From assembly GCF_901873445.1 (NCBI RefSeq), contig NZ_CABFLN010000003.1, forward strand, positions 1 to 58,902: a stretch of 58,902 bases of DNA, read 5' to 3'. The position numbers and the translations under genes were made by a program. Below the pieces are notes generated by a model. That model saw nothing but the letters and a program-made list of their open reading frames with translations. It ran no database searches and was not told the DNA's origin. This stretch comes from Gemella haemolysans (lineage in GTDB: Bacteria > Bacillota > Bacilli > Staphylococcales > Gemellaceae). Shown piece after piece: positions 1 to 58,902 of this stretch (its first letter is position 1; each line of letters opens with the position of its first letter).

Positions 1-250
1 AATGAACTTGCTAATGGTTCTAAACGTCTAACCGATGGACTAACTCGTCTTAGCGATGGTGGACAAAGACTTAACAACGGAATTAATGAACTTGCTAATG
101 GTTCTAAACGTCTAACCGATGGACTAACTCGTCTTAGCGATGGTGGACAAAGACTTAACAATGGAATTAATGAACTTGCTAATGGTTCTAAACGTCTAAC
201 TGACGGTCTTTCTCACCTTAGTGAAGGTGGAGCTAAACTTGGTGATGGAG
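1..250 (+). repeat. 84-bp tandem coding repeat, first array
   Basis: An 84-bp unit (28 codons) begins at 1, 85 and 169. The first two copies are nearly identical in DNA and the third decays after about 30 bases. Near-identity at the nucleotide level points to recent duplication or gene conversion. The array probably continues left of the window. Confidence 0.9.
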
Positions 251-3099
251 TATCTCAATTACAAAGTGGAGCTGGAAGATTATCAGGGGGTCTAAGTTCA
301 TTAAACGATAAAAAAGACGCGTTAATCTCTGGTGTAAATGAACTAACTGAAGGTTCTAATAAACTTACTATCGGTTTCGATACATTCAAAGCTAAAAGTA
401 TTATGCTTACTTCTGGTTTCAATTCTCTATACAACGGAAGCAAAGAATTCCAAGCTGGACTTTTAAAATATACTAACGGTGTTCTTACACTTAATGAAAA
501 ATTATTAGCTAAAAAAGATGATTTAGAAAAACTTAATGTCGGAAGTGCTACATTAAACAATGGAATCGATAGATTATCAGACGGTATTTCACAAATCAAC
601 TCTGGACTTGCAGCTAAAAAAGATGATCTTAATAGACTTACTGCGGGTGGGGTGGCATTAGGTGATGGAGTAGCTAAACTTTCTGAAAGTACTCCAAAAC
701 TTGTAGATGGAGCTGATAAGCTAAACATAGGGTTAAACGCACTAAACGATAACCTACCTAGCGATAGTGCTTTAGCAGCTAAGAAATCTAATCTAAACTC
801 AACATTAGATAAACTTAAAGGATTAAAACTTACTTATAGAACTCATTTTAATCCACTTAACAGTGCTTTTGCAGAATTAGGTTCTCAATTAGAATCTATA
901 AAAGCTCTCGTAGATCGTATAGAAACACAATCTACTACGACTACTACAACTACAACAGCGTCTGCTCCAGCTCCTGCAACTACTAACTTTGCAAACTTGG
1001 AGCAAACATTATCATCAATGCAATTAACACCTGAACAAAAAGCAAGTATCCTTGCTGCTGCTCGTAACGATGTTGCTGCTACACCAGCACCTGCTGCTCA
1101 ACCAACTACTACTGTTCAAAATAGCAGCAGTAACAACAATAGCCAGATTAAAGCTGAACTTTCTTCAGCAGTATCTAGCGCAAACTCAAAATATTCAAGT
1201 ATGAAATATCGTGTAGGAAGATTAAATTACATCCAAACTCAACTTGATAAATTCGATGTAAATACACTTTCTTCTCAACTTGAAGGAACAATTAGTGGTT
1301 TTTCTAGCATTAAAGACGCTGTCGGTAAACTTTCTGCTGGTAGTGGGCAATTAAAAGCTGGTTTAACTATAATGAACGAAAAAACACCTACCCTTATGGC
1401 AGGATTCAATCAATATAAAGGTGGAGTAGATGCTACAGTATCTTCTCTAACAACAGGGGACTTAGCAAATGGACTTAACCAACTTGCTAGTGCAACTCCA
1501 AAACTTAAAGATGGAGTAACAAACTACACTAACGGTGTAAGTGCCCTTACTACATCAATGACTACAGGTGAACTAGCACAAGGTGTTGGAACACTTGCAG
1601 CTAAAGGATCAGAACTACAAGCAGGATTCGATAAATTAGGTGGTGGTATCAGCATAATGCATGAGAAACTTCCTGAGTTAGCTGGTGGTATTGATGCTTT
1701 AGTTAATGGAAATGCAAAAATCAATGCAGGACTTAACAAACTACAAGCTAAACTTCCTGAATTAAGTATCGGTATTAAAGAACTTGATAACGGTGGTAAA
1801 AAATTATATCAAGGACTAACAGATATGAAAGCTAAAGCTCCGGAACTAATTAACGGACTTAACAGCGCTAAAGACGGGTCTGAAAAACTTTCTAACGGAC
1901 TAGCCGTTATGCAAGCTAAAGCTCCGGAATTAATCAACGGGGTTAATGCTGCGAAAGTTGGATCTGAGAAACTTTCTAATGGTTTAGCTGCTATGCAAGC
2001 TAAAGCTCCTGAGTTAATTAACGGAGTTAATGCCGCGAAAGCTGGATCTGAAAAACTTTCTAATGGACTTGCTGCTATGCAAGCTAAAGCTCCGGAATTA
2101 ATTAACGGGGTTAATACTGCTAAAGATGGATCTGAAAAACTTTCTAACGGACTTGCTGCTATGCAAGCTAAAGCTCCGGAATTAATTAATGGAGTTAATA
2201 GCGCCAAAGATGGAGCTAACAAACTTCACGGCGGACTTGTTGCTATGCAAGCTAAAGCTCCTGAGCTACTTAATGGACTTAACACTGCTAAAGCAGGTTC
2301 CGACAAACTTTACAGCGCTCTTACAATCATGCAAGCTAAAGCTCCTGAGTTAATCACAGGATTAGATAAAGCAAAAGATGGGTCTGGTTTATTAGCAGAT
2401 AAACTTTCTAGCGGAGCTGATAAACTATCAGCAGCTAAAACTGGAGACAAAAACGTAGACATGATGTCTAACCCAATCAAAACTAATATTAGCGACATCT
2501 CAGAAGAAACTAGCTACGGAAACGCAATGGCTCCATTCTTCTTAGTATTCGGACTTCTAATCGCAGCTGCGGCATTTAACATCCTATTCCCAGCTCGTAA
2601 AGCGGAATACAGAGAATCAACAAATAGTCTATTCACTTCAAGACTTGCATCAATGTCTACATTCGCAGTATTAGCTACACTTATCGAAGTTGTAACGATG
2701 AAATTATTATTCGACTTTAGAATACAAAACTTCGGAATGTACTTCTTAGGATTAATACTTTCAGGTATCGTGTTTATGATAATAACTCACTTCTTATCAT
2801 ACACGTTCGGAAAAGTTGGGAATGCTATTAGTATCGGATTTGTAGCTCTACAATTCGTCCTAACTACACCACTATTCCCTAAAGAAATGTTACCATCTCT
2901 ATATAGTGGATTAATTCCTTTCACACCTGTTTACTATGGTGACATGGCAGTTCGACACGCTGTTCTTGGTGGTTTAACTGATGGAATTTACAACAACTCT
3001 ATATTAATCTTAGTTGTTTTAGGAATAATATTCTTAACTATTACTTACATCTCTTATAACAACAAGAATAATAAAGTTGCTGTAAATTTAGCAAAATAG
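1..3099 (+). CDS. YhgE/Pip-family membrane protein, 5' end outside window
   Basis: The reading frame is open from base 1, so the true start lies upstream. The visible 1,032 residues are mostly regular polar repeats rich in the pattern LxxGxxxLxxGL, followed by about five membrane segments in the last 220 residues (from about 2518) and a short polar tail. This layout matches the YhgE/Pip family, whose C-terminal part belongs to the ABC-2 membrane superfamily and which includes phage infection protein and the EsaA-like type VII secretion partners. Residues around 300-390 form a low-complexity Thr/Ala/Pro/Asn linker. The long repeats should form an extracellular rod. No type VII genes are visible here, so its role is open. 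A hairpin repeat (3119-3171) and a second hairpin (3192-3227) follow the stop codon. Confidence 0.85.
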   Translation, partial: NELANGSKRLTDGLTRLSDGGQRLNNGINELANGSKRLTDGLTRLSDGGQRLNNGINELANGSKRLTDGLSHLSEGGAKLGDGVSQLQSGAGRLSGGLSSLNDKKDALISGVNELTEGSNKLTIGFDTFKAKSIMLTSGFNSLYNGSKEFQAGLLKYTNGVLTLNEKLLAKKDDLEKLNVGSATLNNGIDRLSDGISQINSGLAAKKDDLNRLTAGGVALGDGVAKLSESTPKLVDGADKLNIGLNALNDNLPSDSALAAKKSNLNSTLDKLKGLKLTYRTHFNPLNSAFAELGSQLESIKALVDRIETQSTTTTTTTTASAPAPATTNFANLEQTLSSMQLTPEQKASILAAARNDVAATPAPAAQPTTTVQNSSSNNNSQIKAELSSAVSSANSKYSSMKYRVGRLNYIQTQLDKFDVNTLSSQLEGTISGFSSIKDAVGKLSAGSGQLKAGLTIMNEKTPTLMAGFNQYKGGVDATVSSLTTGDLANGLNQLASATPKLKDGVTNYTNGVSALTTSMTTGELAQGVGTLAAKGSELQAGFDKLGGGISIMHEKLPELAGGIDALVNGNAKINAGLNKLQAKLPELSIGIKELDNGGKKLYQGLTDMKAKAPELINGLNSAKDGSEKLSNGLAVMQAKAPELINGVNAAKVGSEKLSNGLAAMQAKAPELINGVNAAKAGSEKLSNGLAAMQAKAPELINGVNTAKDGSEKLSNGLAAMQAKAPELINGVNSAKDGANKLHGGLVAMQAKAPELLNGLNTAKAGSDKLYSALTIMQAKAPELITGLDKAKDGSGLLADKLSSGADKLSAAKTGDKNVDMMSNPIKTNISDISEETSYGNAMAPFFLVFGLLIAAAAFNILFPARKAEYRESTNSLFTSRLASMSTFAVLATLIEVVTMKLLFDFRIQNFGMYFLGLILSGIVFMIITHFLSYTFGKVGNAISIGFVALQFVLTTPLFPKEMLPSLYSGLIPFTPVYYGDMAVRHAVLGGLTDGIYNNSILILVVLGIIFLTITYISYNNKNNKVAVNLAK
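1825..2412 (+). repeat. 84-bp tandem coding repeat, second array (7 copies)
   Basis: Seven 28-codon units, each starting with the residues M(K/Q)AKAPEL, run without a gap within the YhgE/Pip-like gene. The middle copies are most alike and the outer ones diverge, as expected for an array that grows and shrinks from its centre. The unit length equals that of the first array although the sequence differs. Confidence 0.9.
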
Positions 3100-3118
3100 T
3101 ACAAAATAAATAAAAATG

Positions 3119-3171
3119 AGGGTGACTCAAAAAATCAAGATTTCAAAAAACGATTTCATCGAGTCACTCCC
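3119..3171. repeat. Dispersed hairpin repeat, copy 1
   Basis: Arms GGGTGACTC (3120-3128) and GAGTCACTCCC (3161-3171) enclose an A/T-rich inner part that also pairs in more complete copies. It starts 20 bases after the YhgE/Pip stop codon and could end that transcript. Related copies lie near 9103, 12601, 12680, 38785, 50308 and 54287. Confidence 0.8.
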
Positions 3172-3191
3172 ACAATTTATGGTTATATAAT

Positions 3192-3227
3192 AAATTCGGG
3201 GCATGAAAAAATTCTAACCCCGAATTT
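3192..3227. terminator. Candidate terminator
   Basis: A perfect 10-bp inverted repeat (AAATTCGGGG and CCCCGAATTT) with a 16-base loop is followed by CAATTTTTAT on the plus strand. It lies about 90 bases beyond the YhgE/Pip gene. The rest of 3228-3428 is AT-rich and shows nothing I can name. Confidence 0.6.
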
Positions 3228-3428
3228 CAATTTTTATATAAAAAGACAAATATCCAATATAATAAAAGTGTAAAAACTAATTAACTAAGAAAGGATATTG
3301 GTCGTGAATAATTTTATCACAAATTTACTATTAATAAAAAACGGTAAATGTCAATATCAAATTAGACAGAAAATTTTTCAGTAAAAATCTTAGGGATTAA
3401 TAACACTTCCCCTCATTTTTTTGAAACA

Positions 3429-3537
3429 AATCAGCTTAATAGGCACGTAGAAAAAACAAATATCTTAGTCAAGGGTTTAAACAAAGTATCCCTTGACTAA
3501 CGGTGGAGGTTTTTTCTATACTTTGCCTATGCTGATT
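3429..3537. repeat. Long nested palindrome at the 3' end of the IS30 remnant
   Basis: Four arm pairs nest inside each other: AATCAGC/GCTGATT, ATAGGCA/TGCCTAT, TAGAAAAAAC/GTTTTTTCTA and TTAGTCAAGGG/CCCTTGACTAA (3465-3475 with 3490-3500). Together they give about 35 base pairs around a 14-base loop. The right arm contains the last codons of the transposase remnant. It could be an insertion-sequence end, a MITE or a strong terminator. Confidence 0.7.
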
Positions 3538-4595
3538 GTTTTATTATCACTCTAGCTTCTTTATCAAAAGCTTCATTGGCTCTTTGATAACCTAGTATTT
3601 TTCTAGGGAGATTATTTATTCTATCTACTATATTCTCAATGTATTGTCTATTATAATCATCTATAGACGTACCTTTTGGTATAAACTGTCTTATTAATTT
3701 ATTAAAATTCTCATTCTCGCCTCTTTCGAAGGCTGAATATAGGTGTGCGAAATATACTTCTACCACGTTTGAAAAGTATTTACTTAATGTTGAAAATTCA
3801 GATCCGTTATCTTCTGTTATAGATTTTATAATACCTTTTTGATATTCTTCCATTATTTTATTTAATACATATGTAACAGATTCACTGTCTTTAAAATCTA
3901 TTAATACTACGATTCCTTTTCTTGTTTTTCTTTCTGTTAAGGTTAGTAAACATGTACTTTCTCCTTTTTTCATGTACTGTATCTATTTCAAAATGACCAA
4001 ATTCTTCACGCTTATCAATATGGTTTGGTCTTTCATCTATACTAATACCTAAGATTTTTTTATTCTCCTTTGGGTTTGTTTTGCATTTTTCACGTCCCAA
4101 TTTCTCTTTCAGATTTATATTTTTAACTTTAAGTCTACCTTCATCTATATAACGATAAAGCGTATTTACGCACACTACTTCTTCTTTTGTGAATAATCCC
4201 TCTATCAATGCTCATCCTATAACTACATCAGGTGATAGTTTATCTTCTAAAATCAATTTTTCTGCATATTCTATGAACTCTTTAACCTTGTTAAACTTTG
4301 ATTTATTGCGACTATTCATTCTATTTGTTTCATACACACATTGATCGTAGACTGGGCTATACTCCTCTTTATATTTAACTTTACTATTAACCTTTTGTTT
4401 AGTTCTAACTGTTCCTCTTTTGATTTCATTGAGTACTGTTTGTGGTGATACTCCCAGTATTTTTACCATAGTTCGTTTTGGCACAAAAGGTAGCTTTTTC
4501 TTCTTGCATTTCTCAGCTTCTTTAATCAAGTTAAATAAAATTCTTCGCGTTGCGAATATTAGATGTTTACTTTCTTTGTATTTTCTTGTAAAATT
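3527..4595 (-). pseudogene. IS30-family transposase, broken
   Basis: Three consecutive pieces together give an IS30-type transposase: an N-terminal helix-turn-helix (LGVSPQTVLNEIKRG) after 4529, a middle part with the first catalytic Asp (FGHFEIDTV), and a C-terminal part with the second Asp (DNGSEF) and Glu (ERGENEN). An in-frame TGA sits at about 4212-4214 between the first two pieces. A frameshift in a purine-rich run near 3955-3973 separates the last two. In-frame sequence continues upstream to about 4595 without a good start codon. It cannot make an active enzyme. A second, inverted and internally deleted relative lies at 14385-14895. Confidence 0.85.
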
Positions 4596-4599
4596 AGTT

Positions 4600-4903
4600 T
4601 TAGTATTTCTACTTTACTCAAATTACATAGAGAGAATGATTTAAATATATTTCTAACACTTTCTTTACTTCTTTTAAGAAACAACTTTTTAGCTCTAAAA
4701 TTTAACCTTTTTCAAATTTTTTATACCTTATATTGCTAATTTCTATATAAATTGTATAATTATAAAATATTGTAATATAATTACATAAATTTTAATTAAA
4801 GTTTATTTATAATGAATTAGAATTATTTATATTTTCTATAACGCGGACTTCTTTTATCCACAATAAAAAACAGAGAATTTCTAAAAAAACCTCCGTTTAA
4901 TAA
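4600..4903. other. AT-rich intergenic stretch with tmcAL terminator
   Basis: No gene is visible. A minus-strand hairpin at about 4863-4897 (AAACGGAG pairing with CTCTGTTT, then a T-run) fits a terminator for tmcAL. The remainder is very AT-rich and featureless. Confidence 0.5.
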
Positions 4904-6034
4904 TTAATCTATTATTTGTATATTTTCTCTAAAAATGTCTTTGTTATTAAATAGTAATTCATATATTCTAGCTACTTTAATATCTTGTTCAAAGTTCAAA
5001 CTATTTTTACTATTCAAAAGTGGATGAAGAATGATTTTACCGTCTCTATTGATTTCTCTAATAACAGCTGCTCTATCCTTTTTCACAGCTAACACTCTAA
5101 AATTGTTAGTAGAAAAATATTTTTTATAATCTTCTTTCGTTGTATTAGTTAGTATATGAAGTAATACCCTTTGAATTTTTTTATTACTATATCTTTTCGT
5201 AGCAATTAATTTTACTAAATCACCATAACTTCCTGCTTTAATAGCTGCTTCGTAAATTCTATTTTCTAACCCCTCATTAATATCATAAATCTTTTCTATC
5301 TCTGATTTACCAAGAGATAATATCTTATATTTTAAATACGGAAATATCTCTGTTTCTGATGCTTTTTTTTCTTTTTTTAAATCTCTCAACATCTCATTCG
5401 AAAGATACTTTTCAATCTTTTCATCATCTATATTGTTTCTTATGGAAGTTGCACTAAGATGCACTTGATCTGACATCTCTGCGCTATTCAATCCTTGACC
5501 TTCTCTTTTTATCGGAATCATTTGAATTTCTAGTCCCGCTTCTCTAATAGCTTTGTAATAACTATATGCTAAACTGAAATTCGGATTATTATTCTCAAAA
5601 CCATATAATCTACTATTAATTTTCGCGTGATTAAGACCTAATTTTAATAATTTTTTATATTCTTCTCTGCTTGCGTTTTGCTGTTTTGTGTAAATCTCCT
5701 CAAACATACTTACATCTTCATTTTCAGTTCCAAAGATTAAATGAGTTATTCCAGCACCAGACAATATCTCTATACTCTTTTTAGCGAAATCATCTCCATA
5801 CGCAACACTACCCAAATAAGGTAGTGCTACAACTAAATCACAACCACACCTAACAGCTTCCTTAGCACGAATATAGCCATCTACAACAGCAACTTCTCCC
5901 CTCTGTGTAAAAAATTCACTCATCACACAAACAACTTCTCCGTTATTTCGATCCGCAATATCTCTTGCACATTCTATTAAATATCTATGTCCACTGTGTA
6001 ACGGATTAAATTCTGCAACTATTCCTATCCTCAT
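4904..6034 (-). CDS. tmcAL: tRNA(Met) cytidine acetate ligase TmcAL
   Basis: The 376-residue product matches the TmcAL (formerly YlbM) family, which activates acetate with ATP and acetylates the wobble cytidine of elongator tRNA-Met. The N-terminus GIVAEFNPLHSGH carries the HxGH-type nucleotidyltransferase motif, followed by the family block SEFFTQRGE and an ALPY segment near residue 75. The length is slightly below the roughly 400 residues common in Bacillus. The start ATG follows GAGGTGG. The gene is transcribed alone, with its own terminator at 4863-4897. This looks like chromosomal backbone inside an otherwise accessory stretch. Confidence 0.9.
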   Translation of the reverse strand: MRIGIVAEFNPLHSGHRYLIECARDIADRNNGEVVCVMSEFFTQRGEVAVVDGYIRAKEAVRCGCDLVVALPYLGSVAYGDDFAKKSIEILSGAGITHLIFGTENEDVSMFEEIYTKQQNASREEYKKLLKLGLNHAKINSRLYGFENNNPNFSLAYSYYKAIREAGLEIQMIPIKREGQGLNSAEMSDQVHLSATSIRNNIDDEKIEKYLSNEMLRDLKKEKKASETEIFPYLKYKILSLGKSEIEKIYDINEGLENRIYEAAIKAGSYGDLVKLIATKRYSNKKIQRVLLHILTNTTKEDYKKYFSTNNFRVLAVKKDRAAVIREINRDGKIILHPLLNSKNSLNFEQDIKVARIYELLFNNKDIFRENIQIID

Positions 6035-6074
6035 ACTTCCACCTCACTTTTTACTATTTTTGTGAAAACATGGA

Positions 6075-6125
6075 AAATAGCGAGTCTTTTACTTAATACT
6101 TTTATACTAAGCAAGTCCCTCGCTT
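6075..6125 (-). terminator. Candidate terminator downstream of the 6134 gene
   Basis: On the minus strand AGCGAG pairs with CTCGCT across an imperfect, A/T-rich inner stem, followed by ATTTTCC. The T-run is weak, so confidence is moderate. Confidence 0.45.
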
Positions 6126-6133
6126 TCTTTTTC

Positions 6134-6742
6134 CTATTCTCTATTTTTATTATTTTCTGTATTTTCTGTCGGATTAGAGACTATCTTCTCTACGCTGTTA
6201 TCTTCAAAAATATCTACAGTCCATCCTACTAGGCTTCCATCTTTCGCCGTTACCTTACTTATAGAAAATTGTCTAGGTCTTTTATCTCCTTCAGTTAACT
6301 TCTTAACCTCTTGTTTTCCAAAATCTAAAGCTTCTTTTTGGGAATTAAATACTTTACCAGTCGTACCAACACCTTCTGATTCTGATAGTTTTTTCCCTTT
6401 ATAATCTTGTACTCTATTATTTTTTTGAGATACATTATCGCTATTTTTTATTATATTTTTTTCTTTGTTTTGTATAACTTTATTATTAGATTCGCTATCT
6501 TTATTTTCTGATTTTTGTTCTTCTTTTATCTCTGTAGACTGATTATTATCTTCATCACGATTGTTATCTTTACTATTTTTATCTTGTTCTATCTGTTCTT
6601 GTTTATTTTCACTTTGTGATGAATCTTTCTTCTGAACAGATTCCTCCTTACCAAAATAACTAATTGTTAAAAAAATAATAATCGCAATAATACAGGATAA
6701 ACCGCTATATAGCATAATCTTAGTGGTTTTATTTTTTTTCAT
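6134..6742 (-). CDS. Membrane-anchored protein with disordered linker, function unknown
   Basis: I do not recognise this protein. It has a short basic cytoplasmic start (MKKNKTTK), one membrane segment at about residues 10-30, a long Lys/Glu/Asn/Ser-rich linker, and a compact C-terminal part of about 75 residues with VFNSQKEALDFGKQEV and GWTVDIFED. The topology puts the C-terminal domain outside the cell. ATG at 6742 is chosen because GAGG lies 11 bases upstream; an in-frame ATG at 6763 has no ribosome site. The next gene upstream (6885) has the same architecture, and its tail also carries an AxxYAxxE-like segment, so the two may be distant paralogues. Confidence 0.65.
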   Translation of the reverse strand: MKKNKTTKIMLYSGLSCIIAIIIFLTISYFGKEESVQKKDSSQSENKQEQIEQDKNSKDNNRDEDNNQSTEIKEEQKSENKDSESNNKVIQNKEKNIIKNSDNVSQKNNRVQDYKGKKLSESEGVGTTGKVFNSQKEALDFGKQEVKKLTEGDKRPRQFSISKVTAKDGSLVGWTVDIFEDNSVEKIVSNPTENTENNKNRE

Positions 6743-6835
6743 AATTTCTATATCCTCTTTCATACTTACTCTATATTATACCACTTATCATAGTATTTTG
6801 CTAAAATAAAAAGATATTTATTCTCTCTTTTTTAC

Positions 6836-6880
6836 GCAAAAAACACAGTCTCTAGCATATTCCTAAAGACCGTGCTTTTA
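6836..6880 (-). terminator. Terminator after the 6885 gene
   Basis: On the minus strand GCACGGTCT pairs with AGACTGTG (one G-T pair) around a loop and is followed by TTTTTT. It separates the two membrane-anchored genes into different transcripts. Confidence 0.7.
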
Positions 6881-6884
6881 AATT

Positions 6885-7460
6885 CTAACCTTCTTTAATA
6901 TTTACAACAAATTCACCTTTGTTATTTCTGTCTACAGTATAACTATAGTGTTTTTTATTTTCTTTTGCTAATCTAGCTATTTCATCATTAGCATATTTTT
7001 TAGCATCAGCTGAACTTCCATATGTTCCTTGTGATGATGTGTTACTAGAAGATGAACTATTATCTTTATTATCAGTGTTTGCTTCTTCTTTCTTAGAAGC
7101 AGTATTATTACTATTTGAAGCTGTGTTACTGTTACTAGTTGTTCTATTACTTACAGCTCTGTTATTATCACTTGACTTATTGCTTTCTGATTTAGAAGAG
7201 CTTGAAGATGATGAACTATTGCCATCATTAGAATCTTTACTTTCTCTATATTTCTCCTCATCACTTTTCTCTTTTGATTTAGACTTAGAGTCATCTTTGT
7301 CTTTAGTTTTTGATGAAGATACATCTGTAGTATCATTATCCTTTTTCTTACTTAAACTATCTCCACCTGTAAAATAACTTATCCCTATGAATAACGCACT
7401 ACATAAGAATATAGCTAATACTATACCCCATAATACTTTCAACAATCTATTATCTTTCAT
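6885..7460 (-). CDS. Membrane-anchored Ser/Asn/Lys-rich protein, function unknown
   Basis: This 191-residue protein has one N-terminal membrane segment (about residues 8-28), then about 120 residues of almost pure Ser, Asn, Asp and Lys. It ends in a short conserved-looking tail (SSADAKKYANDEIARLAKENKKHYSYTV, given here only as key parts AKKYAND and NKKHYSY). The ribosome site AAGGAGGGG stands at the right distance before ATG. The low-complexity linker would span the wall and display the tail. It resembles the neighbouring 6134 gene in layout. No known domain is recognised. Confidence 0.65.
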   Translation of the reverse strand: MKDNRLLKVLWGIVLAIFLCSALFIGISYFTGGDSLSKKKDNDTTDVSSSKTKDKDDSKSKSKEKSDEEKYRESKDSNDGNSSSSSSSSKSESNKSSDNNRAVSNRTTSNSNTASNSNNTASKKEEANTDNKDNSSSSSNTSSQGTYGSSADAKKYANDEIARLAKENKKHYSYTVDRNNKGEFVVNIKEG

Positions 7461-7596
7461 TATATTCCCCTCCTTCGTTATTAATATATTATAATACTAT
7501 TTTTAGCAGATTTCCACTATTTTTTTATTATAATCTATTCAAATTAAATTTTACTTAAAACTTTCTCTAAAAATAATTATTAATCAAAAAAATTAT

Positions 7597-7640
7597 TTTT
7601 GACAAACTATAACTAATTAATTCGTTATATATAGTGTCAG
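7597..7640 (+). promoter_or_regulatory. Candidate promoter of the DUF1659-lysin cassette
   Basis: TTGACA at about 7599 is followed, about 20 bases later, by TTATAT/TATATA. The spacing is longer than ideal. The inverted pair TATAAC and GTTATA lies across the spacer and could be an operator. Confidence 0.35.
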
Positions 7641-7683
7641 AGGCCAAAGACAAATAATAAACAATTACAAAGGAGATTTGAAA

Positions 7684-7878
7684 ATGAAAATATTAAAAAA
7701 AGTTTTACATTTAAACTATAGCGAAGAGAAAAACCAAAAACAAGTTGGTAAAAGTTATAACTTTGAGGTTGCTACAAACGCTGAAGATAACACTTTAAAA
7801 GAAGTAGGAGAAGAATTAAAAAAACTTATCGATAAAAATATCGATACTATTACTACTAACACTAAAGAATCACTATAA
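7684..7878 (+). CDS. DUF1659-family small protein
   Basis: The 64-residue product (MKILKKVLHLNYSEE...) fits DUF1659, a family of short soluble proteins that in Bacilli is usually paired with DUF2922 and YvrJ, as here. ATG at 7684 is preferred over TTG at 7678 because AAAGGAG ends 8 bases before the ATG. It is the first gene of a four-gene same-strand cassette, with 20 bases to the next. Its function is unknown. The conserved pairing suggests that the products act together. Confidence 0.7.
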   Translation: MKILKKVLHLNYSEEKNQKQVGKSYNFEVATNAEDNTLKEVGEELKKLIDKNIDTITTNTKESL

Positions 7879-7898
7879 TTTAGGAGGAAACACATATC

Positions 7899-8111
7899 AT
7901 GGAGAAAAAATTAAATATTTATTTTAATACGGAGAATAAAAAAACTTATCACATCGCTTTATCACATCCAAAAGAAAACTTAAGTAAAGATACTGTTGAG
8001 GCTGTTGCTCAAAAAATTGTTGATACAAAAGTATTTAACAACGAAAAACATACCCTTACAGGTTTCAAAAAAGCTACTTACGTTACACGTGAAGCAAGCG
8101 AACTTCAATAA
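7899..8111 (+). CDS. DUF2922-family small protein
   Basis: The 70-residue product has the DUF2922 pattern: an N-terminal strand-forming stretch, a HPKENLSKDTVEAVAQKI-type central block, and a C-terminal (V)TREASEL end that resembles the family's VxREV tail. GGAGG lies upstream of ATG. Its place between DUF1659 and YvrJ is the canonical order. The molecular function is not known. Confidence 0.8.
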   Translation: MEKKLNIYFNTENKKTYHIALSHPKENLSKDTVEAVAQKIVDTKVFNNEKHTLTGFKKATYVTREASELQ

Positions 8112-8126
8112 TAGAAGGGAGGGAGG

Positions 8127-8150
8127 TGCGGTTAATTCCGCACCTTTTTT
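8127..8150 (+). terminator. Intrinsic-terminator hairpin abutting the yvrJ start codon
   Basis: AGGTGCGG and CCGCACCT form a perfect 8-bp GC-rich stem with a 6-base loop, followed by seven T and then directly ATG at 8152. It may end most transcripts after DUF2922. In read-through transcripts it would fold between the GGGAGGGAGG ribosome site and the ATG. Confidence 0.8.
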
Positions 8151-8151
8151 T

Positions 8152-8313
8152 ATGGATATATTAAATTTCATTAATACTGTAGGTTTTCCTATTTTTGTTG
8201 CAGTATTCTTTTTATTAAAATTAGACAATACTCTACAAAATATAGGAAAAAATTTAAATGAACTTACTCGTATTATCGAAACAAAATTAAATCTAGATAT
8301 TAGCAATAAATAA
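8152..8313 (+). CDS. YvrJ-family holin-like membrane peptide
   Basis: The 53-residue product has one hydrophobic segment (about residues 7-23, VGFPIFVAVFFLLKL) followed by a charged amphipathic tail, which is the YvrJ family pattern and resembles BhlA/UviB holin-like peptides. ATG at 8152 gives the family's usual length; longer readings of the frame run back through DUF2922. The ribosome site GGGAGGGAGG is 26 bases upstream, but a stable hairpin between them would bring it near the ATG. A CHAP lysin follows 24 bases later, so a membrane-permeabilising role is plausible but inferred. Confidence 0.75.
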   Translation: MDILNFINTVGFPIFVAVFFLLKLDNTLQNIGKNLNELTRIIETKLNLDISNK

Positions 8314-8337
8314 TACTAACAAAAGGGAGTAAATATT

Positions 8338-9012
8338 ATGACAAGTCAACAAACAATGGTAAATTGGGCTAAAGATAATGTATATAAATGGATTGATATG
8401 GATGGTATGTATGGTGCACAGTGCGTCGATCTTACTATGGCCTATGTAAAAAACTTTGCAAACTTTCAAATATACGGTAACGCTATAGATTATCTAACTA
8501 ACTCTATACCTCCTGGGTGGAAAAGATACTATAAAGGGGAGGCAGAAATAGCTCCTGGAGATATAGCAATCTGGCATTGGGGAAGTTGGGATAAATATGG
8601 ACATGTAGGAATAGTCATTGAGGTAAACGGTAGTACTATTACCTCTGTAGAACAAAATGTTGATGGTACTCCAGAACGTGGAGGTATCGCTCGTATCATG
8701 AACCGTGATGATACTTATCTAGTTGGATTCATAAGACCTAGCTATGATTCTAGTGAAGAATGGACTAGAATCTCCGAAAATGGGCAGTTCATAGTAGAGG
8801 TTCCTTCAATAAATGTCAGAGTTAAACCAAGCAAACTAGGGAAAATCGTTAGCGTCTATCACAAAGGCGAACGAGTCTTTTATGATAGCTATGTAATTAA
8901 AGAAGGATTTGTTTGGATTAGTTATGTCTCATATTCGGGCGAACGCCACTATATGGCTATTGGAACTCATAACGGTTCGCAACGAACTAGCTGTTGGGGA
9001 GATTTTGAGTAG
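8338..9012 (+). CDS. CHAP-SH3 endolysin-like cell-wall hydrolase
   Basis: The 224-residue product has an N-terminal CHAP domain with the catalytic Cys29 (QCVDL), His89 (YGHVGIV) and a following Glu105/Asn107 (VEQNVDG). Such enzymes cut peptidoglycan as amidases or endopeptidases. Residues about 145-215 form a bacterial SH3 (SH3_5) wall-binding domain. There is no signal peptide, as in phage endolysins that rely on a holin; the YvrJ-type peptide just upstream could play that part. AGGGAG precedes ATG. No other phage genes are present, so it is either a domesticated lysis module or a bacteriocin-like one. Confidence 0.85.
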   Translation: MTSQQTMVNWAKDNVYKWIDMDGMYGAQCVDLTMAYVKNFANFQIYGNAIDYLTNSIPPGWKRYYKGEAEIAPGDIAIWHWGSWDKYGHVGIVIEVNGSTITSVEQNVDGTPERGGIARIMNRDDTYLVGFIRPSYDSSEEWTRISENGQFIVEVPSINVRVKPSKLGKIVSVYHKGERVFYDSYVIKEGFVWISYVSYSGERHYMAIGTHNGSQRTSCWGDFE

Positions 9013-9102
9013 TGACGACTAATTTGCTATACTAAGAGAAACTAATCAAAAATCCTGTAACTAAGCAAATCAAACCAATTAAAATAACTTATCAAAAAAA
9101 TT

Positions 9103-9159
9103 GGGGGTGACTCAAAAATCATGATTTCAAAAAAAACAAGATTTTGTCGAGTCATCCCC
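9103..9159. repeat. Dispersed hairpin repeat, copy 2
   Basis: GGGGGTGACTC (from 9103) pairs with GAGTCATCCCC (9149-9159). The left flank ATAACTTATCAAAAAA is shared with the copy at 12680. It lies 90 bases after the lysin gene and may serve as its terminator. The remaining 9160-9540 is AT-rich without a clear gene. Confidence 0.8.
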
Positions 9160-9550
9160 GAAAATCTTATTATATGTATTAAAATCTTTCACAGAACGAA
9201 GATAAATATCAATAACCCTCTATGTCTATGAATCCGTATATAACGGATTTTTAAACTAACCTTTTCAGCTACTTCTCTTATAAATTATATCTATTAAAGC
9301 CCTAATTATTATCAACGCACTTTTCCCCTTAAATTTAGAATATTTATCATCAATTAGACCTTTTTTCTTCTATCCTATAAAATTATCAAGCCAAAATATC
9401 TTTTATGTTATAATATTAACAAATAATCTCTTAATGAATATTTCAGAAAAATATCCTTTGACAAATAAATCATTTCAACACATTTTTCATTATTAAAACT
9501 GTAATTACAACCATTCTCCTACTAAAGAACAAATCTTTAAACTACGATTA

Positions 9551-9593
9551 TTGCAATATATATATTGCAAACTACTAAATTTTTTCGTATAAT
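9551..9593 (+). promoter_or_regulatory. Adhesin promoter with palindromic operator on the -35
   Basis: A perfect 20-bp palindrome (9551-9570) ends in TTGCAA, which is also the -35 element. TATAAT at 9588-9593 follows after exactly 17 bases. A dimeric regulator bound here would block or recruit polymerase at the adhesin gene. Confidence 0.65.
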
Positions 9594-9627
9594 ATAGCTA
9601 AACTTTATGCTGAAAGGTGAAAAATTT

Positions 9628-12591
9628 ATGCGTAACATAGAACAATATAAAAATACAATATATACAATAAGAAAACTCAGCGTAGGGACCGCTTCTATCG
9701 CTATCGCTTCTATAATGTTTTTAGGAGGAAATGCTTTAGCCAGCGAAGATAACAACACCACTAGAGATAATAGCGTTACCGTCACTCCTGCTAATAATTC
9801 TCCACAAGCCGATAACATTTCATCGGCAACACCCAATGATGAAAAGTCAGCGTCGGATGTTCACGATAATACAGACTTGAAGAATAATACGAACGAACAA
9901 ACTACTAACGCCGTTACCAACAACAATGAGCTAACGACATCGAAAGAAAAATCAGAAAATACTAGAACTAACATCGATAATACAACATCAGCATCTAACT
10001 CTGAACAGCCGGCTGATAGTTCTAACACACATAAACCTAGAAGAAAAAGAGACACTTCCTCTCAACCAGAAAACAATAACGAAACCAAAACTCTTCATAA
10101 TATTTCGGAAAAAACAAACAAGAATCCTATCCAAGGTAAAGAATTTAACGGAGAATATGGATTTTATCTTACAGCAAATGATAAAAATGGAAAAAAATAT
10201 TCATCTACATATGGAGGATACTCTTTTCTTAATCTAGATAATCTAGATCCCGAGTCAATCCGTGGTCACTTCGTCCTAAAAAACGGAGATAAAGATATTA
10301 ATTCAAATATAATCTTAACACTACCTAATTATTTTAAAAATGGTACTGCAAATCTAGTATTTGACAAAGAAAACATTGATTCTAAAGATGGTATTGCTGT
10401 TAAGAGTAAATTAGGAGAAGATTATTCTGGACAAATGAGATACGGTAATGCTAATGGTGAATATCGACCACTAGCAGACTATCTTCAAACTTATGGCAAC
10501 GCTGCTTTTGGAGAACAATTAAGAGCTATTCGTTTAGAGAGTGGCTCTATAAAAGCTAACGACGAAGTTACTTTCAACTTTAAACTTAAACTACTTAAAC
10601 CAAGTACCGAGATTAACCGTGACCTTAATACATTTTCTATCTATAATTTCATTAACGGACACAACGGTTATGTTACCGATAATCTAAATCTAGCTATGAT
10701 TCATCACTCTGATATTAATACAGGTGAGCACATCGGTAAATATGTTTATCCTGTTTATCGTAAAGAGGTTGATGTTGATGGAGGTTCTAATTGGGTTTAT
10801 GTACCTGAACTACAAGAACTTATACCTACATCAAACGAAATATTTAGATTCGGAAGAAAAGATAATAATACTAGGCCTGAGTCATCAATCCAAGCCGAAG
10901 AAGATGCAAAAGGATTCTATGTCGTTAAATCACAAGATCCAGATTTAGTACCTTATCCTAATTTAAGCCCTTACTACTTCCTTCTATTGGATAAAGCACA
11001 AAAAAACATTTCTAAACACGGGTATTCTGTCAATCCAGATCGTATTGATGCAAACTTTTACATCTACGGAGGTCGCAATGGAATAAAAATAGAAAATAAT
11101 GGCAGCGTTGACTCTGATAGAGAAGCTTTAGCTAAAGAAGGAGCAAAATTTCTTCACTTCCAAGTAGTGCCATCAATATTACTAAAAGAAAAGCAAATTT
11201 TTACAGCATCTCCTGATGGTGGCAGCTGGGATCCTAAAACCCTGGTAACACAATTTACAGATCCACGCACTGTTAAATGGCTAGTTTCAGAAGATGATTC
11301 ACGCCAATTAGATAAAAATAAACTTAATTTGAAAATAACTAACGTTACACCCGGCGTTCCAGCGACGACTGTTTCTGAGGTGTCACTAGCGAAACCTGGA
11401 AAATATAAAATTGAATATAGTTATAATTTTGGAACTACTGAAAAACCACTATCAATATCGAATACAGGTTATGTTGATGTTGTTTCTGACTATCAACAAG
11501 TTAATATCCGCGTACTAGATGACACAACAAATACAACTTTATCTGATGGAAAAGTCTACTCTGGAAAATCTAATGAAGTTCTTAATGAAACAACTAAAGA
11601 AAACATGAAAACTTCTTTAGATAATATCAAAAAAACTTACCTTGATAAAGGATATAAATTGGTTTCTGAACCTCTATTACCTTCAAAATTAGACGATACA
11701 GAGAACTTTTCAGCAAACACTGATAACAACATACAATATGTTGATGTACACCTAGTTCACGATACTCGTGTCGAAACAGAATATAAAGAATCAAAACAAA
11801 TAATCCACTATAGTGGGGCTGGAGATAAAACTCCCGTTGATAAAGTCACTACCGATGATAAGACGTTTTCTCGTGAAGTCACTTATGATAAGGTAACTAA
11901 CAAAGTCATAGGTTCCCCTACTGCATGGAGTGGAGCAAAAACATATTCCGCTGTAACGACTCCTGTTATTAAAGGGTACTCTTCTGATAAAGCCGAAGCT
12001 GGTTTTGGGCAAGTTATTCCAGATAATCCTACGATAGAAGTAACAGTTTCTTACTCTAGAATCCCAGAGACTGTCTCTAAAGTTAGTAAAACTGTTTCTA
12101 GAATTATTAATGTGACTTATCCTGACGGTAAAATGGAAACTATTACTCAAACTGTGACTTTCACTAGAGATAAGACTGTTAACTCTGAAACTGATGCGGT
12201 TACTTTTGGTGCTTGGAGCAAAGATGGTAAGCATACTTTTGAGACTTTTTCTCCTAAGGATATCAAGGGATTCTCTCCTTCTGGGGCTGTAGACGCTGTT
12301 GTCGTATCTCCTGACAGTGAAGATATATTTATAAATATTACCTACCACAAAACACCTGATGTTATAAATCCTGATAACAATAATAACAACAATAACAATA
12401 ACAAAAACAATAACAATAATAAAAACCCAGGAAACCTAAATAAAGTTATCGATAGTAAATCCCAAACTACTCCAAAAGTTAAAATCCTAGCCAAAACAGG
12501 TATAAATTATAACAATACCGAGTTGCTAATAACTTTATTATTTGAGTTACTTATATTAATGGTAATTCTCTTCCCAAGAAAAATAAAATAA
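9628..12591 (+). CDS. YSIRK-type LPXTG-like cell-wall adhesin with Muc_B2-like repeats
   Basis: The 987-residue product begins with a YSIRK-like signal (YTIRKLSVGTASIAIAS, about residues 12-30), which directs secretion at the division septum. A Ser/Thr/Asn-rich stretch ending in PRRKRD is followed by a beta-rich region of about 450 residues without a named domain. From about residue 690 two or more repeats resemble mucin-binding B2-type modules (QIIHYSG...KVT, RIINVTY...). An Asn-run linker and the sorting signal complete it: LAKTG, a hydrophobic segment and RKIK. The canonical LPXTG Pro is replaced by Ala. ATG at 9628 is chosen for its AAAGGTGA site; an ATG at 9607 has none. Confidence 0.85.
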   Translation: MRNIEQYKNTIYTIRKLSVGTASIAIASIMFLGGNALASEDNNTTRDNSVTVTPANNSPQADNISSATPNDEKSASDVHDNTDLKNNTNEQTTNAVTNNNELTTSKEKSENTRTNIDNTTSASNSEQPADSSNTHKPRRKRDTSSQPENNNETKTLHNISEKTNKNPIQGKEFNGEYGFYLTANDKNGKKYSSTYGGYSFLNLDNLDPESIRGHFVLKNGDKDINSNIILTLPNYFKNGTANLVFDKENIDSKDGIAVKSKLGEDYSGQMRYGNANGEYRPLADYLQTYGNAAFGEQLRAIRLESGSIKANDEVTFNFKLKLLKPSTEINRDLNTFSIYNFINGHNGYVTDNLNLAMIHHSDINTGEHIGKYVYPVYRKEVDVDGGSNWVYVPELQELIPTSNEIFRFGRKDNNTRPESSIQAEEDAKGFYVVKSQDPDLVPYPNLSPYYFLLLDKAQKNISKHGYSVNPDRIDANFYIYGGRNGIKIENNGSVDSDREALAKEGAKFLHFQVVPSILLKEKQIFTASPDGGSWDPKTLVTQFTDPRTVKWLVSEDDSRQLDKNKLNLKITNVTPGVPATTVSEVSLAKPGKYKIEYSYNFGTTEKPLSISNTGYVDVVSDYQQVNIRVLDDTTNTTLSDGKVYSGKSNEVLNETTKENMKTSLDNIKKTYLDKGYKLVSEPLLPSKLDDTENFSANTDNNIQYVDVHLVHDTRVETEYKESKQIIHYSGAGDKTPVDKVTTDDKTFSREVTYDKVTNKVIGSPTAWSGAKTYSAVTTPVIKGYSSDKAEAGFGQVIPDNPTIEVTVSYSRIPETVSKVSKTVSRIINVTYPDGKMETITQTVTFTRDKTVNSETDAVTFGAWSKDGKHTFETFSPKDIKGFSPSGAVDAVVVSPDSEDIFINITYHKTPDVINPDNNNNNNNNNKNNNNNKNPGNLNKVIDSKSQTTPKVKILAKTGINYNNTELLITLLFELLILMVILFPRKIK

Positions 12592-12600
12592 TTCAAAAAA

Positions 12601-12656
12601 TGGAGATGACTCAGAAATCACGATTTTGAAAAAGCAAGATTTTGGCGAGCTCGCAG
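12601..12656. repeat. Dispersed hairpin repeat, copy 3
   Basis: A diverged copy starting with GGAGATGACTC and ending near GGCGAGCTCGC. It starts 10 bases after the adhesin stop codon. Confidence 0.65.
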
Positions 12657-12679
12657 TATAAAAACAACTTATCAAAAAA

Positions 12680-12714
12680 TGGGAGTGACTCAAAAATCGT
12701 GATTTCGGAGAAAT
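12680..12714. repeat. Dispersed hairpin repeat, copy 4, cut by an insertion
   Basis: The left half (GGGAGTGACTC, ATCGTGATTTC) matches the intact copy at 50308 up to about 12714, where the sequence changes to the terminal repeat of an insertion-sequence remnant. The insertion therefore landed inside the repeat. Confidence 0.7.
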
Positions 12715-12718
12715 GATA

Positions 12719-12956
12719 TGTGCCCCTTTTACTGGACAATCCAGTGAAAGGGGTGTTTTTTATGCGTTATAATTATGAATTTAAAATAAAATGTGTTGAG
12801 TTGTATGAAAGAGGAGAATATCTAGATACACCTAATGGAATAACCACTAGAAAATTTAGAGATACTATTAGGAAATGGAAAAGAATGGTCGATTCATTAG
12901 ACGTAGGCGTCTTAAGACATAAAACGAAAAATAAGAAGTTGAAAATGATAAAATAA
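12719..12956 (+). pseudogene. IS3-family OrfA remnant
   Basis: An inverted repeat at about 12722-12756 (CCCCTTTTACTGGA with TCCAGTGAAAGGGG, one mismatch) marks the element's end. ATG at 12762 opens a 64-codon fragment starting MRYNYEFKIKCVELYERGEY, resembling the helix-turn-helix N-terminus of IS3-family OrfA proteins. It stops prematurely after a lysine-rich tail, and no matching OrfB follows. It is a decayed fragment interrupting hairpin repeat copy 4. Confidence 0.65.
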
Positions 12957-13030
12957 GAATGTATAGTTTTGACAAAATAAAAATGTATTAGGCTATAATA
13001 CTGCATATAATAAAGAAAGAGAGAAATATA

Positions 13031-14217
13031 TGTTGGAGTTATACTAAAAAAGTAGACACAGAAAGGAAGTGTTTAAAACGGCAAAAAATGTCTACGATGA
13101 AGATTTTAAAAGATTAATTGTTAGTCTATACCAAAATAGTAAGACTCAAACACAACTAAGTAAAGATTATGGTATTTCTTTAAGTGCCATTAATAAATGG
13201 GTGAAACAGTATTCTGAGATTAAAACTGAAGATGGCGATGTGTTTACCGCTAAACAAATAAAAGAACTTCAAAAACGAAACGCTCAATTAGAAGAAGAAA
13301 ATCAAATTTTAAAAAAGGCGATTGCCATCTTCACGCCACACTCAAACAAAGATTAAACGCTATTTTCACCCTTAGAAATCAACATAATATTAAACTTTTA
13401 TGCAAAGTATTCAATGTTAATAGAAGCACATACTATAAATATATCTCAAATGATTTACCTCCTAAAATTGAAGAAAATCAAATGATTTCTAGAGTTATTT
13501 TAAAAATTCATGGAAACTAAGATAAGCGACTTGGTGCATATAAAATAACTCATATTTTGGAACGTGATTATGGTATTAAAGTTAGTGTTGGAAGAGTATA
13601 TCGATTAATTCAAAAATTAAATCTCCCTACTATGTCTACTTCTAAACCTTTTATCAAAGCGAGTAAAAAAAACTGTGAGGATACTAAGTTATGTAACCAC
13701 TTAAAACAAGAATTTAATCCTCCTAAGCCTAATATGGTTTGGGCTAACGATTTTACTTATATAAAAGTAAATGGTGTTTGGTTTTATTTGTGTATAATTA
13801 TGGATTTATTTTCTAGAAAAATTATATCGTGGAATATTTCCAATAAAGCTGATTCTAACCTTATTATGAGCACATTTAATGACGCTTATAATAAAAGAAA
13901 TTGTCCTACTGGTCTTATGTTTCATTCTGACCGTGGTACTCAGTATACAGCAGCCCCCTTTAGAAAACTCCTGGATAAATTTAACGTAGTTTAATCTTTT
14001 TCTAAAAAAGGATATCCTTTCAATAATACTTGTTGTGAGTCTTTCTTTAAATATTTAAAGAAAGAGGAGTTGAATAGGAAAAATCATCACTCAATTGGAG
14101 AATTAAAACTTTCTTTATTTGAGTATATTGAGGGATTTTATAATCTTAAAAGACCACATTATTCATTAGGTTTTATGACTTCTAACGAGAAAGAATTAGC
14201 ATTTTATAAACATTAAA
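13031..14217 (+). pseudogene. IS3-family (IS150-like) element, OrfB broken by two stops
   Basis: OrfA (13069-13356, GTG start) is intact with a helix-turn-helix and a leucine-zipper-like C-terminus. A slippery A AAA AAG at about 13311-13317 is in place for the usual -1 frameshift into OrfB. OrfB carries the DDE integrase core (WANDFTYIKV, MFHSDRGTQYT) and the C-terminal ESFFKYLKKEE block, but has in-frame TAA codons near 13518 and at 13992-13994, the latter probably from CAA. The element is inactive unless rescued in trans. TTGACA (12969) and TATAAT (12994) upstream are 19 bases apart. Confidence 0.8.
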
Positions 14218-14243
14218 AATTTATTTTACACTGAACCTCTATC

Positions 14244-14304
14244 GGTGTGATTCTTAATGTAGGAAAAGTGGCACTGCCACATTTTCCTCACAGGATATCA
14301 CACC
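14244..14304. repeat. Nested palindrome beside the second IS30 remnant
   Basis: GGTGTGAT (14244-14251) pairs with ATCACACC (14297-14304). Inside, AGGAAAA/TTTTCCT and GTGGC/GCCAC (14268-14272 with 14276-14280) form a nearly perfect stem with a 3-base loop. It could be a terminator-like RNA hairpin or the end of a mobile element. Confidence 0.65.
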
Positions 14305-14384
14305 TACTTCTCAATATAAAACAAATTCCACTTAAATTCTTAACTAATTTTCGTATTTTCGTATCTATTTACTTGACTATAGTC

Positions 14385-14895
14385 CATACCAGATGTAGTA
14401 ATAGGAAGAGCATTGGCAATGGGAATATTTACAAAAGAAGAAGTATTGTGCGTAAATACGCTATATCGTTATATAGATGAAGGTAGACTTAAAGTTAAAA
14501 ATATAAATCTGAAAGAGGAAGTAGAACGAAAAAAACGTAAAACAAAGCCAAAAGAGAATAAAAAGATCTTAGGTATTAGTATAGATGAAAGAATATCCAA
14601 AAGGTATTATAAAATCTATAACAACAGATAACGGATCTGAATTTTCAATATTAAGTGAATACTTCTCAAACGTGGTAGAAGTATATTTCGCTTACCCATA
14701 TTCAGCCTTTGAAAGAGGTGGAAATGAGAACTTTAATAAATTGATAAGACAGTTTATACCCAAAGGAACGTCTATAGATGATTATGATAGACAATACGTT
14801 GAGAATATAGTAGATAGAATAAATAATCTCCCTAGGAAAATACTAGGTTATTAAAGAGCCAATGAAGCTTTTGATAAGGAAGCTAGAACGATAAT
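14385..14895 (+). pseudogene. IS30-family transposase remnant with internal deletion
   Basis: The sequence matches the 3.5-4.6 kb IS30 remnant in inverted orientation. It runs from PDVVIGRALAMGIFTKEE to ISIDER, then jumps at about 14590 to EYPKGIIKSITTDNGSEF and continues to ILGY followed by a stop. Comparison with the other copy shows that about 0.2 kb, including the first catalytic Asp, is missing. The junction lies at the similar short words GAAAGA and GGAAGA, suggesting slippage or short-homology deletion. Confidence 0.8.
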
Positions 14896-14984
14896 ATATA
14901 TGTTTATAGTGAAAATAATAAAATATTTTCTATCTATAATTCCCTATCAACATATATATTATACAGCCGAAAATTTCCAAATTA

Positions 14985-15022
14985 AAAAGCGATTGGAAAA
15001 TTCCAATCACTTTTTATTACAT
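14985..15022 (-). terminator. Terminator of the LysM hydrolase gene
   Basis: On the minus strand GTGATTGG and CCAATCGC form the stem around AATTTT and are followed by TTTTTAATT. Confidence 0.75.
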
Positions 15023-15031
15023 TTCTTTTAA

Positions 15032-16030
15032 TTATTTAACTCGGATGTATACTGCTCCACCAGCTACGTTTGCAGAGTTAAGTACTGTTTGATTACCTAA
15101 CCATCCACCGTGAACTGCTTGACCGTTACCAGCATAAACTGCGATGTGAGCCATTCCTAATCCACCATTTGCATAGTAGATTAAATCTCCAGGTTGAGCT
15201 TGTGATGCTGGAACTACAGTCCCTAAACTCATGTATCCTATTGGCCAATCGTGGAAGTTAATTCCTACTGCTTTAAGAGCATTTGTTACTAGCATTGTAC
15301 AGTCTTGGTATCTACCTAATTGAGCTAATGCTGCTTGGTAAATTGCTGCTCCTTTGTTTGAAGAAGCCACTTGAGTAGTTGCCACTGCAACTGGAGCCAC
15401 TGGTTTTGCTGCTACACTTGGTGCTGCTGTTGCTACTGTTGTTTCTTTCTTAACTTCTGCTTTTGGCGCTGCTGCTGGAGTTTCTTTTTTAACTTCTACT
15501 TTTGGTGTAGCTACTGCTGTTACTGCTGGTTTGGCAGGCACAGTTTGAACTGGGTCTACTTTAGCTACTGTTTTTTCTGTAGTGTTTTCTACTACAGTTG
15601 CTTTAGCTACTGTTACTTCAGCTTTAGCTGCTGCATTTTCACTTACTTTTAATACTGTTCCAACATAAATTAAGTTAGGATTGTCAATGTTGTTTAATTT
15701 AACAAGTTGATCTACTGAAACACCAAATCTATTAGAGATTTTTCCTAAAGTATCTCCTAATACTACTGTGTAGTAACCTTCTTCTTTAGCTTGAGCTACT
15801 TGAGCTACTGTTGTATTGTAAGTTAATTTATCCCCAGGGAAAATTAATGAACTTGTTAAGTTGTTATCTTGCATAAGTTGATCAACAGTTGTTCCGTTGT
15901 TGATTGCGATATCCCAAAGAGTATCACCTTTTTTTACTGTATATGTATCTGCATCAGCGATTTGTGATAAACCAACACCTACTGTTGATACGATTGCCGT
16001 AGCGGCTACTAATTTTTGTAATTTACTCAT
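15032..16030 (-). CDS. Secreted LysM-LysM-NlpC/P60 peptidoglycan hydrolase
   Basis: The 332-residue product has a signal peptide (residues 1-28, ending near ADA), two LysM wall-binding domains (about 29-72 and 85-129), an Ala/Val/Lys/Pro-rich linker, and a C-terminal NlpC/P60-type domain (about 228-332). That domain carries Cys244 (YQDCTMLV), His in MAHIAVYAG and a second His in AVHGG. Such enzymes cut peptide stems during wall growth and cell separation. AAGGAG precedes ATG. A single-gene transcript is expected. A WalR-type box above the promoter ties it to WalRK control, as for similar hydrolases in related bacteria. Confidence 0.9.
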
Positions 16031-16186
16031 CTATTCTAATCTCCTTAAAATTAAGTTCGAGTCAAGCGACTCATTTTCTACTAAGTTCTATTTAAATTTC
16101 TGTTTTCTAATTTTACATTTTTAATTTCTAACGTCTTAACTTCACTTCGAATCACTTCGATTGATTTATAAACTTGACGTAATATC

Positions 16187-16236
16187 ATTATATATTGAAT
16201 ACACTCGTTTTTCAATACCTGTAACAGTTTTGTAAC
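16187..16236 (-). promoter_or_regulatory. LysM-hydrolase promoter with WalR-type box
   Basis: On the minus strand TTGAAA (16210-16215) and TATAAT (16187-16192) are separated by 17 bases. Immediately upstream, read on plus, TGTAAC-AGTTT-TGTAAC (16220-16236) matches the WalR consensus TGTWAH-N5-TGTWAH at every position. The leader to the ATG is about 150 bases and contains a small GAGTC/GACTC hairpin. Confidence 0.75.
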
Positions 16237-16370
16237 AATAACGATAACTCTCTGTTACATTATATTATACTCGTAACATTCCCTTTGATTGCAAGCAATT
16301 TAATTGCATTTAAAACGTTTTTATAATATAGTAAATCTGTAATTTTAAATTTAATTTTCAGGGAGGTTAT

Positions 16371-17099
16371 ATGACAGATTTTAATACAGCTAGTTCTGCC
16401 TTAAAGATGGGCCTTGTCTTTTTAGAAGGACTTTTATCTTTTCTTTCTCCTTGCGTAATACCTATATTGCCAATCTATATCGGTATTCTTGCTGGAAAAA
16501 AAGAAATGAATGAACACGGAGAACTAGTCTTTAATAAACGTAACACTATTACAAATACACTATCATTCGTACTTGGTATTTGTTCAACTTTCTTCATCCT
16601 AGCTTTTGCAACTAGTTTTATCAGTATTTTCTTAAACGAAAATATTAAAACTTTACAAATTGTTAGTGGTGTCTTAATTATTTTTATGGGACTATTACAA
16701 CTAGGCATCTTCAAGATAGGATTTTTAAAACAAGAATTTTCAATAAAAAATAAAGTTAAGAGAAAAGGAAATAAAACTACTCCTATTCTTGCTTTTCTAA
16801 TGGGATTCACCTTTAGCTTTTCTTGGACTCCATGTATTGGACCAATCTTAGCTAGTGTTTTCTTATATGCATCTAGTCACACTGGAATAATGAGTGTTCT
16901 TCTAATTCTTGCTTATTGCTTAGGATTTATCTTACCATTCATCCTTGTAGCATTCTTCGCTTCAAAATTATTAGACCTATTCAAAAAACATACAAACATT
17001 CTAAAATATACACAAGTTATCTCAGGAATCATCCTTATTTTAATAGGTATACTAATCCTAAGTGGATCATTTATCGCATTAACTAGATATTTCGCTTAA
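16371..17099 (+). CDS. ccdA: CcdA-family thiol-disulfide electron carrier
   Basis: The 242-residue, six-segment membrane protein carries the CcdA hallmarks LSPCVIPILPIYIG (residues about 26-38) and SWTPCIGPILAS (about 146-157), each with a redox Cys. It passes reducing power from cytoplasmic thioredoxin to extracytoplasmic thiol proteins. GGGAGG precedes ATG. The thioredoxin lipoprotein gene 29 bases downstream is the obvious partner, as in the CcdA-Etrx systems that feed surface methionine sulfoxide reductases. No msr gene is adjacent here. Confidence 0.9.
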   Translation: MTDFNTASSALKMGLVFLEGLLSFLSPCVIPILPIYIGILAGKKEMNEHGELVFNKRNTITNTLSFVLGICSTFFILAFATSFISIFLNENIKTLQIVSGVLIIFMGLLQLGIFKIGFLKQEFSIKNKVKRKGNKTTPILAFLMGFTFSFSWTPCIGPILASVFLYASSHTGIMSVLLILAYCLGFILPFILVAFFASKLLDLFKKHTNILKYTQVISGIILILIGILILSGSFIALTRYFA

Positions 17100-17128
17100 A
17101 CTTGTAACTTGAATTGGAGGAAATTAAT

Positions 17129-17707
17129 ATGAAAAAATTGACAATACTTAGCGCAACTCTTCTTAGTAGTGCTCTTATTTTAAGTGCATGCTCAAGTTCT
17201 TCTGAAAAGAAAGAAGAGACAAATAAACAAACTTCTACATCTTCATCTAGTGAAACTAAAGCTACTCAAGCTTTTGATTTTACAGCAATGGATAAAGATG
17301 AAAAAACTGTAAAACTTAGTGATTTTAAAGGTAAAAAAGTCTATATTAACATGTGGGCAAGCTGGTGTGGACCTTGTATGAGAGAAATTCCAGAATTAGA
17401 AAAAGTTTATCAAAAATATAAAGATAATAAAGATATCGTCTTTCTATCAATGACTTCACCTAATGATGCGGAATTTAAAAACCAAAGTCCACAAGATAAA
17501 AGTAAAGATGTAATTCTTAAAAAAGCAAAAGAACTTGGTGCAACTTATCCTGTTCTTTTCGATGTTAACGATCGCTTCATCATAAACTACGCAATTCGTT
17601 CATTCCCTACCCACATTTTAATTAATAGTGATGGTACTTTTGAAACTAGAATTGCTGGGGCTGTTACTGAAGAATCACTAACAAAAGAAATAGAAAAACT
17701 TAAATAA
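17129..17707 (+). CDS. TlpA/ResA-like thioredoxin lipoprotein
   Basis: The 192-residue product has a lipoprotein signal with lipobox LSAC (Cys around residue 21), a Ser/Lys/Thr linker and a thioredoxin fold with active site WCGPC (Cys80 and Cys83) and a cis-Pro segment FPTHILI. It should accept electrons from the CcdA protein upstream and reduce surface disulfides or supply a sulfoxide reductase. ATG at 17129 follows GGAGG by nine bases; the in-frame TTG at 17114 overlaps that site and is rejected. Confidence 0.88.
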   Translation: MKKLTILSATLLSSALILSACSSSSEKKEETNKQTSTSSSSETKATQAFDFTAMDKDEKTVKLSDFKGKKVYINMWASWCGPCMREIPELEKVYQKYKDNKDIVFLSMTSPNDAEFKNQSPQDKSKDVILKKAKELGATYPVLFDVNDRFIINYAIRSFPTHILINSDGTFETRIAGAVTEESLTKEIEKLK

Positions 17708-17714
17708 TAAAAAT

Positions 17715-17787
17715 ATCCGAATCTAATTTATTTATACACATCTATAGATTAATTTTCTATAAGACCATGTAATTATTAGATTCGGAT
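17715..17787. terminator. Bidirectional terminator between convergent genes
   Basis: A perfect 13-bp repeat, ATCCGAATCTAAT (17715-17727) and ATTAGATTCGGAT (17775-17787), has T-rich sequence after the plus arm and on the opposite strand. It separates the thioredoxin gene from the hydrolase gene. Confidence 0.75.
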
Positions 17788-17828
17788 TTTATTTTATACA
17801 AAGACTCATTGCTAGGTCATACTCCAAC

Positions 17829-18641
17829 TTAACTCATCAACCACTCTTCCAATAACTTCTCATGAAGATTTTTCTCTTCGCAATCGAAAACAACAACTCT
17901 TTTTCGTTTAAATAAATTAGCTAGCTTCTTATGAATAACAATATTTCGCTCATCATCTAAACTCGAATAACCAAAATAAATCTCCGTTTCAACATCCTCT
18001 GCATAATTTAACACATCAATTTTTTCTAACATCTCTAATAAGTAGTCCTCTTTTTCAGGATAATTACGATTATATTCTCGAATACCATCATAAACTCCTA
18101 CATCAAGATTATTATCAAAAATATATCTAAAATCTACATTTTGAACATTTGAAATGACCAAATTTTGAACTTTCTTACCTACCGCTGCTGCGACAATTCC
18201 TATAGCTGCTCCTTGTCCTTTAGCAACGATAGTCACTTGGAAATTGGGAAACTCCTTCTTAAGTATATCCACTAAATCTATCCCATCTTGATACGCATAA
18301 TTATAATATAAATTATCCTCACTATTATTATTTAAAAATGGAGAATATATTGAAGCTGGTTGCTTATTTTCACTTCTTCCTCTATCTCCCCTAACATGAA
18401 GTGTCGCACACCCATAACCCAAGGCACAATATTTCATGAGATTCACCTCACTACTCGGTACTTCCTCATAATCTGGAATTTCTAATATTAGTCCTTTGTT
18501 ATTATCTTTTTTCACAACAAGTTCGGTATGAATTTTTGAATTATCTATGGCATCAAATTCAATCGACAATAATTGCATCTCTGCATAATCTTTTAAAATA
18601 CTAACCTTATAATCTACTTTTCGTTCTCTCTCTAATTTCAT
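17829..18641 (-). CDS. AXE1-like alpha/beta hydrolase lacking the nucleophile
   Basis: The 270-residue product follows the acetyl-xylan-esterase/cephalosporin-deacetylase (AXE1) layout, with an RGDRGRSEN block near residue 86 and a YQDGIDLVDIL helix. The nucleophile elbow, normally GGSQGG, reads AKGQGA (about residue 141), so Ser is replaced by Gly. Candidate Asp (SSLDDERN) and His (NLHEKL) remain. It may be a non-catalytic relative, or I may be misaligning the elbow. It lies next to the sialic acid transporter on the same strand, and such esterases occur in other sialic acid loci, where O-acetyl removal would fit. Confidence 0.7.
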   Translation of the reverse strand: MKLERERKVDYKVSILKDYAEMQLLSIEFDAIDNSKIHTELVVKKDNNKGLILEIPDYEEVPSSEVNLMKYCALGYGCATLHVRGDRGRSENKQPASIYSPFLNNNSEDNLYYNYAYQDGIDLVDILKKEFPNFQVTIVAKGQGAAIGIVAAAVGKKVQNLVISNVQNVDFRYIFDNNLDVGVYDGIREYNRNYPEKEDYLLEMLEKIDVLNYAEDVETEIYFGYSSLDDERNIVIHKKLANLFKRKRVVVFDCEEKNLHEKLLEEWLMS

Positions 18642-18744
18642 TCTCTCACCTTCCTACCCCGTATTTCAATACAATTATACCTCAACAAGATTTAGAAAGA
18701 CAGTATCCTAACTCATTGTCTCAAAACTCTAATAAACTATCATA

Positions 18745-18785
18745 AAAAGAACAATCCCCGACTTTTACATCGAGGTTTGTTCTTC
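18745..18785 (-). terminator. Terminator of the transporter gene
   Basis: On the minus strand AAGAACAAACCTCGA pairs with TCGGGGATTGTTCTT and is followed by TTTATG. Confidence 0.75.
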
Positions 18786-18821
18786 GTAAGTTTGTTATAT
18801 TTTATTTAAGGTCTTTGCTTA

Positions 18822-20375
18822 TTATTTTTCTTCTTTTACGTATTCTTGATCTTTAGTGTGAATAGTAAGTCCAGTGATATTTTTAGTAGATTTGAAGAAG
18901 AAACTACAAACATATCCGAATACTAATGCACTTAAGAATGAGAATCCTGAGAAGATAAATGGACTTTGTTTAGCATAAGTTGTAAAGTCTTGGATGTACC
19001 AACATACAACACCTGCTACTAATAATCCTAATAGTGCTCCTGCTCCGTTTGCACGTTTAGTAAAGATACCAAGTGCAAATGTACCAGCTAAAGGCACTCC
19101 TAGAAGTCCGATATATTTAAGGAATAAATCCCAAGTTTCTTTTTGGTTAGTGTTAACAAAGTATAATGCTGCAATTGTTCCAAGTACACCTGCTACAATA
19201 ATGATAACACGAGCTAATAGAACGTCTTGTTTAGCATCTTTACTTAGTCCGAAGAAACGTTGTTTAATATCAACTGTGATACAAGCAGAAATTGAGTTTA
19301 AGCTTGATGCGATAGTTGATTGAGCAGCTGCTAAAATAGCTGCGATAACTAATCCAGCGATACCAGCTGGTAATGCTGTTAAGATGAAGTAAGGTACTAA
19401 AGCTGTTGTGTTAGCTGCTTTACCTACTACTTCAGCGTTCATGAAGTCTGGTAATTTAGTTACAGCGTGGCTACCTTTGTAGAAGCTGTAAAGAACTGTT
19501 CCCATTCCATAGAAAATTGGAATAGAGATGAATGCTAATAATCCGTTAGTCCAAAGTGATTTATTAGTTTCTTCTACTGATTCAGTAGTACTATAACGTT
19601 GAACTACGTCTTGAGAAGCTGTGTATTGTTGTAAACTGTTAAATACTGATCCAATAAAGATGATTGGAATAGTAGATGCAGTTAATGACCAATTAAATTT
19701 CTCAGCAGTTACAATTTTACCATTTGCTAAAGCATCTTGAGTAATGTGTCCGAATCCACCTACGTGGTAAGCTCCTAAGATGATTACTAAAACAGCTCCT
19801 CCAAGTAAAATAATACCTTGGATAACGTCTGTCCAAATAACCCCTTCTACCCCTCCTAAGAATGAGTAAACTACACAAAGTAATCCGATTACCGCACACA
19901 CTAAGAATGGATTAAGTGTCGATACTGATGTAATCGCAACTGTTGGTAAATAAATAACGATAGCTACACGTCCAATATGGAATAGTGAGAATAACACACT
20001 TCCTACTACACGTACACTAGGATTAAAACGTTCTTCTAAATATTCATACGCTGTCGTTACATTTAATTTTCTAAAGAATGGAACATAGTAGTGAATTAAT
20101 ATCGGAATAATCGCGATAATTGAAAAGTTCCCTGCTGCATATGTCCAGTCTCCGTTGAATGCTTTTTCCGGTGTCGCCATAAATGTAATGGCTGATAATG
20201 TTGTTGCATAAATTGAGAATCCTACTGCCCAAGATGGAATATTCCCACCAGCTTTAAAGAATTCGTCCGTGCTTTCACCTGCTTTTTTAGTGAAATACAC
20301 CCCTATACCTAGCATAGCTATTAAGTAAATTCCTAATACTATACTATTAAGTGTACCAAATCCTATTTTGTCCAT
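18822..20375 (-). CDS. nanT: Sodium:solute symporter, probable sialic acid transporter
   Basis: The 517-residue product has about 13 membrane segments of the SSS (SLC5) family, including the signature-like region GGVEGVIWTDVIQG and the N-terminal ATTLSAITFMATP segment. Related SSS carriers import N-acetylneuraminate in staphylococci. The substrate is inferred from the upstream nanA and the surrounding pathway genes. AGGAGGGG precedes ATG. It is cotranscribed with nanA across a 139-base gap containing a stable hairpin, which may lower its expression relative to nanA. Confidence 0.85.
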   Translation of the reverse strand: MDKIGFGTLNSIVLGIYLIAMLGIGVYFTKKAGESTDEFFKAGGNIPSWAVGFSIYATTLSAITFMATPEKAFNGDWTYAAGNFSIIAIIPILIHYYVPFFRKLNVTTAYEYLEERFNPSVRVVGSVLFSLFHIGRVAIVIYLPTVAITSVSTLNPFLVCAVIGLLCVVYSFLGGVEGVIWTDVIQGIILLGGAVLVIILGAYHVGGFGHITQDALANGKIVTAEKFNWSLTASTIPIIFIGSVFNSLQQYTASQDVVQRYSTTESVEETNKSLWTNGLLAFISIPIFYGMGTVLYSFYKGSHAVTKLPDFMNAEVVGKAANTTALVPYFILTALPAGIAGLVIAAILAAAQSTIASSLNSISACITVDIKQRFFGLSKDAKQDVLLARVIIIVAGVLGTIAALYFVNTNQKETWDLFLKYIGLLGVPLAGTFALGIFTKRANGAGALLGLLVAGVVCWYIQDFTTYAKQSPFIFSGFSFLSALVFGYVCSFFFKSTKNITGLTIHTKDQEYVKEEK

Positions 20376-20440
20376 GGTACTCCCCTCCTATTTTGCTGTT
20401 TTTGTTTAATAATATTTTTTGTTATAGAAAGATTTTTCTA

Positions 20441-20469
20441 TTTAGGAAGGAGGAGCTTTGCTCCTCTTT
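20441..20469 (-). promoter_or_regulatory. Intercistronic hairpin between nanA and nanT
   Basis: GGAAAGAGGAGC and GCTCCTCCTTCC pair around AAA (one mismatch). There is no T-run, so it is more likely an mRNA processing or stability element than a terminator. Confidence 0.5.
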
Positions 20470-20514
20470 CCTGGCCCCTAATTTTACCTCTAATATACCC
20501 CTTATTATTAAAAA

Positions 20515-21393
20515 TTATAGGTTATAATCTTTAACTAATTTTTCAACTTCAGCTAATTTAGCTGGATCGAATGATTTCATAGGTTTTTTACAAGTTCCTG
20601 CATCAATACCTTTAACTTTAAGGATTTCTTTAAGTGTTTGGTATAATCCTAATTCTAGAACTTTTTCAATTACATCATTTGCTTCGTGTTGAAGTTCATA
20701 AGCTTCTGCAACTTTACCTTCTTTAGCAAGTCTGAAGATTTCTTTACTTCTTTGCCCATTAACATTGTATGTAGAACCGATAGCTCCGTCTACTCCAGTA
20801 ATTGCAGCTTGAACTAACATTTCATCGAATCCTGACCAGATAAGTTTGTCAGGGAATCTTCTTCTGAATCTTTCTAATTGATAGAAGTCTGCAGCAGTAT
20901 ATTTAACCCCGATAACTTTTTCATCTTCGAATAATTCAGAGAATTGATCTAAACTAATTTTAACCCCTGTTAAGAATGGGATGTAGTAAAGAATCATGCT
21001 GTTATCTGTAGCATCAATGATTGTTTTGTAGTAGTGTTTAATTTCGTTAAATGATAGTGGGTAGTAGAATGGAGTAACTGCTGATAATGAATCATATCCT
21101 AATTCTGTAGCGTATTTAGCTAATTCTACCGCTTCATTTAAATCTAATGATCCTACTTGAGCGATAAGTTTAACTCTGTCCCCTACTACTTCTTTTACAA
21201 ATTTAAAGATTTGTTTTTTTTGAGCAGTGTTTAATAAGAAGTTTTCCCCACTACTTCCATTAACATATAATCCATCAACTTTACTTACGTTAATGTTGTG
21301 CTCAATAACTTGTCTTAATCCTTCTTCTTTAACCTCACCATTTTCATCAAATGGAATCAGTAAAGCCGAGTAAATTCCTTTTAAATCTTTCAT
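20515..21393 (-). CDS. nanA: N-acetylneuraminate lyase
   Basis: The 292-residue product is a dihydrodipicolinate-synthase-fold aldolase that splits N-acetylneuraminate into N-acetylmannosamine and pyruvate. Visible markers are the carboxylate-binding GSSGEN motif (about residue 46), the catalytic Tyr in YYIPFLTGV (about 136) and the Schiff-base Lys in [10 protein letters not shown] (about 163). GGAGG precedes ATG. It is the first gene of the nanA-nanT transcript and has a strong promoter with an operator shared with gntR-nanE. Confidence 0.93.
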
Positions 21394-21447
21394 TGTTATA
21401 ACCTCCGTATATTTGTTTTTATTTTAATTTTAATTTCGTGCATTTAT

Positions 21448-21504
21448 TTAACACATTAAATTTTAATACACTTATATTGTAAAACGTTTTCTACAGTTTG
21501 TCAA
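21448..21504 (-). promoter_or_regulatory. nanA promoter with operator and cre-like spacer
   Basis: On the minus strand TTGACA (21499-21504) and TACAAT (21476-21481) are 17 bases apart. The spacer carries GTAGAAAACGTTTTAC, a palindrome close to a CcpA cre site but with two departures from consensus. Just downstream of the -10, 21448-21468 matches 21 of 21 bases with 24850-24870 above gntR. The rest of 21505-21763 holds the manA terminator and a partial operator-like word near 21637. Confidence 0.75.
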
Positions 21505-21704
21505 TAGAAAAAAAGAAAATTAAAATATTTTTTGAAAACCTTTGGCACCTTATATTGATAAAGTAGTATCCACTATTACTTCACTTCCATAAATCGCCTT
21601 TTAGGTATTTATCTCTCATCGCAATATAGAAGTCAATTATTTAATACATTAAAATACTTTAACTCTTTATATCAACTCCCCTCTGACGTTAATTAGACAT
21701 AATA

Positions 21705-21745
21705 AAAAGCAATGACAAACATCTCCTTGCCATCACTTTTCTCTA
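21705..21745 (-). terminator. Terminator of manA
   Basis: On the minus strand AAAAGTGATGGCAA pairs with TTTGTCATTGCTTTTT around a short loop, giving a stem with a T-run. Confidence 0.7.
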
Positions 21746-21763
21746 TTCTATGATTAAGGGTAA

Positions 21764-22711
21764 TTATCTATCGTAACTTCCTATAAGCAGCATATCTCCA
21801 TCTAACAGACAATCGCTACATTGGGTTGTCAAAATAAAACTATCTCCTTTTTTAATATCATACACAGTATCTTCTACCTTAATACGACCTTGACCTTCTA
21901 ACACTGTGAATAAATTCCCTGTATCGTTTTTTGTTAATTCTGCCTCTCCTGATACTTCGATTTTATAAACACCAAAGTATCTTTCTTCTGCAAGTTGGGT
22001 TACTTTTATATTTCCAACTTCGTAAACTTCTTGCTCTAGTTGGACTTTTTCAAAAGGAACTTTGGTTACATCTTTTGTTTTTTCTATATGCAGTTCACGA
22101 GCATTTCCCTCTTTATCAACACGATCATAATCGTAAACTCTATATGTTGTATCAGAGTTTTGTTGCACTTCATAAATTAAGATTCCTTCTCCAATCGCAT
22201 GAAGGGTCCCTGCTGGAATATAGAAGAAATCCCCTGCTTTTACACTTTCCTCAATAAATAATTCATTCCATTGTTCAGCATCTATTTTACTATTGAACTC
22301 TTCTTTTGTTTTAGCAGTGTGTCCATATACTAATTTTGCACCTTCTTTAGCATCTAACACATACCAACACTCAGTCTTACCTAGCTCTCCATTCTCATTT
22401 ACTCGCGCATAGTCATCTTCAGGATGTACTTGAACTGACAAATTATCACTAGCATCTAAGATTTTAATCAATAATGGAAACTTATCGTAAGTTTTTTCTG
22501 TAAATAACGTAGGTTGTTTCTCGTAAGCCTCTTTTAATGTTAATCCCGCTAATTGTCCATTTATTATTTTTGAACTTCCATTATCATGAGCTGCAATTAC
22601 CCATGCTTCTCCAATATTTCCTTGTGGAATAGAAAAATTAAAACTTTCTAAATTGCGTCCTCCCCATATTCTTTCACAAAATACAGGCTCTAAAAATATA
22701 ATTTTACCCAT
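21764..22711 (-). CDS. manA: Mannose-6-phosphate isomerase, class I
   Basis: The 315-residue product belongs to the short Gram-positive class I cupin isomerases that interconvert mannose-6-P and fructose-6-P. Markers are the N-terminal ERIWGG, the metal-binding VQVHPED (about residue 96), the KTECWYVLDA segment and the PAGTLHAIGEG block with its His. AAGGAG precedes ATG. It is divergent from the ROK kinase gene. The Nan pathway also yields sugar phosphates, so its place here is metabolically sensible, although it is not itself a sialic acid enzyme. Confidence 0.9.
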   Translation of the reverse strand: MGKIIFLEPVFCERIWGGRNLESFNFSIPQGNIGEAWVIAAHDNGSSKIINGQLAGLTLKEAYEKQPTLFTEKTYDKFPLLIKILDASDNLSVQVHPEDDYARVNENGELGKTECWYVLDAKEGAKLVYGHTAKTKEEFNSKIDAEQWNELFIEESVKAGDFFYIPAGTLHAIGEGILIYEVQQNSDTTYRVYDYDRVDKEGNARELHIEKTKDVTKVPFEKVQLEQEVYEVGNIKVTQLAEERYFGVYKIEVSGEAELTKNDTGNLFTVLEGQGRIKVEDTVYDIKKGDSFILTTQCSDCLLDGDMLLIGSYDR

Positions 22712-22908
22712 TTTCTTCTCCTTATATTATATAACTACGATTTAATTATACACCAAGTAGACTACTTTATATAGCAGATGCCCTATATTTTTTTCAATAA
22801 CTTATTTTCAAAAAACCGTTTTTATGGTAATATATCGTTGTAAAGAAATTTAAAAAAATTAACAAAAATCAAAGATTGATATGTCTTTATTTAGAAAGTA
22901 GGTATAAT

Positions 22909-23772
22909 ATGTATTTAGGAATTGATATTGGTGGGACAAGTATAAAATTTGCTGTGTTTGATGACAACTACAAAATCATTCACTACGAAACTTGTAAAAC
23001 ACCTGACAACGTAACTGTAAAAATTACTGATGAGATGTTCAGAATAGCAAGCAAAATCCGTGAAACTTACAACTTCTCTGCAGCAGGAATTTCTGCAGCA
23101 GGAGTTATCGATAATGTACACATGGAAGTAATCCGTGCCGCTCCAACTATTAAAAACTACCTTGGAACTAACTTCAAACGTGACTTTGGAGATAGACTAG
23201 GTATTCCAGTATATGCTGACAACGACGTTAACTGTGCTCTACTTGGTGAACAATGGCTTGGTGGAGCTAAAGGGCTAGATGAAGTATTCTGTATGGCTTT
23301 AGGAACTGGAATCGGTGGTGCTTACTACTTAAACAGCCTTCCTTTCGGATCTAACTTCGGTGTTGGAGAAATCGGACAATCTGTTTATGACTTCGATACT
23401 AAAACTACATACGAACAACGTGCTTCTACTATCGCATTAGATAGAAAAATTAAAGCTGAAATGTACGAAGGGCTAAGCGTTATCGAATTCTTCGACCTTT
23501 GTAAACGTGAAGATACAACTGCATTAAAAGTGCTAGACGAATGGTTATTCGAGCTTGCTCGTGGTATCGTTAACTTACTATGTATCTTAGATCCAAAATA
23601 CATCGTAATCGGTGGTGCCGTATCTGCTCAAGGTGATTACTTATTAAATAAACTTGAAGCTAAAGTACGTGAACTACACCCAATCGAAAATAACCAAACT
23701 AAATTCCTAGCAGCTGAATTAGGAAACGATGCAGCTCTATACGGAGCTATCAGCCCATTTGTAGAAAAATAA
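22909..23772 (+). CDS. nanK: ROK-family sugar kinase, probable N-acetylmannosamine kinase
   Basis: The 287-residue product has the ROK/ASKHA signatures: phosphate-binding DIGGTSIKFAVFD at the N-terminus, ADNDVNCALLGEQ with the catalytic Asp, and GTGIGG. The usual ROK zinc motif CxCGxxGCxE is missing, and the site reads EIGQSVYDFDTKTTYEQRAS. Between nanA and nanE the expected missing step is phosphorylation of N-acetylmannosamine, so nanK is the natural assignment by context. ATG at 22909 gives the typical DIGGT start; a longer reading from 22876 adds residues before it. Confidence 0.8.
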   Translation: MYLGIDIGGTSIKFAVFDDNYKIIHYETCKTPDNVTVKITDEMFRIASKIRETYNFSAAGISAAGVIDNVHMEVIRAAPTIKNYLGTNFKRDFGDRLGIPVYADNDVNCALLGEQWLGGAKGLDEVFCMALGTGIGGAYYLNSLPFGSNFGVGEIGQSVYDFDTKTTYEQRASTIALDRKIKAEMYEGLSVIEFFDLCKREDTTALKVLDEWLFELARGIVNLLCILDPKYIVIGGAVSAQGDYLLNKLEAKVRELHPIENNQTKFLAAELGNDAALYGAISPFVEK

Positions 23773-23774
23773 AA

Positions 23775-23819
23775 TATTAAAACTTATCCCCTCTTTACCT
23801 AAAAAGTAAGGAGGGGCTT
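23775..23819 (+). terminator. nanK terminator, first copy of a 45-bp repeat
   Basis: CCCCTC and GAGGGG, with TTTAC/GTAA-type inner pairing, form the stem, followed by CTTGTTTCTATT. The same 45 bases recur at 24681-24725 after fic. Confidence 0.85.
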
Positions 23820-23888
23820 GTTTCTATTGTATTTCAATAGCTAATAATATATAATAAAAGTGAAAAACATTATTAAGGAGACATTGTT

Positions 23889-24071
23889 ATGAATTTAGAC
23901 CTAAACGAAAATGAACTAACTATCATGGGAATTAAATTTGATAATATTAAAGATTTTAAAAGTGTCTGGTATGCCCTTAGTACAAACATCATTGAAGGAT
24001 GGACACCGTCATCCAACGATGTTCTCGAATTAAAGAATAAACTTACTTCAATTTCAAAAAAACATGAGTAG
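23889..24071 (+). CDS. VbhA-like antitoxin of a Fic toxin
   Basis: The 60-residue product contains ALSTNIIEGWTPS (about residues 29-41), in which TNIIEG fits the inhibitory motif (S/T)xxxE(G/N). That motif's Glu reaches into the Fic active site and blocks ATP in VbhA-type antitoxins. The following WTPS also recalls the family. AAGGAG precedes ATG, and the gene overlaps fic by eight bases, so the pair is translationally coupled. It is shorter than typical antitoxins but keeps the essential helix. Confidence 0.8.
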   Translation: MNLDLNENELTIMGIKFDNIKDFKSVWYALSTNIIEGWTPSSNDVLELKNKLTSISKKHE

Positions 24072-24675
24072 AAATAAATACGAAGAATATACATATATAG
24101 ATTATGATAATATCTATACCTATCCAGACACTAATATCCTTATAAACAAATTTAATGAAAAATCATTAGAATCGTTAAAAAAGAAAGAATACTCTCTAGT
24201 GGCTAACAAAATACTAGAATTATACCTTCAACCTATCTTAGTTCATTCTATATCTGATATTTATAAAATACATAAATTTTTATTCTCAGACATATATTGG
24301 TGGGCTGGACAATATAGAAAAGTTAATATTTCTAAAAATAATAAACCCTTTATCCCTATTCAATCTTTTCCTACAGCTGAGAACTATATTAATTACTTAA
24401 TTTCAAATTATCACAGAAATGCTCATAGCAAAGAAGAAATTTCTAGTGAACTAGCTAATATTTTAGATAACCTTAATTACTTTCATCCGTTTAGAGAAGG
24501 AAATGGACGTACCCAAAGAGAGGTAATTCGTGTCTTGGCGTTAATGAAGAATTACGAAGCTATAATTAATGTTGGAACAGATGATAATATATACAACCTC
24601 TATATGGACGGCACTGTATACAGTGATAAAACTAAATTAAAAATTCTATTTGACAATATCCTAAAAAAAATATAA
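24064..24675 (+). CDS. fic: Fic-domain AMP-transferase toxin
   Basis: The 203-residue product carries the full active motif HPFREGNGRTQR (about residues 139-150), with catalytic His and all nucleotide-binding residues. An N-terminal helical part contains the beta-hairpin flap region (WWAGQYRKVNISK) that aligns targets. Such class I Fic enzymes AMPylate proteins such as gyrase and topoisomerase IV in known cases; the target here is unknown. It starts inside the antitoxin gene with no ribosome site of its own. The pair sits inside the sialic acid locus between two identical terminators, which suggests insertion. Confidence 0.88.
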   Translation: MSRNKYEEYTYIDYDNIYTYPDTNILINKFNEKSLESLKKKEYSLVANKILELYLQPILVHSISDIYKIHKFLFSDIYWWAGQYRKVNISKNNKPFIPIQSFPTAENYINYLISNYHRNAHSKEEISSELANILDNLNYFHPFREGNGRTQREVIRVLALMKNYEAIINVGTDDNIYNLYMDGTVYSDKTKLKILFDNILKKI

Positions 24676-24680
24676 TAGGT

Positions 24681-24725
24681 TATTAAAACTTATCCCCTCT
24701 TTACCTAAAAAGTAAGGAGGGGCTT
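24681..24725 (+). terminator. fic terminator, second copy of the 45-bp repeat
   Basis: Identical over 45 bases to 23775-23819 and followed by TGTTTTTTC. The two copies lie 906 bases apart in direct orientation and bracket the toxin-antitoxin pair. Confidence 0.85.
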
Positions 24726-24810
24726 TGTTTTTTCATCAATATCTCTCTAGTTCTAATATTCCAACTTATGCAACCGTTTAAATTTTTTCTAATATTATTA
24801 AAAATTTTTC

Positions 24811-24870
24811 TTTACAAAGTTCATGATAAGTGATAATATAAATTTAAGTTAACACATTAAATTTTAATAA
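24811..24870 (+). promoter_or_regulatory. gntR-nanE promoter and operator
   Basis: TTTACA (24811-24816) and TAATAT (24834-24839) are 17 bases apart. The operator 24850-24870 repeats the one at nanA in opposite orientation relative to transcription. It begins 10 bases after the -10, so it overlaps the likely start of transcription. Confidence 0.7.
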
Positions 24871-24907
24871 ACCTAGTTTTATATAAATTAGCCAAGGAGG
24901 GATCAAC

Positions 24908-25612
24908 TTGAAAAAATACGAAAAGATTATAAATGACATCATTTTAAAGATACAAACGGGTATTTTTAAAGAAGGTGAACAACTCTATACAGAAAAAGAG
25001 ATAAAAGAAATATATAATGTTAGTAGTACTACTGCAGTACGTGTTCTTAACGAACTAGAATCTGCTGGGTATATTTTTAGAGTTCAAGGTAAAGGAAGTT
25101 TCGTGAATAAAACATTAGTTAACAAAAAAGTTTTAGTTACAGAAAATAACAACTTCCACAAACACTTTAAAGAATCAGTATCTGAACACTCTGAAGTTAT
25201 CGAAGCTGAAATTATTCAAGATAAAGAGCTTTGTGCAAAACTAAAATTAAAAAATCAAAAACTTCTAAAAGTTGCCCGTATAAAATATATCGGTAATATC
25301 GCATGGGCTCATCAAACAAACTATATTCCAATTAAATATTTACCTGATGTCAATATTAATGATATAGATAGTTTTAAAGAGCTTGCGACTATGATTAGAA
25401 AAAAATATCGTATAGATATTCACCAAGAAAAATCTAAAAAAATTATGAACGTTATAGTTGATACTCCTGAAGAAGTTGCCAAATTTATCGCAAAAGACGA
25501 TGAACCATGTTTTGAATTCGATAGGTACACTTACTTCGGTGATGGCAAAATTTTCGAATATGTAAAAATATATATAAATTATAAATACTACAGCTTAACC
25601 ATTAAAGATTAA
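24908..25612 (+). CDS. GntR/HutC-family regulator with UTRA domain
   Basis: The 234-residue product has a winged-helix GntR domain (about residues 1-68: EGEQLYTEKEI, SSTTAVRVLNELESAGYI, GKGSFV) and a UTRA ligand-binding domain (about 85-230). Family members bind sugar phosphates or amino sugars. It starts at TTG, preceded by a strong AGGAGGG at good spacing. It is cotranscribed with nanE. The shared operator at its own promoter and at nanA suggests that it represses both, with N-acetylmannosamine-6-P or a related intermediate as inducer (inferred). It is not related to RpiR-type NanR of staphylococci. Confidence 0.85.
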   Translation: MKKYEKIINDIILKIQTGIFKEGEQLYTEKEIKEIYNVSSTTAVRVLNELESAGYIFRVQGKGSFVNKTLVNKKVLVTENNNFHKHFKESVSEHSEVIEAEIIQDKELCAKLKLKNQKLLKVARIKYIGNIAWAHQTNYIPIKYLPDVNINDIDSFKELATMIRKKYRIDIHQEKSKKIMNVIVDTPEEVAKFIAKDDEPCFEFDRYTYFGDGKIFEYVKIYINYKYYSLTIKD

Positions 25613-25631
25613 GCTCTGATTGGAGTTAACT

Positions 25632-26330
25632 ATGGATAAAAAAGAAAAAATCTTAAACCAAATAAAAGGTGGAATCATCGTTTCTTGTCAAGCATTACCT
25701 GGAGAACCACTTTATGTTGAAGAAGGTGGAATCATGAAACTTATGGCACTAGCTGCTAAAGAAGCTGGAGCCGTTGGTATCCGTGCACAAGGTGTTACTG
25801 ATATAGTTCAAATTAAGGAAACAGTAGACTTACCTGTTATCGGAATTATCAAACAAAGTTACGAAGGAATGTCTCAATTCATCACAGCAACTATGAAAGA
25901 AGTAGACGCCCTTGTAGAAACAGGTTGTGAAATCATTGCCTTAGACTGTACTTTACGCCCTCGTTTTGATGGAACAACAATTAATGATTTTATTGCAGAA
26001 ATCAAAGCTAAGTATCCTGATATTATTTTAATGGCAGATATCGCTACTTTCGAAGAAGGTGTAAATGCAGAAAAAATAGGTGTTGATTTCGTAGGAACTA
26101 CCTTAAGTGGTTACACAGAAAATACAAAAGATAGACCAAATGAAGTAGACTTAGATCTTATCAAAAAATTATCTGAAACTATTTCTGTTCCAATCATAGC
26201 TGAAGGACGCATCCATTACCCTGAGAATGCTAAAGCAGCATATAATGCAGGAGCTTTTAGTGTAGTAGTAGGTGGAGCTATTACCCGTCCAAAAGAAATA
26301 GCAGCTAGATTTATCGATGCAGTGAAATAA
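25632..26330 (+). CDS. nanE: N-acetylmannosamine-6-phosphate 2-epimerase
   Basis: The 232-residue TIM-barrel protein matches NanE, which converts N-acetylmannosamine-6-P to N-acetylglucosamine-6-P. Visible blocks are [10 protein letters not shown] near the start, [17 protein letters not shown] with a conserved Lys, [22 protein letters not shown] and the phosphate-binding VPIIAEGRI and [13 protein letters not shown] at 25632 follows GGAG by six bases; a TTG at 25620 overlaps that site. It is the last gene of the gntR-nanE transcript. Confidence 0.93.
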
Positions 26331-26333
26331 ACA

Positions 26334-26370
26334 AAAAGTTCTAATTGACAGTTGATCAATTAGAACTTTT
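26334..26370. terminator. Bidirectional terminator
   Basis: AAAAGTTCTAATTG and CAATTAGAACTTTT form a perfect 14-bp stem with a 9-base loop. It serves nanE on plus and the PspC gene on minus. Confidence 0.85.
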
Positions 26371-26377
26371 CTTTATA

Positions 26378-26668
26378 TTACTTTTCCCAAGCACGTCCAT
26401 CGATGTAGCTTGATTTTCTATAATTTTCTTTCATCGGTTTTACCGGCATTATTATCGATAACAGTATATATATCAATATCGGGCTACCGAATGAGAAAAT
26501 ACTCGCTAATAAGAATAGTACTCGTAAAAAACTAGCACTTATTCCAAATCTTTTACTTAAACCACTGCATACCCCAGAAACTAAAGCTCCTTCGTATGAT
26601 TTATAAATTTTTTTATCTTCTAAAAAATTAAGAAATTTATTCCAAATTTTATTTAATCCATCTATCAT
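26378..26668 (-). CDS. PspC-domain membrane protein
   Basis: The 96-residue product contains a PspC domain (about residues 22-80): YEGALVSGVCSGLSKRFGI, followed by a hydrophobic segment SFLRVLFLLASIFSFGSPILIYILLSIIMP. PspC proteins sense or respond to envelope stress. CAGGAGG precedes ATG. An extended -10 (TGATATAAT) about 60 bases upstream gives it its own promoter, separate from the small-RNA gene further up. Confidence 0.85.
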   Translation of the reverse strand: MIDGLNKIWNKFLNFLEDKKIYKSYEGALVSGVCSGLSKRFGISASFLRVLFLLASIFSFGSPILIYILLSIIMPVKPMKENYRKSSYIDGRAWEK

Positions 26669-26845
26669 AATAAATTCCTCCTGACTTTATTGTTGATATT
26701 TTATTATTCTGACTTTATAAATATTATATCACATTTCTATGATATATATTAACTATTGTACTTAGGCGACTTTAAACTAAGTTTAGATTATTAAGATTTT
26801 GTAATAAATATCTTATAATTGGCATTGTCAGTAAAATATTTATCC

Positions 26846-26986
26846 AAAAAAAACAAAAGAACACTCCGAAGAATGTTCTTTCATTTTTTAACAAGAGTCT
26901 TAAAGGATGGACGGCGTACCCATCATCTCAGGTACTCTATAAAAGAGTGTGTAGAGAGCCTTTTCTACTTCTATAAGACTTTTTCT
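26846..26986 (-). ncRNA. Unrecognised structured small RNA gene
   Basis: A complete transcription unit of about 140 bases is visible on minus. TTGACA (27016-27021) and TAACAT (26993-26998) are 17 bases apart. A closing helix pairs AGTCTTA with TAAGACT (26974-26980 and 26896-26902). It encloses GTAGA/TCTAC, ACTCT/AGAGT and GTACC/GGTAC hairpins in a cloverleaf-like arrangement. A strong terminator (26856-26882, AAAGAACA stem plus a long T-run) ends it. GATGG/CCATC competes with the GTACC helix, which is riboswitch-like. I do not recognise any known family, and no gene is directly attached downstream. Confidence 0.65.
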
Positions 26987-27017
26987 ATCTTTATGTTATA
27001 ACAAATATTTTGGTTTG

Positions 27018-27368
27018 TCAATTATTATACTTTTTAATACGTCCACTTCTTATCATGCTCTTTAATTTTGCATCCGTAATATCATACATCGAGGCTGTAT
27101 AAAAATAATTATTTTTAATATCTAGTTTTATTGCCAATAGTATATTATCTTCAAATAACTTTATACATTCTAAACTAATACCTTTCTCTCTCGGATTAAT
27201 TCCTACATAATCTGGAGTTTCTATAATATTTTCTATATGAGAAATATACTTAATCGCATGTTTATGTCTACTCTTTTTCATATGAGTTTCTAATCCTCTA
27301 GAAATTATTACCTCATCGACATCGATATTAATATCTAGCTGCTGTTTTATTTTTTTATTTATTTTCAC
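27018..27368 (-). CDS. PBECR-like nuclease-fold protein
   Basis: The 116-residue product resembles the phage Barnase-EndoU-ColicinE5/D-RelE-like (PBECR) nuclease domains: HKHAIKYISHIENIIETPDYVG early, then LFEDNILLAIKLDIKNNYFYTASMYDITDAKL near the end. These domains usually sit in phage polyvalent or toxin proteins; here it stands alone. GTG at 27368 is preferred because GGAGAG is six bases upstream; ATG at 27383 has no ribosome site. Its stop codon TGA lies inside the -35 element of the adjoining small-RNA promoter. Nuclease activity is unproven. Confidence 0.6.
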   Translation of the reverse strand: MKINKKIKQQLDINIDVDEVIISRGLETHMKKSRHKHAIKYISHIENIIETPDYVGINPREKGISLECIKLFEDNILLAIKLDIKNNYFYTASMYDITDAKLKSMIRSGRIKKYNN

Positions 27369-27491
27369 TTTAATCTCTCCCATCTATTCAATTTTATCAT
27401 ATTATAGATTTTTTTTCACCGTTTACTCACTTATTTCAATAATTAAATCTTTATTTTTCCTGATTTTTTATTTCATCCTCCTTATTTCTTC

Positions 27492-27704
27492 TTGACAAGT
27501 GAGTGTTTACTCACTATAATATTAAACATAAGGTGAGTTCCTACTCACCAAAGATTTGAAATTTTATTTCTAATGGAATATTTCTTAGCACCTACCGTGA
27601 ACTGTGCTTTAATACTCATAGTTCTAATTGTGTAACACTAACAAGTATACCTTAAATAATCTCTGCTATATTTTTTTAATCTTGAAGTGAGTGTCTACTC
27701 ACTT
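27492..27704 (+). promoter_or_regulatory. Efflux-operon promoter with three TetR-type operators
   Basis: TTGACA (27492-27497) and TATAAT (27515-27520) are 17 bases apart. The spacer is filled by the palindrome AGTGAGT-N4-ACTCACT (27498-27515). Two more copies follow: GGTGAGT-N4-ACTCACC (27532-27549) and AAGTGAGT-N4-ACTCACTT (27685-27704). The last ends seven bases before the ribosome site. The intervening 27550-27680 leader is otherwise featureless. Confidence 0.85.
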
Positions 27705-27724
27705 TAAAAAGAAAGGTGATTCTT

Positions 27725-28441
27725 ATGAAAAAATTAATACAAATTACTTCATTATCAAAAAGCTTCGGCGATCAAACAGTCCTTGACAACATTGATTTCA
27801 ACCTAGAAAAAGGTGAAATTGTCGGTCTTATCGGCCCTTCAGGATCTGGAAAATCAACATTAATAAAAACAATGCTCGGTATGGAAAAAGCGGAAAAAGG
27901 TGAAGCACTTGTTCTAGATAACAAAATGCCAAAAAGAGAAATTCTTTCTAATATTGGATATATGGCACAAAGCGATGCTCTTTATGAAATGCTTACCGGC
28001 TACGAAAATTTAGAATTTTTTGGAAAAATGAAAGGTGTCCCTTCTAAACAACTAAAAGAAGAAATAGCTTATATAGCAAAAATAGTTGACCTAACCGACC
28101 ACCTAAAAAAATCAGTGTCGAATTATTCAGGTGGGATGAAGCGAAGACTTTCACTTGCTATTGCATTAATCGGTAGCCCTGAGTTACTTATACTCGATGA
28201 ACCTACTGTCGGCATAGACCCTAGCCTTCGTCGTAACATTTGGAAAGAATTGTTCAAGCAAAGGGATAATGGTGTGGGCATACTTGTGACAACTCACGTA
28301 ATGGATGAAGCAGAACTTACAGATAAAGTTGGACTTCTTCTTCGTGGAGATATTATTGATTTTGACACACCAAAGGATCTAAAAGAAAAAAATAATGTTA
28401 CTACTATCGAAGAAGTATTCTTGAAAGCGGAGGAAAAATAA
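27725..28441 (+). CDS. ABC efflux transporter, ATP-binding subunit
   Basis: The 238-residue ATPase has Walker A GPSGSGKST (about residue 37), a Q-loop MAQSDALY, signature YSGGMKRR, Walker B LLILDEPT and the H-loop TTHVMDEAE. It matches the drug/antibiotic-type ATPases that pair with ABC-2 permeases. ATG at 27725 follows GAAAGGTG. The permease starts one base after the stop, and the TetR regulator follows in the same operon. Confidence 0.9.
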   Translation: MKKLIQITSLSKSFGDQTVLDNIDFNLEKGEIVGLIGPSGSGKSTLIKTMLGMEKAEKGEALVLDNKMPKREILSNIGYMAQSDALYEMLTGYENLEFFGKMKGVPSKQLKEEIAYIAKIVDLTDHLKKSVSNYSGGMKRRLSLAIALIGSPELLILDEPTVGIDPSLRRNIWKELFKQRDNGVGILVTTHVMDEAELTDKVGLLLRGDIIDFDTPKDLKEKNNVTTIEEVFLKAEEK

Positions 28442-28442
28442 A

Positions 28443-29525
28443 ATGAGAATTTTAACTATTTCAAAAAGGGTATTTAAGGAATTTTTTAGAGATAAGAGAA
28501 CTTTAGCAATGATGTTCGTTGCACCCATTTTTATAATGTGGTTAATTAGCATAGTCTTTTCAGCAAACACAAATTCTGAAATTACTGTTGCTTCTGTGAA
28601 CACTCCTCAAAGCGTCGTTTCCATAATGAAAGATATCGACAACGTTCATCTAGAAGAATATCAATCAAAAGAAGCTGCTGAAGAGAAATTAAAAAATAAT
28701 GAGATTGACACTATAATTTCTTACGATAACAATACCTACACGGTGACTCACGCTAACATAGACACTACAAAAACTATACAAGCTCAACAAGTTTTAAAAA
28801 ATTCTATAAAAGCATCAGAAGTGAAAAACTTGGAGGAAGTTGTAAAAAAAGTAAATCCTAAATTAAATGAGAATAAACAAGAACCTGAAGTTAAGGAATA
28901 TTATAACTATGGTAGTGCAGATTCAACATTTTTCAATAAAGTTGCGCCTACTTTAATTGCTTATATCATATTCTTCTACGTGTTTCTAATCTCTGGTATG
29001 GCACTATTAAAAGAACGTAATAGCGGAACTTTAGATAGACTTTTAGCAACTCCAGTAAAAAGAAGCGAAGTCGTCCTAGGTTATGTATTATCTTATAGCT
29101 CATTAGCCATAATTCAAACTATTATCGTCACTTTATCATCTGTATATTTATTAAATATTGAAGTTGCTGGAAATCCGTTTTATGTTATAATAGTTAATGT
29201 ATTACTAGCAATGGTTGCCTTAACACTAGGTTTACTAATCTCTACGATAGCAAAATCAGAATTTCAAATGATGCAGTTCGTTCCGGTAATAGTTATTCCA
29301 CAAATGTTCTTTTCAGGAATTGTATCTGTTGAAAGTATGGGGAAAATCGCTGTCTATATTAGTAAAATCCTGCCTGTTACCTATGCTAGTGACGGTTTAA
29401 GTAAAATAATTTTAGAAGGTAAGAATCTTCTTGCGATAAAAACTGATATCATTGTTCTACTTGCACTTTGCATCCTTCTAATAATTCTTAATATTCTGGG
29501 CTTAAAACGATATAGAAAAGTTTAA
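28443..29525 (+). CDS. ABC-2 type efflux permease
   Basis: The 360-residue product has one N-terminal membrane segment (about 20-40), a 130-residue extracytoplasmic domain with coiled-coil character, and five C-terminal membrane segments from about residue 165, containing the ABC-2 motif LKERNSGTLDRLLATPVKRSEVVLGY. GGAGG precedes ATG. It forms the membrane half of an exporter with the ATPase upstream. The substrate is unknown; TetR control suggests a toxic small molecule. Confidence 0.9.
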   Translation: MRILTISKRVFKEFFRDKRTLAMMFVAPIFIMWLISIVFSANTNSEITVASVNTPQSVVSIMKDIDNVHLEEYQSKEAAEEKLKNNEIDTIISYDNNTYTVTHANIDTTKTIQAQQVLKNSIKASEVKNLEEVVKKVNPKLNENKQEPEVKEYYNYGSADSTFFNKVAPTLIAYIIFFYVFLISGMALLKERNSGTLDRLLATPVKRSEVVLGYVLSYSSLAIIQTIIVTLSSVYLLNIEVAGNPFYVIIVNVLLAMVALTLGLLISTIAKSEFQMMQFVPVIVIPQMFFSGIVSVESMGKIAVYISKILPVTYASDGLSKIILEGKNLLAIKTDIIVLLALCILLIILNILGLKRYRKV

Positions 29526-29544
29526 AAAATAATAGGAGACTCTT

Positions 29545-30183
29545 ATGACTGAAAATATCTTACAATCTTACTTTAGCATATCTCATGACGAAACCTTCCC
29601 ACCTGGTAAGAAAAAAACAATAGAAGCTGCGATTAAATTATTCGCAAAACAAGGATACCACGGGACATCTACGCTTCAAATCGCCAAAGAAGCAGGCGTT
29701 AGTCAAGCAACAGTATTCAAGTACTTTAAAACTAAAGAAGATTTATTACATTCAATAATAGTCCCTGTTATTCCTAAATTATTTTTAAATTTTCTAAAAA
29801 GAACTCAAAATACTAATTCTCTTGAAGAATTAATCAGTTATGTTGTGGAAGATCGCATGGTTTTCCTAAAAGAAAATAAGGATATTGTAAAAATAATCTA
29901 CTCAGAAATATTAACAAATGAAAATTTTAAAACACAACTTATTAATTCTTTAAAAATAACATTTGAAAAAATAGACTTCAAAGCTATATTACAAACATAT
30001 AAAGAAAATAATCCTGAAGTTAACGAAAACTTATCAACAGCTGAAATAATTCGTTCATTCTCAGGACCTATCACTACGTACTCAGTCCAAAGATTTATTC
30101 TTTTTGAGAATATTCCATGCCCTACTGAGGAGCATGATCTACAATTTATTAAACAACAAATCTATAAAAATTTAACAAAGTAG
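29545..30183 (+). CDS. TetR/AcrR-family repressor of the efflux operon
   Basis: The 212-residue product has an N-terminal TetR DNA-binding domain (about residues 18-66: AAIKLFAKQGYHGTSTLQIAKEAGVSQATVFKYFKTKEDLL) and a helical ligand domain. GGAGA precedes ATG. It is the last gene of the operon that begins at the three matching palindromes, so autoregulated derepression by the exported drug is the simplest model. Confidence 0.9.
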   Translation: MTENILQSYFSISHDETFPPGKKKTIEAAIKLFAKQGYHGTSTLQIAKEAGVSQATVFKYFKTKEDLLHSIIVPVIPKLFLNFLKRTQNTNSLEELISYVVEDRMVFLKENKDIVKIIYSEILTNENFKTQLINSLKITFEKIDFKAILQTYKENNPEVNENLSTAEIIRSFSGPITTYSVQRFILFENIPCPTEEHDLQFIKQQIYKNLTK

Positions 30184-30185
30184 AA

Positions 30186-30224
30186 AAAAGAGGAGCTTGG
30201 CATTTTCCAAGTTCCTCTTTCTTT
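30186..30224. terminator. Bidirectional terminator between tetR and the ABC exporter
   Basis: AAAGAGGAGCTTGG and CCAAGTTCCTCTTT form the stem around CATTTT, with a T-rich flank on either strand. Confidence 0.85.
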
Positions 30225-31835
30225 CTACTCACCTAATCTAATTACCTTATCACATATTGATAATGTTGATTTATTATGTGAAATTATTATTGTTATCTTA
30301 TCTTTTTTACTTTCTTCTAAAGCTTTTAGCACTTCGATTTCACTGAAGATATCGATGTTCGCTGTTGCTTCATCAAGAATCAGAAGTTTACTATCATTGT
30401 AGAATGAACGTGCTACTGATAAACGTTGTTTTTGACCCGAACTTATGTTCGAACTTCTCTCTCCAACAATTTCATTTTCACGGCGTTTTAAGCTATCCAC
30501 AAAACCTCTTAAATTAGTTTTTCTTAAAGATGCATCCAATTCTTCTTTATCTAAATCTTTTTCGAAGAATGTGATATTATCTTTAATTTTTGCATTGAAT
30601 AAGTAACTATCTTGTAAAATTATCGAGCTATTTTCTCTAAAGTAACGATTATCTATATCTCTTAGATCAATACCATCGATAGTGATATTACCTTCCATGT
30701 TTTCATCTGAGATGAATTTCATAATAAGTTTCGCTATTGTAGATTTACCGCATCCACTAGGTCCACTTAATCCGATAATCTCACCTTTTTTCACGTCGAA
30801 GCTTAGATTATCCACTACAGTATTATCAGCGTATCGATATGTTAAATTATCAACTTTAAGTTCGTTAAAATCAACAACTACTCCGCTATTTTCCGCTTCT
30901 TCTGGCGTATTCATAAGCTCTAAAAATCTCTTTCCACTAGCCATCGTCTGACTTAATGTTGAAGCAAGATTCCCCATGTATAAAATAGGAATAAACGATA
31001 CGATAAACATCGCAACTAATGAAACAGTTACGAACTGACTATCAAGAGAAGATGCCACATAGATAAATGCCAACACCCCGATATTGTAAGTTACAACATT
31101 TAGAACATTCAAATCTACTAAAAATTTATTTTTAAGATATGAACTTCTTGTCAGTTCTTCGGTTTCCATATCGATGTTACGTTTTGCTTCATCGATTTTT
31201 CCATATTGTAATGTTTCAAAAATTCCATAAGCTTCTTCTGATGAATTGTTGTTTACTTGAGTCAGTTTACGGCGATAATTTTCACCAACATCTTGCCCTA
31301 CATTTCTAAAACTTAACGGATATACAAGTCCAATTACGATATAAATTATTAACGCTACTAATGCTAGTTTCACGCTAAAGAATAGTAAGAAGATACTAAC
31401 TACTAAACTTTGCACGATATAAATCATAAATGGTGTTATCGTGTGCGCGTAGAAAACTTCTAATAATTCAATATCAGTCGTAATCATCGTCATATAATCA
31501 CCAGATGTGTTTTTTGTAAAACTATCGACAGATATACGTTTGAATTTCTCTAAAACTTTAACACGTAAGGCATGTAGTACTTTGAACGCTACATAGTGAT
31601 TTAAAAGTTGCTCAGTATAACTGAATAGCCCTTTTAATACAGCTAAAGCGAAAATCACGATAAATAAAATCGCAGCTATTGTCGTTATTTTCGTTAAAAA
31701 GAATAACGAGATGAAGTAGGTAAATACAACAAGCGTTAAGTGCCCTAAACTCCCGAATAGAGTCGCTCTAAGTAATGGACGTTTAAACTCTTGAGCAATA
31801 GCTAAAAGTTGTTTTAATTCTCTTAATGATGTCAT
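30225..31835 (-). CDS. ABC exporter half-transporter (CydC-like), subunit 2
   Basis: The 536-residue product fuses a six-segment membrane domain (about 1-310) to an ATPase with Walker A GPSGCGKST (about 355), signature ISSGQKQR and Walker B LLILDEATANID. The signature departs from LSGGQ. It shares one base with the partner gene upstream in a TAATG overlap, so the two are coupled and should form a heterodimer. The family is broad (CydDC, multidrug, heme or peptide exporters). The Fur-like box above the operon points to iron or heme-linked transport, but this is inference. Confidence 0.85.
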   Translation of the reverse strand: MTSLRELKQLLAIAQEFKRPLLRATLFGSLGHLTLVVFTYFISLFFLTKITTIAAILFIVIFALAVLKGLFSYTEQLLNHYVAFKVLHALRVKVLEKFKRISVDSFTKNTSGDYMTMITTDIELLEVFYAHTITPFMIYIVQSLVVSIFLLFFSVKLALVALIIYIVIGLVYPLSFRNVGQDVGENYRRKLTQVNNNSSEEAYGIFETLQYGKIDEAKRNIDMETEELTRSSYLKNKFLVDLNVLNVVTYNIGVLAFIYVASSLDSQFVTVSLVAMFIVSFIPILYMGNLASTLSQTMASGKRFLELMNTPEEAENSGVVVDFNELKVDNLTYRYADNTVVDNLSFDVKKGEIIGLSGPSGCGKSTIAKLIMKFISDENMEGNITIDGIDLRDIDNRYFRENSSIILQDSYLFNAKIKDNITFFEKDLDKEELDASLRKTNLRGFVDSLKRRENEIVGERSSNISSGQKQRLSVARSFYNDSKLLILDEATANIDIFSEIEVLKALEESKKDKITIIISHNKSTLSICDKVIRLGE

Positions 31836-33556
31836 TACTCTACCTCCTTAGCTAAAAATTTTGATTTCAGTTGTTGTTGATCTGTGAATAATTTTCTATA
31901 CAGAGAATTTTCTTCAATCAGTTCATCATGTGTTCCTTCTTCGATAATTTTCTTATCTTTTAGAACATAGATATTATCTGAATTTGTCACAGTCTCTAAA
32001 TCGTGAGAAATAACGATAATAATTTTTCCTTCTTTTATTGAATCGAAGGCATTAAGCACGATTTCTTTACTGTAATCATCAATATTCGATACAGCTTCAT
32101 CAAGTATATACAAGTAAGAATCTTTTAGTATTGCTTTTGCTGCAAGTAATCTTTGTTTTTGACCACCTGAAAGATTCGAAGCTCCTATCGCAAGTTCATA
32201 ATCTAGACCACCGTGTTCTTCTACAAAACCTCTAAGATTAACTTTTTCTAATGCATTGTACATTTCTTCTTCAGTTATATTTTTACGAACACTTAGATGC
32301 TCTCTTACAGTACCTTTAACTAAATAACTATCATTAGTAATAAGTGTCGTAATTTTAGCCATTTCTCTAGTAGGAATACTATCGATATTGAAGTTGTCGT
32401 ATTTTATACTTCCGCTATAGTTAGAATTTAAACCTAAGATTAGTTTGATAATAGTAGACTTACCACTTCCACTTTCTCCTACTAATGCTGTTTTCGTACC
32501 AGGTTTAAATATCATATTAATATTTTCTAAAGTCGTCTCCTCACCATAAGAGAAGCTTACATTGTTCAGAACAATATTCTTTCCAGCCTCTACCTCGATA
32601 GTCTCGTCTTTTTCTTGTTCCGGATAATCAAGAAGTTTATAGATATTATCTAACTCAACATTCCCTTTCATCGAAATATGGAACAAGCCACCTAAAGCAC
32701 GTAACGGTTTGAAACATTCTAAAGAAGCTACGATTACGAAAACAATAAGTTTCTGATCTTTCACCGCAAAAATAGCAATAATCGATAAAACAAAAATAGA
32801 AACATAAGTAATAGCGTCCATCACATTAATAGAATTAAGTTGGTGACGAAGTAACGCCATCGTTGATTTTCTATATTTTGCACTACGAGTATCAACATCA
32901 CTCGCTACGTTATCTTCTTTACCGTAAATTTTTGCCGTTGTGAAACCTGATAATCTATCGTAAAATACCTCTGATAAACTTAAGAAATCACTAAAATTCT
33001 TTTTATTAGCTTTTTTCGATCTCTTAATAATAATCATAATAGACACAGGAATAAGCGGATATAATAATAACATCGCTATAAATAGTAAGATGTGAATCTT
33101 CCCATAAATCACAAACGAGCTAAGTACTATAAATAATGTTGCAAACATCTGTGGTACAAACTTATTGAAATAAAACTCAATATTCACAATCGATGAAGAA
33201 TTCATCACAAGAAGACTACCAGTGTTTACTGCTTCTGTGTAATTTAGTGAAAGTTTTTCTACTTTGTTGTAAATCTCTTTCCTTAATGTATTTCTAACCT
33301 GTTTAGAAATTTTGTGACTGAAGTAATTATCCCCTGTTGTAACTGCGTAATAAACTACTAAACCTACTACCGTTTTTAGAATAAATCCTAATACAGCGCC
33401 GCTTCTACTCTCTTCACCTAGTGAATAAAATAGAAAATCTACGAAATTGTAGATAAAAAATAGCGAGCACCAAAAGGCAACAAGTTTAAGAATCGCTACG
33501 AGATATACTTCTTTTTTGATATTAAAGAGAGCCATCGCTCTACCATCTATCTTCAT
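31835..33556 (-). CDS. ABC exporter half-transporter (CydD-like), subunit 1
   Basis: The 573-residue product has the same fused layout as its partner, with Walker A GESGSGKST (about 355), signature NLSGGQKQR and Walker B YILDEAVSNID. In Walker B the usual DEATS reads DEAVS. AAGGAG precedes ATG. It is the first gene of the two-gene operon, with a leader of about 130 bases downstream of a Fur-like box. Confidence 0.85.
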   Translation of the reverse strand: MKIDGRAMALFNIKKEVYLVAILKLVAFWCSLFFIYNFVDFLFYSLGEESRSGAVLGFILKTVVGLVVYYAVTTGDNYFSHKISKQVRNTLRKEIYNKVEKLSLNYTEAVNTGSLLVMNSSSIVNIEFYFNKFVPQMFATLFIVLSSFVIYGKIHILLFIAMLLLYPLIPVSIMIIIKRSKKANKKNFSDFLSLSEVFYDRLSGFTTAKIYGKEDNVASDVDTRSAKYRKSTMALLRHQLNSINVMDAITYVSIFVLSIIAIFAVKDQKLIVFVIVASLECFKPLRALGGLFHISMKGNVELDNIYKLLDYPEQEKDETIEVEAGKNIVLNNVSFSYGEETTLENINMIFKPGTKTALVGESGSGKSTIIKLILGLNSNYSGSIKYDNFNIDSIPTREMAKITTLITNDSYLVKGTVREHLSVRKNITEEEMYNALEKVNLRGFVEEHGGLDYELAIGASNLSGGQKQRLLAAKAILKDSYLYILDEAVSNIDDYSKEIVLNAFDSIKEGKIIIVISHDLETVTNSDNIYVLKDKKIIEEGTHDELIEENSLYRKLFTDQQQLKSKFLAKEVE

Positions 33557-33691
33557 AATATCTCCTTATTTAATTTCAAATTTAGATTTATTTTACATAA
33601 AATGAGTAAAAATATAATATCAGACTTAGGTTGTTTTTTATAAAAATCCAACATTCACTCTTTTTATGAAAAAGGCTCTAGCTACCTTTAT

Positions 33692-33718
33692 TGATATTTA
33701 TTATCAATTACTATTATA
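33692..33718 (-). promoter_or_regulatory. Fur-like box and -10 element of the ABC exporter operon
   Basis: TGATATTTATTATCA (33692-33706) agrees with the 7-1-7 Fur core TGATAATNATTATCA at all but one position. On the minus strand TATAAT lies immediately upstream (about 33712-33717), so the box would cover the transcription start. No convincing -35 is seen. Confidence 0.6.
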
Positions 33719-33759
33719 CTATATAGCTAAATTAAAAGATAGCTTTAAAGTTTATTGTT

Positions 33760-34030
33760 ACGAAAATGTTCAAAAATACAAAGAATGTTCGGGAAATGAG
33801 GTTTTATCTCGTTTCCTATAACGCTTTGCGTTGCATGGTTTTGTTTGTATAGGGTGCACAGTTTGCCGTTGCTTATTAATTTGTATGTTTTTCTTAGAAA
33901 GACAGCGAGTAACTTTTCTTTTTACTCCTAATCTCACTTTTGCTCTTACATTTCCTATTTTGTAAGAACAAAAGTCCAAATGCAAATAAAAAGAAATAAA
34001 CTCCAGATTTTTCCTCTGGAGTTTTTTTTC
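33760..34030. other. Intergenic stretch with several hairpins and a terminator
   Basis: GGAAATGAG/CTCGTTTCC and AACGC/GCGTT form adjacent hairpins near 33795-33835. At 34003-34030 ACTCCAGA/TCTGGAGT with a plus-strand T-run is a terminator that can also serve the minus-strand permease gene. A 71-codon minus frame here looks spurious. Confidence 0.5.
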
Positions 34031-34032
34031 GT

Positions 34033-36045
34033 CTATTCTTTTATAATTCTATAGTAAATTTTTGATGTTATTGCATAAACTATTAGATAGAAGATTGCGA
34101 AGACTACTATTGTCACAGCTAGTGCTTGTAAGAAAATACTATTATCTGTTATTAAGAATAATCTTAAGATTTTCTCGATAAATGGATATGCTACTATCGT
34201 GTGTAGTGTCGCTATAATTAGCGGTGAGAAGAAGATTAACAATACTTGTGATCTTATTGATTGTTTAATCTGTTTATCTGTAATACCTACTTTTCTCATG
34301 ATTTCAAAGTTTCCTTTATCTTCATATCCTTCTGAGATTTGTTTGTAGTACATGATTACCACTTGAGATGTTACAAATATTAAGCTTATGAACACTCCGA
34401 TGAATAGGAATGATGCGAAGACTCCTCTAAATGTAAGTTTATTTTCTTCTTTACCTTCTATTTCTATACCACTTTGTTTTTCTAGTTTTTTAAAGCTTTC
34501 GATTACCTTAGCTTCTTTAGTTGTATCTTTGATATTGAAGGCAACGTAGTTTTGAAGTGTAGGAATACCTGTTTGTATACTAATCCCTCTTTTTTCTAAC
34601 TCTTTACTACTTAACTCTGTTAGTTTTGTAGCTAATTTAGTTGCTTCTTTCTCATCTTTAACAACAGCATAATATGTATCCATAATATTTGCGGTAGCCG
34701 AACCTATTGTTCCCGGAAACTCAGATAATTTTTCTTTAATTTTATAGTCACTACCATTTAGTGAAATAGTATTGTGATTGTAGTTTCCTTTTTTGTCGAT
34801 ATGTAATAAAATTTCATTACTTTCTAATGTTTTATTTTTATTAGCGAACTTATTATAATCTTTTAATTGTAAAACAACTATCATTTTAACATTACTTAAG
34901 TCTACACCTACATTTGATTCAAAATTGAACTTATCTTCAACTAATCTTCCTACCATAGGTAATGAATTATATGAGACCATGTCTTCCACTTCAGTTCCCG
35001 CTTCTTTAGCTGATAATTTTGCATTATTTTCAATTTCTTTTAGTTTATCACTAGTAGAATGATAACCTGCAATCATTAATTGTCTTGGGAATCTTTCGTT
35101 GTAAGATTTTTCCATACCTGCATATAATGCTGATGTTGATCCCATAGTTACAAGAACCATTGTAGATAATATACAGATATTCGCTAATCCTACTGCATTT
35201 CTCTTCATTCTGTACAATAAACCAGAAACACTGATGAAGTTTTTAGGTTTATAGTAGAAGTTTTTATTATTTTTCATGATTTTTAGTACTGTGATACTAA
35301 CTGCCATAAATACTAGATATGTACCTATAATTACCGCAATTACCGCAAAGAAGAATACTGTTATTGCTTTTATAGGATTTTGTACCGTTTGTGCTGTGTA
35401 ATATCCATAACCGATTAATGCTAACCCGATTATCGCTAGAATCCATCTAGATTTCGGTTCTTTTTCACCTTTATTTTCATCTTTTAATAAAGCTACAATT
35501 CTAAGTCTGGCTATTTTTATAACAGTATAAAGTAATAATAAGAAGTATATTCCTCCGAATAATAGTACTGAGAAAACTATAGCTATCGGTGTTATGCTGA
35601 ATCCAAAGCTAACTCCCGCTGAGAATAATTTTAATAATACTAACAACATAAGTTTATCAAAAATTATTCCTAATCCAATTCCTAACACTATTGTAGTTAC
35701 AGCGATAAAAATTGTTTCTAACACTAAGATTTTAGCTATTTGTTTTTTCGTCATACCTAAAACAGAATACAATCCAAATTCTTTTACCCTACGTTTTACT
35801 AAAAAACTATAAGTGTAAAATAAGAAAATTACAGAGAACAGCGCAATTACAATAATACCGAAACTTAATACCTGTTTCGTAGCATCAATACCGTTTGGAA
35901 GTTTGTTTAAATTGTCCCCAAATGCTAGAGATGACAATATGTAAAACGACATTATTGTAAAAATTGCTGATAACACATACGGTATTATAAATTTTTTGTT
36001 TTTTACAAGGTTATTTAAAGCAAATTTGCTATAAAAGAAGCTCAT
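34033..36045 (-). CDS. BceB-like ABC permease for peptide-antibiotic sensing and resistance
   Basis: The roughly 670-residue product has ten membrane segments in the BceB pattern: FtsX-like segments, and one large extracytoplasmic domain of about 200 residues (about 310-530) between segments 7 and 8. Such permeases both protect against bacitracin or lantibiotics and activate a partner histidine kinase. ATG at 36045 is chosen for AGGTGAG; a GTG at 36054 is possible. It starts two bases after the ATPase stop codon. The matching kinase and regulator genes lie 3-4.6 kb upstream on the same strand. Confidence 0.88.
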   Translation of the reverse strand: MSFFYSKFALNNLVKNKKFIIPYVLSAIFTIMSFYILSSLAFGDNLNKLPNGIDATKQVLSFGIIVIALFSVIFLFYTYSFLVKRRVKEFGLYSVLGMTKKQIAKILVLETIFIAVTTIVLGIGLGIIFDKLMLLVLLKLFSAGVSFGFSITPIAIVFSVLLFGGIYFLLLLYTVIKIARLRIVALLKDENKGEKEPKSRWILAIIGLALIGYGYYTAQTVQNPIKAITVFFFAVIAVIIGTYLVFMAVSITVLKIMKNNKNFYYKPKNFISVSGLLYRMKRNAVGLANICILSTMVLVTMGSTSALYAGMEKSYNERFPRQLMIAGYHSTSDKLKEIENNAKLSAKEAGTEVEDMVSYNSLPMVGRLVEDKFNFESNVGVDLSNVKMIVVLQLKDYNKFANKNKTLESNEILLHIDKKGNYNHNTISLNGSDYKIKEKLSEFPGTIGSATANIMDTYYAVVKDEKEATKLATKLTELSSKELEKRGISIQTGIPTLQNYVAFNIKDTTKEAKVIESFKKLEKQSGIEIEGKEENKLTFRGVFASFLFIGVFISLIFVTSQVVIMYYKQISEGYEDKGNFEIMRKVGITDKQIKQSIRSQVLLIFFSPLIIATLHTIVAYPFIEKILRLFLITDNSIFLQALAVTIVVFAIFYLIVYAITSKIYYRIIKE

Positions 36046-36046
36046 C

Positions 36047-36799
36047 TTACTCACCTGCCTGCATTAAAGTTAACGTGTCATTAATTTTTTGGAACATCTC
36101 ACTCGTAGTCGCATTTCCTTTTCTAAGTTCATGGAAAACTACCCCGTCTTTAATAAATAATACACGTTTAGCACGAGCTGCTGTTTTCACAGAGTGCGTA
36201 ACCATAATTATTGTTTGTCCTGCATTATTAAGTTTTTCAAAAACTTCTAACAGTTGATCTGTTGATTTTGAATCTAGCGCTCCTGTAGGTTCGTCCGCTA
36301 AGATTAATGCTGGATTCGTAATAATCGCACGAGCTACCGCTACCCTTTGACGTTGCCCACCAGATACTTCATATGGAAACTTGTTGATTAATTTATCAAT
36401 TCCTAAAGGTTTAGTTACTTTCTCTAATCTTTTTTCCATATCTTTATATTTTTTATTAGCCAGTACTAACGGTAATAAAATATTATCTTTTATAGAAAAA
36501 TTATCAAGTAGATTGAAATCTTGGAAGACAAATCCTAGATTGTCACGACGAAAATTCGCTAAATCTTTATCTTTCAACTTGCTTAAATCTAAATTGTTTA
36601 AATTCACATTTCCTGATGTTGCTTTATCGAATGTTGCGATAATATTTAATAAAGTAGTTTTACCACTTCCACTCTCACCCATAATCGCTACATATTCACC
36701 ATTATCTACTGCGAAATTTACATTTCTTAACGCTTCTGTACTTTGTGTACTTAATCTTGTTGTATAAACTTTTCTTACATTGTTGACTTCTAATAACAT
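36047..36799 (-). CDS. BceA-like ABC ATP-binding protein
   Basis: The 250-residue ATPase belongs to the MacB/BceA group: Walker A GESGSGKTT (about 40), Q-loop FQDFNLL, signature VSGGQRQR, Walker B LILADEPTGALDS and H-loop MVTHS. ATG at 36799 has AGGAG eight bases upstream; a GTG at 36808 overlaps that site. Together with the BceB-like permease it forms the detoxification transporter. Confidence 0.9.
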   Translation of the reverse strand: MLLEVNNVRKVYTTRLSTQSTEALRNVNFAVDNGEYVAIMGESGSGKTTLLNIIATFDKATSGNVNLNNLDLSKLKDKDLANFRRDNLGFVFQDFNLLDNFSIKDNILLPLVLANKKYKDMEKRLEKVTKPLGIDKLINKFPYEVSGGQRQRVAVARAIITNPALILADEPTGALDSKSTDQLLEVFEKLNNAGQTIIMVTHSVKTAARAKRVLFIKDGVVFHELRKGNATTSEMFQKINDTLTLMQAGE

Positions 36800-36924
36800 T
36801 TTTATCACTCCTGAATTCTTTTTATCTTATCTTCCTAGTTCGAACTTTTCTACAACTTCCTCGTTGTTTATATTTATATTCTACCTTACTTTTCTTACGG
36901 ATTCTATCGATTTTCCTTACAAAA

Positions 36925-36965
36925 AAGCTCCCAACCTTACACTTTTGTAAGATTGGGATATTTAT
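36925..36965 (-). terminator. Terminator of the 37016 ABC exporter
   Basis: On the minus strand CCCAATCTTAC and GTAAGGTTGGG form an 11-bp stem with one G-T pair, followed by AGCTTTTTTG. It separates the exporter from bceAB, so bceAB needs its own promoter in 36810-36920. Confidence 0.75.
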
Positions 36966-37015
36966 TACTTTTTATTTGATTTCAAAGAGGCATTATTACC
37001 TTATTTCCTGGGAAA

Positions 37016-38623
37016 TTATAATCTCAATATATCTGTAAATCTTTGTTCAGAGTTGCTATCTAGTCTGTGTGTGATTAGAATTACCGTTAATTTTGGATTA
37101 GTTAATAGAAGTTCTTCTATTTTCTCTGCATTATCCTTATCTAAATTAGAAGTTATCTCATCTAACAGCACTACTTTTTTCTCTCTAATTATTCCACGAG
37201 CCAAGGCTATTCTTTGTTTTTGACCACCCGATAAATTCTTACCACCTTCTACAAGTTCAGTATCTAAGCCATCCTCTAAACTTGCTAAAAACTCACCTAA
37301 TCCTACACTTTCCAACACATCTTTAACTTTTTCATCAGCATAATCATCACCTAGCGTTATATTAAATCTTAGACTTTCTGTGAAAATATACGGTTCTTGC
37401 GGAATATATAACATCTTATCATACAGGCTATGCTTATTAAGACCCTCTAGTTCTTCTCCGTTAAATTTAATTTCACCTTCGTAATTTTCTATTCTTCCAG
37501 TCAATAATTTTAACAATGTAGATTTTCCACTACCACTTTCACCGACAATAGCGTATTTACCATATTTATTAAATGAATACGAAATATTTTTTAATACACT
37601 TTTCTCTTCATATTTATAAGAAACATCTTCTAATTCTATAGTTTCAATTTCTTCTTTTAATAATTTTTTACTAGCATCTTCATCATTAATTGTCTTAGCT
37701 TCTTCTTTGAATTTCTCGAATTTTTCAAAGATTGGCACTACGATATTTAACTCTACCGTAATATTCATAATATTTCCTACTGAATTAAAAATCGTCGATG
37801 TTAGTGACTCTACCGTTAAAATAGATCCAAAGCCTACAATATTTTTCAGAGCTAATATTCCTGTTAGTAATACTACACCAACTTGCCCTACTAAATTTCC
37901 TAAGCCACCTAGAACTCCGGCTAATCCGACACTTTTTCTTAGAGACACTGATTCTTTTAATACTTCATTAGAAGAGTTTGCTACAATTTTTTTCAAAATT
38001 CCTAATTTATTAAACGATAATAAACTATCGAATCCCTGTAAGTAATTTGTATTTTTACTTATTAATTTTTCTAACGAACCTGAATATCTCTGAGCTTTAT
38101 TCTGGATAGATTTTTGCGCAAGTGCTGGTAAAACTAATGTAAGAACACTCATTACTATAGAGAAAACGATAATCGACCAGTGGAATGCAAGCAGTCCAAC
38201 TATAGCTAAAAGCGTCTCTATTATCGCTGTAATACTTTGATAAAAATTACCAAATCCTTTTTCCTCAACAATCATCAAATCATTACTAAGCCATGATATG
38301 TAATCTCCGCTATTTTTCTTATTAAAATTAGCATAGTTATTTTTAGAAATTGCATCAACGACATCACATCGGATGTCAGTTATCATTTTTTGCACTACAT
38401 AGTTTTCATACGGAATTTTTATATAAAGAGAAACTAAATATAATAAAAACACTATACCTGCATAGGCTATATTATAGAAAAATCCATCGGTATTTGACTT
38501 AATTAATTCGTTAAATCCATCCCCTATAAAATATGCAGCGACAACCTTACATGCTCCTCCAAAAATAATTAGCAAAAGCAACAAACTATTTTCTAAATAT
38601 CTTTTCTTTAAATACTGCTTCAT
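37016..38623 (-). CDS. ABC exporter with fused membrane and ATPase domains
   Basis: The 535-residue product has six membrane segments (to about 300) and an ATPase with Walker A GESGSGKST (about 355), signature LSGGQKQR, Walker B VVLLDEITSNLD and H-loop THR. The DEITS variant is common in peptide and lantibiotic exporters. AAGGAGGG precedes ATG. It sits between the Bce-like transporter and its kinase/regulator genes, which suggests that it joins the same resistance response. It could act as a homodimer. Confidence 0.85.
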   Translation of the reverse strand: MKQYLKKRYLENSLLLLLIIFGGACKVVAAYFIGDGFNELIKSNTDGFFYNIAYAGIVFLLYLVSLYIKIPYENYVVQKMITDIRCDVVDAISKNNYANFNKKNSGDYISWLSNDLMIVEEKGFGNFYQSITAIIETLLAIVGLLAFHWSIIVFSIVMSVLTLVLPALAQKSIQNKAQRYSGSLEKLISKNTNYLQGFDSLLSFNKLGILKKIVANSSNEVLKESVSLRKSVGLAGVLGGLGNLVGQVGVVLLTGILALKNIVGFGSILTVESLTSTIFNSVGNIMNITVELNIVVPIFEKFEKFKEEAKTINDEDASKKLLKEEIETIELEDVSYKYEEKSVLKNISYSFNKYGKYAIVGESGSGKSTLLKLLTGRIENYEGEIKFNGEELEGLNKHSLYDKMLYIPQEPYIFTESLRFNITLGDDYADEKVKDVLESVGLGEFLASLEDGLDTELVEGGKNLSGGQKQRIALARGIIREKKVVLLDEITSNLDKDNAEKIEELLLTNPKLTVILITHRLDSNSEQRFTDILRL

Positions 38624-38743
38624 CTTTTCCCTCCTTATACCTTACTAATATTCTATCAAATATACCTAATTTAAACAAAATAGTTTTCAGATAATTTATT
38701 TTATTTGTTAGAAAATAATTCTTATGCATATTATAATATATAT

Positions 38744-38840
38744 ATATCAAGTAGCTTTTTAGATATCTAATAAACCACTGCAGAAAGTGACTCGACAAAA
38801 TCATGTTTCTTCTAACTCACGATTTTTGAGTCACTCGCAT
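38744..38840. repeat. Dispersed hairpin repeat, copy 5
   Basis: GTGACTC (38787) pairs with GAGTCAC (38828), with a long inner stem. The left flank ATATCTAATAAACCACTGC recalls the CAATAAACCACTGC flank of the copy at 50308. The rest of the 38624-38926 gap is AT-rich. Confidence 0.75.
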
Positions 38841-38926
38841 ATATCAAGTAAATTTTGTCAGGTTTATAACTAACTTACTTTGGGAATTTATCAATTTATA
38901 TCTAGTCTCACTTGTGAAATTAAAAA

Positions 38927-38971
38927 ATCCTCTCAAGAGTTAAATCTATAATCTAACTCTCGAGAGGATTC
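38927..38971 (-). terminator. Terminator of the BceSR-like operon
   Basis: On the minus strand AATCCTCTCGAGAGTTA pairs with TAACTCTTGAGAGGATT (one mismatch) and is followed by TTTTTAATT. Confidence 0.85.
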
Positions 38972-38986
38972 CTTATTTATTTTCAT

Positions 38987-39973
38987 CTAATCCCTTAAAG
39001 TATCTTCTTTCGGGAATATTATTTCTATTCTAGTTCCTTCGCCTACTTTTGAAGAAATTTCAATATGATGTCCAAGTTTATCTAGAGTTTTTTTACATAA
39101 ATACAAACCTAGACCACTCGATTTTTTTTCGTATCTTCCATTAAAACCTGTAAAACCTTTTTCGAAAATTCGAGGTAGATCTTCTTCTTTAATACCCATA
39201 CCGTTATCTTCTATAACTAGTTTATTTTCATAGGTTTCTATTGTAATTTCTCCACCATTGCTAGTGTACTTCACACTATTACCTAGTATTTGTTCAAAGG
39301 CGAAGCTCAACCATTTTTTGTCACTAATTACCATTGTTTCATGTGAAACATAATTTAATTTTATCTTTTTGTTAATGAAGATAGTCGCATATTTTTTTAC
39401 ACTATCTTTCACAACTTCATCAAGATTAATTTTCGTTATAACATAATCCGACGATATACTATCTAATCTTATGTACGTTAGAACCATTTCAACATAACGT
39501 TCTATTTTAAACAATTCTTGCTGTAAAATTTTTTGATCTACTTCTTCATTATCTAACAGAAAATTCATTGCAGCAATCGGCGTTTTTATCTGATGAACCC
39601 ACATACTATAGTAATCAACCATATCTGTATTTTTTTGTCGATTCTCCTGAGTTAGTTTTTCTAACTCTTCATATAATTTCTCTATAATTTTATGATAATA
39701 GTCAATCCTAATATCCAAACTCTTCGGTAAATCTTCAAGATCATTTAAAACATTCTTCTCTAGGAATTTTAATTTTTTATAACTTTCTCTATAATTAACA
39801 AAATCTGAAAAGCTAGCTACAAGCGCTGCTAAAAAACAAAAACTTCCCGTATATATTAGAGCTTCTAGTGGCAAATTATATAAATAAAACATAATGAAAA
39901 ATATAGCAATAAAAACTACGAACAAAATATAAACTTTTGTGTTTTTCTTTAAATAACTTTTTAATATTTCCAT
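38987..39973 (-). CDS. BceS-like intramembrane-sensing histidine kinase
   Basis: The 328-residue kinase has two membrane segments close together (about 14-32 and 38-55) with almost no extracytoplasmic loop, as in BceS-type kinases that sense through a BceB permease. The phospho-acceptor His lies in MWVHQIKTPIAAM (about residue 127). The ATP-binding boxes are N (FEQILGNSVKY), G1 (IEDNGMGI) and G2 (SSGLGLYL). It overlaps the regulator gene by one base (TAATG). A parS-like 16-mer lies inside the gene at 39335-39350. Confidence 0.9.
   Translation of the reverse strand: MEILKSYLKKNTKVYILFVVFIAIFFIMFYLYNLPLEALIYTGSFCFLAALVASFSDFVNYRESYKKLKFLEKNVLNDLEDLPKSLDIRIDYYHKIIEKLYEELEKLTQENRQKNTDMVDYYSMWVHQIKTPIAAMNFLLDNEEVDQKILQQELFKIERYVEMVLTYIRLDSISSDYVITKINLDEVVKDSVKKYATIFINKKIKLNYVSHETMVISDKKWLSFAFEQILGNSVKYTSNGGEITIETYENKLVIEDNGMGIKEEDLPRIFEKGFTGFNGRYEKKSSGLGLYLCKKTLDKLGHHIEISSKVGEGTRIEIIFPKEDTLRD
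39335..39350. promoter_or_regulatory. parS-like site inside the BceS-like gene
   Basis: TGTTTCATGTGAAACA lies within the kinase coding sequence, which argues for selection on the DNA word itself. It is identical to the site at 47050-47065 and is the reverse complement of the one at 45043-45058. Confidence 0.75.
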
Positions 39974-40641
39974 TAGACTATATATCCTTTACCTTTTTTA
40001 GTAGTAATAAATTCATCTATTCCTATACTTTTCAACTTAGAACGCAGTCTGTTTATATTCACCGACAAAGTATTTTCATCTATAAAGTTATCATTTTGCC
40101 ATAAGGCGGTAATTATTTCTTCTCTTGTTACTATTTTTTCTCTATTTTCTAATAATACTGTAAGAATTTTACTTTCATTTTTTGTTAGTTCAACGAGATT
40201 ATCTTGATATTTCACCTCATCACGGCTCATATCAAAAATTACATCCTTATAGACTACAAGATTCGAAGATCCACTAAAATTATAAACACGGCGGAGTAGG
40301 GCTTCTATTTTTGCCTTTAGGACAACTAACTTAAATGGTTTTTCTATAAAATCATCTGCACCGATATTCATAGCCATAACAATATTCATATCATCATTCG
40401 CAGATGAAATAAAAATTATCGGCACTTTCGACAACTTCCTAATCTCCTCACAGAAATAATAACCATCAAAGTAGGGGAGATTAATATCCATTAATACTAA
40501 ATCCGGTGATTGTTCCACAAATTCCTTAACTACATTTTGAAAATCTACGACTTCATGTGTAGCGTACTGCCATTTTTGTAGATATCCAGCTATTGAATTT
40601 GAAATTATTTCATCATCTTCTACTATCATTACTTTATACAT
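39973..40641 (-). CDS. BceR-like OmpR-family response regulator
   Basis: The 222-residue product has a receiver domain with phospho-acceptor Asp in LVLMDINLP (about 52), Lys in FIEKPF, and a C-terminal winged helix (about 130-220, ending TKKGKGYIV). It is the natural partner of the overlapping kinase and probably activates the bceAB-like genes. Its promoter must lie in 40642-40740. Confidence 0.9.
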   Translation of the reverse strand: MYKVMIVEDDEIISNSIAGYLQKWQYATHEVVDFQNVVKEFVEQSPDLVLMDINLPYFDGYYFCEEIRKLSKVPIIFISSANDDMNIVMAMNIGADDFIEKPFKLVVLKAKIEALLRRVYNFSGSSNLVVYKDVIFDMSRDEVKYQDNLVELTKNESKILTVLLENREKIVTREEIITALWQNDNFIDENTLSVNINRLRSKLKSIGIDEFITTKKGKGYIV

Positions 40642-40741
40642 GTTTTCACCCCTTAGCTACTATTATTACTAAAATTATATCATAAACACTCTTCTTAAGA
40701 TATATTCTATTAAAAAATATATCTTTCTCTATATTTCTTGA

Positions 40742-40864
40742 AAAATAAAAAGCAGAGATTGTCTAGGAAGGAGTTTAAATGAAATTTCCACGCTGCCTCG
40801 CTTCTATTTCGTGCTCCCAAACAACCTCTACTCAAAAAGAGAAAATTGTGGATTAAGATGTTAT
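40742..40864 (-). ncRNA. Candidate small RNA downstream of the sulfhydrylase gene
   Basis: On the minus strand TTGACA (40894-40899) and TATATA (40871-40876) are 17 bases apart. The predicted transcript contains AGAGGTTGTTTGGGAG pairing with CTCCTTCCTAGACAATCTCT around a CACG/CGTG inner hairpin, then CTTTTTATTTTT. The promoter sits in the loop of a long hairpin (GTGGATTAAGA at 40847 with TCTTAATCCAC at 40916) that may end the upstream gene. No known RNA family is recognised. A 25-codon plus-strand frame with AAGGAG before ATG (40779-40856) overlaps it. Confidence 0.5.
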
Positions 40865-40983
40865 TTTAAATATATAGTATTAAAATAAATGGCTGTCAAG
40901 GGTATTTAGTAATCTGTCTTAATCCACAAATTTTAATAAAATATTAATTATTTTAAATTATTGTTTCTCGTGAAACTTTTCTC

Positions 40984-42261
40984 TTAGATATTTTCTAATG
41001 CTAAACGTAAGTCTTCGATTAAGTCATCTGCATTTTCTAGACCTATTGATAGTCTAATTTGTGCAGGAGTAATTCCTGTGTATTGTAATTCTTCTGGACT
41101 TAATTGACCGTGTGTAGTTGAAGCAGGGTGGATTGCTAAACTTTTCGCATCAGCTACATTTGCTAAGTTAGAGAATATTTCTAAACTATCAATTACTTTA
41201 CGCGCAGCTTCTTCTCCACCAACTACATCGAATGAGAAGATTGATCCACTACCTTTAGATAAGTATTTTTTAGCTAATTCATAGTATTTATTTCCTTCTA
41301 ATCCAGGATAGTTAATTGATTCTACTTTAGGGTGTTTTACTAAGAAGTCTATTACTTTTTTAGTGTTTTCTACATGACGTTCTACTCTTAGAGATAATGT
41401 TTCTAATCCTTGTAATAATAAGAATGCGTTGAATGGTGATAATGCCGCTCCTGTGTCACGTAATAATTGTGTTCTTACATTCGTAATAAATGCTGCAGCA
41501 CCAACATCTCTTGTATAACTTAAGTTGTGGTAACTTGGATCTTCATCTACTAATTGAGGAAATTTTCCGCTACCTTCCCAGTCGAATTTACCACTGTCTA
41601 CGATAACTCCACCGATTGATGTACCGTGTCCTCCGATAAATTTAGTCGCAGAGTGAACTATAATATCTACACCATGACTAAATGCATTGATTAAGTATGG
41701 ACTAGCAAATGTGTTATCAACTACTAATGGAATTTTGTGTTTATGAGCAATTTCAGCCCATTTTTCTAAATCAGCTACGTTTGCTAATGGATTTCCTAAA
41801 GTTTCTACAAATAGTGCTTTAGTTTTATCTGTAATAGCTTGTTCAATTTCTTCAAAGTTATCTGGATCTACAAAAGTTGCATCTACTCCATAACGAGGTA
41901 ATGTAAGTTTTAACAGGTTGTAAGTTCCTCCGTACACATTTTTAGACGATACGATGTGATCTCCAGCATGAGCTAATGTTAAGAATACATATGTAATTGC
42001 AGCCATTCCTGAAGCAACAGCTAATGCTCCAACACCACCTTCTAAAGCGTTAATTCTTTCTTCGAAAACAGCAGTAGTAGGGTTTGTAATACGTGTATAA
42101 ATATTCCCAGCTTTTCTTAATGCAAATGAATCTGCAGCATCTTGAGTATCATCAAATACAAAAGATGTTGTTTGATAAATTGGTACAGCTCTTGCTTTTG
42201 TGTCTCCAACTGTTTGTCCAGCGTGCAATTGTAATGTTTCAAAACTAAATTTTCTTGTCAT
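40984..42261 (-). CDS. O-acetylhomoserine sulfhydrylase (Cys/Met PLP enzyme)
   Basis: The 425-residue product belongs to the Cys/Met-metabolism PLP family, MetY/Met17 branch, which makes homocysteine from O-acetylhomoserine and sulfide. Markers are TRITNPTTAVFEERINALEGG near residue 57 (only key part given), ASGMAAI, YGGTYNL and the PLP Lys in SATKFIGGHGT (about 208). The length matches MetY rather than the shorter MetB/MetC. A T-box leader precedes it with a likely Met codon, supporting methionine-responsive control. AGGAAAAA precedes ATG. Confidence 0.88.
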   Translation of the reverse strand: MTRKFSFETLQLHAGQTVGDTKARAVPIYQTTSFVFDDTQDAADSFALRKAGNIYTRITNPTTAVFEERINALEGGVGALAVASGMAAITYVFLTLAHAGDHIVSSKNVYGGTYNLLKLTLPRYGVDATFVDPDNFEEIEQAITDKTKALFVETLGNPLANVADLEKWAEIAHKHKIPLVVDNTFASPYLINAFSHGVDIIVHSATKFIGGHGTSIGGVIVDSGKFDWEGSGKFPQLVDEDPSYHNLSYTRDVGAAAFITNVRTQLLRDTGAALSPFNAFLLLQGLETLSLRVERHVENTKKVIDFLVKHPKVESINYPGLEGNKYYELAKKYLSKGSGSIFSFDVVGGEEAARKVIDSLEIFSNLANVADAKSLAIHPASTTHGQLSPEELQYTGITPAQIRLSIGLENADDLIEDLRLALENI

Positions 42262-42310
42262 AATAATTTTTCCTCTTTTCTACGTTTTGATAAGTTCTGT
42301 GTTTTAGATA

Positions 42311-42583
42311 ATAAAAAAACACCCCTATTGCGTATGCAATAGAGGCGAGTATCTTAATTCGCGTTACCACTCTAGTTTATACTAACCTTGCGATTAGTAC
42401 CTTATTCAGTACATGTTTATACTGTGTGCTATATCGTGCAGCTCACGTGTTTACCTATTAGATAAACAAAACTCTAAGACCATTTTCAATTAATCTTCAC
42501 CTTGTTATTTCGCACCATCCAATAACTCTCTGTTGTAGCTACGTATTAATCTACTTATCTTTTCAACGTTTTATATTAAATTT
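42311..42583 (-). promoter_or_regulatory. T-box riboswitch, probably tRNA-Met sensing
   Basis: The minus-strand leader carries the T-box antiterminator word AGAGTGGTAACGCG (42360-42373), a stem I AGAGAG-type start and a terminator (CCTCTATTGC with GCAATAGGGG, then TTTTTTT, 42311-42345). The codon ATG at 42481-42483 in AAAATGGTC is the likely specifier. The promoter is TTGACA (42613-42618), 17 bases, TACAAT (42590-42595). Uncharged tRNA-Met would favour read-through into the sulfhydrylase gene. Confidence 0.88.
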
Positions 42584-42618
42584 AAACTCATTGTACACCC
42601 GTTTTGTATATTTGTCAA

Positions 42619-42999
42619 TAACTTTTTTCAAAAAAATTAAAACGTTTTATTTTTCTTCTATAAGATGTTAAACAAAAATTTTATAGAAATATTTTAATTT
42701 TTTTATTATTTAAGAAATAAAAATTTAGTAAAACTATTTATTTTAATTTAAGAAATTGTAATTTCTGAATTTTTTCCATATGAAAATTAAAGAGTAGGAA
42801 AGAAGTGACAAAAAATAAAAAAAAAGGGTAGAATATTCAAAAATAAAAAAATATCAAAATAACAATATAACAATATAAAACGAAGAAAAGTAGGAGGAAT
42901 ATAGAATAAAGTGAAATAATAACTGTGCAAGTAATAAAAAAAGGAGAAAAGAGTAGAAAAACGTTGTTTAACCGGATAGTAAAATATGTTGTTCCTACT
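42619..42999. other. AT-rich stretch without a convincing gene
   Basis: This region is very A/T-rich and shows no plausible gene. It lies where a mazF partner of the MazE-like antitoxin would be expected, but no MazF-like sequence is recognisable. Confidence 0.5.
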
Positions 43000-43266
43000 C
43001 TAATACTTTCCTTCATTTCCTTTAATTTCTCCCCAGTCCAGTTCCTTGTGACGAATACCCTCATTCTCCCAATCAGAGAATAACTCATGTATAGTATCAG
43101 GTTGTTTTACTTCTGGAGGTAACACTATTGATTCTCCTTGTATAGAAATTAAGAACTTCTGATTATTTTCTAAAACCAACAAATCTATAATATTATCAGG
43201 TATTCTTGCTATAAAAGAATCTCCATAGAGTTCCAATTTTGTATTTCCTTTTATTTCTTTAATCAT
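43000..43266 (-). CDS. Orphan MazE/AbrB-like antitoxin
   Basis: The 88-residue product has a SpoVT/AbrB swapped-hairpin N-terminus (ELYGDSFIARIPDNIIDLL) and a C-terminal tail GIRHKELDWGE-KGNE. That tail is the toxin-binding signature of MazE-type antitoxins (HKELDWGEPxGNE). No mazF follows. ATG at 43266 is chosen because AAGGA lies ten bases upstream; GTG at 43275 would be too close to it. Confidence 0.75.
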   Translation of the reverse strand: MIKEIKGNTKLELYGDSFIARIPDNIIDLLVLENNQKFLISIQGESIVLPPEVKQPDTIHELFSDWENEGIRHKELDWGEIKGNEGKY

Positions 43267-43471
43267 AAATTGCACATCCTTTTCTCTAAAACACTATTTA
43301 ATAAGTTTCTTGTCAACTACATACATTTTATCCCTTCTTCACAAACCTCTTCTCCCTTTTTTTATATTCTCTGCCTCTCCATTGATTCATTTACACATCT
43401 TTTCCTCTTTTTTATGATATAATAACAGTAATAACACTCATATTACTATATGATTATTCTAGGAGGTTTAT

Positions 43472-43753
43472 ATGGAATTTACTAAAACAAATAATGGTTT
43501 CGTTAAATATGATGAGAATGGTAGGGTTATTGCTGAAATTACTTATTCTAATACTAGTAATCCTAATGTAGTTGTTGCTGATCACACTTTTGTCGATTCA
43601 TCACTTCGTGGTCAAGGTGTAGCAGGTAAGCTATTAGACACTCTTGTTAAAGATATGCAAGAACAAAACAAAAAAATTATCGCAACTTGCTCTTATGTTG
43701 TTAAAAAATTTCAAGAAGATTCTTCTTTCGATTTTATTAACGCTGAAAAATAG
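43472..43753 (+). CDS. YjdJ-type GNAT-like acetyltransferase
   Basis: The 93-residue product matches the small GCN5-like family typified by YjdJ: HTFVDSSLRGQGVAGKLLDTLV contains the acetyl-CoA-binding RGQGVAGKLL loop, and ATCSYVVKKF the terminal block. AGGAGG precedes ATG. The substrate is unknown. A terminator follows at 43757-43803 (AAAGCAGAAAATTGA with TCAATTTCCTGCTTT). Confidence 0.8.
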   Translation: MEFTKTNNGFVKYDENGRVIAEITYSNTSNPNVVVADHTFVDSSLRGQGVAGKLLDTLVKDMQEQNKKIIATCSYVVKKFQEDSSFDFINAEK

Positions 43754-43894
43754 TTTTTTAAAAGCAGAAAATTGATTTTTTCAATTTCCTGCTTTTCTTT
43801 TTTATAATATTAATCGATATTATTATTTTTATATTTTATTTTTATTTTACATTCTAGTGGAATTTTCTTAATGTTGTTTAATAATGTTATTATT

Positions 43895-44527
43895 TTAATA
43901 TTCTACAATGTATAATTGTCCTTTATCGTATTCAGCCAGGAATATTTTAGATGTGTCTTTATATCCCATTTCTAATAAAGTTTCTTTTAGCCAGTCTTCT
44001 GTTTTATCTATTGATTCCAATGTATTAATTTGAATATTACCATCTGTAATTATTGGATATTTTGGATTTTCATCGCCCGCTAAAACTATAATTAACTGTC
44101 CATTTTGTTCTAACACGGCTCTTTTAACTTTTTTAATACTATATACTCCCTGACTTCTTAGTTTGAACGCTAAATCATGAGCAGTCAAACCACTCTTTCT
44201 TGTAGCTTCTACATCTATTTTTCCATTTTTCACCACAGTAATCGGTTCTCCATCTACTATTTTTTTGAAGAACATATTGTTTGTTTTCAACCATTTTTGA
44301 ATAAGTACTAAAATAACCCATATTAATAGGATATTTATATACTGTAGAATTGAAATTGCTGGATTATAGATTACACCACCAATAATCCCCCCAAGTACGT
44401 AGTTTTGCACTTGATCACTTGCTGAAGATGGTGCTAAATTACCTTTACCAGAAACATTAATTACAAACACTAATGATATTAATCCAAGTGCTAATTTTAT
44501 TGCTATATCAACGTATGAAAGTTGCAT
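43895..44527 (-). CDS. DUF421 (YetF-like) membrane protein
   Basis: The 210-residue product has three N-terminal membrane segments and a cytoplasmic DUF421 domain (GEPITVVKNGKID, LTAHDLAFKLRSQGVYSI, KRAVLEQNGQLIIV). The family is found in Bacilli, and its molecular role is not established. It is coupled to the DUF3290 gene by a one-base TAATG overlap, a recurrent pairing. Confidence 0.85.
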   Translation of the reverse strand: MQLSYVDIAIKLALGLISLVFVINVSGKGNLAPSSASDQVQNYVLGGIIGGVIYNPAISILQYINILLIWVILVLIQKWLKTNNMFFKKIVDGEPITVVKNGKIDVEATRKSGLTAHDLAFKLRSQGVYSIKKVKRAVLEQNGQLIIVLAGDENPKYPIITDGNIQINTLESIDKTEDWLKETLLEMGYKDTSKIFLAEYDKGQLYIVEY

Positions 44528-44979
44528 TATTTATTTACCTCCACTTTCTCAACTACTGGATCTACCAGTTCAATTTTTTCTAATAAGTAATCATCTTTTT
44601 TTCCATTATTTATTACTCTATAATATGTATCATCAATTTTTACGAATGAATTCTCTATTGATGCCTCACTATTGATGTAAATACGTGTTTTTTCTACATT
44701 TAAATGCTCTGCTATTTTTTCAATAAACTGTACAGAGCTTCTGTATTGATTAGAAGAAACAGATTTATCTTTGTAATTTGTTATACCTATGGTTATTGCT
44801 AACAATGTTCCTAATACTAATATTATTGATAATTCTCTATATTTTGTATCTTGTCTGTTTTTATAATATTTAACTAAACTAAACAACAATACTAAAAGTA
44901 GTAATCCTACTATTACAATTCCTATTAGATTATTTTGTTCTATTTTACTTTGTAAGTATTCGTAAGAATAAAATTTCAT
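44527..44979 (-). CDS. DUF3290 membrane protein
   Basis: The 150-residue product has two membrane segments (about 17-38 and 51-65) and a C-terminal domain of about 80 residues predicted to be extracytoplasmic or cytoplasmic depending on topology. It matches DUF3290, usually found with DUF421 as here. AAGGAGG precedes ATG. Two parS-like 16-mers lie in the 86-base gap upstream. Confidence 0.85.
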   Translation of the reverse strand: MKFYSYEYLQSKIEQNNLIGIVIVGLLLLVLLFSLVKYYKNRQDTKYRELSIILVLGTLLAITIGITNYKDKSVSSNQYRSSVQFIEKIAEHLNVEKTRIYINSEASIENSFVKIDDTYYRVINNGKKDDYLLEKIELVDPVVEKVEVNK

Positions 44980-44999
44980 CGTTTTTCCTCCTTGTATAT

Positions 45000-45058
45000 T
45001 GTTTCATGTGAAACGTGCAAAAAAAATTTATTATCTTATATTTGTTTCACATGAAACA
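45000..45058. promoter_or_regulatory. Two parS-like sites
   Basis: TGTTTCATGTGAAACG (45000-45015) and TGTTTCACATGAAACA (45043-45058) differ from the Bacilli parS TGTTTCACGTGAAACA by one or two bases. Apart from the terminal G, each is the reverse complement of the other. Confidence 0.8.
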
Positions 45059-45065
45059 TCGATTT

Positions 45066-45578
45066 TTATTTTACTTCTAATTCATAAGCAACTCTTTCTT
45101 TATCATCTAAAATATTTTTCATAGTTAATTTTATAAGACCTCTTTCTTCGAATCCAAATCTACTTAAAAATTTTCTCATTATTTCATTGTCTAAATGAGT
45201 ATCTATTCTCAAAAATTTTATATTTTGAGATTTAGCAAAAAGATAAATAGTTCCCATAAATTCACGAGCAATTCCTTGAGCACGATATTTTTTTACCGTT
45301 GCTAAACGATGAATAGCTAAATAACTAGAATTTTCTGACCAAAAAGTAGGGTGGTTTTCATAATCTTCATCAAGAGTAGTAAGCATAGCTGTAGCTACTA
45401 TCTCACCTGATTTTTCATATACATATGATATTCTTTCGTTGATATCATTAATAATCGTATCTCTACTCGGAACACCATGTTGCCACTGATTCACACCTTG
45501 TTCTTTTAAAAACTCTCTACCGTCTTCTATTATCTTCATTACACAGTCTAATTCATCTTTTTTCGTTGTTCTTAGCAT
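45066..45578 (-). CDS. GNAT-family N-acetyltransferase
   Basis: The 170-residue product has a GCN5-like fold with a beta-4 block LAIHRLATVKKYRAQGIAREFM carrying the acetyl-CoA-binding RAQGIA, and the C-terminal FLSRFGFEERG. AGGTGA precedes ATG. The target is unknown. It follows the 45587 gene by eight bases, so the two form an operon. Confidence 0.85.
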   Translation of the reverse strand: MLRTTKKDELDCVMKIIEDGREFLKEQGVNQWQHGVPSRDTIINDINERISYVYEKSGEIVATAMLTTLDEDYENHPTFWSENSSYLAIHRLATVKKYRAQGIAREFMGTIYLFAKSQNIKFLRIDTHLDNEIMRKFLSRFGFEERGLIKLTMKNILDDKERVAYELEVK

Positions 45579-45586
45579 ATTTTCAC

Positions 45587-46069
45587 CTATTTTATTCTAA
45601 TTAGTTTTTCTTGGCATCTATGCTCTTTATCACGTAAGAGTGTTCTTATTACCTGCATAGTTTTTTCCATAGCATCTATAGCGGAAAATTCCCATATCAT
45701 CGTCGCTTCCATAAGGAGCTCGAATGCATCTTTAAATCCACCAGGTCTATCAGCTCCCCTAGGATCACCTATAAATAGTGCATTATTTAAAGATACTTCA
45801 TCTATAACTATATTTTCAGGAGTATGCCCCACTAATTTATGAAGAATATCTGAAAAATACGGATCTATTATATCTTTTTCTGCTAAATAATCAATATATT
45901 CTTCTTCTGTTTCAAAAATTGGTAACTGTATATCTCTTTCTACTAAATAATTTCGTCCGTATGTTTCTCTAACAATATCTATTTTCCCTAATTCATCGAA
46001 TTTTATATAATCAATAGAATATTGCGAATCACAATCATGTACGTCTTCTATATAGAATTTTGGTCCCAT
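45587..46069 (-). CDS. Conserved-looking protein of unknown function
   Basis: I do not recognise this 160-residue acidic protein. It has no signal peptide, membrane segment or known motif. A distinctive stretch is FIGDPRGADRPGGFKDAFELL (key part GDPRGADRPGG, about residues 100-110), which looks like a ligand loop. AAGAGG precedes ATG. It is cotranscribed with the acetyltransferase downstream. Codon use looks like its neighbours. Confidence 0.7.
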   Translation of the reverse strand: MGPKFYIEDVHDCDSQYSIDYIKFDELGKIDIVRETYGRNYLVERDIQLPIFETEEEYIDYLAEKDIIDPYFSDILHKLVGHTPENIVIDEVSLNNALFIGDPRGADRPGGFKDAFELLMEATMIWEFSAIDAMEKTMQVIRTLLRDKEHRCQEKLIRIK

Positions 46070-46263
46070 AAATTACCTCTTTTCTTAAAATTAATAACGG
46101 ATGCAACCTAATATTATAGTTTATTCTAATTAAGTCGCCTCCGTTTATTTTATATGATATTTTAAGGATTATTGTTTAAATTCTTTAAGTACCAACGAAT
46201 ATTAATCTTAATGCTGGTTCATTAAAAATACACGTCATGGTTTACCATAACGCATATTATATT

Positions 46264-47028
46264 TTACAACAAATTGTCTTTTAATACAAGCTCAACAGGG
46301 CAATGATCACTACCAAATATTTCGTTATGTATTGCCGCACTTTCTAAATACTCCTCTAAGTCACGACTTACTAAGAAGTAATCAATTCTCCATCCTGCAT
46401 TGTTTTTACGTGCATTAAAGCGGTAACTCCACCAAGAGTAGGCACCTGTTAAGTCTGGATTATAATATCTAAATGTATCGATAAAGCCAGCATCTAATAA
46501 CTTCGTGAATTTTTCTCTTTCTTCTGGGGTGAATCCTGCATTTTTTGTGTTTGATTTTGGATTTTTTAAATCTATTTCTGTGTGAGCAACATTTAAATCT
46601 CCACAAACAACTACACCTTTAGTTTTATTTAGTTCTAATAAGTAATTTTTAAAGTCTTCTTCCCAACTCATACGGTATTCTAATCTCTTAAGCTCACTAC
46701 CTGAGTTCGGTGTATATACAGTGATAAAGAAAAATTTATCGTACTCTAGTGTAATTACGCGACCTTCTGTATCGTGTTCTTCTATTCCTATTCCGTATGT
46801 TACATTTAATGGCTCGTGTTTAGTATATATCGCAGTTCCTGAGTATCCTTTACGCTCAGCATAGTTGAAATAACTGTAATAACCATCAAATTGTAAATCT
46901 AATTGGCCTGCTTGCATCTTTGTTTCTTGTAAACAAAAGAAATCCGCATCTAATTGTTTAAAATCTTCTTCAAAATTTTTACCAACGATCGCTCTAAGAC
47001 CATTGACGTTAAAACTTATACATTTCAT
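46264..47028 (-). CDS. xth: Exodeoxyribonuclease III
   Basis: The 254-residue product is an AP endonuclease/exonuclease of the ExoIII family for base-excision repair. Markers are FNVNGLRA at the start, the catalytic Glu in LQETKM (about 34), GDLNVAH (about 143), and the C-terminal RIDYFLVS and GSDHCPV with catalytic Asp and His. AAGGAG precedes ATG. A parS-like site stands 22 bases upstream. Confidence 0.92.
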   Translation of the reverse strand: MKCISFNVNGLRAIVGKNFEEDFKQLDADFFCLQETKMQAGQLDLQFDGYYSYFNYAERKGYSGTAIYTKHEPLNVTYGIGIEEHDTEGRVITLEYDKFFFITVYTPNSGSELKRLEYRMSWEEDFKNYLLELNKTKGVVVCGDLNVAHTEIDLKNPKSNTKNAGFTPEEREKFTKLLDAGFIDTFRYYNPDLTGAYSWWSYRFNARKNNAGWRIDYFLVSRDLEEYLESAAIHNEIFGSDHCPVELVLKDNLL

Positions 47029-47049
47029 TTCGTTCTCCTTTTTGTTTCA

Positions 47050-47065
47050 TGTTTCATGTGAAACA
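47050..47065. promoter_or_regulatory. parS-like site
   Basis: TGTTTCATGTGAAACA lies between xth and mnmE and is identical to the site at 39335-39350. A further TGTTTCAT half-site adjoins it on the left. Confidence 0.8.
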
Positions 47066-47067
47066 TT

Positions 47068-48450
47068 TTATTTTCCTAGACAGAATCTGCTGAATAATTC
47101 ATTTATCAGCTCATCACCAGAGTTTTCTCCGATGACTTCTCCTAATAGATTGAATGTATTTGTATAATCTATTAATACCATGTCTACTTCTAATCCTAAT
47201 TCAGCAGCACCTATAGCATCATTTAAACTAGCTAAAGCACGTTGAATAAGGTTGATTTGACGTGTATTTGATAAATATGTCGCATCTTTTGGACGAGCAG
47301 CTCCACCAAAGAATAAGTCTCTTATATTTTTCTCTAGTTCATCTATTCCTTTATATGTTGTCATAGATGTTTTTATAATAGGGTGGTTGTACGCTAATTT
47401 TTCAACTTCTGCAATATCGATTTTTGTCTCTAAATCTAATTTATTTAATATTACAATAGTTGTTTTTCCTTCTGTTAGCTTTAATAACTCTTTATCGTCT
47501 TCTGTTAGTTCTTCACTACTATTTAATAAGAATAATACTAAATCTGCTTTTTCTAAAGCTTCTTTACTTCTTTTAACACCTATTTGCTCTACGATATCGT
47601 CTGTTTCGCGAATACCAGCTGTATCGATTAATTTAATAGGTACTCCTTTAATATTCACGTACTCTTCTAGTACGTCACGAGTTGTTCCTGCGATATCAGT
47701 TACGATAGCTTTATTTTCTTGCAGCAGGTTATTTAACAGTGAACTCTTACCAACATTAGGTCGCCCAATAATCGCTGTATTTATTCCTTCTTTAATTATT
47801 TTCCCTTGTTTTGATGTTTCTAATAGACTTTCTAAACTATTTCTAATACTTGTTGATTTTTCAAGAATAGTTTTTGTCGTTTCTATTTCTAGGTCATCGT
47901 ATTCAGGGTAGTCGATATTTACCTCAACAACTGTTAGTATATCCAAAATTTCAGCTCGTAGACGTTTAATAAGCGTCGATAAACGTCCTTGCATTTGGTT
48001 GTTAGCTATTTGACTAGCCTCATCTGTTTTACTCTTAATAAAGTCGATTACAGCTTCTGCTTGTGTTAAATCGATACGACCATTTAAGAAGGCACGTTTT
48101 GTAAATTCACCTGGTTCAGCCATTCTAGCTCCATATTCTAAGCAAAGTGCAAGTACTTTTTGAATTGTTACAATACCACCGTGACAATTGATTTCAATAA
48201 CGTCTTCTGTAGTATATGTACGAGGACCTACCATTTTCACAAGCATAATTTCTTCAATTTTTTCATTCGTAGCTGGATCAACTACATTTCCATAATTTAT
48301 AGTGTGACTAGCTAGACTCTCTACAGTTTTTCCTTTTGGTAGTCTAACTATTTTTTCAGCAATGCTAAATGCTTCGTCACCACTAAGTCTAACAATACCT
48401 ATAGCTCCTTCTCCTAGAGCTGTCGATATAGCGCAAATTGTTTCACTCAT
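47068..48450 (-). CDS. mnmE: tRNA modification GTPase MnmE
   Basis: The 460-residue GTPase works with MnmG to make cmnm5 or related modifications at wobble uridine. It has the N-terminal tetrahydrofolate-binding domain ([17 protein letters not shown]), a helical domain, the inserted G domain (P-loop GRPNVGKSS about 231, AGTTRD, DTAGI, NKLD) and the C-terminal catalytic CLGK. AAAGGAG precedes ATG. Its position left of oriC is standard for Bacilli. Confidence 0.95.
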
Positions 48451-48590
48451 TGTTCAAACTCCTTTAAAATTTTTATATTAATAAAAAATTCATATTCTAT
48501 TTATTATACACTATTCCTTTGATTTTTTCTCTATATACGACCGAACTATATACTGCTAACTATTAACTAATTGAAATCAAATTTCAACGT

Positions 48591-48627
48591 TAAAAAAAAA
48601 GTAGCCTGGATAAATCTCCAAACTACT
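48591..48627 (-). terminator. Terminator overlapping the end of the receiver gene
   Basis: On the minus strand GTAGTTTGGA and TCCAGGCTAC form the stem (one G-T pair, one mismatch), followed by nine T. The stem starts at the stop codon. Confidence 0.8.
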
Positions 48628-48991
48628 CATTCATCAGTTCTATTTCTGAAATAGCGAATTCTAAATCATCTAAGTCATATTCTTTCGGTAATACACCGCA
48701 AGCTCCATTAGCGAATGCCTGCCTTTTATACACAGGTACGTGTCCAACACTACTGCAGATAAGTACCTTAGCACCAGGAAATTTCGTACAAATTTCTTTA
48801 GTTGCTTCTAATCCATCCATTATCGGCATACAAATATCCATTGTTACAAAATCTGGTTTTATTCTTCTATACATACGTACAGCTTGTTCGCCATTTTCTG
48901 CAAAATAATACTCATATCCTGCACGACTAACAACTTCTGCTCCACGGCTTCTATAATAAGAACTATCATCAACTATTAATACTGTCTTCAT
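48623..48991 (-). CDS. Stand-alone CheY-like receiver protein
   Basis: The 122-residue product is a complete single receiver domain: acidic pair DD (8-9), phospho-acceptor Asp in FVTMDICMP (about 53), Ser in ICSSVG and Lys in VLPKEY. There is no output domain, and no kinase gene is adjacent. Similar orphan receivers act as phosphate carriers or protein-interaction switches. It sits between khpB and mnmE with nine bases to khpB, so it is cotranscribed with RNA-related genes. Its role is unknown. Confidence 0.85.
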   Translation of the reverse strand: MKTVLIVDDSSYYRSRGAEVVSRAGYEYYFAENGEQAVRMYRRIKPDFVTMDICMPIMDGLEATKEICTKFPGAKVLICSSVGHVPVYKRQAFANGACGVLPKEYDLDDLEFAISEIELMNE

Positions 48992-48999
48992 TAGACCTC

Positions 49000-49869
49000 C
49001 TATTTAGCTGTAATAACTAAATATCTATGTGGCTCTTCACCACGTGATTCTGTTTCAACGTTTTTAATACCTGTTAGAGCATTGTGAATAATTTTTCTTT
49101 CGATGCTTGTCATAGGTTCTAATTCAACTGGTTTCCCGATTTTTTTAGATTTCTTAGCTAAGTTTAATGCTAGGTCTTCTAATGTTTTTTTACGGTTTTC
49201 TCTGTAGTCATCACAGTCAACTTCAATTCTGAAGTAATGTGAGCTGAATTTTTTAGCAAAGTTATTAACTAAAAACTGTAAACTATTTAAAGTTACACCA
49301 CGTTTTCCGATAATTAGGCTAGTGTTTTCTTCTGTTTTAATATTTAAAGTGAAATGACGATTCCCATCTTCTCTAAAATCAACAGTAGCATCCGGATATC
49401 CCATCGCAATAACGATATTTTGTAAGTAGCTTACGATACGGTCTTGATTTTTTACGATATAATCTTCTCTTTTAGCTTTTTTAACTGGTTCTTCAGCTGT
49501 TTCTGTTGCTTCAGTTTCAACAACAGTCTCTTCTTCAACTATTTCTATTTTTTCATCATGAGCTTCTTGTTCAGCTACTTCTTCAACTTTAACTTCTTTA
49601 ATTTCTTCTGTAGTTTTTTCAACTTTTACAACTTGTTCTTCTTTTTTCTCTACTTCAATAACTTTAACAACAGCTTCTTCTTTATTATATTCTTCATCTA
49701 ATGGAATTAATTTTACCTTTGCTTCTTTTTTGAATAATCCGAAGATACCTGTGCTACCACCTTCGATTACTTCAATTTTCACTGCATCTTCTGATAAAGC
49801 TAGGTCTTTTAATCCCTTTTTAATAACCTCATCTACAGTAGCTCCAATATAATAATATTCTTTTTCCAT
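49000..49869 (-). CDS. khpB: RNA-binding protein KhpB (Jag)
   Basis: The 289-residue product has a Jag-N domain (residues 1-50, GATVDEVIKKGL and STGIFGLFKKEAKV), a long Glu/Val/Lys-rich linker, a KH domain (about 150-220, LIIGKRGVTLNSLQFLVN) and an R3H domain (about 225-289, ending ESRGEEPHRYLVI). KhpB with KhpA controls cell division and elongation in related bacteria. It follows rnpA by two bases. The yidC gene usually found between them is missing here. Confidence 0.93.
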   Translation of the reverse strand: MEKEYYYIGATVDEVIKKGLKDLALSEDAVKIEVIEGGSTGIFGLFKKEAKVKLIPLDEEYNKEEAVVKVIEVEKKEEQVVKVEKTTEEIKEVKVEEVAEQEAHDEKIEIVEEETVVETEATETAEEPVKKAKREDYIVKNQDRIVSYLQNIVIAMGYPDATVDFREDGNRHFTLNIKTEENTSLIIGKRGVTLNSLQFLVNNFAKKFSSHYFRIEVDCDDYRENRKKTLEDLALNLAKKSKKIGKPVELEPMTSIERKIIHNALTGIKNVETESRGEEPHRYLVITAK

Positions 49870-49871
49870 TC

Positions 49872-50216
49872 TTAACTCCTCTTCGCTTTCATAAGTTTTG
49901 ATCTTTTTAAAACATGATCGATGCTGCTACCAAATTCTAAAAACGGCATTTCTTTAGCACCAGATCTTGCAATCACTATTATATCATAGTTTTTTACATA
50001 TTCTTTTCTTGTTTTAAAAGTTTCTCGTATATATCTTTTTATTTTATTACGTTCGAAAGCCTTTCCTAATTTTTTACTAACAGAAATTCCTAAACGCATA
50101 TGGTCTAAATTATTTTTTTGATAATAAATAACAAACTGTCTATTCGCAAAAGATTGTTTTTTTCTTATTATATTATCGAAATCTTGACTTCTTTTTACTC
50201 TATATTCTTTTTTCAT
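49872..50216 (-). CDS. rnpA: Ribonuclease P protein component
   Basis: The 114-residue basic protein has the RnpA core: KRSQDFDNIIRKKQSF, RLGISVSKKLGKAFERNKIKRYIRE (RNR-type motif region) and YDIIVIARSGA. It binds RNase P RNA for tRNA 5' maturation. AAAGG precedes ATG. A 277-base gap with a hairpin repeat separates it from rpmH. Confidence 0.95.
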   Translation of the reverse strand: MKKEYRVKRSQDFDNIIRKKQSFANRQFVIYYQKNNLDHMRLGISVSKKLGKAFERNKIKRYIRETFKTRKEYVKNYDIIVIARSGAKEMPFLEFGSSIDHVLKRSKLMKAKRS

Positions 50217-50307
50217 TTTAAAACCTTTCTTAACACTAATATTTTAACAGTTTATTTACTTTTTTACAACTATCTTTCATATTTTTTAGGACTGACTAAT
50301 AAAAAAA

Positions 50308-50482
50308 GGGAGCAACTCAAAAATCGTGATTTCGAAGAAATCGATTTTGTCGAGTTGCCCCCGCACAGTTTATTAGGCATTCAAAAAGCTTTTTAAAGCG
50401 AATTTGGATGCCAATAAACCACTGCGTCTATGAGTTTTCATATAAGCTTTTAAAAAAATTTAGGACTTTTGGGTAGCCCCCT
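50308..50482. repeat. Dispersed hairpin repeat, copy 6, long form
   Basis: GGGAGCAACTC (50308-50318) pairs with GAGTTGCCCCC (50352-50362) through an almost complete stem. A further 120 bases belong to the unit, because its reverse complement aligns with most of 54107-54340. It lies between rpmH and rnpA, which are normally cotranscribed, so it may reduce read-through. Confidence 0.8.
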
Positions 50483-50493
50483 CAGTGCAAACA

Positions 50494-50628
50494 TTAAGCT
50501 GAAAGAACTTTTCTTCCTTTAGCTCTACGTCTTGCTAATACATTTCTTCCGTTTTTAGTGCTCATTCTAGCTCTAAATCCGTGTACTTTTGAATGTTTTC
50601 TTTTATTTGGTTGATACGTACGTTTCAT
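50494..50628 (-). CDS. rpmH: 50S ribosomal protein L34
   Basis: The 44-residue product [20 protein letters not shown]... (key parts only) ends in [12 protein letters not shown] and is a clear L34. ATG at 50628 follows GAGGACAAA. It marks the left edge of oriC. Confidence 0.97.
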
Positions 50629-50739
50629 TTTGTCCTCCTCGAGTTTTCTTTTCTTTAACTTAGATAGATGTAATAACTGAATTAGTTTAACATATCTAAA
50701 ATAATTTATCAAGCAAAAACCTCATTTTTTCAAAAAAAA

Positions 50740-51290
50740 TATTTTCTTAAAGAAAAATATTCTAAATGGCAGTCATTTTATCTCTATTTATGAGTAATAT
50801 TTCTTTTAGCATATTAATATAGACTCACAATAAAACACATAAAATTAATATAATTGTTAATAAATTATTAAAAACTATAAAAAAATATTTAAGTATATTC
50901 CTGTTATACTTATTCACAGTTTATTAATAGTTATTCACAATTTTTTGTTAAAAACTTATATTTCTGAAATAAACAAATTATATTTATCACGAGTTTTTAA
51001 CAGATTTTAAAAGTTATTAACAAATTAACAAGAAAAAGTTATTCACAGGTGTGAATTGTGTGTGAAAAACTCTTAATCTATATTTCTATCAGTATTAATC
51101 TTTGTTAATAACTTATTAAAGACTCTTTAATCTTTAATTATTTTTATTTAATTTTAACATATTCACAGCTTTTTCTTAGTTTTTTATTAACATAGTTAAT
51201 AACTTCTGTTAACAACTTGTTAATAACTATCATTTTATTTTATTAACAGTTTATGCTATAATTATTTATATATTTTTTTAAGGAGGTATT
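50740..51290. other. Replication origin oriC, dnaA side
   Basis: The very AT-rich gap between rpmH and dnaA holds DnaA boxes TTATTCACA at 50910-50918, 50931-50939 and 51039-51047. The last is paired with an inverted copy (ATTCACA-GG-TGTGAAT). Near-matches lie at about 51159, and a reverse-strand one near 51057. Repeated TTATTAAC/GTTAATAA words fill 50980-51250 and probably include the unwinding element. Confidence 0.88.
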
Positions 51291-51293
51291 TCA

Positions 51294-52778
51294 TTGAGTA
51301 ATTCTAATTTCTTATGGGAAATAATTCTTCGTGAACTAAAAAGTACTGTAGACCCTCATGTATTTGATACCTGGTTTTCTAGTGCTTCTATCGATAACGT
51401 CGATTTTATGAAGAAATCTATCGTTATTACTAGTAAAGAAGCCCTTATTTCTCAATTTATTCAAAGTGCTTATGATCAAAAATTAAAAGAAATACTAAAG
51501 AAAAATACTGGTTTTGATTTTAATATAGAATATACTTCCCTTGATAACGATCTTCCTCTAATTACACCTCATGTTGATGATGAAAAACCAGCAGCAGAAA
51601 ACTTAATTAGACAGAATTTCCTTCAAGGTGACAAACCTTCTGGAGCTCAACATTTTTATCAAAAACAAACTTTTCCTCTAGAAGATTATAAAAAACCTGA
51701 ACCTAATAAAAATATTATAGCGAGCAAAAAAAACCCTACGCTAAATAAAAACTATACATTTGAAAACTTTGTAGTAGGGGAAGGGAATGCTTTTACTCAT
51801 AATATAGCTTGGAACGTAGCTGTTTCTCCTGGTGGAATATACAACCCTCTATTTATATACGGAGGTGTTGGACTGGGGAAAACTCACTTACTTCACGCTA
51901 TTGGTAATGAAATGGAAGCTAATTTCCCTGATTTTAAAATAGAGTGTATATCTTCTGAAAAATTCTTAAATGAGTTTCTTGCTTCTATTAAACCAATGAA
52001 AGATAAGAACAATTATACTAATGCGGATGAAGACTTTAGAAGAAAATACCGTGATGTAGATGCTCTTTTAATCGATGATATTCAATTTTTATCAGGTAAA
52101 ACAGAAACACAAAATGCATTTTTCCATACATTTAATGAACTACAAATGAATCAAAAACAAATCGTTCTTATAAGTGATCGCTCTCCATCTCAACTTAATG
52201 ATTTGGAAGATAGATTGGTTACTAGATTCAGTCAGGGGATAACTGCAGATATTACACCTCCTGACTTCGAAACTCGTATGGCTATTATTAAATTCAAATG
52301 CGAACAGTTCGATATTAAACTAGATGAAGAAACACTTACTTATATTTCTAGTAACGTATCTTCTAATATAAGAGAGCTTGAAGGAGTTCTTAAGCGTATT
52401 AAATTCACGGCAACATCTAAACATGAACAACCTTCACTTAGTATTGCCGAGGAAATATTAAAAAGTGCTAAAACTTCACCTAGAAAAAATATCTCACCTG
52501 AGAACATTATTAATGTATGTGCTGATTTCTATAAAATAAAGGTTGATGATATTCTTTCATCTTCTCGTAAAAAGGAAGTCGTTCAGGTTAGAAATATAGC
52601 TATTTATCTATGTAGGGAACTTACAACTTTATCATTCCCTTCAATAGGAGATTGCTTCAATAAAGATCATACTTCTATTCTTTATTCATTTAATAAAATT
52701 GCAAAACTTAGCAAAGATGAAAATCCTGAAATTTTTGAAGATATAGAAGTAATAAAAGAACGTTTAGGAAAAATTTAG
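51294..52778 (+). CDS. dnaA: Chromosomal replication initiator DnaA
   Basis: The 494-residue product has domain I at the N-terminus (FLWEIILRELKSTVDPHVFDTWF), a linker, the AAA+ domain with Walker A GGVGLGKT (about 190), Walker B LLIDDIQF (about 257) and sensor regions. The C-terminal DNA-binding domain carries LCRELTTLSFPSIGDCFNKDHTS in pieces (from about 440). The start is TTG at 51294 with AGGAGG seven bases before it. It is somewhat longer than average because of its linker. Confidence 0.97.
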   Translation: MSNSNFLWEIILRELKSTVDPHVFDTWFSSASIDNVDFMKKSIVITSKEALISQFIQSAYDQKLKEILKKNTGFDFNIEYTSLDNDLPLITPHVDDEKPAAENLIRQNFLQGDKPSGAQHFYQKQTFPLEDYKKPEPNKNIIASKKNPTLNKNYTFENFVVGEGNAFTHNIAWNVAVSPGGIYNPLFIYGGVGLGKTHLLHAIGNEMEANFPDFKIECISSEKFLNEFLASIKPMKDKNNYTNADEDFRRKYRDVDALLIDDIQFLSGKTETQNAFFHTFNELQMNQKQIVLISDRSPSQLNDLEDRLVTRFSQGITADITPPDFETRMAIIKFKCEQFDIKLDEETLTYISSNVSSNIRELEGVLKRIKFTATSKHEQPSLSIAEEILKSAKTSPRKNISPENIINVCADFYKIKVDDILSSSRKKEVVQVRNIAIYLCRELTTLSFPSIGDCFNKDHTSILYSFNKIAKLSKDENPEIFEDIEVIKERLGKI

Positions 52779-52935
52779 AAGCCTGTTAAATTCTACTATA
52801 GATATTCAAAACTTTTTTAACAAGTTATTAACAAGTTAAAATTCATTATTTTTGAGTTATCTTTAGTTTTCCACAGTTTTTACAGGCCTTATTATTATTA
52901 TTTTATTAAATATATATTATATATAAGGAGAAAAA
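52779..52935. promoter_or_regulatory. dnaA-dnaN spacer with DnaA-box-like words
   Basis: TTTTCCACA at about 52868 and several TTAACAAG words resemble DnaA boxes and form a second origin cluster, as in other Bacilli with bipartite origins. Confidence 0.5.
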
Positions 52936-54075
52936 ATGAAATTTACTATAACTAAATCAAATTTTCTTGATGGCTTAAATCACGTATCAAGAGTAATAGC
53001 ACCTAATTCTCTTTTTGAAATTTTAAAAGGTATAAAAATAGAATTAGAAAAAGATCAACTTATATTAAAAGCGAGTGATTCTTTAGTATCTGTTGAATAT
53101 TCAATAAATAGTTATGAAGATGATAAAGAAATTATAACTATTGAAGAAGAAGGTCAAGTAGTTTTACCATCTCGTAATTTTATAGAAATTATTAGAAAAG
53201 CACCTACTGATTTAATAGAAATAGAAACAATAGAAAATAATATATTAGTTAAATCAGGAAAAAGTGAATTTAACGTAAAAGGATATGATGCAAATGATTA
53301 TCCAGAATTCCCAGTTATTTCTAAAGAAAATAGTCTTAAATTAGAAGCTAATATTTTTAATGATATTATTAAAGAAACAGTATTTTGTACAGCTCCTAAT
53401 GATCAAAGACCTATTTTAGAAGGGGTAAACTTCTCATTAAGTAACAAAATTTTAACAGCTACAGCTACTGACTCATATCGTTTAAGTAGAAGACAAGTTA
53501 CACTTAATGATGAAGATAGTAATAAAGAGTTTAATTTAATTATTCCTAGAAAAGCTCTAACTTATTTCCAAAGAATGATAGAAAATGGAAAAGATCAAGT
53601 AGAAATCTTCTATGAAAATAACAGAATAGTTCTTTATTACCAAAATGTAGTTTATACAGTATTATTAATTAGTGGAAACTATCCTAATACTAATAAACTT
53701 ATTCCTACTGTCTTTGAATGTACATTTATAGCAAATAGTAGAGAATTCTTTAATGCTGTAGATAGGGTTGCATTAATGAGTAGAGAAGATAAAGATGATA
53801 TTATTAAATTAGTTGTTACTGATAATTTATTAGAAGTTTCTTCTCAATCAAAAGATTTAGGAAGTGCTATAGAAGAATTAAAAGTTTCTTCTACATTAGA
53901 AGATGAAAAATTTGAGATTTCTGTCTCTGGTAAATATTTAAAAGACGCGGTATCTGCTGTTGCAGCTGAAGAAATTATCATTAAGTTCTCTGGCGAACTA
54001 ACAGCATTTATCATTCAACCAAGTGACTACCACAGAGAAATTATCGAATTGATTTTACCTGTAAGAACTTACTAA
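52936..54075 (+). CDS. dnaN: DNA polymerase III beta clamp
   Basis: The 379-residue product is the sliding clamp: N-terminal FTITKSNFLDGLNHVSRVI, central TATDSYRLSRR (about 180) and the C-terminal end IIELILPVRTY. The three-domain repeat and length fit. AAGGAG precedes ATG. Confidence 0.97.
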   Translation: MKFTITKSNFLDGLNHVSRVIAPNSLFEILKGIKIELEKDQLILKASDSLVSVEYSINSYEDDKEIITIEEEGQVVLPSRNFIEIIRKAPTDLIEIETIENNILVKSGKSEFNVKGYDANDYPEFPVISKENSLKLEANIFNDIIKETVFCTAPNDQRPILEGVNFSLSNKILTATATDSYRLSRRQVTLNDEDSNKEFNLIIPRKALTYFQRMIENGKDQVEIFYENNRIVLYYQNVVYTVLLISGNYPNTNKLIPTVFECTFIANSREFFNAVDRVALMSREDKDDIIKLVVTDNLLEVSSQSKDLGSAIEELKVSSTLEDEKFEISVSGKYLKDAVSAVAAEEIIIKFSGELTAFIIQPSDYHREIIELILPVRTY

Positions 54076-54106
54076 TAAAGTATAAAAATTAAATTTAAAC
54101 ATAAAA

Positions 54107-54340
54107 ATGTAGTTATTTATTAGATATTCAACGAGTTTTTTAGCAACTTGGTGGGTATCTAATAAACTGTGTAGGGGAGATTTTACATAATAAGGCAAAA
54201 GTACTGATACCAAAATGCTAAATTTTAAAAAAGTTTATATGAGAACTCATAAACAGATTAGTTTATTAATATCTAATAAACTTTACGGGGAGATTCGATA
54301 AAATTGATTTCTTAGAAATATCGACTTTTAAATTACTCCC
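54107..54340. repeat. Dispersed hairpin repeat, copy 7, diverged long form
   Basis: The right part (54213-54340) aligns with the reverse complement of 50308-50466, including AATAAACT, GGGGAGATTCGATAAAAT and the closing TACTCCC. The left part (54107-54180) is a second, related half. It fills the gap between dnaN and the MFS gene, where no other feature is seen. Confidence 0.7.
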
Positions 54341-54391
54341 TAACTCTTAATTGTAAAATCACTACTTTTTCTATGTTAACAAGGAGGAACA

Positions 54392-55582
54392 ATGACAAAA
54401 AAATCGAATAGTATATTAATTATACTAGGTGTTATCTTTTTAAGTCTTATATTAAGAACACCTATAACATCAGTTGGGGCAATATTAGGGCCATTAAAAT
54501 CTATATTAGACATAAATAATACAGCGGCAGGATTTATTACAACAATACCACTAATTGCTTTCGCAATATTTAGTCCTATGGTAGCAAAACTTTCAAATAA
54601 AGCAGGGTTAGAAAAAACATTATTAATAGCTGCTATAGTAATAAGCTTTGGATTAGGCTTAAGATTCTATATTGACACGTATGTATTCTTTATTACAACA
54701 TTTATAATTGGAGTAGGGATAACAATAGGTAATGTACTGTTACCAGGGTTAGTTAAAAAATATTATCCTGAAAAATTAGGTCTTATGACAGGATTTTATG
54801 CTGTAGTTATGAATGTAGGTGCTGCAGTAGCAGCTGGTATAAGTTATCCAATTTTAAGTTCTAATATTGGTGGAGAAAAATTCTCAACTGGTCTTGCTGT
54901 TAATATTTGGATAGTTATAGCTGTAATTAATATTATTATTTATGCTGCAATGTCTAAGAATAATAATGTTAGCGAAGTAAATGATGAACATGAAAAAGTT
55001 CATGGTTATTTTAAATATTCAAAAATGTGGACAATCATGTTAAGTATGGGACTACAATCAGCATTATTCTATTGTAGTGTTTCTTGGTTTGCTGAAATAA
55101 TGATTAGTAAAGAGTTCACACCAGAAACTGCAGGATTATTATTATCAATAAGCCAATTTGCACAATTTCCATCAACATTTATAGTACCGATTTTAGCTGA
55201 TAAAGTACATAATAAATTAATAATCCCAGTGGTTATTACTATCGGATACTTAGTGTCATTAGTAGGGATGCTGTACACAAGTGGAAACTTTGTATTAATG
55301 TTAATATTTATCATTATATTTGCTTTAGCTGGAGGAGGATCATTCTCGTATGTAATGTATTTATTCTCAGTAAAATCAAGAAATGAAAGTGAAGCGGCTG
55401 ATATTTCAGGTTTAGCCCAATCAGGAGGATACTTATTAGCTGCAGTATTCCCACCATTACTAGGATATATTAGAGATATTTCTGATTGGAATAAAGCTTT
55501 ATATGTATTAATTTTAACAGCTGCAGTATTACTAGTAACACTAGTACATTGTAGTTCAAAAGGAAACATAATAGAAAAATAA
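54392..55582 (+). CDS. MFS permease of the CynX/NimT type
   Basis: The 396-residue product has 12 membrane segments, with the family start LRTPITSVGAILGPL near residue 22 and an RISGLAQSGGYLLAAVFPPLLGYIRD-like late block (key part AQSGGYLLAA). Relatives transport cyanate, nitroimidazoles or related anions; the substrate here is unknown. AAGGAGG precedes ATG. A terminator follows (55588-55620, GAGGCTCAA/TTGAGTCTC). Confidence 0.82.
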   Translation: MTKKSNSILIILGVIFLSLILRTPITSVGAILGPLKSILDINNTAAGFITTIPLIAFAIFSPMVAKLSNKAGLEKTLLIAAIVISFGLGLRFYIDTYVFFITTFIIGVGITIGNVLLPGLVKKYYPEKLGLMTGFYAVVMNVGAAVAAGISYPILSSNIGGEKFSTGLAVNIWIVIAVINIIIYAAMSKNNNVSEVNDEHEKVHGYFKYSKMWTIMLSMGLQSALFYCSVSWFAEIMISKEFTPETAGLLLSISQFAQFPSTFIVPILADKVHNKLIIPVVITIGYLVSLVGMLYTSGNFVLMLIFIIIFALAGGGSFSYVMYLFSVKSRNESEAADISGLAQSGGYLLAAVFPPLLGYIRDISDWNKALYVLILTAAVLLVTLVHCSSKGNIIEK

Positions 55583-55620
55583 TTTAAGAAGAGGCTCAAG
55601 AAAAATTTGAGTCTCTTTTA

Positions 55621-56154
55621 TTTATGAAAATTTACATAGAAAAATAAAGAAGATAAGAAAAAAATATAAAACTGTAATATTACAGCATAGAAAAATAATT
55701 ACAAATAACTAATACACATAAATCTAACATAAATACAGAAAATAAAATGTAAATGGTACAAGTAGAAAAAATCTACAAAATAAATAAAATTTTTTTAAAA
55801 AATTTAAATAAAAAAAATATACTAATTAAAATAAAATTAGAAAATTATCTTCTACTAAAAGTATAAGTAAAAACTAAGACAGTTAAAGGAAAACGCTTTA
55901 TTTTTTATGTATATAACACTATAAAAACTTCAAAAAATATATGAAAATTTCTTTAGATTAATAACAAGATAGCATAAATAAAGGCAATAAAAACACTTTC
56001 TTTTTTTCCAATAGTGTGATATAATTCTAAGGGAAATGAGATATTTATACTTTAATAAGAGTTGTTATAGTATTTTATCCCATAAAAATAAAATAGTAAA
56101 AATAATTACTTAAAAAATATCTAAAACTATATATATATTAATGGAGGTTTTCTT
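55621..56154. other. AT-rich gap with the ldh promoter
   Basis: This gap of over 500 bases shows no gene. An extended -10, TGATATAAT (56018-56025), is the best promoter candidate for ldh, with a leader of about 120 bases. AAAACGCTTTA near 55891 only weakly resembles a cre site. Confidence 0.5.
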
Positions 56155-57108
56155 ATGAAAGCGAAAAATAGAAAAGTTGTTTTAATAGGAGCAGGAATGG
56201 TAGGAATGAGCTTTGCTTATCAATTATATTCAAGCGGACTTTGTGAAGAACTAGGATTAATCGATTTCTTCGCTGAAAAAGCTGAAGGTGAAGCAATGGA
56301 CCTTAACCACGGTGGAGCTTTAGTACCACCTATTAAAGTAACTTCAGGTGGATATGAACAATGTGCTGATGCAGACGTTATCGTAATCGCTGGAGGTCTT
56401 CCACAAAAACCAGGTGAAACTCGTCTTGACCTAGTTGACAAAAACATTAAAGTTGTTAAAGATATGTCAGACCAAATCGTTGCTTCTGGATTCGATGGAG
56501 TTATCGTTATTGCATCTAACCCAGTAGACGTATTAACTAACGCTTTACAAAAATTCACTGGATTCCCAAGAAACAGAATCGTTGGATCTGGTACAACTCT
56601 TGACTCTTCAAGATTCCGTTACATCTTAGGAGACAAATTAGGATTAGCACCAAGCAGTGTTCGTGGATATATCATTGGGGAACACGGAGACACTCAACTT
56701 GCTGCATGGAGTAACGTAAATGTTTACGGAAAACAATTCGATAAATTCTTAGAAACTTCTAAATACACTAAAGAAGATTTCGCTGATGTTGAAGAAAAAG
56801 TTATGCGTGCTGCATACGAAGTAATTAATCGCAAACGTGCTACTTACTACGCAATCGGACTTGCATTATTCACAATCGTTAAAGCTATCTTACGTGATGA
56901 AAACGTAGAATTAGCAGTAAGTGGATACTGTGATGGACAATATGGAATCGATGGATTATACATCGGAACTCCAGCTATCGTAGGACGTGAAGGTGTTCGT
57001 GAAGTTGTTGAATTACAATTAACTGAAGAAGAAACAGCTAAAATGCAACACTCTGCTAAAGTATTAAAAGAAACTTTAGAAAAAGCATACGCATCTTTAG
57101 AAGCATAA
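56155..57108 (+). CDS. ldh: L-lactate dehydrogenase
   Basis: The 317-residue product has the Rossmann start VVLIGAGMVGMSFAY, the substrate-specificity loop GLPQKPGETRLDLV with Gln and catalytic Arg, the Arg-binding SGTTLDSSRFR and the catalytic His in GEHGDTQ. It reduces pyruvate to L-lactate and regenerates NAD. GGAGG precedes ATG. A terminator follows at about 57124-57177. The codon use is strongly biased, as for a highly expressed gene. Confidence 0.95.
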   Translation: MKAKNRKVVLIGAGMVGMSFAYQLYSSGLCEELGLIDFFAEKAEGEAMDLNHGGALVPPIKVTSGGYEQCADADVIVIAGGLPQKPGETRLDLVDKNIKVVKDMSDQIVASGFDGVIVIASNPVDVLTNALQKFTGFPRNRIVGSGTTLDSSRFRYILGDKLGLAPSSVRGYIIGEHGDTQLAAWSNVNVYGKQFDKFLETSKYTKEDFADVEEKVMRAAYEVINRKRATYYAIGLALFTIVKAILRDENVELAVSGYCDGQYGIDGLYIGTPAIVGREGVREVVELQLTEEETAKMQHSAKVLKETLEKAYASLEA

Positions 57109-57216
57109 TTTAAAGGAAATTATAGGAGAGTTAGATTCTAATCTTAAATTTTTAAGGAGAATTTAACTCTTCTTTTTTATATTTTTTCAATAAAATGAAT
57201 ATTAATATTAAAGGGA

Positions 57217-57230
57217 AGTAAACGTTTTTT
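57217..57230. promoter_or_regulatory. Candidate cre site above ccpA
   Basis: AGTAAACGTTTTTT agrees with the CcpA consensus TGNAANCGNWNNCW at all but two defined positions. It lies about 70 bases upstream of an extended -10 (TGGTACAAT, about 57289-57297). Autoregulation would fit but is unproven. Confidence 0.35.
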
Positions 57231-57365
57231 GAAAATAAAAAAATATAGAAAAAATTATTTTCAAATACTAGACTTATAGAAAAAAATTTGGTACAATATA
57301 TACGGATGAAAAGGTTTTTAAAGTTATCAAAAAAATTTAAAATAAAAAAGTAGAGGAGAAAAACT

Positions 57366-58406
57366 ATGACAATAACGATATATGACGTAGCAAAAGAAGC
57401 AAAAGTATCGATGGCGACAGTTTCAAGGGTTGTTAATAATAATCCAAACGTAAAAGAAGATACAAGACTACGTGTACAAGAGGTTATCAAAAAATTAAGA
57501 TATACACCTAACGCTGTTGCCAGAGGACTTGCTAGTAAAAAAACAACTACTATAGGTATAGTATTACCCGATATAGCAGATTTATCTTCGGCTGAAATAG
57601 TAAGTGGAATTGAATCAGTAGCAAATATGTATAAATACAATATAATTTTAGCAAACTCATGTGATGATAAAGAAATAGAAAAAAATATCTTTGCTTCATT
57701 CGTAAGTAAACAAGTAGACGGGATTATATATTTAGGACATTCTTTATCAGATAGTTCTAAAAATTACTTACAAGATATTCAAATACCAGTAGTTTTAGCA
57801 GGAAACCTAGGTACTGATTCAGATTTCTATGCGGTAAATATAAATTATGAAAAAGCTGCATATGATGTAACTAAAGAATTTTTAGCAAAAGGATCTAAAA
57901 ATATCTCATTAGTAATAGATAAATACGAAAGTCAAAAAACACAAAGACTGATAAAAGGATACAAAGATGCCCTTGCTTCAGAAAAAGTAGATTTCAAACC
58001 ACAAAACATAATTGATGGATATAGAACATACAAAGAAAGTAACAAACTATATAAAGCATTAAGTAATATTGATTCAGAGGTAGTAATTACTATGTTTGAT
58101 GAAGTTGCTTTAGCGGTAATGCAACAAGCATTAGATTTAGGAATTAATATTCCAGGAGAATTACAAATCCTTTCATTAGAAAATACAAAACTAATAAACA
58201 TGACAAGACCTAAAATTTCTTCAGTATTTCAACCAATCTTTGATATCGGTGCAGTATCAATGCGTGTATTAACAAAAATTATCGATATAGAAAAAGCTAA
58301 AAGAAAAGGCGAAGAAATAGACGAGGTAGAATTAGAAGAATTTAATGTACAAGAAAATGAAATGAATCTACCTTATAGAATAGTGCACAGACAAACTACT
58401 AAATAA
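57366..58406 (+). CDS. ccpA: Catabolite control protein A
   Basis: The 346-residue LacI-family regulator starts TITIYDVAKEAKVSMATVSRVVN with the helix-turn-helix, followed by the hinge PNAVARGLASKKTTTIGIVLPDI, nearly as in Bacillus CcpA. The C-terminal PQxSSVFQPIFDIGAVSMRVLTKI-like block also fits. With HPr-Ser-P it controls carbon catabolite repression at cre sites. AGAGGAG precedes ATG. A terminator follows (58434-58479, AAAAAGTTTAGAAA with TTTCTAAACTTTTT). Confidence 0.95.
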   Translation: MTITIYDVAKEAKVSMATVSRVVNNNPNVKEDTRLRVQEVIKKLRYTPNAVARGLASKKTTTIGIVLPDIADLSSAEIVSGIESVANMYKYNIILANSCDDKEIEKNIFASFVSKQVDGIIYLGHSLSDSSKNYLQDIQIPVVLAGNLGTDSDFYAVNINYEKAAYDVTKEFLAKGSKNISLVIDKYESQKTQRLIKGYKDALASEKVDFKPQNIIDGYRTYKESNKLYKALSNIDSEVVITMFDEVALAVMQQALDLGINIPGELQILSLENTKLINMTRPKISSVFQPIFDIGAVSMRVLTKIIDIEKAKRKGEEIDEVELEEFNVQENEMNLPYRIVHRQTTK

Positions 58407-58489
58407 ATATAAAAAAGAACATATTCATAGAAGAAAAAGTTTAGAAAACAGAAAAAAAGAATTTTTCTAAACTTTTTTTCTATTTTCTA

Positions 58490-58704
58490 TTGACATAATT
58501 AATAACTGATGATAGAATAGTACAAGTCTTCTGACAGAGAAGCCGAACGATAGAAACTTTTAAAATGTTTAATGTTAAGAAATTATAAAAAAGTTCTTGA
58601 CAAAATATAAAAGAAGTGGTATTATAAATAAGTCTTAAAAAGATAAGAAGTTATCAAAAAAAATAAAAAGACTTCTTGACAAAAACTTCTAAAAATGATA
58701 AAAT
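58490..58704 (+). promoter_or_regulatory. Three tandem strong promoters before tRNA-Gly
   Basis: TTGACA boxes at 58490-58495, 58597-58602 and 58676-58681 are each followed after exactly 17 bases by TAGAAT (58513), TATTAT (58620) and TAAAAT (58699). Tandem consensus promoters of this kind are typical of rRNA operons. Confidence 0.85.
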
Positions 58705-58747
58705 AATAAAAGTGTTTAACAAATGCTTAAAAATGAAATTTAATAAT

Positions 58748-58821
58748 GCGGGTGTAGTTTAGTGGTAAAACCTCAGTCTTCCAAACTGATGTTGTGAGTT
58801 CGATTCTCATCACCCGCTCCA
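58748..58821 (+). tRNA. tRNA-Gly (anticodon TCC)
   Basis: The acceptor stem GCGGGTG/CACCCGC, a D-arm with AGTGGTA, the anticodon arm TCAGT-CTTCCAA-ACTGA and T-arm GTGAG-TTCGATT-CTCAT all pair. The anticodon is TCC. CCA is encoded (58819-58821). Confidence 0.97.
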
Positions 58822-58902
58822 TTATTTTGAACATTGAAAACTAAACGAATTAAGTCAACGTTAATTCCAAAAAAGGACAGTTTTAAAAAGAAACTATAAA
58901 AC
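58822..58902 (+). other. Probable rRNA operon leader
   Basis: ACATTGAAAACTAAAC and GTCAACGTTAATTCC resemble the conserved leader found just upstream of 16S rRNA in Bacilli. The 16S gene itself would lie beyond the window. Confidence 0.6.

Follow-up and report, generated by a model that had tools for sequence, protein, structure and literature searches.

A DUF1659-DUF2922-YvrJ operon coupled to a phage-like endolysin gene in Gemella: a candidate stress-controlled holin-lysin cassette

Genes of the cassette and their surroundings

The window analysed here, a stretch of 58,902 nucleotides of Gemella haemolysans DNA (contig NZ_CABFLN010000003.1), contains a compact group of four genes on one strand between positions 7684 and 9012 (Table 1); the open reading frames and the Pfam matches agree with the initial annotation on this arrangement. 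The DUF1659 match of the first product is marginal (24.9 bits against a cut-off of 24.1), and the three that follow are a DUF2922 protein (70.7 bits), a YvrJ peptide (PF12841, 32.6 bits against a cut-off of 29.5) and a hydrolase with CHAP (55.8 bits) and SH3_5 (51.7 bits) domains. Among the PHROGs, YvrJ matches a holin family (1.2e-10), the hydrolase matches an endolysin family (1.2e-44), and DUF2922 weakly matches one phage family of unknown function (2.6e-5). As read from the sequence, YvrJ has a single hydrophobic span followed by a charged tail, and the N-terminus of the lysin shows no hydrophobic segment of the signal type, in keeping with the earlier description of a CHAP-SH3 lysin lacking a signal peptide. 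Also as first described, no phage structural genes were recognised beside the cassette in the window's list of open reading frames.

Table 1. Features of the cassette and its upstream region, in window coordinates
Feature	Position	Strand	Description
-35-like element GACAAA	7601..7606	+	16 nt 5' of the -10-like box; GRGAAA in several relatives
-10-like box CGTTATATATAG	7623..7634	+	Gemellaceae consensus CGATATATWTAR; not sigma-A-like
Conserved leader element GTCAGAGGCCAAAGAC	7636..7651	+	At presumed transcription start
DUF1659 protein (SroA-type)	7684..7878	+	64 aa; Pfam DUF1659
DUF2922 protein (putatively SroB-type, from gene order)	7899..8111	+	70 aa; Pfam DUF2922
Shine-Dalgarno AAGGGAGG of YvrJ	8115..8122	+	29 nt before ATG
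Hairpin core AGGTGCGG-TTAATT-CCGCACCT	8124..8145	+	Between Shine-Dalgarno and ATG; T-tract to 8151, terminator-like
YvrJ holin-like peptide	8152..8313	+	53 aa; Pfam YvrJ, PHROGs
CHAP-SH3_5 peptidoglycan hydrolase, no signal peptide visible	8338..9012	+	224 aa; Pfam, PHROGs

Two adjoining minus-strand genes that diverge from the cassette (window 6134-6763 and 6885-7460) encode membrane-anchored Ser/Asn-rich proteins whose C-terminal parts are alike, and a look-alike of these genes lies between a sigma-like and a YebC-like gene in five sister-genus genomes. Downstream, window 9607-12591 is a gene for a YSIRK/Muc_B2 surface protein with an LPXTG-like end. An inverted repeat 3' of the lysin gene (window 9102-9158, GGGGGTGACTC...GAGTCATCCCC) is possibly a terminator or a small repeat element, and broken transposase-like frames, found by eye, flank the region within about 4 kb (window 3527-4529 and 12720-13994).

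Similarity of the first two genes to sroAB

A DUF1659 profile search retrieved Staphylococcus proteins that NCBI names "sigS mRNA-stabilizing protein SroA", so that a role has been reported for relatives of the first member of a trio initially described as "without a known role". A 2026 preprint (PMC13192611) reports that SigS, a stress sigma factor, directly controls sroAB in S. aureus, that sroA is induced under genotoxic conditions, and that SroA and SroB act on sigS expression. In 11 Staphylococcus-like loci DUF1659 is followed by DUF2922, without YvrJ, and by this gene order SroB is probably a DUF2922 protein; the same tandem, which membership in the sroAB group needs, is present in the window by its Pfam matches. 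Given the SroA naming and the report that sroAB is a SigS target, the two proteins more probably serve in sigma feedback than in the regulation of release; the latter was the role first proposed for them and is at odds with the reported action on sigS expression.

AlphaFold models of DUF1659 (pLDDT 90.5) and DUF2922 (pLDDT 87.9) both have a b-b-a-b fold. Although this order is common to the two models, a sequence relationship between the families was not supported (E 0.15), and fold searches with either model gave no PDB match below E 0.08.

Conservation and selection in the Gemellaceae

DUF2922 is present in all 15 Gemellaceae genomes compared, of which G001 is nearest to the window. All nine genomes of the genus to which the window belongs have the lysin gene directly after the trio, so the neighbourhood is indeed kept within Gemella, with a stop after the CHAP part splitting the gene in one of them (G003); in the sister genus it is found 3' of YvrJ in one of six genomes (G010). 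Across 10 aligned lysins the Cys and His that are putatively catalytic do not vary. Median dN/dS values are 0.23 for DUF1659, 0.26 for DUF2922, 0.12 for YvrJ and 0.12 for the lysin (28, 52, 24 and 10 usable pairs, respectively; the G003 lysin, the G007 DUF1659 gene and any pair whose dS was very low or saturated were omitted), which suggests purifying selection on all four genes.

Origins of YvrJ and the lysin

The best 20 of 811 phage records that match the lysin are Streptococcus phage proteins with 36-39% identity over 92-100% of the length, and these relatives, with the PHROGs match, bear out its likeness to phage endolysins. A prophage-like lysin in G007 is 60% identical over the CHAP part and adjoins a different holin and a tail-fibre-like gene. 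YvrJ was found in two phage records, both of a single Bacillus phage; the gene has an endolysin gene on either side there, and one of the records annotates it as a holin. Viral contigs gave three YvrJ relatives and no confirmed lysin relative. Two DUF2922 queries had no match in 50,697 phage records. This absence, together with the phage-like character of the lysin, makes the trio look chromosomal and the lysin phage-derived, as far as sequence comparison can tell. A single origin of all cassette lysins was rejected when a long-branch Gemella prophage lysin was included in the analysis (p 0.0006) and not rejected when it was left out (p 0.105 and 0.24); we therefore do not claim independent recruitment in G010.

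Recurrence of the trio and of lysis genes beyond the Gemellaceae

In a sample of 398 genomes of the class, YvrJ was found in 136. We read 122 loci (12 from a search for relatives, 30 from the class sample and 80 picked mainly to spread over genera), one of which had no match to the YvrJ profile used. The remaining 121, all outside the Gemellaceae, comprise 81 with DUF2922 and 40 without, and with the window and 15 Gemellaceae the sample holds 97 DUF2922-YvrJ loci, so the description of the trio as recurrent was correct. Among the first two downstream genes, one on the same strand, of at least 100 aa and within 1 kb, is present at 64 of the 81 loci (83 genes). Wall-hydrolase-like members of the 25 downstream families listed (of 71) are Amidase_3 (1 member), SLT_2 (4) and SLT (2); CHAP is not among these 25, and each remaining family has at most one member. 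The lysin is thus not a general partner of the trio: its conservation beside the trio holds inside Gemella, whereas at most of the remaining trio loci that were read no adjoining wall hydrolase was seen.

Lysis genes of other kinds do recur in this setting. In a plasmid record of Aerococcus tenax a sigma-70 factor gene stands first, followed by DUF1659, DUF2922 and the gene for a coiled protein, and after these come a Dp-1-type phage holin (103 bits) and a CHAP/CW_7 lysin, so that a holin-lysin pair of other families is found beside DUF1659-DUF2922 there, in support of the proposed link to lysis. The nearest upstream gene has an Amidase_2 match at 4 of 87 DUF1659-DUF2922 loci outside the Gemellaceae (identified by sequence as L121, L133, L140 and L155, in three genomes that belong to one family), and the one of these four that was scanned, at L133, matches phage endolysins. 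At another locus (L189) a recombinase-like gene and an endolysin-like amidase gene follow YvrJ. This recurrence with different enzymes, though rare, is the best argument that the neighbourhood is meaningful.

YvrJ loci without DUF2922, L117 and L172 for example, mostly have a different companion. An RsoA-like protein is encoded at 31 of these 40 loci and at 4 of the 97 with DUF2922 (the profile was seeded from 19 of the 31), and the two RsoA-like proteins scanned both match HTH_16. SigO-RsoA drives yvrJ in B. subtilis according to a review (PMC8103513). Others of the 40 precede an oxalate-decarboxylase-like or subtilase-like gene, as read from the sequence.

A hairpin between the Shine-Dalgarno and the start of YvrJ

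The hairpin that follows DUF2922 in the window folds with a z of -4.7 and, once folded, would reduce the distance from the Shine-Dalgarno to the YvrJ start from 29 to 7 nt. In eight distinct Gemella sequences (the hairpins of two further genomes are identical to that of the window and stand outside the eight) 98.4% of 64 cells are paired. Of 500 shuffles, 1 equals this pairing level or the covariation score, 55 equal the count of doubly changed pairs (3 of 8) and 297 that of further pair types. Of the 14 Gemellaceae sequences listed, G010 and G015 being excluded because of their long gaps, 12 (two of them with the window's sequence) have the Shine-Dalgarno 5' and the ATG 3' of the hairpin, at 27-39 nt in linear and 5-13 nt in folded form. 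The other two are G007, with an ordinary Shine-Dalgarno 3' of the hairpin, and G011, where no Shine-Dalgarno was found for YvrJ. A conserved hairpin between Shine-Dalgarno and AUG with a functional folded spacing, as a split ribosome binding site demands, is therefore present in 12 of the 14. In T4 genes 25 and 38 such a structure shortens the Shine-Dalgarno to AUG distance from 27 to 11 and from 22 to 5 nt (reported in PMC3014915). The Gemellaceae hairpin resembles these in bridging the two elements and differs in that in Gemella proper it is also terminator-like; its role in translation is predicted from this likeness.

Four sister-genus genomes (G011-G014) keep a hairpin without the T-tract. 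A terminator scan listed none, which the continuation of the stem into the T-tract probably explains, and the one Rfam match was sub-threshold and outside the cassette. In the wider sample, with YvrJ starts picked by script, 72 of the 97 DUF2922-YvrJ loci have a gap of 30-350 nt (24 gaps are shorter and one longer); 58 of these 72 fold with z <= -2 against shuffles, 43 with z <= -3, and 37 have a T-tract by a loose rule.

Promoter and sigma factor

The CGATATATWTAR box and the GTCAGAGGCCAAAGAC leader are recognisable by eye 5' of DUF1659 in the window and in all 15 Gemellaceae genomes. With its GTC extension (CGATATATWTARTGTC) and at most one mismatch, the box occurs at one site per genome in 14 of the 15, each time at the DUF1659 operon, and the copy in G001 has more changes than this; matches with two mismatches are background, to judge from the reversed control. 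The -10 box is common to the Staphylococcus DUF1659 promoter and the -35 is different in Gemella, where it is also unlike that of Bacillaceae DUF1659 promoters. As a genome-wide detector the combined -35/-10 pattern is weak, since it gave 20 matches in 15 Gemellaceae against 11 in the reversed control and 8 of the 20 are DUF1659 promoters, and it was discarded; a shared TCGTT motif was dropped after wider comparison. A scan for sigma-A promoters gave 23 weak matches against 12.5 expected.

Exact CGATATATATAG has 11 sites in 5 of 14 genomes: three before DUF1659 (G002, G024 and G032), six in G017 and two elsewhere. Five of the six in G017 precede coiA-, comGA-, comEA- and two NERD-like genes, and the sixth is inside a coding frame (comGA and the comE locus were fixed by search, and the remaining gene names were read from the sequence). 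These five promoters (L291, L298, L299, L300 and L301) are near-identical, TTAAGAAA-N15/16-CGATATATATAG, a clean competence-type regulon motif. The competence -35 of G017 (AAGAAA) is closer to the Gemella -35 than is that of G017's own DUF1659 promoter. A model built from the five sites was compared with 200 mononucleotide shuffles per sequence, and the DUF1659 promoters of the window and Gemellaceae beat their shuffles at p <= 0.005 in 11 of 16 cases. Each of the 13 Gemellaceae tested has comGA and comEC, and the box is not visible by eye upstream of Gemella comGA (13 genomes) or comEA (6 genomes).

No sigma gene was recognised in the open reading frame list beside the Gemella cassette. Outside the Gemellaceae, the nearest upstream gene has a Sigma70 region 2 match at 7 of 87 DUF1659-DUF2922 loci, and the Aerococcus tenax sigma gene lies directly 5' of DUF1659. 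A sigma-like gene is present in five of six sister-genus genomes, each time before genes for a Ser-rich membrane protein and a YebC-like protein (YebC by reading). A profile of these sigmas scored 27.3 bits with a SigS-like protein of Staphylococcus (G020), which we take to be SigS from its length and neighbour, against 16.6 for the best SigH. A SigH profile finds the same sigmas (19-36 bits), as does a single SigS sequence (8-29 bits), so the lean to SigS, seen in one of the three comparisons, is weak. A search of the nine Gemella g1 genomes with the SigH profile brought up nothing of SigS or SigH type at E < 0.01, and the A. tenax sigma as query gave no Gemella match below 0.1. On the evidence of the promoters and competence genes, the sigma factor for the operon in Gemella may be of the SigS type or of the competence type. 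A competence sigma as sole driver was demoted as a candidate, given the absence of the box at Gemella comGA and comEA and the report of sroAB as a SigS target (PMC13192611).

Comparison with known systems

A literature search by title and the opening of the abstract returned no paper about this cassette, and no expression, lysis or sigma-binding data for it. Besides the split ribosome binding sites of T4, four known systems resemble it in part. In S. aureus sroAB, too, a DUF1659-type gene (SroA) comes before another gene for a small protein, and an alternative sigma factor controls the operon; the differences are that the 11 Staphylococcus-like loci read have no YvrJ and that the -35 is of another kind, and SroB is equated with DUF2922 from gene order only. 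The C. perfringens UviA-UviB-amidase cluster likewise joins an alternative sigma factor, a small holin and an endolysin in one unit (described in PMC9527704), but the Gemella YvrJ matches PF12841 and no BhlA model, and no adjacent sigma or bacteriocin gene was recognised. CrfP and CbpD share the chromosomal CHAP plus SH3 architecture and an alternative-sigma-like promoter; CrfP, however, is described as having a CIN box and, by prediction, a signal peptide (PMC7992943), neither of which is seen in the Gemella cassette, whose box is unlike TACGAATA and whose lysin has YvrJ as an added partner. As in a phage lysis cassette, a holin-like gene lies directly 5' of an endolysin gene whose product retains the CHAP catalytic residues and is, by reading, signal-less, but phage structural genes were not recognised and the pair sits behind stress regulators. 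Phage lysis cassettes, UviA-UviB clusters and fratricins each have a defining feature that was looked for here and not found, and we assign the Gemella cassette to none of these classes; in its working it appears closest to a stress operon driven by a sigma factor, with holin and lysin as its metered output. YvrJ is a candidate membrane-permeabilising holin by its similarity to the PHROG holin family.

Interpretation and alternatives

We regard the locus as a stress operon on the chromosome, akin to sroAB and read by an alternative sigma factor, at the far end of which a holin-like YvrJ and a recruited phage endolysin have been coupled, a reading to which we give a probability of a little under one half (about 0.45). 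It suggests that the cassette lets Gemella open or burst its own cells in a stress response.

An unlikely, though serious, alternative is competence-linked fratricide, in which a sigma factor of the SigH/ComX type would read the operon and the lysin would attack sister cells in the manner of CrfP or CbpD. The G017 competence sites, the fit of the model trained on them to the DUF1659 promoters, the recovery of the sister-genus sigma by the SigH profile and the presence of comGA and comEC throughout the 13 Gemellaceae all point that way, as does CrfP itself, a CHAP plus SH3b protein reported to be under ComX (PMC7992943); they are countered by the box-less comGA and comEA regions of Gemella, the deviant -35 of G017's own DUF1659 promoter, the reported control of sroAB by SigS (PMC13192611) and the signal peptide that CrfP has and the Gemella lysin visibly lacks.

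We think it less probable still that the genes serve non-lytic export, by which YvrJ would pass the lysin through the membrane and a local opening of the wall would let other proteins leave, as in type 10 secretion and the clostridial sigma-holin-amidase clusters. The one-span YvrJ with its charged tail is close to the shape of TpeE as given in a review (PMC9527704), which also describes UviA-UviB clusters that pair sigma factor, holin and amidase, and gating by the hairpin would suggest low, non-lethal levels; yet no cargo gene was recognised, and the YSIRK/LPXTG-type surface protein gene that comes next on the same strand in the window does not hold that place in the listed relatives from Gemella.

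Finally, a chance neighbourhood, with the hairpin an ordinary terminator of the DUF operon and YvrJ-lysin a separate and seldom used phage leftover, would accord with the hairpins and T-tracts after DUF2922 in many Bacilli, the lysin-free majority of trio loci and the resemblance to Gemella prophage and Streptococcus phage lysins, but is improbable in view of the purifying selection on YvrJ and lysin, the 9 of 9 retention in Gemella, the lack of recognised phage genes beside the cassette, the position of the hairpin inside the YvrJ ribosome site, its retention without a T-tract in G011-G014 and the recurrence in Aerococcus.

The stress operon remains our preferred reading, and its working could be as follows. 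Stress would activate a sigma factor, in Gemella presumably of the SigS type, that reads the CGATATATWTAR promoter and yields the DUF1659 and DUF2922 regulators in quantity. The terminator-like hairpin after DUF2922 would stop part of the transcripts, and in those that read through it would bring the Shine-Dalgarno to the YvrJ start, giving low, gated synthesis of YvrJ and lysin. YvrJ may then open the membrane to the signal-less lysin, which would cut the wall and release the contents of some cells. This scheme builds on the gene content, conservation, selection, conserved promoter elements and hairpin, and the recurrence of holin or lysin genes near DUF1659-DUF2922 observed here, and on SigS control of sroAB in S. 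aureus as taken from the literature. More speculatively, and in our opinion doubtful as a whole, DUF1659-DUF2922-YvrJ might be a widespread output module of SigS/SigO-type circuits in Bacilli, built for coupling to the opening of membrane and wall, into which Gemella and Aerococcus independently plugged phage lysins, with the Gemella hairpin acting both as terminator and as ribosome-site bridge and stress leading to metered self-lysis without a phage.

If the stress operon reading is correct, it would connect lysis genes with the YvrJ family and with the stress-regulator pair of S. aureus (SroA/SroB), and YvrJ would gain a testable role. The hairpin is a bacterial candidate for a terminator-like structure within a ribosome binding site, for which T4 genes 25 and 38 are a precedent without the terminator feature, and the cassette as a whole is a candidate for programmed lysis under a sigma factor in a setting that is neither phage nor clostridial.
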